Source: Candidatus Gastranaerophilales bacterium
GTDB lineage: Bacteria > Cyanobacteriota > Vampirovibrionia > Gastranaerophilales > Gastranaerophilaceae
Length of the DNA stretch: 44,236 nt
Assembly (NCBI GenBank): GCA_944325945.1
Contig: CALVBW010000003.1
Location: forward strand, 1 to 44,236
Direction: 5' to 3'
Shown: positions 1 to 44,236 of the stretch, piece by piece
Layout of the letters: the number at the start of each line of letters is the position of its first letter
How positions within the stretch are numbered: position 1 is the stretch's first letter
The notes under the pieces: generated by a model
Databases searched by the model: none
Told to the model about the DNA's origin: nothing
What the model saw: only the letters and a program-made list of their open reading frames with translations
Made by a program: the position numbers and the translations under genes

Positions 1-2
1 AG

Positions 3-692
3 CAGGCAGTATTAAAAAATCAATTTAAAAAATTTTACAGTACATTCTGGCAGGCAGTAATAGGTATACAAACAAAAGAAGGGCGACCAATACAATGTTA
101 TTATTGGGATGAAAATAATCCTTATACTGGGAAATGTACTATTGAGTGTACCGGTGAAAATGAGTACGGTACCTGTATAAGTTATCAGTGTGCAGAAACA
201 GGAGAGCCGCTTCCCTCAGGGATTAATGGTCCTATGACGGAATGCGCAAGTTTTTATCAAGAATTGTTTTTGAATACCTTAAAAACTACTAAAATCTGTA
301 AAGATCATGCTTATGAACAGGGATGTCTGCCTGAAGATTTTAGAGGCGTTGATATGGTCAAGGCGGAGATAAATCCTGATGTCGAATATGATCCTGCAAA
401 AGGTTTTTCTGATTCAAATGTAAAAAATAAATACCCTGTATTTGTCCTGAGTGACGGGACTTATATCATTGCATATAACAGATATTTAACAAATTCATCA
501 CCTGTATTTGTAGTAGATATCAATGGGCATAAAGGCCCGAATAAATGGGGATACGATATATTTTCGGTTGGTATCAGCGGGAATAGAGAGCAGGGTATCA
601 AATCAATAGTTCAAAAACCTATTATTTATGTGACAGAAACGGGCGGCAAAACGTTTCAGCAGATGTATAATGAATCGTTTAACATAAAATAA
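3..692 (+). CDS. Prepilin-like protein, 5' end cut off by window edge
   Basis: The reading frame is open from base 3 to the TAA at 690-692 with no stop, so the gene starts before the window; the ATG at 234 is only an internal methionine. About 229 residues are visible. The C-terminal part carries a VVDINGHKGPNKWGYDIF segment, almost the same as NVDINGYKGPNRYGRDVF in the prepilin-like protein at 8884-9831, and also a 'lsDGt' strand before it. This marks the product as a pseudopilin/type IV prepilin-like protein whose N-terminal methylation helix lies outside the window. It contains several cysteines (residues around 32-67 of the visible part), perhaps disulphide-bonded after export. It converges end to end with the next gene with no gap. 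Exact role unknown. Confidence 0.72.
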   Translation, partial: QAVLKNQFKKFYSTFWQAVIGIQTKEGRPIQCYYWDENNPYTGKCTIECTGENEYGTCISYQCAETGEPLPSGINGPMTECASFYQELFLNTLKTTKICKDHAYEQGCLPEDFRGVDMVKAEINPDVEYDPAKGFSDSNVKNKYPVFVLSDGTYIIAYNRYLTNSSPVFVVDINGHKGPNKWGYDIFSVGISGNREQGIKSIVQKPIIYVTETGGKTFQQMYNESFNIK

Positions 693-3623
693 TTAAATAC
701 TGATACTGTTGAGCTGGCAGAATGATTTGAGAACATTTTTTGATTTTTCAATCTCTATATAAACACAGTTATTTTTTGTCTGTTTAACAATTTCTGTTGC
801 TTTTTCATACATTTTGCCGGCACCTTTTAAGTATTCTGATTGTTTGTCGGTCTTTAAAAGACCTATTTCTTGAAAATATTTGCCGTATAAAAGATATAAT
901 CTTGATAAAATATCTTTCATATTGAATTTGCTTGCAAGTATGATAGCATTTTCAATCTGGATTTTAGCGGTTTCATAATCAGAAATTACAATACATGCTT
1001 TTACGATAACCATTTTTAATAATATTATAAAGAAATAATTGTTTATTTTTGGATTTTGTGCAACATCAAGTGCCTGAGATGCAATTTCTATTGCGGCATG
1101 CGGTCCTTCAACATCCAGTGTCGCTTCTGCTATTAAATACCATGTTAAAAGTGCTCCGAGTGCCATTTTTTCTTTTGCAAAATATGTTATCTGGTCGTTA
1201 TAAATGTCAAGAGCCTGTTTTGATTGTTCGTGGTCTTTAAAGATTTTACCCAGTAAAGTTTTTAATACATTTTTAGTAAAGTTATCGCCTGAATTGTTTG
1301 CAAATGTTACAACCTGGAATAAATCTTCCTGCAAACCGTCATATCTTTCTCTAAAGAAATTATTTAATATTTCAATTAAATTCCATTTGAGTATTGTTGT
1401 ATTGTCCATTGTATTGGTTTTATATATTTTTAAAACATCTTCAAGAATTGTTTCCGACGTATAAAAGTCCCCTTTCATTGTATTTGCAAAAGCAAGGGCA
1501 AGTTTGGACTTGCAGATAAACAAGTCGTCATTAATTTTATTTCGGTCAATTATATCAAATATAATTGTTAAAATTGCAAAAGAACGGTCATTACCCTGCA
1601 AGATGAGAGCGTTTGCAAGTAATAAATACGTTTTTAGCCATGTTTCATATACAAATTCGTATGGAATTTTGGATTTTGGTGATTTTGCCAGAAATTCATC
1701 CAGAACGGGCATTATGTCATTGTCAATAGTATTTATGACTTCCCCGCAGTTGCCTATATTAAGGAGAGCTTCCAGTTTGGAAACTTTTAGCAGTGCAATC
1801 TCAAGTTTGTGCTCAGGCGGAACTTTTGCAAGAACATTATCAACACATTCCACATTGCCGTAATAGTTGCCTGTTCGCAGACAGCAATATGAAAGATATC
1901 CTAAAAGCTCAATTTCTTTTGGACTGTCGCCCACAGCTTTTGCATTTGCGATAGCATCAGGCAGAAATTCAAGCGCTTCTTTCGGGTTGTAATCAGATAA
2001 AATTTTCCCTAAGCGTTCTGAAATATTGTATCTTGTTTTAATTGTTTCGCTTTCATCAAGTTCATTAATTAGTGCGAGACATTGTTTTTGTGAAATTACA
2101 TAAAGATTTGTATCACCAACATATGCTGCAAGCCTTGTATTTTTTGTCCAAATATCAAGTGCCTGAGGTGTTTGTTTTAGATTTTGTGCTATTATTCCTA
2201 AAATTGCGTTTGAGTTAAGGATAAAATTCCGAACCGAGTTTGCAATTTTTGTATTTATTACAATAAAATCTTTATCGTATTTTGAAGTCGTAAGAATGGT
2301 TTCCCAGAGAAGTAAATTTTTAAATTCATAAAAGATTTCATTTACCGGTTCTATAAAATGCATTTCTCTTAAATAATCTATGATGCCGGTGAAGTCTTTA
2401 TCATCAAATTCAAAAATTTCTTTTAAAAGTGCGAGGTTTATTTTATCTCCCAGAACCGATGCGCCGACAAGTGTTTTGTATGCAACCGGGTTGACTTCGT
2501 TTAAATTTTTTAACCGATTTTGTATGAGTTCCGTAAAAGTATCAGGCAGTTTGAATGATTTATCTCCAATCTGGCAGTCAAAGCAATAGCTTAGAGCCTG
2601 TTCTAAAAATGCCGGATGCCCCTTGCTTTTGGTAATTATTTCCTGTCTCTCAAATTCATTTGTGTATGAAAATGCTTCTTCGTAAGATTTACAGAATTCA
2701 TCCATTTCATTATTATTTAACGGTGCAATTCCTATATCCAGATAGATATTATCGTCCTGTAAATAGAAATATCCTTTGGCAGGTTTTGCATCGTTATAGA
2801 GCATTATAAAACGCATATTAAGATTGTCGCGTTTTAATAAGTTATTTAAAAATTCAAATGAGAAACCGTCTATAAAGTCAAAATTATCGGCAATGAGGAT
2901 AAATTCACTGATTTGAGAAATTTTGTCAAAGACTTTATATAACATATTAAATGTTTTTTTCTTATTAATAAGTAAATCTTCAAAATTGCCATACTGTGCA
3001 GAATAAAGAAAATTTATCAGGTTATTTATTTCAAGGCCGGTCATTTCAGGAAATTCATTCTGAAAAAATCTTGTTGCATCTTTTTTGAAGTCAGGGGTAC
3101 TGATACAGAAATTAGGCAGGTTATATAAATTCAAAATCATATCTTGAATCATTCCGCCGGGTGTGAGCTGCGTAAGCGGGGTACATTTTCCGAACATCCA
3201 GATGAATTTATGGTTTTGAAGTTTTTGAATTGTCTCTTTCAATACATAACTTTTACCTATCCCTTTTTCACCGCTTATTGAAAATATTTTTTTATCATCT
3301 GATAAGAGTCCTTGGGTTAAAACAGTTACCGCATTTTTTTGAGAAATTAAATTTGGAATGTATTCAAGAGTTTCGGATTTTGTTTCAGTTTCAATATTAT
3401 CAAAAGGCATGCCGCATTTTCTGCATTTTTTAGCGTTTGGAAAGTTTACACTGCTGCAATGCGGGCAGATTTTGAGAATTTCTTTTCCGCATTTTTTGCA
3501 TTTCAAATCATAAATTGAGTTTATCGTGTTGCAATTTTTGCACAATAAACCTGTTCTGGTTTTACAATACGGACATTTGAGTGTATTTTCCGGAATTATT
3601 TTTTTGCATACGGGACATCTCAT
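693..3623 (-). CDS. Zinc-ribbon, P-loop NTPase and TPR-type regulatory protein
   Basis: 976 residues. The N-terminus (1-72) has six CxxC pairs (C3/C6, C17/C20, C28/C31, C42/C45, C53/C56, C67/C70), enough for three zinc ribbons. A P-loop GEKGIGKS lies at 118-125 and a Walker B-like FILIADNFDF at 241-250, so the middle is an AAA/STAND-type NTPase of the kind found in MalT-like regulators and in ATPases fused to cyclases. The C-terminal ~500 residues are helical and look like degenerate TPR repeats. No DNA-binding or catalytic output domain is visible, so it is probably a scaffold or signal-integrating ATPase. It starts 8 bp after the sigma-factor-like gene and is likely cotranscribed with it. 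Specific function unknown. Confidence 0.8.
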   Translation of the reverse strand: MRCPVCKKIIPENTLKCPYCKTRTGLLCKNCNTINSIYDLKCKKCGKEILKICPHCSSVNFPNAKKCRKCGMPFDNIETETKSETLEYIPNLISQKNAVTVLTQGLLSDDKKIFSISGEKGIGKSYVLKETIQKLQNHKFIWMFGKCTPLTQLTPGGMIQDMILNLYNLPNFCISTPDFKKDATRFFQNEFPEMTGLEINNLINFLYSAQYGNFEDLLINKKKTFNMLYKVFDKISQISEFILIADNFDFIDGFSFEFLNNLLKRDNLNMRFIMLYNDAKPAKGYFYLQDDNIYLDIGIAPLNNNEMDEFCKSYEEAFSYTNEFERQEIITKSKGHPAFLEQALSYCFDCQIGDKSFKLPDTFTELIQNRLKNLNEVNPVAYKTLVGASVLGDKINLALLKEIFEFDDKDFTGIIDYLREMHFIEPVNEIFYEFKNLLLWETILTTSKYDKDFIVINTKIANSVRNFILNSNAILGIIAQNLKQTPQALDIWTKNTRLAAYVGDTNLYVISQKQCLALINELDESETIKTRYNISERLGKILSDYNPKEALEFLPDAIANAKAVGDSPKEIELLGYLSYCCLRTGNYYGNVECVDNVLAKVPPEHKLEIALLKVSKLEALLNIGNCGEVINTIDNDIMPVLDEFLAKSPKSKIPYEFVYETWLKTYLLLANALILQGNDRSFAILTIIFDIIDRNKINDDLFICKSKLALAFANTMKGDFYTSETILEDVLKIYKTNTMDNTTILKWNLIEILNNFFRERYDGLQEDLFQVVTFANNSGDNFTKNVLKTLLGKIFKDHEQSKQALDIYNDQITYFAKEKMALGALLTWYLIAEATLDVEGPHAAIEIASQALDVAQNPKINNYFFIILLKMVIVKACIVISDYETAKIQIENAIILASKFNMKDILSRLYLLYGKYFQEIGLLKTDKQSEYLKGAGKMYEKATEIVKQTKNNCVYIEIEKSKNVLKSFCQLNSISI

Positions 3624-3631
3624 AATTCTAC

Positions 3632-4192
3632 CTAATTAAACGATTCTTTAACTTTTTTCATTAACTTAAATAATCGTTTTGAAACCTCTGATTGGGATAA
3701 ACCTAATTCTTCAGAAATTTCTTTCTGTGTCATTCCATTATCATAGCGCAATTTATAAATTTGTAAATACTTTTTGTTAGGATCTTCTTCATCAATTTTG
3801 TATATTAAGCTTGCTATATGTTTGATTGTATCTTTTTTTACAGCGATTTCTTCCGGCGAAATTTCAATATTGAAATTATTATATGAAATCTTAACCTCTG
3901 CATAATTATTGGAAACAATGTCATCAACAGAAACTTCATTTGATTGTGTATAGCCGGTTCTTGTTCTTCTTAATCTTCCTGAATCTTTTAATACATTTAA
4001 TATTGAAGTTGTTGCTATTTTTTTTAAGTAAGCTTCAAGCGCAACGTCAGAAGTTACGATATTTACAATGCCCAATGACCGTTTGCAGGTTTCATTAAAA
4101 AAGTCATCAAACAAATCTTCATTATTCGAAAACTTCTTATCGTTTCTTATTATTTTTTCTATTAATTCTAATTTATCTTGTGCTAAATCCAC
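3632..4192 (-). CDS. Sigma-70 family RNA polymerase sigma factor (divergent)
   Basis: 186 residues. The last 45 residues form a sigma region 4-type helix-turn-helix (about 143-184: KLRYDNGMTQKEISEELGLS then a recognition helix SEVSKRLFKLMKK). The N-terminal part is compatible with a degenerate region 2, but the -10-binding signature is not clear, so it resembles ECF-type factors or a transcriptional regulator built on sigma region 4. The start is GTG, supported by an AAGGA Shine-Dalgarno nine bases upstream. It sits between the TonB-C-like membrane protein and the zinc-ribbon NTPase on the same strand with gaps of 33 and 8 bp, which suggests one regulatory module. Target promoters unknown. 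Confidence 0.75.
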   Translation of the reverse strand: MDLAQDKLELIEKIIRNDKKFSNNEDLFDDFFNETCKRSLGIVNIVTSDVALEAYLKKIATTSILNVLKDSGRLRRTRTGYTQSNEVSVDDIVSNNYAEVKISYNNFNIEISPEEIAVKKDTIKHIASLIYKIDEEDPNKKYLQIYKLRYDNGMTQKEISEELGLSQSEVSKRLFKLMKKVKESFN

Positions 4193-4225
4193 TCTAAAGT
4201 TTCCTTTATGAGTATTATAGCATAT

Positions 4226-6922
4226 TTATAGATATATTTTAAGTATCAACTGTATATTATCCCCGACAATTACACCTGCAGGGGCTTTTACCACTTTGAG
4301 CGTGTCATTTACAGTTCGTAACACAATTTCATCAATTTGGGTTGAACCGCTTGACTGGAGGATATTCGCGTTCTGTATGCTGCCTTCTTTTGACAATTCA
4401 ATATTTACTTGTATCTGGTCAGAATACGCATATTCTGTCGCGAGAAGCAAATCGCTTGATAGTGAAAGTTTCAGGCTTTTACCTGCTGTTTGCAGATATT
4501 TTCTGAAATCATCATTGTATGAGACATAATCCGGAACAGACCATGAAAGCTTTTTAACATCAAGGTAAGGCTCTTCTATCACGGGAGCTTTTGGTTTGTT
4601 AATATTTTTTGCCGCTGTATTTGCGGTATCTTCAAGTTTTGGTTTGGATGTTGTTTTGGCGGGTAAAATTGTATCATCCTGAGGAAGTTCCTGTTCGTCA
4701 AGTTTTGGCAAATTCTTTTCAAGCACACTGGTGTTATTTTGTTCTGCAATCTCATTACCGGATTTATGCATTGATGCATAAATTAAAAGTGAGGCCAGTG
4801 CTACTATTGCAATACTTGCAACGGCAATAGCTTTTTTGCCTTTCTCCGGCATTGTTGTTTTAAATTGAAGAGCATTTTTGTCATCCTCAAAATTGTTATT
4901 ATAGAGTATTTCAAGTTTTTCAAGGTCGTCATTTCCCTCTTGTGCCACCGGTTGGTTTATATCAATAGGAAATTCTCCGGGCGCATCAATTTGATTGCTG
5001 ATTACAGTTGAATTTTCATAGACGCCTGGCTTTTCGGCATCAACTTCCGTGTTTGGTGTTTCTTCCGTAATTGTTTCTTCAGCAAGGCTTTCTAAAAATT
5101 CGACATTATTATTCATCTGTTCATTAACCTGCGGTTCTTCTGCCGGAGTCTCCGGAATATTTGTTGAAAGCTCTTCAAGAGTTACAGGCGCCGGTTCAAC
5201 TTCGTCAGCAGAATCAATTTCTTTTAATTCTTGCGCAGAATTTTCCAATTCATCAATTGATAAAGTTTGTACAGCTTCTTCTTCTGTTGATTCTATTGCA
5301 TTATTTTCGGGTAATTCCAATTCATCAAATGTGGCTGCGGCTATTTGCTGCGGGTCACTTTCTTCCGGAACGTTTTGTTCGACGGCTACCTGTTCAATAT
5401 TTTCTAATGAAGCAATTTCATCATCTTCAAAATGAGTGTCTTCTTGAGGCTGCATGTCGTCTCTTTCGCCAAGATTTTCAAAATTTGTTAATTCTCCGGA
5501 GGTTGAATCTTCATCTTCGGGAATTGCTATATCATCAATTGATGTATTATCAAGTATAAGGTTATCCAATTCGTCTAAAGGTTCTTCGTCAAGCTGGTTA
5601 TCTGCCGTGTCAAACGGAAGTTCATTAAATTCACTCAGATGAATTTTTTCAACTGTAGAATCTTCATTATTAGTATTTTCGGACAAATCCTGCAGTTCTC
5701 CATCAGGATTGAGTTCATCAGTAAGGTCTGTCAACTCAAGTGTTTCATCAAGTGATAAGTCGCTGTTTTCCGTTAAATCCAGTGAAGTATCTATATTGGA
5801 TAAAGTTTCGTCTGATGCCGGAATATCAGAAGTTGAAATATCAGAATTTTCGTCGGAAATATTATTTTCATTAAATTCAGCAGATGTATCTGATATGTTT
5901 TCTTGTACAAGCATTTCATCCGGTATTTGGTCCGTGATGAAATCATTTTGTTCGTTTAATGTTAAGTCGTCTACAGCGGCATCTTTTTCTGGTTCATCAA
6001 TGGAGAAGTCAACGGAGAGGTCTTCTTGATTATTTTGTGGCAGCTCATCAGATAGTTCGGTATCAGACAGATCATTTAACAAATCGTCATCAGAAAAATT
6101 TTGTTCCAAAGATAAATCTTCGTTTAAGGATTTATCTTCATCAAATTCATCATTGTTTTCTTCAAATATATCAAATTCATCCTGAATTGGTACAACTGTA
6201 TCTTGATAAGTATCTTCCTGCAAAGATGTTAGGTCTTCGTTTGTTGCAACATGATAAGAAACCCATTCAAAATTATCAAAATCAATTAAGTCTTCACGCA
6301 AAGCAGCACATTTTGTAAGCATGTTAATTAATTTACGCTTGTCATCATCGGTTATATCATGGTCAATTAGTGCCATAGCAAGTTTTTGTCCGCTTTCAAA
6401 ATTTTCTTCGGATAGTGATTCAGTTGTATTTCCGTTGAAATTTTCTATGTATGATTTTAAATCTGACGGATGTGATAATTTTTCTTTTTCAATAAAATAA
6501 TACTTTTCATTCTTGTTATTTTTATTAATTAATTTTGGTTCAAAAAAACCTAAAAATTTAACACAGGATTCATTATCCAACATTTGGAAAACAAGATAGA
6601 TATCTGGCGTCAGGTTGTATTCAAAATGAGATTTAGGGATGAAAATAAAATTATCATCATATACCATCCTGACATCAATATGAATATTAGGAAGCATTAT
6701 GTCGGCGATATCAAATTCTTCGCGTATTTTATAGATATTATGCAGATTATAGATATTTGAAACGTTAATTTCTTCCTGTGCCAGATATTTCATTGCAAGC
6801 TCACTGCCCAGCGCATTGATATATGCCCGTCTCAGGGTATCTTCAATCGTAAAGCCGCCGGCAAGTTTACCGGCATTCGTTTTATCCTGTTCTTCTATGT
6901 ATATTAATGTTTCCTGTTGCAT
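4226..6922 (-). CDS. Large acidic single-pass membrane protein with TonB-C-like end
   Basis: 898 residues. The first ~190 form a folded domain that I do not recognise. Residues ~200-690 are a very acidic low-complexity linker rich in D, E, S and N. One transmembrane helix lies at ~696-720 (KKAIAVASIAIVALASLLIY). About 178 residues follow outside, ending in a TonB/TolA C-terminal-like fold (~805-898: NIELSKEGSIQNANILQSSG, then QIDEIVLRTV). The likely topology is cytoplasmic N-domain and linker, periplasmic TonB-C domain. The start is backed by GAGGAGA before the ATG. It is the first of three same-strand genes with a sigma factor and an NTPase, so a transmembrane signalling or energy-coupling role is inferred. 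Many antisense frames here are only a by-product of the biased composition. Confidence 0.72.
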   Translation of the reverse strand: MQQETLIYIEEQDKTNAGKLAGGFTIEDTLRRAYINALGSELAMKYLAQEEINVSNIYNLHNIYKIREEFDIADIMLPNIHIDVRMVYDDNFIFIPKSHFEYNLTPDIYLVFQMLDNESCVKFLGFFEPKLINKNNKNEKYYFIEKEKLSHPSDLKSYIENFNGNTTESLSEENFESGQKLAMALIDHDITDDDKRKLINMLTKCAALREDLIDFDNFEWVSYHVATNEDLTSLQEDTYQDTVVPIQDEFDIFEENNDEFDEDKSLNEDLSLEQNFSDDDLLNDLSDTELSDELPQNNQEDLSVDFSIDEPEKDAAVDDLTLNEQNDFITDQIPDEMLVQENISDTSAEFNENNISDENSDISTSDIPASDETLSNIDTSLDLTENSDLSLDETLELTDLTDELNPDGELQDLSENTNNEDSTVEKIHLSEFNELPFDTADNQLDEEPLDELDNLILDNTSIDDIAIPEDEDSTSGELTNFENLGERDDMQPQEDTHFEDDEIASLENIEQVAVEQNVPEESDPQQIAAATFDELELPENNAIESTEEEAVQTLSIDELENSAQELKEIDSADEVEPAPVTLEELSTNIPETPAEEPQVNEQMNNNVEFLESLAEETITEETPNTEVDAEKPGVYENSTVISNQIDAPGEFPIDINQPVAQEGNDDLEKLEILYNNNFEDDKNALQFKTTMPEKGKKAIAVASIAIVALASLLIYASMHKSGNEIAEQNNTSVLEKNLPKLDEQELPQDDTILPAKTTSKPKLEDTANTAAKNINKPKAPVIEEPYLDVKKLSWSVPDYVSYNDDFRKYLQTAGKSLKLSLSSDLLLATEYAYSDQIQVNIELSKEGSIQNANILQSSGSTQIDEIVLRTVNDTLKVVKAPAGVIVGDNIQLILKIYL

Positions 6923-7098
6923 AAAATTCTCCTCTTGATATATAAGAGAACACGGCTTTAAAAATTATTCCAAAAATAATGTAAACTTTTGTAACAATTA
7001 TTGAAAAAATTTTTTCTTTCGGTCAAAATCATGTCATCAGAGGGTTTATATGGTGTAAGAATTTGATAAAATGTGTGTAATATAATAGGAGGTTTTCC

Positions 7099-7653
7099 AT
7101 GATAAATTCTGTATCTGCTGTAAGTTTCAAAGCTGCTGCGCCCGTACAATCAGCGCAGGATCGTATTAATGCTCCGGGTAAGTTTACCCAGCCTGATGCT
7201 CAAATTCCTGCAAAACAGGACGCTGCACCTAAAAAGAAACATGTATTTTTAAAGACTCTGGCAGGAATTGCTGTTGGCGTAATTGCTATAGGTACTGCTT
7301 TACGTTTTGGATTTGCTAAAGGCGGCTTAAAAGTTTTGGATGAAGCTGCAATGAAAGAAGCTAAATTCTCTGAAAAAATCGGTCACTACTTAGGTAAAGC
7401 AGGTCAGTGGGTTGATACAAACATCTGGTCAAGATTCTCTAAAGCTGCTAAAGAAGGTGCTGAAGCTGTAGAAGATGCAGCATCAAAAGCGGACGATGTT
7501 GTAGAAGATGCAGCACAGGCAGGCGCAAAAGCCGCAGGTGAAGTGGCAGAAGAAGCTGCAAAAGCAGGTGAAAAGGCAGGCAGCGAAGTTGCTGAAGCCA
7601 CAGCTAAAGCTGCTGAAGAAGTCGCAGAAGCTGCAGGAGAAGCTGCTAAATAA
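7099..7653 (+). CDS. Ala-rich small membrane-associated protein
   Basis: 184 residues. The N-terminus MINSVSAVSFKAAAP is not a classical signal peptide. A Lys-rich patch is followed by one hydrophobic segment (~51-70, LKTLAGIAVGVIAIGTALRF). The last ~65 residues are an Ala/Glu/Lys-rich amphipathic helix with a loose 11-residue period (AAKAGE, AAEEVAEAAGEAAK), like LEA-type or apolipoprotein-like helices. A perfect AGGAGG lies seven bases before the ATG. It is monocistronic: a divergent gene starts upstream and a hairpin terminator follows. I cannot assign a family; a membrane-attached stress or surface protein is only a guess. Confidence 0.65.
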   Translation: MINSVSAVSFKAAAPVQSAQDRINAPGKFTQPDAQIPAKQDAAPKKKHVFLKTLAGIAVGVIAIGTALRFGFAKGGLKVLDEAAMKEAKFSEKIGHYLGKAGQWVDTNIWSRFSKAAKEGAEAVEDAASKADDVVEDAAQAGAKAAGEVAEEAAKAGEKAGSEVAEATAKAAEEVAEAAGEAAK

Positions 7654-7674
7654 TCAAAAATGATTTTATATAGT

Positions 7675-7702
7675 AAAAAGACCCTTTCAGAGGGTCTTTT
7701 TT
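7675..7702. terminator. Bidirectional rho-independent terminator
   Basis: An 11-bp inverted repeat (AAAAAGACCCT / AGGGTCTTTTT) with loop TTCAG, followed by Ts on the plus strand and preceded by As. It ends the plus-strand Ala-rich gene and overlaps the stop codon of hemW on the minus strand, so it can serve both. Confidence 0.85.
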
Positions 7703-8768
7703 ATTGCAAAAATTCTGATAAAATTGTATTGCTGATAAGGATGCCGTTTGTGTTAAAACAGTAGCCTCCGGATGTTTTTTTGATGTAATTTGAGTATTTT
7801 TTAATAATTTTTGAGTATTTTTCGTCAAAATTTATATTAAATTTATCGTTTATTAGAGAAATATCAATTCCTTCCATTTTTCGGAAACCTAGGAAAATTT
7901 CTTCTTCAAGTTGTTCCTGTTTTGAAAGAAGATGTTGTGTTGAATGTTTTATCGGATTTTTAATATAATCTTCAAGGTTTTCAATATTAGAATATCTTGT
8001 ATTCTCTATATAGCCGTGAGCGGCAGCTCCAAAGCCGTAATAATTATTGTTGTTCCAGTAGTTAAGGTTATGCCTTGACGGTTTGCCGAAATTGCTTATC
8101 TCATAATGTTTAAAATCTTTTAAAATTTCAATTGCCTTTAAATACATATCGGCTTGAGCGTCTTCATCAGGCAAGTTCTCCGGCATGCGGGTGTAAAAAT
8201 AACATCCTTCATCAATTTTTAAACCGTAAAGAGATATGTGTTGTATGCCAAGTTCTATAGCATGTTTAAGGTCTTTTGCAAACATTTCGGCTGTCTGATT
8301 TGGTAATCCGTAGATAAAATCAAGGCTGATATTATTAAAACCTGCATTTTGTGCAAAGTTTACAGCATCTTCAACTTGTTTTGATGTATGTCGGCGTCCG
8401 ATCAGTTGCAGAATATTATCGTCAAAAGTCTGGCAGCCGAGGCTTATGCGGTTTATTCCTATAGATTTTAAATTTTTCAAATATTCTGGTGTCAGCCCGT
8501 CAGGGTTAAGCTCTGCCGTAATTTCGGTTTCGTCTGTAAAATTGAATAAATTAAGCAGAGTTTTAAATTCCTCCGTCGTTAAAAGTGACGGAGTCCCGCC
8601 TCCAAAGTAGATCGTGTCAAGTTTTTCATTTTTGTAGTAATATTGGATTTCCTTTATAAGTGCGTCAAGGTATTGTTCTTTTAATTCAAGCTTAGGAAAT
8701 GAGATAAAAGAACAGTATTTGCATTTTGATTTGCAAAAAGGTATATGGATATATACGTTTTTGACCAT
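7701..8768 (-). CDS. hemW: HemW-like radical SAM protein
   Basis: 355 residues, close to the usual ~380 of HemW. The radical SAM [4Fe-4S] motif CxxxCxxC is at C12/C16/C19 in HIPFCKSKCKYCSF, the extended HemN/HemW form with the aromatic residue after the last cysteine. FGGGTPS follows at ~54-60, the SAM-binding glycine motif, and NPDGLT at ~88-93. It lacks the N-terminal extension with the extra cysteine that is typical of true oxygen-independent coproporphyrinogen III dehydrogenase (HemN), so a haem chaperone role is the better call. No haem genes are next to it. No strong Shine-Dalgarno is visible before the ATG. Confidence 0.88.
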   Translation of the reverse strand: MVKNVYIHIPFCKSKCKYCSFISFPKLELKEQYLDALIKEIQYYYKNEKLDTIYFGGGTPSLLTTEEFKTLLNLFNFTDETEITAELNPDGLTPEYLKNLKSIGINRISLGCQTFDDNILQLIGRRHTSKQVEDAVNFAQNAGFNNISLDFIYGLPNQTAEMFAKDLKHAIELGIQHISLYGLKIDEGCYFYTRMPENLPDEDAQADMYLKAIEILKDFKHYEISNFGKPSRHNLNYWNNNNYYGFGAAAHGYIENTRYSNIENLEDYIKNPIKHSTQHLLSKQEQLEEEIFLGFRKMEGIDISLINDKFNINFDEKYSKIIKKYSNYIKKTSGGYCFNTNGILISNTILSEFLQ

Positions 8769-8883
8769 AATAGTATTTTACAATGAAAATTTTATTGCAG
8801 CGGTTTTTTGCTCCGGCAAAGAAAGTTACTAAGAGAGTAAGAGATTATAGAACAAGTGAGCTATGATAATTGGTTTTGGAATC

Positions 8884-9831
8884 TCATTTCCATGGGTAGT
8901 CGTTTTTGATTTGCCAACCATCCATGATTATTAAATTGGCACAAGCATATCCTCTGCCTGTACCATCAGTTTTGCAGGTCGAAGAACCGGATGTTGTTAA
9001 TTCTTCTCTTGTTAATCGAAAATGAAATCCGCCATTCGTGAATTGTTCATATGTACCCGGTACAAATTGTCCTTTTAAAGATTTCGGGTACGGTACAATT
9101 GAAAATACAAATACATCGCGCCCGTATCGGTTTGGTCCTTTGTAACCGTTTATATCTACATTTATCCGCAGGTGTGTTTTGGGTCTATTCAGGGGATTCG
9201 GAGCATTTAAGAATGGGTATCCGTTAAAGGCAAGTAACTTTCCATCAGGTAGAACATATTGCGGTTTAGCATTTTCATAGGAGCCTGAATCGTCAAAATC
9301 TCCTTCTAAGGTTTTCCAGGTATAATCCGGTTCCTTTTCGATTTTTTTAACCCCTTTTAAATACGGCAATATGTATAGTTCAGCAAAATCATTACCTTCA
9401 TTTGATAAAGTATTCCATGCCCATGTCTCAACATCACCATTTTCTGCAACAGAACGTCCATATGCCTGGCTGAATAACGAATATGTCTTTTTTAAACCAA
9501 CGATGGTCATTAATTTTTGATAATTCGCAATCAAAGTCGGAATGGTCATGGCAGCGACAACGCCGATTATGCCGAGGGTGATTAGCACCTCAGCGAGGGT
9601 AAACGCGGCTTTTTTAGAAGATACTAAGTTACTAAGGCAGTAAGGCACTAAGAATTTTCTGTGAGCTTCGCTCACTAATTTGTCATGCAGAACTTTACAA
9701 AGCGAACCAAAATTTTTGTCATGCTGAACTTGTTTCAGCATCTCATTAATTTTTTGAGATCCTTCGGCTAACATTTCAGGATGACCTGTAAAGTTACACA
9801 AAAACCTAATATGGTGTCGTGCCTCAGGCAC
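8884..9831 (-). CDS. Prepilin-like protein with uncertain, possibly phase-variable start
   Basis: The core begins at KKAAFTLAEVLITLG (codon 73 onward, near base 9615): a prepilin peptidase site followed by a hydrophobic helix, then a globular domain with VDINGYKGPNRYGRDVF near the C-terminus, as in type IV pilins and pseudopilins. The upstream ~70 codons read through palindromic repeat DNA (MLKQVQHDK-type text) and have no pilin character. The frame's first start is a GTG at 9831 without a Shine-Dalgarno; an internal GTG at 9648 gives a shorter leader. The only well-formed start nearby is the ATG at 9925, with GGAGG six bases upstream; it is one base out of frame because of a G11 tract at 9878-9888. 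Loss of one G would give a continuous gene 8884-9925. A true mobile start, a decayed leader or an assembly error are all possible. Confidence 0.7.
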   Translation of the reverse strand: MPEARHHIRFLCNFTGHPEMLAEGSQKINEMLKQVQHDKNFGSLCKVLHDKLVSEAHRKFLVPYCLSNLVSSKKAAFTLAEVLITLGIIGVVAAMTIPTLIANYQKLMTIVGLKKTYSLFSQAYGRSVAENGDVETWAWNTLSNEGNDFAELYILPYLKGVKKIEKEPDYTWKTLEGDFDDSGSYENAKPQYVLPDGKLLAFNGYPFLNAPNPLNRPKTHLRINVDINGYKGPNRYGRDVFVFSIVPYPKSLKGQFVPGTYEQFTNGGFHFRLTREELTTSGSSTCKTDGTGRGYACANLIIMDGWQIKNDYPWK

Positions 9832-9841
9832 CTCAGGATGA
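9661..9841. repeat. Cluster of small palindromes (dispersed repeat) in prepilin 5' region
   Basis: Several short hairpins in a row: GTGAGC-TTC-GCTCAC at 9661-9675, TGCTGAA/TTCAGCA at 9722-9740, TCTCA/TGAGA at 9741-9759, GTGCC-TCA-GGCAC at 9819-9831. The word CAGGATGACCTG occurs near 9778 and AGGATGACCTG near 9835. This looks like dispersed intergenic repeat material that stays open in the prepilin frame. Whether it is translated is unknown. Confidence 0.6.
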
Positions 9842-9871
9842 CCTGAAAAAGAGTAGTGTTCGGAGGTTAAG

Positions 9872-9925
9872 CTACTGCCCCCCCCCCCTGAGTGAAAAGT
9901 AGTCGTGATGCGTATTTGCGCCCAT
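9872..9925 (-). other. Leader ORF with Shine-Dalgarno interrupted by G11 tract
   Basis: On the minus strand GGAGG (9932-9936), six bases, then ATG at 9925. The frame reads MGANTHHDYFSLRGGGQ and stops at TAG (9872-9874) right after eleven Gs (9878-9888 as C11 on the plus strand). With ten (or seven, or thirteen) Gs the same frame continues without a stop into the prepilin ORF. An inverted repeat GGAGGCTAA / TTAACCTCC (one mismatch) could fold over the Shine-Dalgarno. This fits a phase-variable switch, but a homopolymer sequencing error gives the same picture. Confidence 0.55.
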
Positions 9926-9992
9926 TTTTAGCCTCCAAAATTATTATATAACATGTCAATTATATCAATTTTTATTGAATAAGGCAAGATTT

Positions 9993-10772
9993 TTAGAATA
10001 TGTTAGAGTATGATAAAAAGTATTCGCTAATGATATTCAACAGCATAGGCAGAATCCAGACCATGATAGCTGCGCCCAGAACAGGTTTGAACAAGAAGCT
10101 TAATTGAAAAACGTTTACCTGCGGCGCTGTTTTAGAAATTACCCCGAGGATTATATCCTGTCCTAACGTGGCAAGCAAAATCGGTGACGCTATTTGAAGC
10201 CCCATAAATAATACGTTTGATGATATGCTTATTAAATAATCCATATTAACAAGTTTGGCTAATGGAATGCTGGTCGCAAATATCGGAAAAATTTCAAAAC
10301 TTCGCATCAGCGCTCTGATTAACCAGTACGCGCCGCCGAGATTTATAAATATCAACAGCCCGAATAACGCCATAATTTTGCCTAAAAGTGATACCTGACT
10401 TGATGTTGTCGGTTCTAAAACCATTGCGGAGGAAAGCCCCATTTGCATATTTATCATATCGGCTCCCGCATCTACCGCCAATAATATTAATTGTGCCATA
10501 TATCCGATTAATGCACCCACAACTATGTTTAAAAATATTGACAGTGCAAAAGAATCCATTACCATAAGACTATCAGGCTTGACAAACGGAGTAATAACAA
10601 TCGTTAAAATTAAGCATAATGCAAGCTTTACCATCCCGGGAATTTCTTTTCTGTTAAAAATAGGCGCCAGTCTCATAAACCCGATGAGCCGCGAAAATAC
10701 CATAATACCTGCTGCAAGTGCGGTATTTAGCACAGGAAACATTTTCATTAATTCCGCGAGAATAATATCCAT
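9993..10772 (-). CDS. fliR: Flagellar/type III export apparatus protein FliR
   Basis: 259 residues, the normal FliR/SctT length. Multiple membrane helices, with the typical N-terminal RLIGFMRLAPIFNRKEIPG (entry of the FliR family, where an 'aPifg...iP' pattern is conserved) and the central DMINMQMGLSSAMVLEPTTS segment. FliR forms the export gate with FliP and FliQ in the inner membrane inside the basal body ring. Its start codon overlaps the stop of the preceding gene (TAATG), showing translational coupling. Last gene of the minus-strand export cluster. Confidence 0.92.
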   Translation of the reverse strand: MDIILAELMKMFPVLNTALAAGIMVFSRLIGFMRLAPIFNRKEIPGMVKLALCLILTIVITPFVKPDSLMVMDSFALSIFLNIVVGALIGYMAQLILLAVDAGADMINMQMGLSSAMVLEPTTSSQVSLLGKIMALFGLLIFINLGGAYWLIRALMRSFEIFPIFATSIPLAKLVNMDYLISISSNVLFMGLQIASPILLATLGQDIILGVISKTAPQVNVFQLSFLFKPVLGAAIMVWILPMLLNIISEYFLSYSNIF

Positions 10773-11143
10773 TATTTACCGCCTTTCATATCAGGAACCG
10801 GCGGTTCCGGTATTTCAATTACATCAGGCGGATTGTCCATTTGAAAATATTCAAAACCTTCCGCAGGTTTTATAAAAGTCTTTTTGTCGGTTATTTTGAC
10901 ATTTAAAACTTTTTCACCGTCAATCGTATTAATTATTATATCGGTTTTGCCTTCTGCTAACGGAGTCAGGATAATTATTTTTTTTTCGTTACTTATTGTA
11001 AAAACAGGTTGGGCTTCAATTATATTTTTATTTTGGACGGTTACGGATTTGACAATTGAGTTTGAAACAATCATGTAGTCCTCAAATGCCAGTGCAGGTT
11101 GTATAATATTTATTAGCAAAATAGTTAATATGAATTTTTTCAT
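10772..11143 (-). CDS. Exported protein with pilus/secretin N-domain-like fold
   Basis: 123 residues. A signal peptide is clear (MKKFILTILLINIIQPALA, cleavage near residue 19). The mature part has short alternating strands (IVKSVTVQNKNIIEAQPVF, then EKKIIILTPLAEGKTDIIIN), the pattern of the 'pilus formation protein N-terminal' domain of CpaC/RcpA secretins, where it precedes the secretin pore. No secretin domain follows. A short Pro-rich tail ends the protein. Its place between fliQ and fliR, coupled by TAATG to fliR and 2 bp from fliQ, implies a periplasmic part working with the export gate. This is not a standard flagellar gene. Confidence 0.7.
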   Translation of the reverse strand: MKKFILTILLINIIQPALAFEDYMIVSNSIVKSVTVQNKNIIEAQPVFTISNEKKIIILTPLAEGKTDIIINTIDGEKVLNVKITDKKTFIKPAEGFEYFQMDNPPDVIEIPEPPVPDMKGGK

Positions 11144-11145
11144 AA

Positions 11146-11634
11146 TTATCTTCCTAAAATTCTATTTGTTTCCACAAAATCAGGCCGCGGCATAGGAGTT
11201 CTTGAACTTGGCAGGTATTTCATTTTTTGCTGACTGTCTATAAAAGGAACTTTGCCCGGATTTTTCATAATATCATTGATTTTGGAATTATTGTCAAATC
11301 GGTCATTCATTTCACCTGCAAATGGTGTTGTGTATTTGTAATAATCAGACGACAGAACGTAAGTTTCATTTCTCGGAACAACATTGAAAGCAAGAGCCAT
11401 GCCGTCTGTAAAAAGGTTTGTAAGAATCCTTATGAAACCTACTCCGCCAATGATTATCACTAAAAATACGGCAAGAATTTTTGGTGCCGCGGCAATTGTT
11501 TGTTCTTGAACCTGCGTTACTGCCTGTAAAATACCAACAACCAGACCGATACCTGCAGCAACAAGTACACATGGCATTGATATTGCCAGCATTACCATAA
11601 ATCCTCTCGCTAAATATTCTATTAAAGGTTCCAT
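11146..11634 (-). CDS. fliQ: FliQ-like export gate protein with long C-terminal extension
   Basis: Residues 1-88 have the FliQ/SctS form: two membrane helices around a short loop with GIGLVVGILQAVTQVQEQTI, the conserved Q-x-Q-E-x-T/S region, and PKILAVFLVIIIGG. FliQ is usually about 89 residues; this one has 162, with a further ~74 hydrophilic residues (YVLSSDYYKYTTPF to the end) that I do not recognise. The gene lies between fliP and the secretin-N-like gene, with gaps of 8 and 2 bp. Confidence 0.88.
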   Translation of the reverse strand: MEPLIEYLARGFMVMLAISMPCVLVAAGIGLVVGILQAVTQVQEQTIAAAPKILAVFLVIIIGGVGFIRILTNLFTDGMALAFNVVPRNETYVLSSDYYKYTTPFAGEMNDRFDNNSKINDIMKNPGKVPFIDSQQKMKYLPSSRTPMPRPDFVETNRILGR

Positions 11635-11642
11635 AATTCTCC

Positions 11643-12284
11643 TTAATTGTAACTTGTAACCAGCCCCTGTACAATTAATGCCCAGCCGTCTACCGCAATA
11701 AATATTAAAAGTTTAAACGGCAGTGATATAATTGTCGGCGACAGCATAAACATACCTAGTGCCAGAAGTATGTTTGCTACCACAAGGTCTAATACTATAA
11801 ACGGAACAAATATTATAAATCCGATTTCAAAAGCTGTTTTTAATTCGCTTATAATAAATGCCGGAGCAACTTGCCATATGGTAATTTCTTCAGGCGATTT
11901 GGGCGGTGTTTTTTGCGATAATTCAACAAAAAACGCCAGATCGGATTCTCTTGTTTGTTTCATCATAAATTCTTTTAAAGGTTTTGAGCCTTCACTTATT
12001 GCCTCAATCATATTTTGGTTTTTGTGATACGGAACAGATCCCAGTTCATACATTTTTGAAAATGTTGTGCCCATTGTATAGAACGTCAAAATCATTGCAA
12101 GTCCTATAATAACAATAGATGGCGGTACCTGCTGTGTGCCGAGTGCCGTTTTGAGCATTGAAAATACTATGACAAATCTTAAAAAACTTGTCATACAGCA
12201 AAAGACAAACGGTATAAGAGAAAATACCGTCATGACTATCAATAATTGTAAAACAGGGTTTATATCTTTTAAAACTGTATCCAT
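11643..12284 (-). CDS. fliP: Flagellar/type III export apparatus protein FliP
   Basis: 213 residues with the FliP/SctR pattern: N-terminal helix with FSLIPFVFCCMTSFLRFVIV, LGTQQVPPSIVIIGLAMILT, a hydrophilic periplasmic section, then PAFIISELKTAFEIGFIIFV and GMFMLSPTIISLPFKLLIF near the end. FliP makes the five-copy core of the export gate. It lacks the long cleaved signal peptide of enterobacterial FliP, and its length is nearer to SctR. Nine bases separate it from the FliO-like gene. Confidence 0.93.
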   Translation of the reverse strand: MDTVLKDINPVLQLLIVMTVFSLIPFVFCCMTSFLRFVIVFSMLKTALGTQQVPPSIVIIGLAMILTFYTMGTTFSKMYELGSVPYHKNQNMIEAISEGSKPLKEFMMKQTRESDLAFFVELSQKTPPKSPEEITIWQVAPAFIISELKTAFEIGFIIFVPFIVLDLVVANILLALGMFMLSPTIISLPFKLLIFIAVDGWALIVQGLVTSYN

Positions 12285-12293
12285 TTTATATCC

Positions 12294-12662
12294 TTATATT
12301 TGATTGATTTTTTTAAGCATTTCTTTAATAACGGGTTTTTCTTTTTGCGGAAAATCTACAATTATCGGCAAATCTTCCATCTCCGGCTGCCTTTCTACGC
12401 GTTGGGATTTTGTATTATCATCAAGTTTTGAAATTAGATTTGTTTTGTCAACATCGGAAGCTATTAAGAATCTTTCGCGGCCTGCGCGGACTACGTATAG
12501 ATTTTTACGCGGAGCAAGGCTTATACATTCTTCAATCCCTAAGAATTGAGATTTGCTGCCGGAGCTTCCGTTTAAGAATTTTTTATATACAAAAAGCGCA
12601 AAGCAGATTAAACCGAGCATTGCCATTGTGTATACTGTGAAATTAGCTATATATCCTCCCAT
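12294..12662 (-). CDS. fliO: FliO-like membrane protein
   Basis: 122 residues: one N-terminal transmembrane helix (~8-27), then a short cytoplasmic domain with the FliO-type core (ECISLAPRKNLYVVRAGRER FLIAS) where 'l.p...l.vv..g....liG' is typical. FliO assists FliP assembly in flagellar systems and is missing from most injectisomes, so it argues for a flagellar origin of this cluster. Position directly before fliP supports the call; sequence similarity alone is modest. Confidence 0.75.
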   Translation of the reverse strand: MGGYIANFTVYTMAMLGLICFALFVYKKFLNGSSGSKSQFLGIEECISLAPRKNLYVVRAGRERFLIASDVDKTNLISKLDDNTKSQRVERQPEMEDLPIIVDFPQKEKPVIKEMLKKINQI

Positions 12663-12673
12663 TAATACCCCCT

Positions 12674-13846
12674 TTAAATATCTTCGTCATCCAGTTCAAA
12701 GTCGCTGTAATCAAATTCTTCGTCCTGTTGATCAGCGGCAGGAGAAGAATCTTCCGCATGCGGATTAACTTCCTCTGTATGAATCGGATTTTCTTCAGTT
12801 GAAAAATCATCTGTAGGTGCTGCAGGCTGTGTATTGCCTTTTTGCTGTGCAACGACTTCAGTTATTTTTACGCCGTAGCGGTCGTTTACAATAACAAGTT
12901 CTCCTCTAGCTATAACTTTATCTTCAACCCTTAATGTTACTTTGTTACCGTAAATTGACGTAAGGTCAACCACCATGCCGTCTTCTATATTTTTTAATTC
13001 TCCGAGAGTTATCTTTACAGCATCAAATTCCGCGTTCATTTCAACTTCAATGCTGTCCCATAAGTTGTTAGCTCCCATATTATCTCCTCCGTTATTATTA
13101 TCTATCGGTGTTATTAAACCCAGATTAGGGTTCAAATTAATTTCTTTTTCATAATCATCTATGATAAGCGTCATTTTTTTTGTATTGCTGTTATCAAAGA
13201 TTACCATATCTTCAATATCAAGATTTTTTAAATCATACATTGAGAATTTAGTTGAACCTATTTTTATTTTGACATCCAGTGTACTCGTTTTGAAAGTCGT
13301 ATTATCAAATTTTTCCCCTTTTGAGGCTATTGTGTCAGGATTTAGAAGGGCAGCGGGCAGTGACACAATAAATTTTCCGAATTTCGGTTCATCTACATCT
13401 TTTATTACAAACGTTAGATGTATTACATCAAAATTTGTTCGTCTTAATTCATTGGCTGGCGGCGGTGATAAAAATTTTGACGCCATATTAAACATATAGT
13501 CATTAAATGAGGTAATGATTTTGGCTTCTAAATCGGTCATTCTGTTCAGATTAAATGATCTGTTGGGTTTGCCCAATGCACGATCAAGAATTAGTGATAT
13601 TGCTTTTTCAGAACTCCTGAAAAACATATCGTATTGCTTGTCTATCCTTATTTTGGTAACAAAATAAGAGTCTTTATCCATCAGGGCATTTATATTTTTG
13701 CTGATGCCTATCATTTCAAATTTAAAGCCGGGTAAAAAGAATTCGTCACAGGCCTCCTGTACAACCGGCGGAAAAGTCTTTTTATACCAGTCGTATTGGA
13801 CGTACAATTCTTTTGAAGCTATTGAATTTAAAGTCTGAGTACTCAT
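12674..13846 (-). CDS. FliM/FliN/FliY-type C-ring protein with two SpoA-like domains
   Basis: 390 residues. Residues ~20-175 resemble the FliM/CheC-like middle domain (FGKFIVSLPAALL). A SpoA-like block is seen at ~188-245 (LDVKIKIGSTKFSMYDLKNL) and a clear FliN-type SpoA domain at ~264-334 (EVEMNAEFDAVKITLGELKN, then RGELVIVNDRYGVKITEVV). Residues 340-390 are acidic. FliM and FliN carry one SpoA each; two in one chain is the layout of injectisome SctQ. It probably builds the cytoplasmic sorting/switch ring. First gene of the cluster, with AGGGGA before its ATG; a divergent gene lies upstream. Confidence 0.8.
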   Translation of the reverse strand: MSTQTLNSIASKELYVQYDWYKKTFPPVVQEACDEFFLPGFKFEMIGISKNINALMDKDSYFVTKIRIDKQYDMFFRSSEKAISLILDRALGKPNRSFNLNRMTDLEAKIITSFNDYMFNMASKFLSPPPANELRRTNFDVIHLTFVIKDVDEPKFGKFIVSLPAALLNPDTIASKGEKFDNTTFKTSTLDVKIKIGSTKFSMYDLKNLDIEDMVIFDNSNTKKMTLIIDDYEKEINLNPNLGLITPIDNNNGGDNMGANNLWDSIEVEMNAEFDAVKITLGELKNIEDGMVVDLTSIYGNKVTLRVEDKVIARGELVIVNDRYGVKITEVVAQQKGNTQPAAPTDDFSTEENPIHTEEVNPHAEDSSPAADQQDEEFDYSDFELDDEDI

Positions 13847-14055
13847 ATTATCCCCTGCCCCATATCTACAATAGAATATTATTTTTTACTTCACATCAAT
13901 CATTTAATGGATATTTTAAGAATGTCTATGTAAAAATATGTTAATATTTGTTACAAAACCAACAAGAAAATTTAAAGATTCATGAAGAAAATGTCGTATT
14001 CCAACATGTATACAAGGATTTTGTTACTAAGTCACGAAAGGAAATTGAAACAAGT

Positions 14056-15789
14056 ATGGGACTCGCGGCATCACAAGCCAGATTATTAACCATCACAGCG
14101 CGTAAATCCGACTGTGAGTTTCAATCCATGCGCTATTCGCATCAAAAAATAGCGTTATCCCGTGATCTGGCTAATTTGTCAGCTGAGTATCAAAATTCTT
14201 TAGATCAGACAAAATTAGTCTACGATTTTTATGGAACAGGTGATGAGACTACTCCGTTAAGTTATGGTTTAATGATGACCCCATCAGAAATGAACGGATA
14301 TTTACCTATTTTGACAACTGATGCGGCAGGAAAAGTAGTTTTAAGCAGCGCATACGCATCAGCAGCTGCAGCGGCAGGTATTCCTAAAGAAGGATTGGGA
14401 TGTTTGCCGTCAAGCGAAATGCGTAATAAATTCTTGCAAGGTATGGTAGACAGTGGTCTTATAAGCCAAGAATCCGCCAATACTTATATGGGAATTATGT
14501 ATTCTCAGGATATAGGTAATGGTACTACAGATCTGGTTACAACAGAGGTTCAGTCAATGTCTCTTGCAGAGTTGATAGAATATTATGAATCAGGTGAAGC
14601 AGGTGCAGCTATATTGACATATTCAGGGGCATATACAACTCTAGGCGGAGAAAATGGTGCTAATGAAGTGGTTCTGCGTAGTGAAAATGGCGGTGAAAAT
14701 ATTACATCAGGTGATGGCTCCGCTACAATAACTTTATCTCAATTATTAACAGGTGATTATCAAATTTTATGTAAGGTTGCTAACGAATGGAAAGATTCAT
14801 ATGATGGCAGAATTAACGAAGTTGCAAGTAGAATCAAAGATTTAGATATATGGAACCAGATGTTTGATATGTTTGCAGACATGTTAGGCGTACCTGGTGA
14901 CGTAAATGTTGCAACAGCTATTAATTATGCAAAATCAAAAACAGAAGCTCTGTTAGATTCTAATAAAATGGCACATAATTTTTGGGGCAAAACAAAAGAA
15001 AATAAAAAAGATGATGACTGGGTTGGTGTTCTTGATGCGATGAACGCACACTCTTCAAATCGTGATCAGGGATTTGTTTGGGATTGGTTCAGGGCTGATC
15101 AAGGTACTTATTCAACATCTGATTTTATAGGTATAACAGCATATCATAACACTAAAAACGCTAAAAATAACAGAGCCCATGGTGTATCAATAAGCATTTC
15201 AAATATTGCAAGAGCATATTTGACTTATTTTGCTGAATGTATGCAAGGGCTTTCTGATAAAGTTACTTCAACAAAATATTATGTTGATGCTGATCATAAT
15301 GATGGTCGTAGAGTAGACCAGAGTAATCTTGTAGGTTTGGATGATACTTCACTTACGTTTGATATCGTTGTCGATACCGGTGTAAACGCTGATCAGGCAT
15401 TGGTAACAGGATTCTATGATGCAATATTCAACCAGATATGTTTGCGCGGCTGGACAGAAAATAATCAGGTTCAGGATAATGATTATCTGCAGGAAATGTT
15501 AAAAACCGGTAAGTTATTTATGGCAACATGTTCTGATGACGGATATTATTATCAAGGTAATTATTCTACTAATACCTATGTCCGTGAGGTTACCGACGAT
15601 GAAGCGATTACAAAAGCCGAAGCTAAGTATAATACTGAAAAACAAAAGTTGAATCAGAAAGAAGAAATTTTAGACCTGAAAATGAAAAATCTTGATACGG
15701 AAATATCTTCTTTGACAACGGAATACGATACAATAAAATCAGTAATTTCTAAGAATATTGAAAAATCTTTTAAACGATATGATGCATAA
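14056..15789 (+). CDS. MGxAASQAR-family large protein, candidate export substrate
   Basis: 577 residues from the ATG at 14056. A TTG at 13948 extends the frame, but the extension has no protein character, and the paralogue at 36882 starts at the same place with the same GAAAGGAAAT upstream. The N-terminus (MGLAASQARLLTITARKSDC, then ~45 helical residues) and C-terminus (EEILDLKMKNLDTEISSLTT, ending NIEKSFKRYD) match the paralogue, while the ~450-residue middle does not. Conserved helical ends around a variable middle recall flagellin, hook or filament-type proteins. There is no signal peptide. It is divergent from the export cluster, so export by FliPQR is a plausible inference. No known family is claimed. 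Confidence 0.7.
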   Translation: MGLAASQARLLTITARKSDCEFQSMRYSHQKIALSRDLANLSAEYQNSLDQTKLVYDFYGTGDETTPLSYGLMMTPSEMNGYLPILTTDAAGKVVLSSAYASAAAAAGIPKEGLGCLPSSEMRNKFLQGMVDSGLISQESANTYMGIMYSQDIGNGTTDLVTTEVQSMSLAELIEYYESGEAGAAILTYSGAYTTLGGENGANEVVLRSENGGENITSGDGSATITLSQLLTGDYQILCKVANEWKDSYDGRINEVASRIKDLDIWNQMFDMFADMLGVPGDVNVATAINYAKSKTEALLDSNKMAHNFWGKTKENKKDDDWVGVLDAMNAHSSNRDQGFVWDWFRADQGTYSTSDFIGITAYHNTKNAKNNRAHGVSISISNIARAYLTYFAECMQGLSDKVTSTKYYVDADHNDGRRVDQSNLVGLDDTSLTFDIVVDTGVNADQALVTGFYDAIFNQICLRGWTENNQVQDNDYLQEMLKTGKLFMATCSDDGYYYQGNYSTNTYVREVTDDEAITKAEAKYNTEKQKLNQKEEILDLKMKNLDTEISSLTTEYDTIKSVISKNIEKSFKRYDA

Positions 15790-15815
15790 AAAATCCCCGA
15801 TTCGGGGATTTTTTG
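15788..15815. terminator. Bidirectional terminator between convergent genes
   Basis: Inverted repeat AAAAATCCCCG / CGGGGATTTTT with a three-base loop, followed by Ts. It overlaps the stop of the MGxAASQAR gene and ends just before the stop of the acyltransferase gene on the other strand. Confidence 0.88.
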
Positions 15816-16664
15816 TTACATACCTGAAACATCAGGCAAATCAATACTTTTTAATCTCTGTTCAATTCTTCGATACCATTTTAAATGTTGCTTGAAAAGA
15901 ATTTTATAATCAGATATTTCGCCGTTAGAAATCTCTTTCATTTGATTATCGCAAACTTTTTCCATTGATCTTTCAAGAAAATGCGTAAATTCTTTCCGAT
16001 CTATATTCGGATCATTAAGTTCAATTCTTTTACCAAACTCCACAAGAACTTCCGGTCTGTTATCTCTTAAAAAACAATAATCAATTGAAATCGGTATAAG
16101 ATTAACTTTTCCGTATTTTTTAACGGCATTCTGCGCGATATATGCAAGTCCTGTTTGAAATTCTATCGGTCTGAAATGCGGAGGACGAATAATTCCTTGC
16201 GGAAAAATAAATAATATATTCCTTAAATCTTTTAATAATTCAACTGAGTATTTTAACGCTTTCATGGCTGTTTGCGGAGATTTTTTGCATACGGAATAAG
16301 CACCGCCGCGTCTTAAAAGCGGAAATCTGTTTAATTCTTCTACCATTAATCTGATTTCTTTATGACAAATCCTGTGAGATATGTTGTAAAGAACTATTCC
16401 ATCCCACCAGTTGCAGTGCGGTGCAAAAATAATTGTAGGATATTTTGCATCACGGTCGTAATAGTTTTCGGCATTTTTGTATCGGAATGCATAAAATCTG
16501 TTTTGCAGCATGTTGAAAAAGAACAAACTTGCTATAGTCAGCCAGAACTTATTTGTTTTAGCAGGCTTAAAAACCTCGTCTTTATTACGAAGTTTTGTTG
16601 GCGGTATATCCGAATATAGATGTTCTTCTGTTGTTTGCTTCATAAAATTATTGTACTCCGACAA
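15816..16664 (-). CDS. PlsC-like 1-acyl-glycerol-phosphate acyltransferase family
   Basis: 282 residues. The acyltransferase motif HxxxxD is seen as HCNWWD (~103-108) in FAPHCNWWDGIV, and the second motif as FPQGIIRPP (~185-193; usually FPEG, here Q for E). The family transfers acyl chains to lysophosphatidic acid or related lipids at the inner membrane. A short hydrophobic segment (LTIASLFFFNMLQ) near residue 50 may anchor it. It is monocistronic with a shared terminator. The E-to-Q change in the FPEG motif leaves the substrate open. Confidence 0.78.
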   Translation of the reverse strand: MSEYNNFMKQTTEEHLYSDIPPTKLRNKDEVFKPAKTNKFWLTIASLFFFNMLQNRFYAFRYKNAENYYDRDAKYPTIIFAPHCNWWDGIVLYNISHRICHKEIRLMVEELNRFPLLRRGGAYSVCKKSPQTAMKALKYSVELLKDLRNILFIFPQGIIRPPHFRPIEFQTGLAYIAQNAVKKYGKVNLIPISIDYCFLRDNRPEVLVEFGKRIELNDPNIDRKEFTHFLERSMEKVCDNQMKEISNGEISDYKILFKQHLKWYRRIEQRLKSIDLPDVSGM

Positions 16665-16780
16665 ATACTTATGTAAAACACTTAAAGGTCTGTTTTTAAG
16701 AAAACTTTACCAAACATATATTACAGCTTTTTCTAAAATTTTGCAAGTTGATGAAGTATTATATCAGGAATTTATTATAA

Positions 16781-16809
16781 ATAAGAGACTCAATTAAGGA
16801 GTCTCTTAT
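16781..16809 (-). terminator. Hairpin after rnpB
   Basis: Perfect 11-bp inverted repeat ATAAGAGACTC / GAGTCTCTTAT with a seven-base loop, just beyond the 3' end of the RNase P RNA on the minus strand. The T run after it is weak, so termination or 3' end protection are both possible. Confidence 0.6.
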
Positions 16810-16812
16810 AAA

Positions 16813-17270
16813 AATAAAGCAGTTCATAAGCCGTGTTCTGTTTCTAGATAATCATCTGTCTGGGAATGCGGTTACCCGCAAACTCTAGCGATTTTTCCGA
16901 AGTGGGCGGACAGCCTTTATAACCTTCGATTTAATCTTGCATTCGGCCGGGGTTTACCTAGCTAATACCTCTCGATATTACTGGTGAAGCTCTTAACTCA
17001 CCGTTGCACCATCGCCTGTGATATAAAATCCATCGGCAGTCTTGGCGTTTAGTTTAACGCCTCGAATTATTGGCGGTTCGGAAAAACGTGATTTCCCTCA
17101 CCTGGTTGTACCTTGTTCGTGTCTTACGGCACTCACGCGGCGCACTAGCCAAAATTCGACATTTCTGTGGCACTTTCCACCGGTTCACACCGTCCGGACT
17201 TTCTCCGGCGGCCTGTCCTTGAATGCACGGACTTTCCTCACATTTCTGCGCGATTATCCGGCTGCTTTAT
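16813..17270 (-). ncRNA. rnpB: RNase P RNA, bacterial type A-like
   Basis: On the minus strand the 5' part has GAGGAAAGTCC (17229-17239), the universal P4 5' strand region, followed by the GGCCGCCGGAGAAAGTCCGG-type stem. The 3' part has ACAGAACACGGCTTATG (about 16825-16841), matching the conserved ACAGAA...GGCUUA end. The ends pair as P1 (ATAAAGCAG with CTGCTTTAT), which sets the limits to about 17270 and 16813. Length ~455 nt is normal. It processes pre-tRNA 5' ends. A promoter overlaps the end of the upstream prepilin gene. Open frames on the opposite strand here are artefacts. Confidence 0.95.
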
Positions 17271-17276
17271 TCTTTT

Positions 17277-17302
17277 ATTATAACATAAAATTAATCTGTC
17301 AA
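17277..17302 (-). promoter_or_regulatory. Probable rnpB promoter
   Basis: Reading the minus strand: TTGACA (17297-17302), 14 bases, TATAAT (17277-17282), then about seven bases to the mapped 5' end of rnpB. Both boxes match the sigma-70 consensus but the spacer is short; TCCTTG three bases further away gives a 17-base spacer. It overlaps the stop codon of the prepilin gene. Confidence 0.55.
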
Positions 17303-17998
17303 GGATGAACTTACCTGCAATGCTTCTCTTGCCCAGCTTTGTTCCTCCGGAATTTCAATAGTTCCGTCATTACTTATTTCCATTGAAAATCTGTCGAAAT
17401 TTTTGGTTCGTGATTTGCAGGCATTATCAGCGTCAGAATCTCCCTGAAGACAATTTGGTTTTTTGTCACCGTTTACATCAACTGTAATGACATGTGTGTT
17501 GGCACCAAAACCTTCAGGGTGATATTTTGTGCGTAAATCCCAGTTGATACCATCTGGTGTTGTAAATAGTCTACAAATTTTCCGGTAGCTCTGTCCTCCG
17601 GGAGCTATTGAAGGAGGTGCATCTGGATCAATAGTTACTGCCGGGCATTCATCTTCAATTTCACCGTCAACGTTTAAATGCACCGCAAATAATCCTATAA
17701 ATTTTGCAGCTTTGTCTTGTATGTTGGTTCCGCCATAGTTTTGTCCTGCATATGTTACTTCATCCGTATTGTCAAATCCTACTCGTGTAGTGCCGCTATT
17801 GTCTACAGGTGCATATAAATTAGGATCATTTATCATGTCACTTACAATATTAGCAGTCGTGTAATATGCCCTTTTCATCATAATTTTATTCTGGTTCGGC
17901 ATTGTCCTGAGTATTGCGGGAAGTACTGTCGCGCATAATATGCCAAGTACCGTTAAGGCTATCATTAGTTCTGATAATGTAAATGCTGTTTTTTTCAT
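17291..17998 (-). CDS. Type IV prepilin-like protein
   Basis: 235 residues starting MKKTAFTLSELMIALTVLG: a short basic leader, then F as first mature residue with E at +5 and a hydrophobic helix to ~30, the full prepilin signature. After the helix comes MPNQNKIMMKRAYYT, nearly the same as in the next gene, and the C-terminal part has VDVNGDKKPNC and FDRFSMEISNDGTI. These also match the neighbour at 18009-18680, so the two are tandem paralogues. Expected location is a pilus or pseudopilus in the envelope after cleavage by a prepilin peptidase (not in this window). GGAGGA precedes the ATG. Confidence 0.85.
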   Translation of the reverse strand: MKKTAFTLSELMIALTVLGILCATVLPAILRTMPNQNKIMMKRAYYTTANIVSDMINDPNLYAPVDNSGTTRVGFDNTDEVTYAGQNYGGTNIQDKAAKFIGLFAVHLNVDGEIEDECPAVTIDPDAPPSIAPGGQSYRKICRLFTTPDGINWDLRTKYHPEGFGANTHVITVDVNGDKKPNCLQGDSDADNACKSRTKNFDRFSMEISNDGTIEIPEEQSWAREALQVSSSLTD

Positions 17999-18008
17999 AT
18001 TCCTCCAT

Positions 18009-18680
18009 TTATTCTGTTAATGATGAATTTACCTGAATAGATTCCATTGCCCATTTATCATCGGAATGTATCTTGACGGTTCCGTTTGCATAAAGTTTCA
18101 TTCTGAATTGATCAAAGTTATCAGACCTGTTTTTGCAATTATCTGAATTGCTTCCTTCATAACAGTTAGGTTTTTTGCTGCCGTTGACATCAACGCCTAT
18201 TAAAATACTATCTGTGTAACTTCCTTTTGTTAATACGGATTTTTCAAACGCCCAGCTCATGTTATCATCAGTAGTCAGGTAATAACATGATGAACCAACA
18301 CCGTTACAGTTGGCATTCCCGCTTTTTGAATAGGTTGCATCAGTTTTTATTGTATTTTCATCGGGTATTCGTTCATTTTTTGTGGATAGTCTTTTTGAAA
18401 AAAGATACGGGAATTTGGAATCTGCCTCTGCACAGTCAAATCCTATATAACCCCCATCACCGTTGTCCGGACATAAACCGTAAATTACAGGGTAGTTTTC
18501 AGAATCGTTGATTAAATCATGCGTTATATCAAGAAATACAGTGTATGCCTTTTTCATCATCATTCTGTTCTGGTTTGGATTGTTGTTTAAAAGCCCCGGC
18601 AGTACTATTGCGCATAATATTCCGATTACTGCTATTGCTACCATCAGTTCTGTTAAAGTGAATGCTTTGAAATTTTTCAT
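18009..18680 (-). CDS. Type IV prepilin-like protein (tandem paralogue)
   Basis: 223 residues starting MKNFKAFTLTELMVAIAVIG, a class of leader with the cleavage site before F and E at +5. NPNQNRMMMKKAYTVFLDIT follows the helix. VDVNGSKKPNC, NFDQFRMKLYANGTV and a terminal SIQVNSSLTE are shared with the paralogue downstream, which ends LQVSSSLTD. The gene has AGGAAG before its ATG and lies 10 bp before the second prepilin gene, so they form an operon. Cysteines at corresponding positions suggest conserved disulphides. Confidence 0.85.
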   Translation of the reverse strand: MKNFKAFTLTELMVAIAVIGILCAIVLPGLLNNNPNQNRMMMKKAYTVFLDITHDLINDSENYPVIYGLCPDNGDGGYIGFDCAEADSKFPYLFSKRLSTKNERIPDENTIKTDATYSKSGNANCNGVGSSCYYLTTDDNMSWAFEKSVLTKGSYTDSILIGVDVNGSKKPNCYEGSNSDNCKNRSDNFDQFRMKLYANGTVKIHSDDKWAMESIQVNSSLTE

Positions 18681-18852
18681 ATAATACTTCCTGTTATTCT
18701 TATGATAGCATAGTTTATTGTCTTTTTCAATAAAAGTGATATAATTTTCAGTATGTAAATATTTTTTTACATTGTAGCAAATTAATTTATTTAGTGGAGT
18801 TAAAATTACATCAGGTTAGTTATAATCTAATAAACACAAAGGGTATAAATTT

Positions 18853-19218
18853 ATGGTCGATAACAGATCTGCAGGATTTTTTGGAATAGGCGGCGCTTTT
18901 AATTTTAAAAGCGGTGATATTTCAGGAACTGCTGCCAGAACTCAGGATGATAAAATGGGTCAGGGCGGCGAATATTTTGCCCAGCAAAAACGCGAAGATG
19001 ATGAAGCTCAAGAACAAAATAAATATATGGACCAAAGTGCTGTCCTGCGTGCGACTTTAAATTCCCTTGCCATGATGAATGTTGCGGATGTTATTAATGC
19101 CAAAAAAAAGAAGATAACCCTCAAAGGCAAGTCCAAAGAGGATATCAAAAATAAAAAAATTGAGGAATCTTTAAAAATTAATGCTGAACAAGACACTGAA
19201 GACGAAGATTTTTATTAA
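18853..19218 (+). CDS. Unrecognised small hydrophilic protein
   Basis: 121 residues. The N-terminus is Gly/Phe-rich (SAGFFGIGGAFNFKSGDISG), the middle is charged and helical, and the end is Lys-rich then acidic (EQDTEDEDFY). No signal peptide or membrane helix. Upstream lies AAAGGG nine bases before ATG and TATAAT at 18821. The stop overlaps that of the convergent gene by four bases (TTAA shared). I recognise no family. Confidence 0.6.
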   Translation: MVDNRSAGFFGIGGAFNFKSGDISGTAARTQDDKMGQGGEYFAQQKREDDEAQEQNKYMDQSAVLRATLNSLAMMNVADVINAKKKKITLKGKSKEDIKNKKIEESLKINAEQDTEDEDFY

Positions 19219-19712
19219 CCGAATATGTTGATGTCTTTGTGTTGTTCTTCTTTTTTGTGTCCTTCAGCTAAAAGTTCACCGTGATAGAAAGGATTTGAGC
19301 CCTTTTTATCTTTTGCGGTGCTGAAACTTATAATTGAATTGAATTTAGGAGTTTCCGGTGCTTTTTGAACATCGGTTCCTTCGTAAACTGAAAATGCAAT
19401 TTTGCCTTCAACATTTTTCTGTACCTGTTGTGCAGCTTGCGTATTTAAAAATTTTATTGAGTTTAAAACATTTTGATTAAGTTGAATTTGAATACCTGAA
19501 TTGTTTAATGCAATTTGACGTGCGGTTTGTGAGTCTACTTGATATAAATCTAATCCCAAATCCTGTGCTTTGAATGAGGTATTCATAGCACCTGTTTGAG
19601 CTTTCATAGCTTTTGCCTGAGCTCTTTTAAGGATTTCGGCTGATACTTCTTTTAATATTGAAGTATCAATACCTGTTTTGTAATTTTGAGTGTAATTTAC
19701 GCTAAGACTCAT
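19215..19712 (-). CDS. Unrecognised protein, 165 aa
   Basis: Mostly helical and Gln/Ala-rich in the first two thirds (ILKRAQAKAMKAQTGAMNTS, QIALNNSGIQIQLNQNVLNS), then a mixed C-terminal part with several Lys/Glu. No signal peptide, membrane helix or known motif. ATG with GGGATAAT upstream. It converges with the 121-residue gene on the other strand and shares the TTAA at the stops. No function can be assigned. Confidence 0.6.
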   Translation of the reverse strand: MSLSVNYTQNYKTGIDTSILKEVSAEILKRAQAKAMKAQTGAMNTSFKAQDLGLDLYQVDSQTARQIALNNSGIQIQLNQNVLNSIKFLNTQAAQQVQKNVEGKIAFSVYEGTDVQKAPETPKFNSIISFSTAKDKKGSNPFYHGELLAEGHKKEEQHKDINIFG

Positions 19713-19878
19713 TTTATTATCCCTTTTTTCCTTGTATTTTGTTAATCGGCATTATGAGCTTCAAACTTTAATATTTTTACTATTTTTTGTTACAAAGCTT
19801 AACATTAAAATAAATTCTAGCAATTTTTATATGTATGAAATTGTTTATATATATAGAGTATATAAATGAGGTATAAAA

Positions 19879-20328
19879 ATGACTTTTTGGTGCGGATATA
19901 ATCCGGGATTTACTAATACTGTAACAGGAATTCAAGCCGGTCTGGCGGGATTGAACGGTATAATTAACTATTTTGATGCACGTAATAATGGTGCAAATGT
20001 CGGACAGGCAGTATCATATGGTTTAAGCTCTACAACTATGGGCGTTGGAAATGCGTTGATGGGTAATGTTATTGATAAATCTACCCATAGTTATCTTGGT
20101 TCAACCATGAACAGTGTTATGAATAATTTTACCGGCAATGACCCGTATGCAACATCTATTGGCATGACAGGCACGGCACTTGCAACGTCAATGTTTATGA
20201 CACCACCGGTTGGCCTGGGATATTATTCTGCATGGTCAACACCGATGATGTTTGGAAATCCGATGATGCTTGGAGGACCTATGATGTACGGGATGCCGCT
20301 TTTGGGCGGGTTCTGTTGTCGTTGTTAA
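19879..20328 (+). CDS. Gly/Met-rich small protein ending in CCRC
   Basis: 149 residues. The N-terminal half has Gly/Asn/Ala-rich weakly hydrophobic segments (TGIQAGLAGLNGIINYF). The last 45 are unusual: repeats of PMM (TPMMFGNPMMLGGPMMYGMP) followed by LLGGFCCRC as the end. Met and Cys of this kind might bind a soft metal, but this is only a guess. No classical signal peptide. A TTTGTTACAAA palindrome lies 93 bases upstream and a terminator follows at 20347-20376. The 3' end overlaps the solute-binding protein gene by 50 bases on the opposite strand. Confidence 0.6.
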   Translation: MTFWCGYNPGFTNTVTGIQAGLAGLNGIINYFDARNNGANVGQAVSYGLSSTTMGVGNALMGNVIDKSTHSYLGSTMNSVMNNFTGNDPYATSIGMTGTALATSMFMTPPVGLGYYSAWSTPMMFGNPMMLGGPMMYGMPLLGGFCCRC

Positions 20329-21559
20329 GAAGTTTCCAATTTTTTGAAACCCTGTCTAAAACAGACGGGGTTTTTTGTTTATCAAGTAAAATTTCTTGTA
20401 CGGCAGAATTAATAAGGGTATTTATTTCTTTTTGATTTTTTTGCGGCGTAAATGCCGGTTGGACTTTATTTAACTGTGCTGCACTTATAACTCTTGCTTT
20501 TGCCATTAAATCAGAGCCGTTATATTTTGTATAAAAATCGTTTTTCAAAGCAGCTTTGTTTACAGCGATAGTATTTGTTAGTTTTGCAAGCTCAAGCTGA
20601 TTTTCTTCGTTGGTAAGAAAAAGTGCAAATTTTAGGGCTTCTTTTTTATGTCGTGCTTTTAGCGGAATAATAAAGTTCATCAAGGAAAAATCATATTGAC
20701 CGATATCTCCGGTTAATTGTACTGCAACATCAGTATGAGCGTATGTTGACGGAGCATTTTCTTTAATCATATTTAAAAAATTTGCACCGGCCTGAAACAT
20801 TGCAATATTTCCGGACATGTATTTTTCCAGAGCTTCACGATGTGTTTGAGTTATGGTTTCTTTCGGAATTAAATTTTTCCGGTATAGAGTTTTAAAAAAA
20901 TCGAAAACTTTAACTGATGTTGATGAGTTTATATTTTCGGCTGAATTTACACCGTATTTATTTAAAATTCGGAGCATTGTGTCGTTTTCGGATATATTAG
21001 GGAGCCAGATGCAGGCATTTGTTTTTTCTTTCATTTGTTTTGCTATCAATCCCATTTGTGTGTAAGTTTCAGGAACTTTCAGCTCTGCTTTGTCAAACAA
21101 ATCTTTATTATAAATTGTGACTGCAGATGTGGCATACCATGGAATTGAGTAGAGTTTACCGTTATATTTTAGTGAGTCAATAATCTGCGGCACAAATTGT
21201 TCGGCAGAGTTTTTATCAATTTCGTAGAGAGCACCTTTTTGTGCCAGAATTGCAGAAAAATCAGGATTTAGATTGATTAAGTCAGGAGGAGTGTCACTCA
21301 GAATAGAGGCAAGTGTGCGTTTTTCGCCTTCTGAAAACGGTACGTCTATCCATTTGATTTTTATATCCGGATTTTGAGTTTCAAATTCTTTTATTACATT
21401 GTTTATATAGCTTGAAAAATCACTCATTTGAAGCGTCCAGAAAACCACTTCGTTTCGTGTAGTTATGTTTTTAGCAGTTGTAATTTTTTCATATTTTAAA
21501 ACAATTAAAAATAGGCTGCATAATAATATAAGCACAAGTATAGCAAGAGATTTTTTCAT
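20279..21559 (-). CDS. Extracellular solute-binding protein, family 1 (sugar type)
   Basis: 426 residues. An N-terminal hydrophobic segment (~4-22) acts as signal or anchor; a lipobox is not convincing. The mature part has the family features: VVFWTLQMSDFSSYINNVIKEFE, then NPDIKIKWIDVP, PPDLINLNPDF, a GKLYSIPWYATSAV segment and KEALKFALFLTNEENQLELA near the end. This is the MalE/UgpB fold that delivers sugars to an ABC importer. No permease genes are nearby. The divergent GH13 gene suggests glucan use. The last ~17 codons overlap a convergent gene, whose terminator lies within this frame. Confidence 0.82.
   Translation of the reverse strand: MKKSLAILVLILLCSLFLIVLKYEKITTAKNITTRNEVVFWTLQMSDFSSYINNVIKEFETQNPDIKIKWIDVPFSEGEKRTLASILSDTPPDLINLNPDFSAILAQKGALYEIDKNSAEQFVPQIIDSLKYNGKLYSIPWYATSAVTIYNKDLFDKAELKVPETYTQMGLIAKQMKEKTNACIWLPNISENDTMLRILNKYGVNSAENINSSTSVKVFDFFKTLYRKNLIPKETITQTHREALEKYMSGNIAMFQAGANFLNMIKENAPSTYAHTDVAVQLTGDIGQYDFSLMNFIIPLKARHKKEALKFALFLTNEENQLELAKLTNTIAVNKAALKNDFYTKYNGSDLMAKARVISAAQLNKVQPAFTPQKNQKEINTLINSAVQEILLDKQKTPSVLDRVSKNWKLLNNDNRTRPKAASRTS
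20347..20376 (+). terminator. Rho-independent terminator after the Met-rich gene
   Basis: Stem AAACCCTGTCT / AGACGGGGTTT (one G-T pair), loop AAAAC, then TTTTTT. It lies inside the coding sequence of the opposing solute-binding protein gene. Confidence 0.75.
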
Positions 21560-21629
21560 TAATAATGCTCCTTTAATATTACAATTATACTATGAATAAT
21601 TTGTCAGTTAAGAGAATAGTAATAATTAT

Positions 21630-21658
21630 TTGCAAAAAATTCTCCGGTTTGATAAGAT
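21630..21658 (+). promoter_or_regulatory. Probable sigma-70 promoter of the GH13 gene
   Basis: TTGCAA (21630-21635), 17 bases, TAAGAT (21653-21658), 22 bases before the start codon. Four and five of six consensus bases, with the optimal spacer. Confidence 0.5.
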
Positions 21659-21680
21659 GTATTTATGAAGGGGATTTTAT

Positions 21681-23222
21681 ATGATTAAGAGATTTTTAGC
21701 TATATTAGGCGTAATATGTTTAACTGTACCGTCAGTATTTGCATCTGATGTCTGGGTAAATGACTTGAGATCGTTATTTTTATCCGATAGTGCTGTTATA
21801 TACGAGATAAATATGAGAACATTCGGGGCACAGGATATTAATAAAGACGGTATTATTGATAAATCAGAAGGTGAAGAAAGCGGGAATTTTTTAAATGCTA
21901 TAAGCAGACTTGATGAACTTATGGCATCCGGTGTTAATACAATACATGTTATGCCTGTTATGGCTATTGGCAAGACAAAAGCTCTCGGAGCAGCGGGATC
22001 TTTGTATTCTGCCGCAAGTTTCAGTGAATTAAATCCGCAGTTAAAAAGTGATAAAACAGCATTGTCTTTGGAAGAACAGGCCGTAAAATTTATTAACGAA
22101 GCCCATAAAAGAAATATAAGAGTTATGATTGATCTTCCGGCATGCGGTGCGTACGATCTTTATTTGAAACGTCCTGAATTATTTGTAAAAGATTCTTCCG
22201 GACAGCCTATAATTCCCTCTGACTGGACAGATGTAAGGCTTTTGGATGCAGGTGATGAAAATAATATCAATCCGGATGTCTATAATCTTTATAAAGGATT
22301 TGTTGATTATGTTATGCAGCTCGGGGTTGACGGAATAAGAGCCGATGTTGCATCAACAAAACCTGCAAATTTTTGGAAAGAGCTTATAAGTTATTCCAGA
22401 AAAAGGGATCCGCAGTTTATGTGGCTCGCTGAAGCTTCTGATTCTTGGACTGAGCCTGTTTCGCCAAAATCTGTTTTTACTCCGTATGATAAACTTTTAG
22501 AAGCAGGATTTGACGGATTTTATGCAAGCTATTTTAATATGAAAGATTGGCGTAATGCATCTGAATTAATGAATCATATTAAATTTACAAATTCCTTAAA
22601 AACTAAATATGGTCAGCCCAAAGCAGTTATCGGAAGTTTTACGACACATGATGAATTAAGTCCTGTCTTAATTAACGGGCAACCGTACAGCAATATGATT
22701 CTCTGGCTTAATTCAACTTTGCCGGTAAATTCTTATTATGTTGACGGTTTTGATACAGGGGATAATTATATTTATCTCTGGGGTAATAAAAAAGCCCGTA
22801 TAACTTATACGGATGATGAATACTATTTTGTTCACAGAGGTAAGATTGATATATTTAATTTCTCACGTCGGCCGGGTGGTAAAAATATTAATTTTAAAAG
22901 AGATTTCGCAATTGCCAACGGGTTTAAGCATTTTATTGCACCTATTATTGCAAACGGGAAGTTCGTTGAGTTGAAATCTAATAATTCTTCGGTTTTTGCT
23001 TATGGATTATCTTACAACAAAACGACGGTTCTTGTATTTGGAAATATGAGTTTCAGAACAAATAATGAAGCAGTTATAAAGGTTCCGCATTATAATGATT
23101 CATTTTTGACAATACCGGTAGAAATGGATACGGCACCTGTTTCCAAAAAGGACAAATTTAACGTTAATCTTATGCCCGGTGAAATTCAGGTTTTGCTGGT
23201 TAATGAATTTGAGCTCAAGTAA
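21681..23222 (+). CDS. Secreted GH13 (alpha-amylase superfamily) protein
   Basis: 513 residues with signal peptide (MIKRFLAILGVICLTVPSVFA). Family GH13 parts in order: VIYEINMRTFG (~39-49), the calcium-loop-like DINKDGIIDKSEGEE (~52-66), VNTIHVMPV (~85-93), RVMIDLPACG (~147-156), nucleophile D222 in GVDGIRADVAS, acid/base E251 in WLAEAS, and H323-D324 in TTHDELSP. All three catalytic acids are thus present, so an active alpha-glucan hydrolase or transferase in periplasm or outside is expected. The usual NH at the second conserved region is replaced by ACG, which is odd. AAGGGGA precedes the ATG. It ends overlapping the next convergent gene by eight bases. Confidence 0.88.
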   Translation: MIKRFLAILGVICLTVPSVFASDVWVNDLRSLFLSDSAVIYEINMRTFGAQDINKDGIIDKSEGEESGNFLNAISRLDELMASGVNTIHVMPVMAIGKTKALGAAGSLYSAASFSELNPQLKSDKTALSLEEQAVKFINEAHKRNIRVMIDLPACGAYDLYLKRPELFVKDSSGQPIIPSDWTDVRLLDAGDENNINPDVYNLYKGFVDYVMQLGVDGIRADVASTKPANFWKELISYSRKRDPQFMWLAEASDSWTEPVSPKSVFTPYDKLLEAGFDGFYASYFNMKDWRNASELMNHIKFTNSLKTKYGQPKAVIGSFTTHDELSPVLINGQPYSNMILWLNSTLPVNSYYVDGFDTGDNYIYLWGNKKARITYTDDEYYFVHRGKIDIFNFSRRPGGKNINFKRDFAIANGFKHFIAPIIANGKFVELKSNNSSVFAYGLSYNKTTVLVFGNMSFRTNNEAVIKVPHYNDSFLTIPVEMDTAPVSKKDKFNVNLMPGEIQVLLVNEFELK

Positions 23223-24351
23223 TATTTTTTACAAATTCTGCAATTGAATAGGCTTCTATGGTTCCGACTATTATTTCAAAGTCAGGTAAAGCTTTTTGCA
23301 GCTCGTTTTTCATAGGTGCAAGAAGTCCGGGGATAATAATTTTTCTCGTTTTGACTTTATTTATGAGATCGAATTTTTTTAAAGTTTTTGCAACCATTTT
23401 GGATGTAAATTTTTCAGCTGAGAAAGCTGTTAATACGCTCATACCGCCGGCAGGTGTAACAATAAGATATGACGGCACTTTTAAATTCGCCAGTTCATTT
23501 GCAACCGCAAAAAATGTCAGTGCAAAATTAGTTGTCATAAAGACTAATGAATTTTCATCAGGATTATTGAATTCATATATTTTAGATTCAACTTGTAACG
23601 GCTTTTGCGGATCCGTATAAATATTTTGCCGCAGAGTCATTAATGTTGCAAAAAGAGTTTCATCAAAGTCTTCAAATACAAGCATATTTGCATATTTGCA
23701 TAAATAGTAAGCTCCTCTTGCGCATAAATTATATTTGTTAGAATTTGATTTGAAATATACATAAACCGGATCAGAGTATTTTTCGTCACGATTTTCAATA
23801 GCTTTTGTCCGTATTTTTACAAGTTCTTTTGCGGTTTTGTGGAAATTATTATCAACGATTCTATTCAATGACAGATTTAAAAAATCTTTTTCTTCAATAT
23901 AAACGGTTTCATCACAGAGGTTTTTGATTTTGTGTTTTCCTGCATTTTTTAATATTACAAGATCAACTTTTATTTTTTCGTTGACTCTGTTAATTTCAAA
24001 ATTTTTGATGCGTTTTAATTTTTCGTTAAAATCAGGCAGGCTGCAATCAACAACAACAGCAAAAATCGTTTTATTTATAAATTTTTTTTCGTGTCGATAA
24101 AGTACGTTTTCTCCTCCGATTTTCAAGCCGTCAATTTTAACTGTTTTTTGCGGAGCCTTTATGTTTTTTATGCATAAATTTTTAAGTTCTTCGGGCATGT
24201 ATTTGCATCTGTCATAGGTAGTTTGTTTTTGTGCGAGTTTTACGGCAAAAGCCATACAAGTCGGGCAGCCGCATTCTTTGCAGTTAGTATGGTTTGCTTT
24301 TTGTGCACCCGGTAAGTATTTAAAAATTTCAAGTCCGGATAGTTTCATCAT
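23215..24351 (-). CDS. Corrinoid iron-sulfur protein large subunit-like (AcsC/CdhE type)
   Basis: 378 residues. The N-terminal 4Fe-4S domain has C24-x2-C27-x4-C32-x16-C49 in HTNCKECGCPTC...DRC, the form seen in the large subunit of the corrinoid iron-sulfur protein (CFeSP) of the Wood-Ljungdahl pathway. A TIM-barrel-like middle and a C-terminal corrinoid-binding-like region (TPAGGMSVLTAFSAEKFTSK) follow. Length is somewhat shorter than the ~440 of AcsC. Its start overlaps the stop of the small-subunit-like gene (ATGA), so the pair is coupled. CO dehydrogenase/acetyl-CoA synthase genes are not in the window; methyl transfer to another acceptor such as homocysteine is possible. Confidence 0.75.
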   Translation of the reverse strand: MMKLSGLEIFKYLPGAQKANHTNCKECGCPTCMAFAVKLAQKQTTYDRCKYMPEELKNLCIKNIKAPQKTVKIDGLKIGGENVLYRHEKKFINKTIFAVVVDCSLPDFNEKLKRIKNFEINRVNEKIKVDLVILKNAGKHKIKNLCDETVYIEEKDFLNLSLNRIVDNNFHKTAKELVKIRTKAIENRDEKYSDPVYVYFKSNSNKYNLCARGAYYLCKYANMLVFEDFDETLFATLMTLRQNIYTDPQKPLQVESKIYEFNNPDENSLVFMTTNFALTFFAVANELANLKVPSYLIVTPAGGMSVLTAFSAEKFTSKMVAKTLKKFDLINKVKTRKIIIPGLLAPMKNELQKALPDFEIIVGTIEAYSIAEFVKNIT

Positions 24352-25121
24352 GAAAGTCCTTTCATAATTTTTATATTTTCCGGGTTATACAGAACAATGA
24401 TATCAGCGCCTGCAGCTTTTACGGCTGAGGCGGATGTTATTTCAAACATTTTTGCCCGTGTATTCAGATCCCCCCAGCTTTTGGAAAAGGTATCGTATTG
24501 TGCTTCTTTTGTTTTTAAACTTTCCTGCGACACAAAGCTTATAACAGGCAAGTTTAAATATTCATCATTTTGGAGTTTTATTTTTTCTATAATGCTGTAG
24601 CCGTAGTCAAGTCCGTAACCGAGTCCGCCTATATCTGTGTCTATGATAATTTTATCAAGCGGCAACCCGAGGTCAAAAGCCAGAATATTCAATTCTCTGC
24701 ACAAGTTTATATCAATAGGACTTTTTAATACAGCTTTATGTTTCCCTTTTATAATGAAAGGTATCAGATCTCTGTAGGTTTGCTCATTTACTGACGATAT
24801 TATAGTTGATCTGTCCAGTACATTTATGAGTGCAGTCAAAAGTTTAGTGTTAAGGTCGTTATCATAAATCCCGTTTATCATTAAAGGTTTTGTTATTTTA
24901 GGCAGTATAGCTTTTAAAAGTTTTACGGATTTAGGGATATCCGATTCAGTATTTATATTGAATTTAAGGCATAATATATCACAGGCACTTGATTGTGCCT
25001 TTTCAATCAATAATCCCCTTTTATTTGTACGAAAGAAATCTTTTGCTATTTGAAAATTTTCTTCAGGTTTGAAGATATTTATTTCAAGAGCATAAAGAGT
25101 TTTATGAATTTTCCCTTTCAC
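24348..25121 (-). CDS. Corrinoid iron-sulfur protein small subunit-like (AcsD/CdhD type)
   Basis: 257 residues with TIM-barrel features of the CFeSP small subunit: [34 protein letters not shown], and the end [20 protein letters not shown]. The usual family length is about 310, so the N-terminus is short. The start is GTG at 25121, inside the last 20 bases of ftsH; no ATG is available close by. Together with the next gene it would form the heterodimer that carries a methyl-cobamide. Cotranscription with ftsH is likely. Confidence 0.75.
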
Positions 25122-26985
25122 TTTGTACTTTTTCCATTAATTCAACGAAACGTTTTTCGTCGATTGTTTCTTCATCCAGTAGAGTTTTTGAAATATATTC
25201 AAGCATATCCCTGTTTTCGGTAAGAAGTTTTTTAGCTATTTCATAGCGTTCATCGACGATTTTTTTGACTTCTTTGTCAATTTCTGCTGCGATTTCTTCG
25301 GAGAAATCTCTTGTATGTCCGAAATCACGTCCCATAAATACGTGTTCTTCACTTTTACCGTATTGAAGATTGCCCATTTTTTCCGACATCCCGTATGTTG
25401 TTACCATATTTCTGGCAAGTGAAGTTACTTTTTCTAAATCATTCGAAGCACCTGTTGTTATTGCATCTTTGCCGTATACGATTTCTTCCGCAACACGTCC
25501 GCCGAGTGTCATTGTAATTCTATCCAGCAATTGGGATTTTTTCATCGTAAGATGGTCTTTTTCAGGCAAAGTCATTGTAACGCCTAATGCCATACCTCTA
25601 GGAATAATTGAAACTTTATGCAGCGGATCTGTATTTTTGAGAAGTTTTGCTAAAAGAGCATGTCCTACTTCGTGGTATGCCGTATTTTCTTTTTCTTCAT
25701 CTGATATAATTCTGCTTTTCTTTTCCGGTCCTGCCATAACTTTATCAATAGCTTCTTCAAGATTTTCCATATTTATTTCTTTCTGGTCGTGGCGCGCTGC
25801 AAGAAGTGCCGCTTCGTTCAGCAGGTTCTGCAAATCAGCCCCTGTGAATCCGGGGGTGCGTTTTGCGAGAACTTTCAATTCAACGTCACCTGCCAGCGGT
25901 TTATTTTTGGCATGAACCTGTAAAATTTGTTCTCTGCCCAAAATGTCAGGACGATTAATTACAATTTGTCTGTCAAATCTTCCCGGTCTTAATAATGCAT
26001 TATCCAGAATGTCAGGTCTGTTAGTCGCAGCAATAACTATAATATTAACATTTTCATCAAATCCGTCCATTTCAACAAGCAACTGGTTTAAGGTTTGTTC
26101 TCTTTCATCGTGTCCTCCGCCTAAGCCTGCACCTCTCTGGCGGCCTACTGCATCAATTTCATCAATGAATATTATACACGGCTGGTGTTTTTTAGCCTGT
26201 TCAAACAAATCTCTTACGCGGCTTGCACCGACACCTACAAACATTTCAACAAAGTCTGAGCCGCTTATTGAGAAAAACGGAACGCCTGCTTCACCCGCTA
26301 CAGCTTTTGCCATAAGAGTTTTACCTGTACCCGGTGCACCCACTAAAAGTACGCCTTTCGGAATTTTTGCGCCGAGTTTGATATATTTTTCACCATGTTT
26401 GAGAAAATCTACAATCTCTTCAAGTTCTTTCTTTTCTTCATCAATACCTGCCACATCTTTAAATGTTGTTTTTACTTTGCTGTCCAAAAGCATTTTAGCT
26501 TTGCTTTTGCCGAAAGACATGGCTTGTGAGCCGCCTGCTTGAATACTTTTCGCCATTACAACAAGAAATATAATAAACAATAGCGGTAAAAGCAGTGAGC
26601 CTAAAATGCCAAGCAGCTGTGAAGATTCAGCAGGTTTTTTAACTGAAATTTCAACATCTGCGGCTTCAAGCTTTTTCATTAAATCAGGGTCATTCGGTGT
26701 TAAAACTTTATATTGAACTTGCGGGGCTTTTTTTTCAACCACACCCAAAGGGCTTTGTTCCTTTACTGTTTTTTCTGCATCAGGTTGGTTTACAGGTATT
26801 GCAATTAAATAGTCATCTGCTTTTTCAACTTTTTTGAATTCTTTATTGTTTAATTTTTCAATAAAATTTGAGTATGAAATTTCACTCGTGCTTGTTGTCG
26901 GACCTGCCATAAATACTGATGATACGAAGACAAGAACAACTATTGCTAATACTATATACATACCTGCAGATTGACTTTTATTCAT
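25102..26985 (-). CDS. ftsH: ATP-dependent zinc metalloprotease FtsH
   Basis: 627 residues, the normal size. Two membrane helices (~8-28 and ~123-146) enclose a periplasmic part; the AAA module has Walker A GAPGTGKT (216-223), Walker [16 protein letters not shown] and the second-region RPGRFDRQI; the M41 zinc site is HEVGH (~440). FtsH degrades misfolded and regulatory membrane proteins. A TATAAT lies 33 bases upstream on the same strand. It heads an operon with the two CFeSP-like genes, an unusual partner. Confidence 0.97.
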
Positions 26986-27018
26986 TTAACTTAACCTCTC
27001 ACTAATAAAATCCTTTTT

Positions 27019-27047
27019 TATTATATCTCAAAAAGATTAAAATGTGT
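27019..27047 (-). promoter_or_regulatory. Possible ftsH promoter
   Basis: On the minus strand TACACA (27042-27047), 17 bases, TATAAT (27019-27024), 33 bases before the ftsH ATG. The -10 is perfect, the -35 matches four of six. Confidence 0.4.
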
Positions 27048-27191
27048 ATAGGTAAAAACGGGACTGATAACTTCCTGAAAATGTCATAAAAAAATATTGC
27101 TAAATCTTAACAATATTCTATGTTTCAGGCAATTTTTTAATTGAAAATACGTTTATTATATATACAACTCATATTAAGAAAAGGAGTATAA

Positions 27192-27647
27192 ATGTCGTTA
27201 AACGGACCATTTAAAAAAGATCCGAAAGGAGCTTTTCGTCTAAAAAAGGTATCAAATGCCGATATTGAACTTATTAATGAAATTTGTGACTGGCTTTATG
27301 ATGCAATTGACGGGCTCGGGACGGATAATATAGGTTTTGAACGCGCTTTTTTAAAAATAAAAAAAGATAATGTTATTGAAATCATGAACAAATGGGATTC
27401 TACGTACGGTAAACAGTATGGAGAATCTTTTATAATGTCATTTTTAAATGATGCAGACAGAAGACAGCGCAGGGTGTATGGAACAAGAATAATGGATTGT
27501 CTTCTGGAACGTGCGATAGATTACGGTCTAAATTTGCATCCATACATTGATAATGCCAAATTTGAACTTGATACGGTCGGTAACAGTTATAAAATTAATG
27601 AAAACATTGAAGAAATACGAAGAATTTTATACGGCACGGATTATTAA
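27192..27647 (+). CDS. Small protein with annexin-repeat-like segment
   Basis: 151 residues without signal peptide or membrane helix. Residues ~35-85 read LYDAIDGLGTDNIGFERAFL, then an N-x-x-EIMNKWDSTYGKQYGESFI helix pair and SFLNDADRR. This G-x-GTD loop, followed by a four-helix run with 'YG.s', closely follows the annexin repeat pattern (GxGTDE type-II calcium loop and helices B-E). Bacterial proteins with single annexin-like repeats are known, but assignment here is by eye. AAGGAG lies seven bases before the ATG. The stop shares TTAA with the convergent ExbD gene. Confidence 0.65.
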   Translation: MSLNGPFKKDPKGAFRLKKVSNADIELINEICDWLYDAIDGLGTDNIGFERAFLKIKKDNVIEIMNKWDSTYGKQYGESFIMSFLNDADRRQRRVYGTRIMDCLLERAIDYGLNLHPYIDNAKFELDTVGNSYKINENIEEIRRILYGTDY

Positions 27648-28036
27648 ATTTGAGTGACTGAAATACTTGTTATCCCTGAATTTCTTGCGTTATCCATTAA
27701 TTTAACAACTGCGCCGTGGGTAGAGTCACCGTCAGATTCTATCATCAATCCGTCAGGATAATCTTTTGCAAGTTGTTTTAAGGTGGTTTCCAAATTGTCG
27801 GCAGTAATTTCTTCACCGTCAATAAAATATCTGTCATCAGCTGACACAGTAACCGATAATATTTTAGTTTCTTCATTATTAATTTGTTCTTGATCAACCA
27901 TCTCCGGCACAGTCAGGTTTAAGCCCTGCTGATCCAATAATGGTGCGATAACCATCATAATAATTAACAGAACCAAAAATATATCGGTTAAAGGCGTTAT
28001 ATTTATTTCATTGAATGTATCACGATTTCTGGACAT
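27644..28036 (-). CDS. exbD: ExbD/TolR family protein (second copy)
   Basis: 130 residues: short cytoplasmic N-terminus NEINITPLTDIFLVLLIIMM with the essential membrane Asp (D17 in PLTDIFLVLL), followed by a periplasmic domain (VSADDRYFIDGEEITADNLE). This is the proton-channel partner of ExbB/TolQ. The gene overlaps the preceding exbD by 17 bases, so it is translationally linked. It is nearly the same as its neighbour in the membrane segment but diverges beyond it. Confidence 0.88.
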   Translation of the reverse strand: MSRNRDTFNEINITPLTDIFLVLLIIMMVIAPLLDQQGLNLTVPEMVDQEQINNEETKILSVTVSADDRYFIDGEEITADNLETTLKQLAKDYPDGLMIESDGDSTHGAVVKLMDNARNSGITSISVTQI

Positions 28037-28481
28037 TATTATTACCCGCTTCTTTTTTGAGTTGTTTTTGTTCTTTTTTTGATAAAGGTTCGCCTGCTAC
28101 AATCAGTTTTTTATATTCAGCATCCTGTGCCGCGTTCATAACCTGCATGATTTCTGAACTTTTCACCTGAGAATCCGCTTTTACAACAACTTCCGGTTTT
28201 TCAAGCATATCTCTTATTGCCAGAAGTTCGTCAACGAGCCGGTCGGGTGTAATTTGTTTACCGTTTATAAACATCAATCCTTCTTTTGTAATAGCAATTT
28301 CAGCTTTGTTTTGTTCTATGGCAATGCCGCTGTTGATTTCCGGAACCGTAATAGTATTATCTATTGATTGGAATGACGGTGCAATAACCATCATAATTAT
28401 TAACAGTACCAGAAATATATCAGTAAGCGGAGTTATATTTATTTCAGTAAATAATTTACCTTTTTTTGAATTCATTGCCAT
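28020..28481 (-). CDS. exbD: ExbD/TolR family protein (first copy)
   Basis: 153 residues. EINITPLTDIFLVLLIIMMV carries the membrane Asp; the periplasmic domain has GLMFINGKQITPDRLVDELL and KPEVVVKADSQVK, typical ExbD. It has a Lys-rich C-terminal tail (KKEQKQLKKEAGNNN) missing in the second copy. It lies 13 bp after exbB and overlaps the next exbD, so the complex may contain two different ExbD chains. Confidence 0.88.
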   Translation of the reverse strand: MAMNSKKGKLFTEINITPLTDIFLVLLIIMMVIAPSFQSIDNTITVPEINSGIAIEQNKAEIAITKEGLMFINGKQITPDRLVDELLAIRDMLEKPEVVVKADSQVKSSEIMQVMNAAQDAEYKKLIVAGEPLSKKEQKQLKKEAGNNNVQKS

Positions 28482-28494
28482 TTTCGGTTAATCC

Positions 28495-29145
28495 TTATAT
28501 TGCATTTGAAGTTGGTGATGTAATTGTTGTTGTATCGTCCTCGGAGTCAACAAAGCTCAAGAACAGTAATTTAATTAGCTGGAAGTCATCTTCATAGCGT
28601 TTAACTATAGATTGGAAAGAGTTATAGAAGATAACTGCAACAATAGCAACGCCAAGACCGAATGCGGTTGCAATCAAAGCAGAACCGATACCCATTGCAA
28701 CTGCTGCTGACTGGTTGCCCTGGACTGCCAAATCCTGGAATGTATAAAGAATTCTTACAACTGTACCAAACAAACCTAAAAACGGAGCCACACCGCCGAT
28801 TGTACCGAGAATTGTCAAATGACTTTCGAGTTTTCGTGTTGCAAGAGCCGCTGCAATGTCAAATGATCTTGAAAAACCGTTTCTTTGTTCAGAAAAAATT
28901 CTGACAGCTTCTTCAGTTACTTCACCGATTACGCCCCCGCACTGGATAGCAAGAGCTTGCGCTCCTTGCATATTATTTGTTGCGAGTTCTTTTTGTAATT
29001 TAGGAATAAAAAGAACAACGTCTCTTTTGTTTCTTTTGTAAAATGAAAATCTGTTGATAACGACGGCAACAACAAGTATTGAGCAGATTAAAATCGGCAG
29101 CAATACCGGCCAGTCCAGTTTGATTGAATGTAATAATAATTCCAT
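28495..29145 (-). CDS. exbB: ExbB/TolQ/MotA family proton channel protein
   Basis: 216 residues with three membrane helices (~13-31, ~109-135, ~145-172). The family block HLTILGTIGGVAPFLGLFGT VVRI and the GIGSALIATAFGLGVAIVAV helix are conserved. With ExbD it forms the proton-driven stator that powers TonB or TolA. First after the TonB-like gene in the order tonB, exbB, exbD, exbD. Confidence 0.93.
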   Translation of the reverse strand: MELLLHSIKLDWPVLLPILICSILVVAVVINRFSFYKRNKRDVVLFIPKLQKELATNNMQGAQALAIQCGGVIGEVTEEAVRIFSEQRNGFSRSFDIAAALATRKLESHLTILGTIGGVAPFLGLFGTVVRILYTFQDLAVQGNQSAAVAMGIGSALIATAFGLGVAIVAVIFYNSFQSIVKRYEDDFQLIKLLFLSFVDSEDDTTTITSPTSNAI

Positions 29146-29167
29146 AGTTTTATCCTCTTTTTATGTA

Positions 29168-30304
29168 CTAATTGTATCCTGATGCTCCAAATACGTTATA
29201 ATCAAACGTAAATTGAATGTCTATACTTTGTCCTTTATATTCTGCCGGCAGAGGTCTGAACGGTGCTGTCAGCTGAACAGCATTTACTGCGGCTTTATCG
29301 GCACTCGGAAGTCCTGATGATTTAAATACACTGCAGGTTAAAAGTCTGCCGTCTTTAGCAATTTTGAATAAAAGGACAACTCGTTTACTTTCGTTTCCTT
29401 TAGGCGGATCCCAGTTCATTTTTATTCTTCTTTGAAGGTCACGCATATAAGGTCCGAAATCAGGCTCTCTTATTGCGTCAATACCGGGTCTGCCGCCTCC
29501 GCCGCCGGGGTTTCCTATATTGCCGGTACCACCGCCTCCGCCGCCTTTAGCAAGACGTGTACCTGAAGATGTTCCACCTCCTGTAGGTGCAAGCGACGGT
29601 GCAGGTGCATAGCTTCCACCGCCTCCTGTCGGAGAATTTCCCGAACTGCTTATAGGACCTGTAGAATATGTTCCTGATTTTGTACCGCCGGAGGGAACGG
29701 GAACTTTAAAGGCTGATGACGGTTTTGGTGCTACTTTTGGCGTCATAGGCGGCTTTAAAGACGGACGTGCCGTCGGCGGCTGAGGTTTTGCCTGTTGAGT
29801 TGTTTTAGGTTGTGAAGGTTGAGCAGCAGGCGTCGGTTTTTTTGCCGGTTGAACAGTTTTTTGAGGTTTTGCCTGAGCCGGTTTTTTCGCAGGAGTGTTT
29901 GCGGCCGGCGCTTGTGCCGGTTGTGTAACTGATGGTGCCGGTGAAGGCATTGAAACTTTTTTTGTAGGGTCATTTATGCCGCCGGTTCTTGAGTTTCTGT
30001 CGGAACGATACGGAGTATTTTTATTTAGCGGGGTATCTTCTTTGTCTACAAGAACAAATTCTATATCGTTCATTTTAGGTTTGGGTCGTTCAAATAAGGC
30101 AAAATTGATTCCAAAAAATGCCAGAATTAAAAAGGCAAGCCATGCCGCACCCAAAACTGACGGATGTAATATTGTTGAGATAACAATGGATTTTTTGAGC
30201 GTTAATTCATTTTTATCTTCTCTTAAAACCGCAGGGGTTGTGTATCCTTTTGCAGGCTCTTTTTCGTCTATTAAATTGTCTGTGTATTTTCCTAAGATAG
30301 ACAT
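29168..30304 (-). CDS. TonB/TolA family energy transducer
   Basis: 378 residues. One membrane helix at ~54-74 (HPSVLGAAWLAFLILAFFGI), then a long Pro/Lys/Gln-rich stretch (~125-200), a Gly/Ser-rich stretch (~205-270), and a TonB C-terminal domain (~278-378) with RIKMNWDPPKG, LFKIAKDGRLLTCSVFKSSG, and ADKAAVNAVQLTAPFRPLP. It spans the periplasm and passes energy from ExbB/ExbD to outer-membrane receptors or the Tol-Pal system; no receptor is in the window. The cytoplasmic N-terminus (~50 residues) is longer than usual. It starts the four-gene cluster. Confidence 0.88.
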   Translation of the reverse strand: MSILGKYTDNLIDEKEPAKGYTTPAVLREDKNELTLKKSIVISTILHPSVLGAAWLAFLILAFFGINFALFERPKPKMNDIEFVLVDKEDTPLNKNTPYRSDRNSRTGGINDPTKKVSMPSPAPSVTQPAQAPAANTPAKKPAQAKPQKTVQPAKKPTPAAQPSQPKTTQQAKPQPPTARPSLKPPMTPKVAPKPSSAFKVPVPSGGTKSGTYSTGPISSSGNSPTGGGGSYAPAPSLAPTGGGTSSGTRLAKGGGGGGTGNIGNPGGGGGRPGIDAIREPDFGPYMRDLQRRIKMNWDPPKGNESKRVVLLFKIAKDGRLLTCSVFKSSGLPSADKAAVNAVQLTAPFRPLPAEYKGQSIDIQFTFDYNVFGASGYN

Positions 30305-30375
30305 TTTTCCCTTTAATAATATTTGTCCAGTAATAATTTTATTTTAAATCTAAATTAATATTATTACCCGTGTTA

Positions 30376-31122
30376 CTAATAATTTGTCTGGTAAAGTGCG
30401 GGATTGACAGTAATCGGCTGTGTAAGAACGAGTTCAATTGAAGCGTTTGCCGGTATATCTACATCATTACCTTTGTCCCAAACAGATTTAGCTACACCAA
30501 GACCGCCGCCTACGGCTGTTGCAAGAGCAGTTCCTTTGCCGATTTCACCGCCGGAAAGCGCACTTACAACAACTCCTGTTACTGCGCCTGCTCCTGCACC
30601 TACAGCTATATCTTTAGTGTATTCTTTCGTTACATCCAGTTTTGTCCCGCCAAGCAAAACGCCTGTGTTGTCATCGGTTTTGATAACTGCTGATATCGGG
30701 ATTTGAATTCCGTAGGGCGTTGTGATTTGTGTGAATCTTACGAGTAATTTGCCGTTTATACTGCCGCGTTTAGCTTTGGATACTTCCAGAACTGTCCCGG
30801 TTACGGAACTTCCTGCCGGCGCTATAAGATTATTCCCGTAATAAAAATCAGAACCCAGAGCTAATGTTACATTTTGTCCGAGTGTTAAATTCTTTGAATT
30901 TAAAGGCGTAGTTACAACGGTTTTGAACTGTTGCCCTGCAGGAACAGTTACTACGCTGCCTTTAAGTGTCTGGTTATTAAAATTGTAATTATTTTGAGTG
31001 TAATTATTCGGCTGATAAAGCGGAGCCGGCGTATTTTGCGTGTAATTATAATTCGCTGCGGCAAATACGGAAGTGCCGGTTAAAAGTATAGCTGCCAGTA
31101 ATAAATTCATTTTTTTAAACAT
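30376..31122 (-). CDS. Exported protein with glycine-zipper segment
   Basis: 248 residues with signal peptide (MFKKMNLLLAAILLTGTSVFA). An Asn/Tyr/Gln-rich stretch (~23-55) precedes a beta-rich domain: VTVPAGQQFKTVVTTPLNSK, IAPAGSSVTGTVLEVSKAKR, GKLLVRFTQITTPYGIQIPI. A glycine-zipper membrane-type segment GAGAGAVTGVVVSALSGGEI (~174-193) lies before the C-terminal strand (IELVLTQPITV). The 'PAG..' and 'G.V......G' strands resemble TrbI/VirB10-like or YMGG-type envelope proteins. It shares this design with the gene at 31169. Same strand as tonB, 71 bp upstream of it. Function unknown. Confidence 0.68.
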   Translation of the reverse strand: MFKKMNLLLAAILLTGTSVFAAANYNYTQNTPAPLYQPNNYTQNNYNFNNQTLKGSVVTVPAGQQFKTVVTTPLNSKNLTLGQNVTLALGSDFYYGNNLIAPAGSSVTGTVLEVSKAKRGSINGKLLVRFTQITTPYGIQIPISAVIKTDDNTGVLLGGTKLDVTKEYTKDIAVGAGAGAVTGVVVSALSGGEIGKGTALATAVGGGLGVAKSVWDKGNDVDIPANASIELVLTQPITVNPALYQTNY

Positions 31123-31168
31123 AAGTTCTCCCCTTTTTATTATATTTTATTTTAGAATGGTTGTATTG

Positions 31169-31777
31169 TCAATTTGTTAAGGTGTGTGTTATATACGCCG
31201 GTGCAACGAGTATTATGAGCCCTTCTTCGCCGGCATTAACCCGTGTATGTTCGCCCATTAATCGCTTACCGCCCGGTCTTAATTGCAAGGTCGGACCTCT
31301 GTGTGACCAGAAGCGGCCTTGAAATCGCTGCTGGTAGTGCGGAACTTTTATATATTCCGCAGGTGCTGAAATTCCGCCTCCTATCAGGTTATCATTTGAG
31401 GTATATATGTATCCGCGGATGGGAATTTCAAAAGTGTCGGATAAAAGCATTTTATTTATACGAATTTTCATGGATGCATTTGTCCCTACTACCGGCTCGT
31501 GTATTTCTTCAACGTAACCGAAAAATTCAGTCCCCTTTGGAATTATGTTAGTTTCGTGTAAAAATAAATCATTTGTTGTTATAAATTTTACTTTATAGCC
31601 TTCAGGACAGTATTCGGTTGATATATCCTGTGTGTTTATAATCGGGATGAAAGTTCCTGCGGGGAGCTCTATTCCGTCATAATCTCTCATTGGCAGCTGG
31701 ATATTATCAAGTTCCGCGGCGGGTGTAAATGAAATTAATCCGAAAAATATCATTACTGCTATTAATATTTTTTTCAT
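31169..31777 (-). CDS. Exported beta-rich protein related to its neighbour
   Basis: 202 residues with signal peptide (MKKILIAVMIFFGLISFTPA). LPAGTFIPIINTQDISTEYC, IIPKGTEFFGYVEEIHEPV, MKIRINKMLLSDTFEIPIRG give the same strand order as the gene at 30376-31122 (entry 'PAGt.i', then 'PkGs...G.V.E', then 'ir...i....IPI.g'), but without the glycine zipper. Likely periplasmic or outer-membrane-associated. Last ~40 residues LQLRPGGKRLMGEHTRVNAG are basic. 46 bp lie between it and the next gene, so they may be cotranscribed. No family name is certain. Confidence 0.65.
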   Translation of the reverse strand: MKKILIAVMIFFGLISFTPAAELDNIQLPMRDYDGIELPAGTFIPIINTQDISTEYCPEGYKVKFITTNDLFLHETNIIPKGTEFFGYVEEIHEPVVGTNASMKIRINKMLLSDTFEIPIRGYIYTSNDNLIGGGISAPAEYIKVPHYQQRFQGRFWSHRGPTLQLRPGGKRLMGEHTRVNAGEEGLIILVAPAYITHTLTN

Positions 31778-31923
31778 AATAGTAATTATAACAGTTTTTT
31801 GGAAAATATCAATAAAAATATTTTAGAGAATTATTACAAATGTAAATATTTTTTTGGCACAGGCAATTATCAGAAAAAAAAATACTTTATATAAATGTGT
31901 ATAGTGTTTAGGTGTGTACGATT

Positions 31924-32478
31924 ATGTCTAACGCAGTTTCATCATTAATATTTGCTTGCAGAAATGTTAATAAAACCGAAAACGGTGAAATCGGCAGAGC
32001 TCCTGTTGCGGCAGCTCAAGGTATAAATGTACTTAATCAGGTTTCTAAATATAATAAAGCTATTGCAAAGGGTACTGATGCTGCGGTCAGTGTCTTTGAA
32101 AATATGGCTAAGCAAAATAAAGTTGTTGATTATACCGTAAAAGGTGTTAAATGGGCAACCAGAAATGTCAATCCGTTAATTTGTGTGTCCGGCGGGATAA
32201 AAGTTTTAATGTCTGATGATAAGCCGTCAGCAGCTATCAGAGAGGGATCTGCGTTATCTGTAATGTTCGCGGGTGAATCTATTGCGAAAAAAGTATTACC
32301 TAAACTTATTGAAAAAATTCCGGTAAATAGTAAAACAGGAGCAATTATACAAGGTCTATTATTTGTAGGTGCATCTATTGCATCTTATGCCGCCGGCGAA
32401 AAATTAGGTAATTGTCTCGCTAAAGAAGTCAATACCAACTGGGATAGGAAACAGTCAAAAATCAATCAAATGGCTTAA
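31924..32478 (+). CDS. Unrecognised Ala/Lys-rich membrane-associated protein
   Basis: 184 residues from ATG 31924 (AGGTG nine bases upstream); a GTG at 31912 would add four residues. Amphipathic helices (GRAPVAAAQGINVLNQVSKY, AIAKGTDAAVSVFENMAKQ) and two weakly hydrophobic segments (~75-95 NPLICVSGGIKVLM; ~135-160 GAIIQGLLFVGASIASYAAG). No signal peptide. It is preceded at 83 bases by a TGTAAATATTTTTTT word shared with the 18853 gene. No known family. Confidence 0.6.
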   Translation: MSNAVSSLIFACRNVNKTENGEIGRAPVAAAQGINVLNQVSKYNKAIAKGTDAAVSVFENMAKQNKVVDYTVKGVKWATRNVNPLICVSGGIKVLMSDDKPSAAIREGSALSVMFAGESIAKKVLPKLIEKIPVNSKTGAIIQGLLFVGASIASYAAGEKLGNCLAKEVNTNWDRKQSKINQMA

Positions 32479-32511
32479 TAAATACTTTTTTATATATGTT
32501 ATAATATTTGT

Positions 32512-33390
32512 ATGAAAAAGATTTTTATAGCTTATTTTGCAGTTATAATAAATTTATTTATTCAAAACCCGTGTTTTGCGATTAAAATCGGGCTTCAGAC
32601 CAATGTTAAACAAATCGGCATAGGCGCCAGTACAGCGGCTGTTATTATTGACGCAAATACTAATCATAGTATTTGTTCTCTTGATGCTATGAAGGGTTAT
32701 GAGGTTCGTCCTTACAGAAATAAAATTGCGATAAAGTATAACGGTAAATATTATAAAATAGACAGTGATAATGTGGTTTTAAAGACTGAGCAGGAAGGTT
32801 TTGTCAGTGTTAAAAATAAATGGTATCGCGGTAATTTGATGATTCAAAATAAAGAGGGTAAGCTTACTGTTATAAATAATGTCAATATTGAAGATTATAT
32901 AAAAGGTGTTTTGCCGTCAGAGATGCCTTCGGGCTGGGAAATTGAAGCATTGAAAGCACAGGCTATTGCGGCAAGAAGTTTTGCTCTTGCTAATTTAGGT
33001 AAGCGTGCTCAATTTGGTTATGATTTGAATGATACAACCGAAGATCAAGTGTACGGTGGCGCCGGAGTTGAAACTTATAAAACTAATCAGGTTGTGGATG
33101 ATACAAAAGGTCTTGTGCTTACATATGATTTGAAAATAATTCCCGCTTATTATTCCGCTTCTGCCGGCGGACAAACAATAAATTCTTCAGATGTTTGGGG
33201 CAGTGATTTGCCTTTTATAAGATCAGTTCCGTCTTATGATGATAATATTAAAAAAAACGGGCATGGCGTCGGCATGTCACAGCATGGTGCTAATAATTTG
33301 GCAAAACAAGGCTATAATGCATACCAAATTTTACAATATTTTTACAAAAATGTTAAGTTCGCCCGTATAAATCCAGAGTATTATCATTAG
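32512..33390 (+). CDS. SpoIID/LytB domain protein (short form)
   Basis: 292 residues with signal peptide (MKKIFIAYFAVIINLFIQNPCFA). The SpoIID core is clear: NNVNIEDYIKGVLPSEMPSG, EALKAQAIAARSFALANLG, DLNDTTEDQVYGG, AYYSASAGGQTINSSDVWG, and GHGVGMSQHGANNLAKQGY near the end. SpoIID proteins are lytic transglycosylases acting on peptidoglycan; the catalytic Glu of that family would be in PSEMP. The segment between 'SVPSYD' and 'GHGVGMSQ', usually ~80-100 residues, is reduced to about eight. TATAAT is present seven bases before the ATG, so the transcript could be nearly leaderless. Confidence 0.85.
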   Translation: MKKIFIAYFAVIINLFIQNPCFAIKIGLQTNVKQIGIGASTAAVIIDANTNHSICSLDAMKGYEVRPYRNKIAIKYNGKYYKIDSDNVVLKTEQEGFVSVKNKWYRGNLMIQNKEGKLTVINNVNIEDYIKGVLPSEMPSGWEIEALKAQAIAARSFALANLGKRAQFGYDLNDTTEDQVYGGAGVETYKTNQVVDDTKGLVLTYDLKIIPAYYSASAGGQTINSSDVWGSDLPFIRSVPSYDDNIKKNGHGVGMSQHGANNLAKQGYNAYQILQYFYKNVKFARINPEYYH

Positions 33391-33400
33391 AACTTTTGTA

Positions 33401-33435
33401 TGCCTAAAATGCACGTAAATAAACTATTTTGGGCA
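33401..33435 (+). terminator. Possible hairpin after the SpoIID gene
   Basis: Inverted repeat TGCCTAAAAT / ATTTTGGGCA (one G-T pair) with a 15-base loop, starting ten bases after the stop; no clear T run follows. A weak terminator or 3' processing signal. Confidence 0.35.
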
Positions 33436-33486
33436 TATATACCGCTGGATATGCACTATATATTTAAAAAATTTTTAAAAAAAGGC

Positions 33487-33514
33487 TTGCCAAAACTAAA
33501 AAAAATGCTATAAT
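33487..33514 (+). promoter_or_regulatory. Sigma-70 promoter of the HU gene
   Basis: TTGCCA (33487-33492), 16 bases, perfect TATAAT (33509-33514). Transcription would start about 33521, giving a ~72-base leader with AGGAGGT before the ATG. Preceded by A-rich DNA, as expected for a strong promoter. Confidence 0.72.
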
Positions 33515-33592
33515 AAATTTTGTCGATATACAAAAAGCATGCGGAAAATGGTTTCTTATTTACCGTAGGCAAAAGGAAGAAGGAGGTTCGTA

Positions 33593-33865
33593 ATGAACAA
33601 AGAAGAATTAGTAAAAGAAGTATCAAAAAAAGCAAAAGTTTCTCAAAAAGCATCTGCTGATGTTATCGCAGCTACTTTAGAAACAATTCAAAAAACTGTT
33701 GCTAAAGGCAAAAAAGTTACATTAGTTGGCTTTGGTACTTTTGAACCGCGTAAGAGAGCTGCTAGAACTGGCAGAAACCCGCAAACCGGTGCAGTATTGA
33801 AAATTGCTGCTAAAACAGTTCCTGCATTCTCAGCTGGTAAAAAATTCAAAGAATTAGTAAAATAG
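33593..33865 (+). CDS. hup: HU-family DNA-binding protein
   Basis: 90 residues, standard HU length. MNKEELVKEVSKKAKVSQKA starts the dimer helices; GFGTFEPRKRAARTGRNPQT is the conserved DNA-binding arm with the GFGtF and R-x-GRNPqTG signature; PAFSAGKKFKELV closes the fold. HU bends and compacts DNA as a homodimer. Strong AGGAGGT Shine-Dalgarno, strong promoter and strong terminator, so it is a highly expressed monocistronic gene. Confidence 0.97.
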   Translation: MNKEELVKEVSKKAKVSQKASADVIAATLETIQKTVAKGKKVTLVGFGTFEPRKRAARTGRNPQTGAVLKIAAKTVPAFSAGKKFKELVK

Positions 33866-33882
33866 TTCTTTTAAAAAAGCTT

Positions 33883-33917
33883 AAAGGAGTCGGTCAATTT
33901 GGCCGGCTCCTTTTTTG
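33883..33917 (+). terminator. Rho-independent terminator of the HU gene
   Basis: AAAGGAGTCGGTC / GGCCGGCTCCTTT with loop AATTT (G-T pairs inside), followed by a T run. Strong GC-rich stem 18 bases after the stop codon. Confidence 0.88.
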
Positions 33918-33965
33918 TATTTTCATATAATTAATGTTAAGAATTAAACACAAATATTTGACATG

Positions 33966-34121
33966 ATTTTGGGGTTATTTTAAGATTTTTTTAAGAGGAA
34001 ATGGAGTGAATATCTTCAGCTGTAGCCGCAACCGTAAAAGCCGGAACACTCAAAATGATATACTCTCTACGCGCTTTTGGAAGTATTATCGTAAGTTGTC
34101 CTCTTGATTTATTATAGAGGA
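33966..34121 (+). ncRNA. Cobalamin riboswitch-like leader
   Basis: The core GAGGAAATGGAGTGAATATC followed by TTCAGCTGTAGCCGCAACCG and TAAAAGCCGGAACACTC aligns with the consensus AGGGAA..GGTGcgAATcc..AGCTG.CCCCGCAACTGTAA and with the B12 box AGCCaGGAgACC. Helices: P2-like TTTTGGG (33967-33973) with CTCAAAA (34049-34055); P4-like TGGAG/CTTCA; a P13-like hairpin GATATACT (34057-34064) with AGTATTATC (34082-34090). The expression platform is TCCTCT (34099-34104) pairing with AGAGGA (34116-34121), which is the Shine-Dalgarno of the next gene, so translation control is likely. The P7-P9 insert is very short, as in compact class II forms. It lies after the HU terminator and before an unrecognised operon. 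Confidence 0.72.
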
Positions 34122-34128
34122 TTTTTTA

Positions 34129-34824
34129 ATGCATTTGTCAACCATGCATACGCAGAATACCAGAGTAGGAACCTGTCCTCACGGGCTTCCAATGGGAGCG
34201 TGTCCTATCTGTAACGGGATGTCTGGGGGCGGCAGCGTGAAAAAAGCTGATTTCTCCGCAAAACCGGGCGAGATGAGTTGGAATGAATGCGCTGCAATCG
34301 GTGCGTTTTTGAAAGCCCAGAAGGCTGCACAAAAGGCACGTGAAGCTGATTTTCAGGCCCATATACAGGCACTTCAAAAATTTCAAGCTACAATGGCAAA
34401 TGCGGCACAAAGAACAGCACAATTGGCGCAAATGGTACAAAATTCAATGCCGCCAATTCTTGCCAAACCCCTTGTGTTTGTTATGAATAATATATTCGCA
34501 AACGGGTTTAATATGGTTAAGAATTTGCCGCAGGCAATATCAAATTTTGTCCAAAATTTTTCTCAAAAGTTTGCGGATATTTCCGATAAATTAGCAGCTG
34601 TTTATGGTGAATTGAAAGCCGCTGTTCAAAAAAAAGTTTCAGAGGCTTTTAAAGATATTAAAAAGAAAATAAAATCTATTTTCGGTATTTTTGAAACAAC
34701 AAATACCGATGACGAGGATAAAAAAATTGACGAAGCAAAACGTACTTTTGAATTAAAAACTTTTATACACAAACTTTATAAAAAATTAAAAGATGGTGAC
34801 AATGATGAACGTGAATCAATTTAG
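34129..34824 (+). CDS. Unrecognised protein with CPHGLPMGACPIC motif
   Basis: 231 residues. The N-terminal motif TCPHGLPMGACPICNG (~15-30) places Cys and His as in small zinc- or metal-binding knuckles, followed by a Gly-rich turn. Residues ~60-115 are Ala/Gln-rich helix; ~120-200 amphipathic helices (NFVQNFSQKFADISDKLAAV, KKVSEAFKDIKKKIKSIFG) and an acidic-basic tail. No signal peptide. GAGGA seven bases before ATG is part of the riboswitch hairpin. It overlaps the next gene by 20-32 bases. No family known to me; regulation by cobalamin would be the main clue. Confidence 0.7.
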   Translation: MHLSTMHTQNTRVGTCPHGLPMGACPICNGMSGGGSVKKADFSAKPGEMSWNECAAIGAFLKAQKAAQKAREADFQAHIQALQKFQATMANAAQRTAQLAQMVQNSMPPILAKPLVFVMNNIFANGFNMVKNLPQAISNFVQNFSQKFADISDKLAAVYGELKAAVQKKVSEAFKDIKKKIKSIFGIFETTNTDDEDKKIDEAKRTFELKTFIHKLYKKLKDGDNDERESI

Positions 34825-36298
34825 AGACGGTGAAACAATAAGACAAAATCGCAATTTAACGCCTATTCAGAAAAAAACTAACGCATATACAAAAGAAGGT
34901 GTTATTGTAAACAGTTTTTATAAAGAACCTTCCAAACAATTGGATTTGCGTGATGTTTATGATACATTATTGATTTCCGAAGATACAAGATTACCTAAAA
35001 AACTTTTGGAAACGGAAACGGCTCCGGATAAAAGTTTGCTTCCTATAAGTGCCATAGTTACCGGCGTAATGGGGGCAATAACACTTCTTACAACTTTTGT
35101 ACGCCGAAATACGAAGATTAATCTTAATATTTCAAACATGAAAAAACTTCCGGCAATGACAAGGAATATAGCGCTTAATGAAGAAACCCATCAGGCACTT
35201 TATCAGATGATTCAAGCTCCTAATCAAAAGACTATTCTTGCCGGCACGGGTGTTTTAACATTGACGGCAATGGCTTTTATGGGAAAAACGTTCTTCGACG
35301 GTTTTAAAGATGTATGGATAAAGCGTCGTGAGGCTGATATTCAAAAAAATCTGCAGGAAAATTTAATAGATGTTGAAACCCAGTCATTTTCCGGTAAGAT
35401 GCAGATAATGCGCGGTATGCTTGCAAAATATGCAATAGAATTCCAAAAATATCTTTCAGCCGGTAAAGAAAAAGAGCAGCCTGATTTCGGCTGGAAAAAA
35501 TATAATCCTGTTTCTTTCACTTCAAAAGACAACAGAGAAAATAACACTAAGAAAAGTTTCTTTAATTATGTAATACTCGGGCTGGGTACTTTTGCATCAA
35601 TAGTAGGTCTTGGTTATTTGGCTATGCGGAATTTAAGCAAAAGCAGACAGCATCTTGACAAGTACGTAAAAGATACTAAAGCAGTGATTGACGATATTGT
35701 AGGTAAATCTACAGCAGAAACAAAAGATGCTGATAAAGTTAATTTAAGACACTTGTTCCGCGCAATAGGTGCGGATCCTGATGACATAAAATCATTTACG
35801 GGTAAGCTGCAGTGGGATGCAGGCGAAGTGTCAAAATTTGAAAAAGAAGTTATAGAAGAGGTACAAACTTCGACCACAAAAGTTAATGAAGCAATGGGCG
35901 GAGACGGGACGCCGAAACCATCTTTTTATTCCCATGTTAATGATTACAGAGCATTTTTCTACAATTGGCTTCTGGATACTTCAAATCCTCAATTTAAACA
36001 GTTATTTTTCGGAATTACTGCTTTGACAGCCCTTGGTTATGGCGGAAAGCTCGTAGGTGATGCAGTAAAAGATGTTCAGGTCAAAAAGATTAATGCTGAA
36101 ACGGAACTGGAGCTTCAAAAACGTCTGGTTTCAACAGAACTGAGAAATTTTAAGTCCAAAAAAGATGCTGCCATTCAGCCTCTGGTAGATGAATTTTACC
36201 GTCAGGTCGATGCGGGTAAATCAAAAGAAGAATTAAAAACAATGGCAGAAAATATTTTGTTTGAAATTAAAAACGGTGCGCCGTTTGTATATTCATAA
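34793..36298 (+). CDS. Unrecognised protein with about four membrane segments
   Basis: 501 residues from the first ATG (34793); ATGs at 34802 and 34805 are equally possible, with GGTGA close by. Hydrophobic segments at ~82-103 (LLPISAIVTGVMGAITLLTT), ~152-172 (LAGTGVLTLTAMAFMG), ~264-285 (YVILGLGTFASIVGLGYLAM) and ~407-425 (LFFGITALTALGYGGKLVG). Between them lie long charged helical sections. It is translationally coupled to the upstream CPHG protein gene and followed after 9 bp by a small gene. No known domain seen; a membrane complex with its neighbours is inferred. Confidence 0.68.
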   Translation: MVTMMNVNQFRDGETIRQNRNLTPIQKKTNAYTKEGVIVNSFYKEPSKQLDLRDVYDTLLISEDTRLPKKLLETETAPDKSLLPISAIVTGVMGAITLLTTFVRRNTKINLNISNMKKLPAMTRNIALNEETHQALYQMIQAPNQKTILAGTGVLTLTAMAFMGKTFFDGFKDVWIKRREADIQKNLQENLIDVETQSFSGKMQIMRGMLAKYAIEFQKYLSAGKEKEQPDFGWKKYNPVSFTSKDNRENNTKKSFFNYVILGLGTFASIVGLGYLAMRNLSKSRQHLDKYVKDTKAVIDDIVGKSTAETKDADKVNLRHLFRAIGADPDDIKSFTGKLQWDAGEVSKFEKEVIEEVQTSTTKVNEAMGGDGTPKPSFYSHVNDYRAFFYNWLLDTSNPQFKQLFFGITALTALGYGGKLVGDAVKDVQVKKINAETELELQKRLVSTELRNFKSKKDAAIQPLVDEFYRQVDAGKSKEELKTMAENILFEIKNGAPFVYS

Positions 36299-36307
36299 GG
36301 GGTATAA

Positions 36308-36772
36308 ATGTATATTCAACCTGTTAATAATAATATTCAAGTAAGATATAAACCGCCTCAAATGCCTGATGCGCGGAATAATTATATGATTGTAGACTCA
36401 AATAAGGTTGATGCCTTTGTTAAACAGGGTGAAAGTGCGCTGCCATATATATCGGATATTTTACGGCATTCAAATAATGAAACACAGATTACCGAAACAT
36501 TATATATATTGGACAGAATGATAGATGGCGGGGTTAAAAATGTTGATAAAATGTATCCTGTGTTGTCGCGTTTTAATAATACAAAATCGCCTGATATTCA
36601 GACATTTCTCGCCGGAATTTACAGAAAAATTCAGGTGCCGGATGCTTTTGGTCCGTTAGTTAAAATGCTTGTACAAAATTCTTTAAACCCGAATCCTGCT
36701 CCGTTTTTCGATCCTAATGAAGAGATCGGAGGCGCAATATTGAGCTACATTTCACCCGGGTTTAGAAATTAG
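36308..36772 (+). CDS. Small HEAT-like helical repeat protein
   Basis: 154 residues. After an extended start (MYIQPVNNNIQVRYKPPQM), helices pair like HEAT repeats: VKQGESALPYISDILRHSN, ETLYILDRMIDGGVKNVDK, QTFLAGIYRKIQVPDAFGP LVKMLVQNS. HEAT-like repeats usually bind other proteins. GGGGTATAA before ATG. Third gene in the riboswitch-led operon. Repeat call is by eye only. Confidence 0.62.
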   Translation: MYIQPVNNNIQVRYKPPQMPDARNNYMIVDSNKVDAFVKQGESALPYISDILRHSNNETQITETLYILDRMIDGGVKNVDKMYPVLSRFNNTKSPDIQTFLAGIYRKIQVPDAFGPLVKMLVQNSLNPNPAPFFDPNEEIGGAILSYISPGFRN

Positions 36773-36881
36773 TTTTGTAAAGATTTTGTAACATAAGACA
36801 TTTAAAAATTAAAGAATATATCTCAAGGTGCCGATATCACATGTGTAAGTACAAAACTTGCAGAAAGGAAATCGACACGCT

Positions 36882-37928
36882 ATGGGTATGGCAGCGTCAC
36901 AAGCTAGATTTTTAGGTCTGACAGCCAGAAAAAGCAATGTTGAGTTTGAAGGTCAACAGATAAACCAGCAACGTACAACATTGTCTAACCAGTCAGCAAA
37001 TTATTATAATAGTTTGCTCGGTATGTCCGTGCCGACACCTCCTTCAGTAGATAATTATACAAAAACTGTTTATACATTTAATGATGGTGCATTAACAAAT
37101 ACTATCACTACTTTAATAGCTCAAAATGACGGTTTTTATACTTTAAGCTATTTATCTCAATATGAGGATGAATTTACACCTGTTGCGGCATCTACAAGTG
37201 TTGTTAATAAAGATGACAATGGTAATTTTTATGTCGGTGCAGTACAGTTGAGAGAAATGGGTGCGAATATCACTGATGAAATGATTAAAAATGATCCTTA
37301 TTTGAGCACGTTATCTGACGATCAAATTGATAAATTGAAAGATGAAGAAGCAGCTTATATTACACTTTTAAATGAAAAATACGGAACAAATACCTGGATG
37401 GTAAGATATGTTCAGAATTCATCCACAGGCGTATGGTCCCCGTATTTCTATAAAATGTCTGATTTGAACGGTCCCGGTGTAGTTACCGATGCAAATGACA
37501 ATATTACATCAGCAGTCAGCTGCTATACTATGGGATCTGACACAAAAACCAACGAAATTAAAGGTGTTACGGATTGCAAAATTGAAAAAGATTCAACCGG
37601 AAGGTTTATATCCATAAGTATTCCTTCAGAACGGGATGATCAGGGTAAAGTTACTAATTATATTACGTATACATTGACTACATCAACAGTAACCGATCAG
37701 GATGCATATGATGATGCAATGAATCAGTATGAATATGATAAATATTTGTACGATCAATCAATACAAGAAATTAATGCGCAGATTGAAATTATTCAGGCTC
37801 AAGATAAAAATCTTGAACTGAGATTGAAACAGTTAGATACAGAACAAAGTGCTATTTCTACAGAAATGGACGCTGTAGAAAAAGTAATTGAAAAAAATAC
37901 GGAAAGTTCATTCAAAACATTTGGATAA
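36882..37928 (+). CDS. MGxAASQAR-family protein, short paralogue
   Basis: 348 residues from ATG 36882 (a TTG at 36858 only adds eight codons that cover the Shine-Dalgarno GAAAGGAAAT). N-terminus MGMAASQARFLGLTARKSNV EFEGQQINQQRTTLSNQSA and C-terminus (NLELRLKQLDTEQSAISTEM, then EKNTESSFKTFG) match the 577-residue protein at 14056; the middle (~60-290) does not. The C-terminal ~60 residues form a long coiled coil. No signal peptide. It lies 110 bp after the HEAT-like gene, with its own upstream TTTTGTAACAT site, and before a terminator. An exported filament-like or adaptor protein is a guess. Confidence 0.7.
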   Translation: MGMAASQARFLGLTARKSNVEFEGQQINQQRTTLSNQSANYYNSLLGMSVPTPPSVDNYTKTVYTFNDGALTNTITTLIAQNDGFYTLSYLSQYEDEFTPVAASTSVVNKDDNGNFYVGAVQLREMGANITDEMIKNDPYLSTLSDDQIDKLKDEEAAYITLLNEKYGTNTWMVRYVQNSSTGVWSPYFYKMSDLNGPGVVTDANDNITSAVSCYTMGSDTKTNEIKGVTDCKIEKDSTGRFISISIPSERDDQGKVTNYITYTLTTSTVTDQDAYDDAMNQYEYDKYLYDQSIQEINAQIEIIQAQDKNLELRLKQLDTEQSAISTEMDAVEKVIEKNTESSFKTFG

Positions 37929-37983
37929 TCCGTAAAAATAAAATATTTCCTTTCCCTTTTTTCCTTTTTCCTATTGATTTTCC

Positions 37984-38018
37984 AACGACTTTTTTCTATA
38001 GAAGTCGTTTTTTTTTGT
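37984..38018 (+). terminator. Rho-independent terminator
   Basis: AACGACTT (37984-37991) / AAGTCGTT (38002-38009) with a loop containing CTATAG, followed by a run of Ts. It ends the MGxAASQAR gene transcript. Confidence 0.78.
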
Positions 38019-38107
38019 TAAATTAATTCAATCCGATAAGTTAATTAATAAATTTGCAGGGTAAAAATTCACCCGTTAGTTGAATAATTTTTTCCTGCTT
38101 TATGCTA

Positions 38108-38136
38108 TTGATTTATCACATTCAGCCGTGTAAAAT
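38108..38136 (+). promoter_or_regulatory. Probable promoter of the VKOR-DsbA gene
   Basis: TTGATT (38108-38113), 17 bases, TAAAAT (38131-38136), 27 bases before the start codon; AGGGGAG follows as Shine-Dalgarno. Confidence 0.55.
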
Positions 38137-38163
38137 AGTACTAAAGAATAAGGGGAGAAAAAG

Positions 38164-39351
38164 ATGACTATTGATAAAAAGAAATTGACCGTATCAATTT
38201 TAACGTTAATTGGTATTGTTACAACAATTAAACTTGCAATAATTTATTATAATGCGAATTTTAATCCGTATGCGTTATCAAGTTTTTGTTCGGTTAATGA
38301 ATTCATTGACTGTGACGGTATCGCCAAAACTACCGAATCACAGTTTTTCGGTATTCCTCTTGCTTATTGGGGATTGTTTTTGTATTCATTTATTACGATG
38401 TTGCTTTTTGTTGATAAGCTTAAAAATATAAGATTTTTAAAGTTTTTAGAAGTCTTTAAAAATCCTTATTCATATATCGCTGCGCTGGGCGTGATTTCAT
38501 TTACCATATCAATGATTTTGTTATGTTTGAGTCTGTTTGAAATTAAAAAGCTGTGTATACTTTGCGCATTTACATATCTTTTGAATTTGTTAATCGGTGT
38601 TGTCGCCGCAAGAGATATCGGTTTCAAGCAGGCATTCAAAGACAGTTTTATTGATTTTAGAGATGCATTGAAAATTAAACCTTATGCAATTGCTTTCGGA
38701 GTAGTTGCTTTAATCGCAGCTTCATTTTTGACGTATACGGGTGTATCTTATGTATTTGCACCTCAGGTGAAAAGACAAAAAGAATTTAAGGAATTCAGAC
38801 GTCCTAAAAAGAATAAATATGCTGTATCAGGTAACTTGTTGGGCGTTAAAAATGCAAAAGTTGTATTGCATGCTTATACTGATTATCAATGTCCTATGTG
38901 TTATTCCTATAACATTATGATTCATAAACTTGCAAAAGAAATGAAGAATGTTGAAATTGTGCACCATAATATGCCGCTTGATACTGAATGCAACAAATAT
39001 TTGCGTAATGAATTTCATCACGGTTCTTGCATGATGGCTAAATATGCTGTTGCAGCAGAAAAACAGGGCAAATTCTGGGATATGAATACTCAATTATTTG
39101 AAAAACAGCCGGCAACGGAAAAGGAAATTATAGAAATTGCACAAAAATTGAAACTGGATATTAATAAACTTCAAGAAGACGCTAATAGTCTGGAAACAAT
39201 GCACAAAATCCAAAAAGATATAGATGAGGCATATTCAAACCGTATAAATGGTACTCCGAGTACTGTAATTAACGGGAAATCACATATAGGCATCAGATCA
39301 TATTCTCAACTAAAACAGTGGGTAATTGATGAAGGCGGAATTGAAAAATAA
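38164..39351 (+). CDS. VKOR-DsbA fusion thiol oxidoreductase
   Basis: 395 residues. N-terminal VKOR domain with four to five membrane helices: loop cysteines C42 and C50 (CSVNEFIDC), active CxxC at C131/C134 (KKLCILC), and FFGIPLAYWG. After a fifth helix (~173-198) comes a thioredoxin/DsbA-like domain with CPMC at C243-C246 (YTDYQCPMCYSYN) and the cis-Pro region NGTPSTVING (~358-367). VKOR reoxidises the DsbA part using quinone and so drives disulphide formation in exported proteins, for which the Cys-rich prepilins nearby would be clients. VKOR fusions are typical of cyanobacteria and some other phyla. Its 3' end overlaps queH by 23 bases. Confidence 0.92.
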   Translation: MTIDKKKLTVSILTLIGIVTTIKLAIIYYNANFNPYALSSFCSVNEFIDCDGIAKTTESQFFGIPLAYWGLFLYSFITMLLFVDKLKNIRFLKFLEVFKNPYSYIAALGVISFTISMILLCLSLFEIKKLCILCAFTYLLNLLIGVVAARDIGFKQAFKDSFIDFRDALKIKPYAIAFGVVALIAASFLTYTGVSYVFAPQVKRQKEFKEFRRPKKNKYAVSGNLLGVKNAKVVLHAYTDYQCPMCYSYNIMIHKLAKEMKNVEIVHHNMPLDTECNKYLRNEFHHGSCMMAKYAVAAEKQGKFWDMNTQLFEKQPATEKEIIEIAQKLKLDINKLQEDANSLETMHKIQKDIDEAYSNRINGTPSTVINGKSHIGIRSYSQLKQWVIDEGGIEK

Positions 39352-39880
39352 AATAATATTACACGCCTGCTGCGCAATATGTTCGGGATATCCCATAACT
39401 TTATTAAAAGATATGGGGTATTGTCCTGTCGTTTATTTTTATAATCCTAATATATATCCGGCTGACGAGTATGAAAAACGTCTTGAAGCCGAACGTCTTT
39501 TGTGCAGAACACTTGATTGTGAACTTATTGAAGGTAAATATGAACCTGAAGAATTTTATAAAATTGTAAAAGGTTTGGAAAATGAACCTGAAAAAGGCAG
39601 ACGATGTGATAAATGCTTTGAATTGAGACTCTTAAAAACTGCTCAACTGGCAAAAAAGTTAGGCATAAACGAATTTACAACCTCAATTGTTATAAGCCCG
39701 CACAAAAGTTTCCAAAAATTAACCGAAATCGGTGAAAAAATCGCAAAAAATTATAATTTGTCGTATAAAGCAATTGATTTTAAGAAAAAAGACGGATTTT
39801 TGAAAACAAATAAAATATCAAGAGAATTAAATCTCTACCGCCAAAATTACTGCGGATGTGAATTTAGTAAATATTCATAA
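39329..39880 (+). CDS. queH: Epoxyqueuosine reductase QueH
   Basis: 183 residues from ATG 39329. Conserved cysteines of the QueH (DUF208) family are all present: HACCAICSG (C14, C15, C18), RRCDKCFELRL, and YCGCEFS at the end. They hold a [4Fe-4S] cluster and a second metal. VVYFYNPNIYPADEYEKRL and GRRCDKCF are also family blocks. QueH makes queuosine in tRNA wobble position from epoxyqueuosine. Translation start overlaps the VKOR-DsbA gene by 23 bases. A TTG at 39341 is another possible start. Confidence 0.92.
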   Translation: MKAELKNKIILHACCAICSGYPITLLKDMGYCPVVYFYNPNIYPADEYEKRLEAERLLCRTLDCELIEGKYEPEEFYKIVKGLENEPEKGRRCDKCFELRLLKTAQLAKKLGINEFTTSIVISPHKSFQKLTEIGEKIAKNYNLSYKAIDFKKKDGFLKTNKISRELNLYRQNYCGCEFSKYS

Positions 39881-40005
39881 CTCGGTATTAAAAATAACAT
39901 TAAATTTTATAATATCATTTATTTATATTAGTTATTATTATAAAAAATGTTATATAATTGATTTATAGAAACAAATCATTATATAAATTAAAAAGGGTTA
40001 AGTAT

Positions 40006-40992
40006 ATGAAAAAATCATTATTAGTATTTTTATCAATAATATTACTTTCAAGTCCTGTGTTTGCAGCAGTAGGCAAGGAAACAAAAGGTCCGTTCGGTTA
40101 TAATCTTTACGATGATATAACACGTAAACCAGACGCAAATAAGGCTAAAACATCAAATTCCGGTAATACACCGCCTAAAGAATTTTACGGTGATGATACG
40201 GTGGCGGAATGGGAATCTGAAAAAAGTTATTATAAAAATCCGAGTCTTAACAGTGCGGTTAATAAATACAAAAAAGGTAATTATTCAGGTTGTCTGCAAG
40301 AAATGATATCTTTGACTAAAATTGATCCGTCAAATCCTGTTGTTTATTATTATATGGGAATGTCATATTCAAAAGTCGGTAAAAAAGATCAGGCTGTAAA
40401 GGCTTATGAACAGGTAATAAAGTTAAATCCTGATAAAACCATTAAACAATATGCAATAAAAGGACGTGATTGTCTTGTTGGCGGTCCTACATGTGCTGAA
40501 GATACCCAAAATGCGGATCCTGAATTGGATAGTTTTATCAATTCTCCTTACGGAAACGGATTTTCAGATGAATTGAACGGTCAGGTTAAATTGAAACAAC
40601 TTGAAAATATCCAAAAAACTATTAACCAGAAACAGGATCTTGAAGAAGAAGATATCCAGAAAATTCAAAAATTTGACCAAAAAAGCGGAATTGATACACA
40701 GGATAAAATTGCCGAAGCTTCTGACGAAGATATTTTGAAAGCAATTCAAACTTTGAAAAATGCAGGAGTTAATGTTTCAATTACACCGGCAGCCATGCCT
40801 AATCAATACAATGAATACGCATTGATGCTCGGTAATAGTAATAACAATAACAATTCTATGATGAATATGGTTCCGTTTTTGTTAAATCAGCATCAAAACG
40901 GTGAAAAAATTGATCCGCAGATTATTCAGGCGATGATGATGAATTCAATGATTCCGGATTTTACGTTCAATGATGATAATAAAAATTATTAA
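40006..40992 (+). CDS. Exported TPR protein
   Basis: 328 residues from ATG 40006 (AAAGGG nine bases upstream); the longer TTG start at 39958 would hide the signal peptide MKKSLLVFLSIILLSSPVFA. TPR-like repeats at ~70-150 (NKYKKGNYSGCLQEMISLTK, VVYYYMGMSYSKVGKKDQAV, KAYEQVIKLNPDKTIKQYAI). A charged helical section follows, and an Asn/Met-rich end (GNSNNNNNSMMNMVPFLL). Presumably periplasmic, a protein-protein platform. Four bases separate it from the next gene. Confidence 0.78.
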   Translation: MKKSLLVFLSIILLSSPVFAAVGKETKGPFGYNLYDDITRKPDANKAKTSNSGNTPPKEFYGDDTVAEWESEKSYYKNPSLNSAVNKYKKGNYSGCLQEMISLTKIDPSNPVVYYYMGMSYSKVGKKDQAVKAYEQVIKLNPDKTIKQYAIKGRDCLVGGPTCAEDTQNADPELDSFINSPYGNGFSDELNGQVKLKQLENIQKTINQKQDLEEEDIQKIQKFDQKSGIDTQDKIAEASDEDILKAIQTLKNAGVNVSITPAAMPNQYNEYALMLGNSNNNNNSMMNMVPFLLNQHQNGEKIDPQIIQAMMMNSMIPDFTFNDDNKNY

Positions 40993-40995
40993 TAT

Positions 40996-41583
40996 ATGAT
41001 AACGGATTATTCTAAAGCAAAAGAAAATTTTTTATCCGCAAATTTTCAAGGGTGTAAAAAATTTTTTCAGATTCATAATTACAAACTTGAACAGGCTTAT
41101 TGTGAAATAATTCTGGATAATCTTCAAGAAGCTTATGAGTTGTTCAAATCGCTTGAAAATATTGATTTAAGAGCTAATTGGGGCATGGTCATGCTTGAAT
41201 TCATTAAAGGTTGTGTGTCACATTATCCTACATACTTTGAATTGAGAAATTTTTTAGAAATTGATTTGAATATTTTGATAACCTATTGTAAAGGTGATTA
41301 TGTTGAAAAAATTGTGAGATATGCGGATTTTATGTTTACGATTAATCCCGAAGTTTATAAATTCATTGGCAGGGTGTTTTTAAATAATGATTTAAAACCT
41401 CAGGCTTTGTTTTTTTTAAATCGTGCACGAGATAATTTTTATCAGGATCCTGAATTGCATTATATTTATGCTCAGATATTTAGAGAAGAAAATAATCTTG
41501 AACAATGCAAAAGGGCTCTTTTAGCCTGTCTTGAAATTCTTCCCGGGTACGCGCCGGCAGTAGATTTATTAAAGAAGATTTAG
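40996..41583 (+). CDS. TPR-like helical protein
   Basis: 195 residues, all helical. Repeats are degenerate: NFLSANFQGCKKFFQIHNYK, ILDNLQEAYELFKSLENIDL, FIGRVFLNNDLKPQALFFLN, YIYAQIFREENNLEQCKRAL. No signal peptide, so cytoplasmic, unlike its exported neighbour. Three bases after that gene, so the two are cotranscribed. The stop overlaps the convergent gene by four bases. Confidence 0.72.
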   Translation: MITDYSKAKENFLSANFQGCKKFFQIHNYKLEQAYCEIILDNLQEAYELFKSLENIDLRANWGMVMLEFIKGCVSHYPTYFELRNFLEIDLNILITYCKGDYVEKIVRYADFMFTINPEVYKFIGRVFLNNDLKPQALFFLNRARDNFYQDPELHYIYAQIFREENNLEQCKRALLACLEILPGYAPAVDLLKKI

Positions 41584-42023
41584 CCGGCGTTTTGCGGAGG
41601 TTGAACCTGTTGTTGATTTTGTTCTGTTTTTTGTGCCGGCTCGGTTTCTTTTAAGTAGAACATCTCTTTTACGTCATATTTTTCAAAAAGCTTCTGTTGA
41701 TTTTTATAAATCTGTCTGCCAGCAAGGCTTATTGCCGCAAGACCGAAGGCAATACCGCCTGCTACAGCTCCTGCCCATGAGAGGATTGATTTTTTTGCGA
41801 CTTTTCCACCAAGAACGGCACCTAATAGTGTCGCGGCACATGCAGAACCCCATGCGATAATAGGATTTTTTTTCTGATTTTTTTCGAAAGATTTCGCGAA
41901 TTCGTCAGCTTTCTCGGCAGGTACCGAAAAATGTCTCACAATAGAATTTCGTTTAGAAATTTTATTTTCATAAACTATTTCTACCCTGTTACCTTCTAAT
42001 TCTCTTACGGGTTTAATTTCCAT
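41580..42023 (-). CDS. Small membrane protein with glycine-rich hairpin
   Basis: 147 residues from ATG 42023, chosen because AAAGGAG lies six bases upstream; a further in-frame ATG at 42059 lacks one and its 12 codons include this Shine-Dalgarno. Two hydrophobic Gly/Ala-rich segments (IIAWGSACAATLLGAVLGGK, ILSWAGAVAGGIAFGLAAIS) form a membrane hairpin; cytoplasmic N-terminal domain (~1-50) and a Gln/Pro-rich tail. No known family. Confidence 0.65.
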   Translation of the reverse strand: MEIKPVRELEGNRVEIVYENKISKRNSIVRHFSVPAEKADEFAKSFEKNQKKNPIIAWGSACAATLLGAVLGGKVAKKSILSWAGAVAGGIAFGLAAISLAGRQIYKNQQKLFEKYDVKEMFYLKETEPAQKTEQNQQQVQPPQNAG

Positions 42024-42104
42024 AGACCACTCCTTTGTTATTATATTAAATGAAAACAAGGAAAAATTTGTCTTAAAACGGAAAAATCAATACAATTCTT
42101 TACA

Positions 42105-43703
42105 TTAAGCGCTTTTATCCTGCATATCACGTCCGCCGACAATTCTCAGGTGTCTCTGGTCGCCCTCTCCAACTGATTGGCTTTCAAGGTTGTGCTGTTC
42201 AACAAGTTCATGCTGGAGTTTTCTAATCTGGTGGTTTTGCGGCTGAAGTTCAACGTGTTCGGCGCCTGCGAGGATTTTATTTATTGCGGCTTTAGCTTCA
42301 TCCAGCGCACGTTCCGCGTCATCATAATATCCGCGTAGAGTTTCGTTTGATTCAGGAACGTCAAGTGCTTCTTTCAAAACTTTTTGAATTTGTGCCATTG
42401 AGTTTGTTTTCACGTAAAAAATTCTGAGTCTGTAGTCGTTTGCGGTATTCAGAACTTTTGCCCCGCCTTTTGCAAAGTTTTTGTGGGCAATTACAATATC
42501 CGCATCTTCAATGCTTCGAGTTATTTCCGCGTTCAAGTCAAGTCTTTCAATTACTTTTTCAACAATACTTCTTGATACTGCATAAAGGTAGATTTTCTTA
42601 AATGCCTTGACACTTTCGGTATAATCTTTCCGGTTAAAGCTGAATTTGAGACTGTCAGATGAATCCGGAATTTTTTCTTCAAGTTTTTGAATCTCTTCTG
42701 CAATAGTAGGTTCGTGATGATCGTATGTCTGGTCAACTTTTCTTATTTCAGGTCTTATCGGCCAGCCTCTGAGAATGTAGTCAACAGCTTCTGCTGTATC
42801 TTTGTAAACGGCAAGAGTATTTCTGTCCAGAATTTCTATAACGATATCAAAAGTCGGCTGTTTTTCGCGTTCAAGAACGGTTTTTTGGGACGCTCTGCGT
42901 TTCGCTTCATCGTCGCCTAAGGTTACCGATTGAATCCCGCCGACTAAATCCGACAGTGTCGGGTTTTTGATTAAATTTTCCAAAGTATTACCATGGGCAG
43001 TTGCAATCAACATAACGCCGCGCTCTGCAATTGTTCTGGCTGCTTGAGCTTCGGCTTCGGTACCGATTTCGTCGACTACAATAACTTCAGGTGTGTGATT
43101 TTCGACAGCTTCTATCATTATGTCTTTTTGAAATTCCGGTTGGCGGACCTGCATACGACGTGCATGGCCTACTGCCGGGTGCGGAACGTCACCGTCGCCG
43201 GCAATTTCGTTTGACGTGTCGACTATCACCACCCGCTTTCCGAGTTCATCGGCAACAAGTCTTGAGATTTCTCTCAGTTTTGTCGTTTTCCCGACGCCCG
43301 GTCTGCCCAAAAATAATATACTTTTGTTTTGCATACAGAAATCTTTTATACAAGCAATTGTTCCCGTAACAACTCTCCCGATTCTGCAGGTAAGACCGAT
43401 AATTCTGCCCTGACGGTTTCTTATCGCACTTATCCTGTGGAGTGTTCCGGGTATGCCTGAACGATTATCCGATGTAAATTCCTGAACTCTTTGTGTTATA
43501 AAGGAAATATCTTCGTCCGTGACTTCATTTTTGCCAAGATACTCAATTTTCCCTGAAGAATGTCTTATCTCAGGGACTCTGCCGATATCCAAAACGATTT
43601 CTATAACATCTTGCAAGCTCTCATAGGTGATGTATTTTCGAACCTTTTCGGGCAAGATTGCGATTAACTTTTCTAAGTCGTTTTGAAATTGTAAATCTGT
43701 CAT
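42105..43703 (-). CDS. AAA ATPase with R3H domain (Ycf45-like)
   Basis: 532 residues. Walker A GRPGVGKT at 133-140, Walker B VIVVDE at 207-212 followed by IGTEAEAQAA, and IATAHGNTLENLIKNPTL, as in the Ycf45/SpoIIIAA ATPase family. An R3H domain closes the protein (~490-525: IRKLQHELVEQHNLESQSVG and RHLRI), with the R-x3-H signature for single-stranded nucleic acid binding. This combination is characteristic of cyanobacteria and plastids, though not exclusive. AGGAGG precedes the ATG; an extended -10 lies upstream. Physiological role unclear; nucleic acid handling is likely. Confidence 0.88.
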   Translation of the reverse strand: MTDLQFQNDLEKLIAILPEKVRKYITYESLQDVIEIVLDIGRVPEIRHSSGKIEYLGKNEVTDEDISFITQRVQEFTSDNRSGIPGTLHRISAIRNRQGRIIGLTCRIGRVVTGTIACIKDFCMQNKSILFLGRPGVGKTTKLREISRLVADELGKRVVIVDTSNEIAGDGDVPHPAVGHARRMQVRQPEFQKDIMIEAVENHTPEVIVVDEIGTEAEAQAARTIAERGVMLIATAHGNTLENLIKNPTLSDLVGGIQSVTLGDDEAKRRASQKTVLEREKQPTFDIVIEILDRNTLAVYKDTAEAVDYILRGWPIRPEIRKVDQTYDHHEPTIAEEIQKLEEKIPDSSDSLKFSFNRKDYTESVKAFKKIYLYAVSRSIVEKVIERLDLNAEITRSIEDADIVIAHKNFAKGGAKVLNTANDYRLRIFYVKTNSMAQIQKVLKEALDVPESNETLRGYYDDAERALDEAKAAINKILAGAEHVELQPQNHQIRKLQHELVEQHNLESQSVGEGDQRHLRIVGGRDMQDKSA

Positions 43704-43765
43704 ATTCTTTTTTGCCTCCTGTCAGTACAGGGTTCAGGCAGATATTTATTATCTCCTCTAATATT

Positions 43766-43774
43766 ATTATACCA
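43766..43774 (-). promoter_or_regulatory. Extended -10 promoter of the Ycf45-like gene
   Basis: Minus strand TGGTATAAT: perfect TATAAT with the TGn extension. TTGATG lies 19 bases upstream as a weak -35. The predicted leader is about 55 bases and ends in GACAGGAGGC before the ATG. Confidence 0.58.
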
Positions 43775-44035
43775 CTTTTTTGAATTTTTTCATCAACCGA
43801 TGGTGCTACATGAATAGTAATTTTACAAATCTTAATTTGTAAACCATACAAAAGTGTTTGCTGATGCATGTTTTGCAAGGTGGTTCGCGGTTTGAATTTT
43901 AGATTTAAAATAAATCGTAAGATTGAGAAATGTTTTACATAAAAAGTGCCAACGGCACAACAACATATTGCGTCAACATTGATAAAACGCTTTACATAAA
44001 AATTATTATAGGAAGTTATTTTTATTTATTTTTCC

Positions 44036-44190
44036 AGTGCCTCCGGCGGGTGCTGCGCGCACGGCGGCAACTTTTGATGGCAAAAGTTGCACAAAACCAC
44101 CGCACGCTGCGTTCACTAATAACTTGTACGCCTCAACATAAAGGCGTCTAAACTCGCTATACGTCATCCCGCATTTATTGCGGGATCTAA
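44036..44190. repeat. GC-richer palindromic repeat block
   Basis: GCAACTTTTG (44067-44076) / CAAAAGTTGC (44081-44090), perfect 10-bp stem, within CCTCCGGCGGGTGCTGCGCG-type DNA; then ATCCCGCA / TGCGGGAT at 44166-44186. The composition is unlike the surrounding AT-rich sequence. The 'ATCCCGcattattGCGGGATCT' form is like the CTGAA/TTCAG..ATCTCA palindromes at 9722-9745, so both may belong to one dispersed repeat class. Confidence 0.6.
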
Positions 44191-44236
44191 ATACTTTACC
44201 GCTCAGACAATACACGCCTATGAAGTTTGTTTCGGC

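Follow-up and report, generated by a model that had tools for sequence, protein, structure and literature searches.

Results

The prepilin locus in the window

The window (the whole stretch of 44,236 nucleotides that was analysed) is contig C3 of a Gastranaerophilales MAG of 1.63 Mb and 98% completeness, and on its minus strand it holds a type IV prepilin-like gene behind a run of eleven Gs (Table 1). The Shine-Dalgarno (9936-9932) is followed after a gap of 6 nt by the ATG (9925-9923), and the frame that opens there translates, as assembled, to MGANTHHDYFSLRGGGQ and a stop. With one G less, the same start gives a frame of 346 aa that runs through FTLAEVLITLG to the stop at 8884. The initial annotation had read this arrangement from the letters, with ten (or 7 or 13) Gs as the lengths that open an uninterrupted frame into the prepilin, and every detail of it that was tested on the minus strand is right. 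It had also stated that the prepilin frame has no start with a Shine-Dalgarno of its own, and this was borne out: none was found in the unshifted pilin frame at the window gene, where the mechanical ORF begins at GTG 9831 and carries the PF07963 match at its residues 72-96 (27.3 bits in the genome scan). The long leader between the tract and the pilin helix, which had been called odd, is there as well, in the form of an open spacer of dispersed-repeat sequence. At the tract there is also an inverted repeat, GGAGGCTAA / TTAACCTCC.

Table 1. Positions of the features at the tract-bearing prepilin locus of the window.
Feature	Position	Strand	Basis
TATAAT -10 element, likely promoter of the pilin transcript	9943..9948	-	window sequence and genome-wide TATAAT counts
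Shine-Dalgarno GGAGG	9932..9936	-	sequence
Leader ATG and codons up to the tract (MGANTHHDYFSL + A of AGG), leader type B	9889..9925	-	sequence, translation, same leader at ten further genome loci
G11 tract, OFF length; in-frame lengths are 10, 7 or 13	9878..9888	-	sequence, translation
TAG that ends the leader frame at G11	9872..9874	-	sequence
TTAACCTCC, can pair with the Shine-Dalgarno; occlusion predicted in 11/11 type B copies	9862..9870	-	
Spacer, 91 codons of dispersed repeats, open in the pilin frame only	9604..9877	-	frame/stop analysis
Prepilin body, begins FTLAEVLITLGIIG (N_methyl, PF07963), ends at the stop codon	8884..9603	-	

Directly upstream of the pilin gene, at 9993-12284 on the minus strand, lie the export genes FliR, FliQ-like and FliP, so an export apparatus of flagellar or related type is probably present in the organism. 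At 17291-17998 and 18009-18680, also on the minus strand, the window has two prepilin genes that lack a tract and whose leaders are of the ordinary short kind; both belong to the 29 N_methyl genes of the genome without a nearby run.

Homopolymer tracts in the genome

A run of eleven Gs had been thought striking, and the genome count agrees with this: there are 59 G/C runs of at least nine (47 of nine, six of ten and six of eleven), where about 0.5 (independent bases) to 0.9 (Markov) would be expected by chance. Among the 65 runs of at least eight, 56 precede a prepilin-type N_methyl match by no more than 700 bases, and such a run is found upstream of 56 of the 85 N_methyl genes in the genome; most of the remaining nine runs are a few hundred bases from a contig end. 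Within the translated 5' portion of this type of surface gene, homopolymers of at least eight are thus far commoner than chance predicts, and gaining or losing one unit opens or truncates the frame, as is expected of phase variation.

In the stretches that were analysed, those around the tracts and some of the prepilin genes, the loci have a common plan, realised with at least three unrelated leaders: each has its own TATAAT, Shine-Dalgarno and ATG, followed by 6-13 codons, a G/C run and an early stop, with the pilin one base out of frame with the leader. Leader family A (MRNKEFKNVGGGRLL and a stop) has G9 and needs one G more, family B, that of the window, has A+G11 or AA+G10 and needs one G fewer, and family C (MLKKVVQKAVQIVAPP..) has C9 and needs one C more. 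The type B leader of the window recurs at ten other loci in the genome, which makes 11 copies. As assembled, L019, L033, L059 and L065 are in frame, the spacers of L010 and L038 contain a stop, and nearly all the other loci of the genome are OFF by one base. A perfect TATAAT is present at 37 of 62 loci, compared with 8.6 expected in shuffled upstreams, and its most frequent position is about 30 nt upstream of the ATG. At one type A locus (G000:C30:106390-106410) the run is interrupted (G8 A) and the OFF frame is retained; this is possibly a locked OFF allele.

The genome has an A24 prepilin peptidase (one PF06750 match) and four PF00437 matches to the T2SSE ATPase, so both a peptidase and an assembly ATPase accompany genes with the N-terminal methylation/cleavage motif, as would be expected for type IV prepilins. 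The short leader peptide that normally precedes the cleavage site is missing: between tract and FTLAE the spacers of the same-genus loci have a median length of 76 codons (range 8-195), 107 residues precede FTLAE in the window gene, and for this reason we call the genes prepilin-like. The spacers are built from dispersed repeats (GTCATCCTGA.., CAGCATGACA..) that are open in the pilin frame, and the prepilin leaders reach about 200 residues.

Selection on the fused frame

Between tract and FTLAE, the 8776 codons of 114 same-genus loci have 2 stops in the pilin frame and 747 and 962 in the other frames; these loci were deduplicated, but being related they do not count as independent trials, though the difference between the frames is very large. 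When only the 3431 codons before any possible internal start are counted, the numbers are 2 in the pilin frame against 303 and 426. The spacer sequence itself is very variable across the 114 loci and of repeat type. For pilins that are OFF in both of two species, dN/dS was 0.24, 0.17, 0.0, 0.13, 0.09 and 0.08. The few stops, together with dN/dS values of 0.0-0.24, argue that the fused frame of leader and pilin is translated, and that the pilin genes are functional, under purifying selection and not decaying.

Tract length and state in related genomes

Type A cores were found in 11 of 15 other genomes of the genus and in none of 24 genomes from other genera. Exact G9 runs are present in all 16 genus genomes examined, with 2 to 48 per genome, and the exact runs summed over the genus, some of them away from pilins, were 51 G8, 530 G9 and 141 G10. 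Among 85 scored same-genus leaders (a few loci counted twice), 11 have G10 and are in frame as assembled, and three more have A+G9 and retain the ON frame; the in-frame share of the 114 deduplicated loci is about 15%.

Loci with matching upstream flanks of about 1 kb can differ in state, with G10 in L130 and G9 in L047, G10 in L166 and G9 in L127 and L029, G10 in L059 and G9 in L108, and G10 in L068 and G9 in L084 and L086; here different species are compared, and such loci frequently swap their leader codons and spacers, so the difference may stem from recombination and not from slippage. No second strain of the window's species was found in the named genome collection. Recombination is thus also reshaping the tract loci. 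L067/L105, L149/L151 and L187/L189/L190 are 93-100% alike downstream of the tract, and their leader codons are unrelated, so the tract is often the point where homology starts; it seems that loci trade leaders and pilin cassettes with one another.

The plan recurs in other genera of the family, where the leaders are unrelated and the tract lengths differ (G8, G9, G10). All six scored loci of genome G022 have G8, are OFF and need one more, and all scored loci of G021 have G10, are OFF and also need one more. G016 has mostly G10 and needs one fewer, with nearly all scored loci OFF, and G018 has a mixture of G9 OFF and G10 ON, with several loci ON. In G014, one species of the genus itself, the leader of loci L212-L221 (MLKSEAMT..FKTLGGG, then a stop) ends immediately past G9; most sampled spacers there hold stops, an internal MKKTVKNLITWSPSHLITS start precedes the pilin, and the tract may work differently or be decaying.

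Inverted repeat and RNA structure

It had been suggested that the inverted repeat around the tract might add control. The repeat is real, and the Shine-Dalgarno is predicted to be paired in 11 of 11 type B copies (on average 0.033 unpaired, compared with 0.275 when the downstream sequence was shuffled), which is suggestive only, the 11 copies being related. Sequestration of the Shine-Dalgarno by a post-tract anti-Shine-Dalgarno was rejected as a general switch, since the larger leader family, type A, shows no such effect (unpaired 0.740 native and 0.728 shuffled), and no general effect of RNA structure at the tracts was found across leader families. A conserved short leader ORF that acts as a regulatory uORF is unlikely, because the position of the leader stop moves between species. 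For programmed slippage one conserved slip direction and a signal would be expected; the loci have +1 and -1 leaders, and runs of G as well as of C.

Discussion

Slipped-strand phase variation of a large and mostly OFF prepilin repertoire is in our opinion the best explanation for these loci, and we hold it to be probable. The window site would be one of about 60 homopolymer switches, nearly all of them before type IV prepilin-like genes. Each pilin gene would use its own promoter, Shine-Dalgarno and ATG, and after 6-13 leader codons the ribosome would pass over a stretch of 8-11 Gs or Cs. At the usual tract length the leader frame would stop soon past the run and no pilin would be made (OFF), and the gain or loss of one G or C at DNA replication would join the leader to the open spacer and the prepilin (ON), the product of which would be cut by the prepilin peptidase at the FTLAE motif. 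In each cell most pilins would be OFF and a changing few ON, giving a population with many pilus compositions. The sequences show the architecture, the frame relations, the selection on the fused frame and the pilins, and the state differences at matching flanks, and we infer length change at replication, switching within a clone and resulting differences between pili. Homopolymer phase variation of a surface pilin was what the initial annotation had proposed, and with paralogous loci by the dozens, unrelated leaders in other genera, and in-frame and out-of-frame versions with matching flanks it has become the best-supported reading.

That leaders call for length changes in both directions, and that both G and C strands are used, fits a mechanism at the DNA level. 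It speaks against this reading that the majority of loci are OFF and that one of the two OFF frames predominates, since random drift is not sufficient to explain this bias without a length bias or selection for OFF. A loss of mismatch repair was rejected as the cause, MutS1 and MutL being present in the genome, so that repair is not obviously lost; mismatch repair is also present in other phase-variable bacteria.

The main rival is that the frame is restored in the RNA, by RNA polymerase slippage or programmed ribosomal frameshifting at a fixed small in-frame share, with the genes OFF by design. The OFF majority does have one direction within each leader family, 100% of the scored G021 and G022 loci are OFF, the frame is preserved despite tract changes (A+G11 and AA+G10), and both frames pass through the tract. 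However, +1 leaders, -1 leaders and coding-strand C runs coexist, and no single ribosomal or polymerase preference fits them all; moreover, in-frame alleles exist (11 G10 and three A+G9 of 85, and the ON loci of G018), and neither the immediate stop nor the anti-Shine-Dalgarno hairpin is conserved between leader families. We find such recoding unlikely, and we are just as doubtful of a designed OFF state in which about 60 pilins would be made at a low, noisy level by RNA polymerase or ribosome slippage in either direction on the G or C runs, with DNA length change as a second layer, which if true would give a hedged pilus mixture in every cell. Another thought is that translation of the pilin begins at an internal site past the tract and that the leader is regulatory only. 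At 24 of 97 OFF loci the spacer has an in-frame ATG/GTG/TTG with a Shine-Dalgarno-like match, and an internal start is plausible at L013 and the G014 loci, but there is none at most OFF loci, the window gene included, and stops are avoided in the pilin frame between the tract and the first possible start (2, against 303 and 426 in the other frames), which makes this very improbable.

Even less can be said for miscounted tracts and genes that are always in frame. Homopolymers are error-prone and the sequences are MAGs, but leaders that are one too long (type B, G016) are found alongside leaders that are one too short (type A, G021, G022), and a systematic miscount could not produce both signs; in addition, many independent assemblies agree and Illumina reads poly-G tracts of this length accurately (PMC6321876). 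It is as hard to believe that the genes are decaying pilin pseudogenes with starts broken by repeat insertion, an idea close to the decaying start that the initial annotation had thought possible from the long leader. Spacers made of dispersed repeats and the spacer stops of L010 and L038 would agree with it, but the spacer is kept open, with 2 stops per 8776 codons, and pilins with both orthologs OFF have dN/dS values that point to purifying selection.

The proposed slipped-strand switching has parallels in other bacteria. In Neisseria, poly-G is found in the secretion-leader region of pilC, and pilE/pilS are many pilin copies that recombine, with one expressed pilE and silent partial copies. 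The loci described here are alike in the poly-G of the leader region and in the many pilin copies, but every copy has its own promoter, start and switch. In Bifidobacterium breve, G-tracts are present in the sortase-dependent pilus genes bbr_0113 and bbr_1889, deep sequencing gave a range of tract lengths in the population, and pili were produced when the tracts were engineered in frame (PMC9187656). This host is a gut commensal as well, and it has a short upstream ORF with start signals, a G run and a pilin in a different frame without its own Shine-Dalgarno, the two ORFs being joined by replication slippage. B. breve differs in having sortase pili, Sec signals and two loci per genome, whereas here the hosts are of the Cyanobacteriota lineage, and about 60 loci encode type IV prepilins behind a long spacer filled with repeats. 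Campylobacter is alike in its many poly-G tracts per small AT-rich genome, a length peak at 9 and 10, and frame switching; 53% of its phase-variable poly-G tracts are 9G and 26% are 10G, and each strain has 5-81 phase-variable genes (PMC6321876). The G8/G9/G10 profile of the genus (51/530/141) resembles these lengths, but the Campylobacter tracts are spread over many gene families, and here nearly all are in prepilins at a fixed leader position.

A literature search turned up no relevant report of phase variation in Gastranaerophilales or Melainabacteria. If phase variation is the true explanation, this set of homopolymer switches, which falls almost wholly in a single gene family, the type IV prepilins, is among the larger ones known, and its hosts are uncultured gut relatives of cyanobacteria. 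The G9 runs in all 16 genus genomes, and the same plan with unrelated leaders elsewhere, suggest that variable pili have been selected for strongly and repeatedly in the gut. Gene-calling programs will overlook the tract-bearing pilin genes or place their starts wrongly.

Follow-up and report, generated by a model that had tools for sequence, protein, structure and literature searches.

Regarding the closest described systems, gene sets of the kind reported here have been read as reduced flagella (Di Rienzi 2013, PMC3787301; Soo 2014), with genome reduction given as the reason why MEL.A1 has lost its filament, cap, junction and L/P rings (Di Rienzi 2013), and a termite relative was termed probably motile (Utami 2018, PMC5877343). 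The secretin-less type III secretion system (T3SS) intermediate of the Myxococcales, on which the flagellum-to-secretion question has leaned, lacks FlgB, FlgC, FliE and the needle subunit (Abby & Rocha 2012, PMC3459982), and the needle subunit SctF shows profile similarity to FliC/FlgL (Abby & Rocha 2012). In the literature searched, papers on type III secretion and Melainabacteria exist, and no paper joining flagellar type III secretion with Melainabacteria was found.

The DNA analysed here (the window, 44,236 nucleotides) makes up the entire contig C3 of a 32-contig draft genome (1,625,433 bases, 97.7% complete), the close relatives of which are Candidatus Gastranaerophilales MAGs. It encodes two proteins, P0001 and P0002, which together with their paralogues are read here, at a probability of about 0.62, as late axial-type substrates of a second, hook-less exporter of flagellar type. 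The shared ends, hairpin core, predicted fold, co-occurrence with a short FliP and its FlhA, promoter enrichment and absence of flagellin are computed results. The features concerned are the following.

14056..15789, + strand: P0001, 577 aa, frame open; family member, transcribed away from the SpoA-FliOPQR operon
36882..37928, + strand: P0002, 348 aa, frame open; family member with a predicted helix (2-47), beta domain (about 60-271) and helix (273-347)
36810..36837, + strand: candidate sigma-28 (FliA)-type promoter of P0002, 11 of 12 consensus bases
12674..13846, - strand: SpoA/FliN-domain protein of C-ring type (FliMN_C, E 8e-21; TIGR02480 fliN, 66 bits, below cut-off)
12294..12662, - strand: FliO (Pfam FliO, E 3.5e-7; TIGR03500, 45 bits, below cut-off)
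11643..12284, - strand: FliP, short type, 213 aa (TIGR01103, 234 bits, cut-off 217; tree)
11146..11634, - strand: FliQ with a C-terminal extension (profile matches)
10772..11143, - strand: small protein between fliQ and fliR, its start signal-peptide-like by eye
9993..10772, - strand: FliR (profile matches)
19215..19712, - strand: 165-aa protein; candidate sigma-28-type promoter at 19746-19770

The paralogue family and its predicted fold

The first-pass annotation of the window had described P0001 and P0002 as two paralogues with shared ends and unshared middles, without signal peptides, one of them divergent from a FliPQR export cluster; all of this held, the extent of the family being understated. 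In BLASTP comparisons the N ends match at 53% over 49 residues (E 7e-10) and the C ends at 41% over 58 residues (E 2e-8), these end alignments lying 20.8 SD (N end) and 12.1 SD (C end) above shuffles, and the best alignment of the middles reached only E 3.8, 0.7 SD above shuffles. Chance resemblance of the two proteins is ruled out by the E values and the shuffle comparison of the ends. No signal-peptide-like stretch was detected by hydropathy in P0001 (maximum over 19 residues 1.19, at residue 91) or in P0002 (0.57, at residue 62), and P0001 starts 210 bp from the SpoA-FliO-FliP-FliQ-x-FliR operon in divergent orientation.

The source genome has seven long members (348, 375, 418, 520, 577, 603 and 660 aa), one further core-only member of 108 aa made up of the ends without the middle, and, where two contigs start, two fragments 92% identical to P0002. 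The contigs with these fragments (G000:C17:3-179 and G000:C25:3-179; L004, L005) open within near-identical P0002-like genes; since copies are cut at two contig starts, repeats probably break the assembly and copy number is underestimated. The middles are not unrelated in every family pair, as P0001 aligns over its full length with the paralogue on C20 (32%, E 3e-85) and P0002 aligns with the 418-aa paralogue on C8 (34%, E 5e-52). The majority of family loci in this genome lie apart from export genes; the C20 member lies 2.1 kb from FliI, the core-only member lies 3.3 kb from FliE, and of 16 genomes of the same genus at least 12 have the counterpart of P0001 next to FliP.

Related genomes contain 3-28 family matches each, with tandem copies of unequal length seen in L117 and L097, and the 86 proteins with both ends at related loci measure 332-772 aa. 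The P0002-type set comprised P0002 and 61 of 77 candidates (16 left out, 13 being longer than 440 aa and 3 near-duplicates); mean pairwise identity among these 62 proteins is 89% for residues 1-50 and 81% for residues 273-348, and 50% for the gapped middle. Sequence searches of Pfam, NCBIfam and PDB returned no match tying the family to any axial protein, and curated flagellin, HAP and rod profiles gave nothing above cut-off for P0001, P0002 or 14 core-only members. A relative with a solved structure was sought by sequence and rejected, the matches being generic coiled coils only (best CSM1, E 3e-4), and the idea that P0002 came from a virus or phage was likewise rejected, BFVD containing no match at E<=0.001.

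Regarding the fold, the AlphaFold2 model of P0002 built from 62 sequences (mean pLDDT 90, pTM 0.55) shows helix 2-47, a beta domain and helix 273-347. The top ten rows of a Foldseek search against the PDB were flagellar filament or cap entries, the best E being only 2.4e-3. With VIA-align, FliD caps lead (Z 9.8, 9.5 and 9.4, the first and third rows being taken to be FliD chains from their entry titles), followed by flagellins (one example with Z 8.3 and 1.7 Å over 109 residues), FlgL, hook and rod; flagellar axial proteins make up 26 of the 28 top rows and are aligned across both ends, residues 1-348. Z values of 6-10 for long helices may reflect a common arrangement, and the absence of a needle protein from these rows proves nothing. 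The model of P0001 (10 sequences) has terminal helices at 4-49 and 515-576, mostly at pLDDT 71-90, and a poor middle; its fold search, with MukB as best row, was not discriminating. The flagellin/hook-type axial layout proposed at first pass is supported by model and fold search for P0002, in which the terminal helices are predicted to pack around the middle domain, and for P0001 in the predicted terminal helices only. Unpaired terminal helices, named in advance as a refutation, were not borne out for P0002 (pLDDT 90), the P0001 search being uninformative.

The export apparatus and its distribution

The source genome contains the full export gate set (FlhA, FlhB, FliO, FliP, FliQ and FliR), four rod-type proteins and FliE. 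On C8, FliE and FliF are followed by an unassigned 330-aa protein, FliH and FlhA; FliI is encoded on C20 and FlhB on C11, and C18 carries an FlgF/FlgG-like pair, FlgB and FlgC, 3.6 kb from the FliA gene. FlgB and FlgC score above cut-off, as do both members of the pair against TIGR03506, the first one narrowly. As to the hook protein FlgE, Flg_bbr_C matches in the source genome occur only in ORFs of <=246 aa, all of rod type or weak, and in flagellin-free relatives no rod-domain match among those inspected (E down to 4e-6) falls in an ORF of >430 aa. A flgE is named in a published list (Di Rienzi 2013); none was found here. The product of 10772..11143 has a weak pilus/secretin N-domain match (PF13629, E 0.017, below cut-off), and no such protein was seen at that place in G046. 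The gene order in G046 is FlgF-like, FlgG-like, FlgB, FlgC, a probable transglycosylase, FliE, FliF, two unassigned genes, FliH, FlhA and FliI.

An injectisome was ruled out as the identity of the apparatus, flagellar models outscoring Sct models throughout (FlhA 697 bits vs SctV 582, fliP 234 vs SctR 199, fliR 152 vs SctT 114, flhB 339 vs SctU 320). FlgB, FlgC and FliE, which are flagellum-specific, are all present, and the injectisome trait of lacking them is not shared. Because flagellar models frequently score below their own cut-offs, the apparatus is divergent. The window also encodes three prepilin-like proteins with a methylation-motif start (8884-9831, 17291-17998 and 18009-18680, all on the - strand), the first of which matched PF07963 and the others of which were recognised by eye, and a 532-aa ATPase (42105-43703, - strand), by eye of cyanobacterial ycf45/SpoIIIAA-R3H type.

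Among 59 related genomes the family is present in 58, exactly those that carry FliP, the remaining genome having neither, and flagellin was detected in 29 relatives and not in the source genome. In a class sample of 146 genomes FliP occurs in 90, the family in 69 and both in 68, and flagellin in 27 genomes, all of families f10, f11, f14 and f15. The family is absent from the 56 FliP-less genomes of this sample save one, G171, a 130-contig draft. Statements per gene on the family, flagellin and the rod domain in the relatives and class sample are lower bounds. Family members in genomes without FliPQR had also been named as a refutation; family and FliP agree in 59/59 relatives and, in the class sample, in 68/69 family-positive genomes, the exception being the draft just mentioned.

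Two kinds of FliP were distinguished, that of the window (about 213 aa) and a longer kind which, among relatives, occurs only in flagellin-bearing genomes. In a tree of 35 rows the short clade is split at 100/99 from the long clade and E. coli FliP, and its 21 rows come from families f1, f2, f4, f6, f7 and f10-f15. Canonical FlhA was detected in 26 of 29 flagellin-positive relatives, besides or instead of a second kind, and in none of 30 flagellin-free ones; the second kind is present at full length in all 29 flagellin-free relatives that have FliP. FlhB was found in 58 of 59 relatives, mostly as one copy in the flagellin-free ones, and most flagellin-bearing relatives have two sets each of FliP, FlhA and FlhB. 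Thus, with the family in 58/59 relatives (as FliP), flagellin in 29/59 and the class figure of 68/69, the family tracks the short FliP and its FlhA and not flagellin; that it follows the flagellum is ruled out by the same two counts in the relatives.

None of 22 genomes of families f11, f12 and f13 with short FliP has a family member at E<=1, broader profile included, and the apparatus is therefore not always accompanied by the family. Around FliP in f10-f15, a local search found no family members besides those of the source genome itself. The f13 genomes (L031-L034), which have short FliP without flagellin or the family, possibly represent a further apparatus variant, and a FliJ-like gene, recognised by eye, lies near SpoA-FliOPQR in two of them (L031 and L034).

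Two further observations concern flagellar domains in relatives. A 490-aa protein (L017:9164-10636; G000:C2) consists of the cytosolic FlhA domain alone, without the membrane part, and is widespread in relatives; its homologue in G046 adjoins FliJ-, FliK-, FlgD- and FlgE-like genes (L020:9328-15019, by eye). The flagellin N-domain occurs in very long frames of flagellated relatives (G020:C1:269824, 672 codons; G031:C28:23102, 3249 codons; G041:C2:401045, 1557 codons).

The first-pass suggestion that the two proteins are substrates of an unusual type III-like export system is supported, export itself being inferred and untested, with the correction that the system is of flagellar type and present throughout the order and is not a stray FliPQR cluster. 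Since the apparatus has neither hook nor flagellin here, the proteins are not simply the flagellins of a flagellum.

Core-only members and sigma-28-type promoters

In families f10, f14 and f15, 32 of 34 family matches lie in open frames 110-139 codons long, the N and C halves being adjacent, and the 16 proteins read out from these families (108-124 aa) match both end models. An alignment of 14 core-only sequences, three of them from Gastranaerophilales, has gaps only at the turn and in the last residues, and 13 of the 14 carry a D/E/N-P-x-S turn. A core from G060 aligns with residues 1-64 (50%) and 367-417 (53%) of the 418-aa protein of the source genome, which is therefore read as a core whose turn has taken up an insertion of about 300 residues. 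Because members in three other families of the class are core-only hairpins of about 109 residues, the variable middle is taken to be inserted at the hairpin turn. The short form is inferred to be the ancestral one because it is spread beyond the order and also occurs inside it. Needle (SctF) profiles gave no match for the 14 core-only members (Pfam, E<=1), a search that short, fast-evolving proteins may escape.

A shared module begins with the core (G060) or the 418-aa member, followed by a protein of 270-319 aa that is 35-46% identical between the source genome and three other families, and in three of four genomes examined by a small helical protein of 76-90 aa barely alike in sequence. The 270-319-aa protein is Gly/Ser/Ala-rich, is found class-wide beside family members (L009:8345-9157, L173:5524-6432, L179:6295-7167, L183:6777-7736), has no Pfam match above cut-off and might be a partner substrate. 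Two of the four core-only genes in G060 lie near true-flagellum genes, so the client machine there is ambiguous.

Regarding transcription, the promoter candidate of P0002 was scored against the sigma-28 consensus, which is general background knowledge. For the counts, the pattern TAAAG-N14..16-NCCG[AT] was required within <=150 bp upstream, ORFs with <150 upstream bases being left out; it had been chosen after viewing the upstream regions of members in the source genome. In that genome the pattern precedes 5/7 long members vs 5/191 other ORFs (Fisher 2e-6), that is, P0002 and four of the six other long paralogues, P0001 and the 418-aa member lacking it. At related loci it precedes 58 of 87 members vs 6 of 674 others, a count that is not independent because the set is dominated by P0002 orthologues. 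Flagellin genes of flagellated relatives have it in only 2 of 20 cases, which makes them a weak positive control. A true FliA is encoded in the source genome (241 bits, cut-off 190), and the 165-aa protein at 19215..19712 could be a further member of the regulon.

Interpretation and comparison with known systems

In the reading favoured here, the Vampirovibrionia (Melainabacteria), most clearly the Gastranaerophilales, would possess an apparatus of MS-ring, export gate, ATPase and rod, the rod consisting of FliE and FlgB/C/F/G-type proteins, without hook or flagellin in the source genome. A FliA-type sigma factor would turn on the substrate genes, and the substrate chains would leave through FlhA/B-FliP/Q/R; outside, their N- and C-terminal helices would pair in the manner of flagellin D1 or FliD and stack either on the rod or on each other with the middle domain facing outward. 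The ancestral unit would be the hairpin of about 109 residues, at the turn of which the Gastranaerophilales may have inserted domains that differ among paralogues, in parallel to the outer domains gained by flagellins. Export, polymerisation, a position on the rod and a surface role (adhesion or contact with host or mucus) are inferred.

The proteins could instead be soluble or surface-attached substrates of the second apparatus, adhesins or effector-like, that form no polymer, their conserved ends serving as export signal, chaperone site and dimerisation hairpin. This remains a possibility, since it fits the numerous paralogues with differing middles (3-28 matches per genome), the variation in length (332-772 aa in the 86 members at related loci) and the conserved module with the Gly/Ser/Ala-rich and small helical proteins; against it, both ends are conserved and not the N end alone, the predicted fold is nearest to axial subunits, and the 109-aa core-only forms have no cargo domain. 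A coiled-coil scaffold, cytoplasmic or secreted in another way, that is unrelated to type III export and linked to it only by descent is less probable. It would account for the 22 genomes of f11-f13 with FliP and without the family, for sequence searches that yield generic coiled coils only and for the distance of most source-genome loci from export genes, but the family occurs in none of the 56 FliP-less class genomes save one draft, sigma-28-type promoters and FliA are kept in a flagellin-less genome, P0001 adjoins SpoA-FliOPQR, and the fold neighbours are flagellar.

Least likely by far is the published view of a decaying flagellum, in which the family would be relics or unrelated genes, as most flagellin-bearing relatives have two FliP, FlhA and FlhB sets, the set that is kept always comes from one distinct clade (FliP tree), and a full-length second FlhA in 29/29 flagellin-free FliP genomes is unlike random decay. 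Beyond the preferred reading of late axial-type substrates, a bolder one can be framed, which is judged slightly more apt to be wrong than right: that the Vampirovibrionia build, by type III export, a third sort of appendage distinct from both flagellum and injectisome, in which a flagellar-type basal body and a rod without hook would bear at the end a polymer or tip composed of a new two-helix subunit of 109 residues, made flagellin-like in gut Gastranaerophilales by variable domains inserted at the hairpin turn, an independent exaptation of the flagellum preserved beside a working flagellum in some relatives.

If the preferred reading is true, gut Gastranaerophilales, described as losing flagella, keep a distinct exporter with its own surface proteins, and the picture of their contact with host mucus changes. 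It may then also be, judging from gene order, that genes of the second system underlie some of the 'flagellar' tree in Di Rienzi 2013. The question of how flagella gave rise to secretion systems would gain a second independent intermediate beside that of the Myxococcales, with a rod and a subunit traceable from core hairpin to inserted-domain forms, and would thereby become directly testable.

Since one or more of the features tested separate them from every known family, the proteins are not classed as flagellins, and the machine is classed neither as a flagellum nor as an injectisome. The family resembles flagellin, HAP3/FlgL and FliD in its paired conserved terminal helices with an exposed variable middle, sigma-28-type promoter, flagellar-type exporter and structural neighbourhood; unlike them, it has no detected sequence similarity to these proteins, a 109-aa core-only form, flagellin-less hosts and a source genome in which the hook/filament system was not found. 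The core-only form resembles the needle subunit SctF in its small size, two helices and proline at the turn, but sequence searches gave no PDB needle match for it; unlike the non-flagellar T3SS built with SctF, the apparatus has FlgB/C, FlgF/G-like proteins and FliE, and its flagellar scores exceed the Sct scores. Its gene set is the same as that of the reduced flagella (Di Rienzi 2013; Soo 2014), and the numbering of the ACD20 cluster (flgG, flgG, flgC, fliF, fliH, flhA, fliI; Di Rienzi 2013) matches the order in G046 and L019, but, in contrast to the reduced-flagella reading, most flagellin-bearing relatives have it in addition to a full flagellum, as a separate second system. With the Myxococcales intermediate it shares a flagellum-derived exporter without motility parts and, unlike that intermediate, it retains FliE as well as the rod and comes with its own family of candidate subunits.
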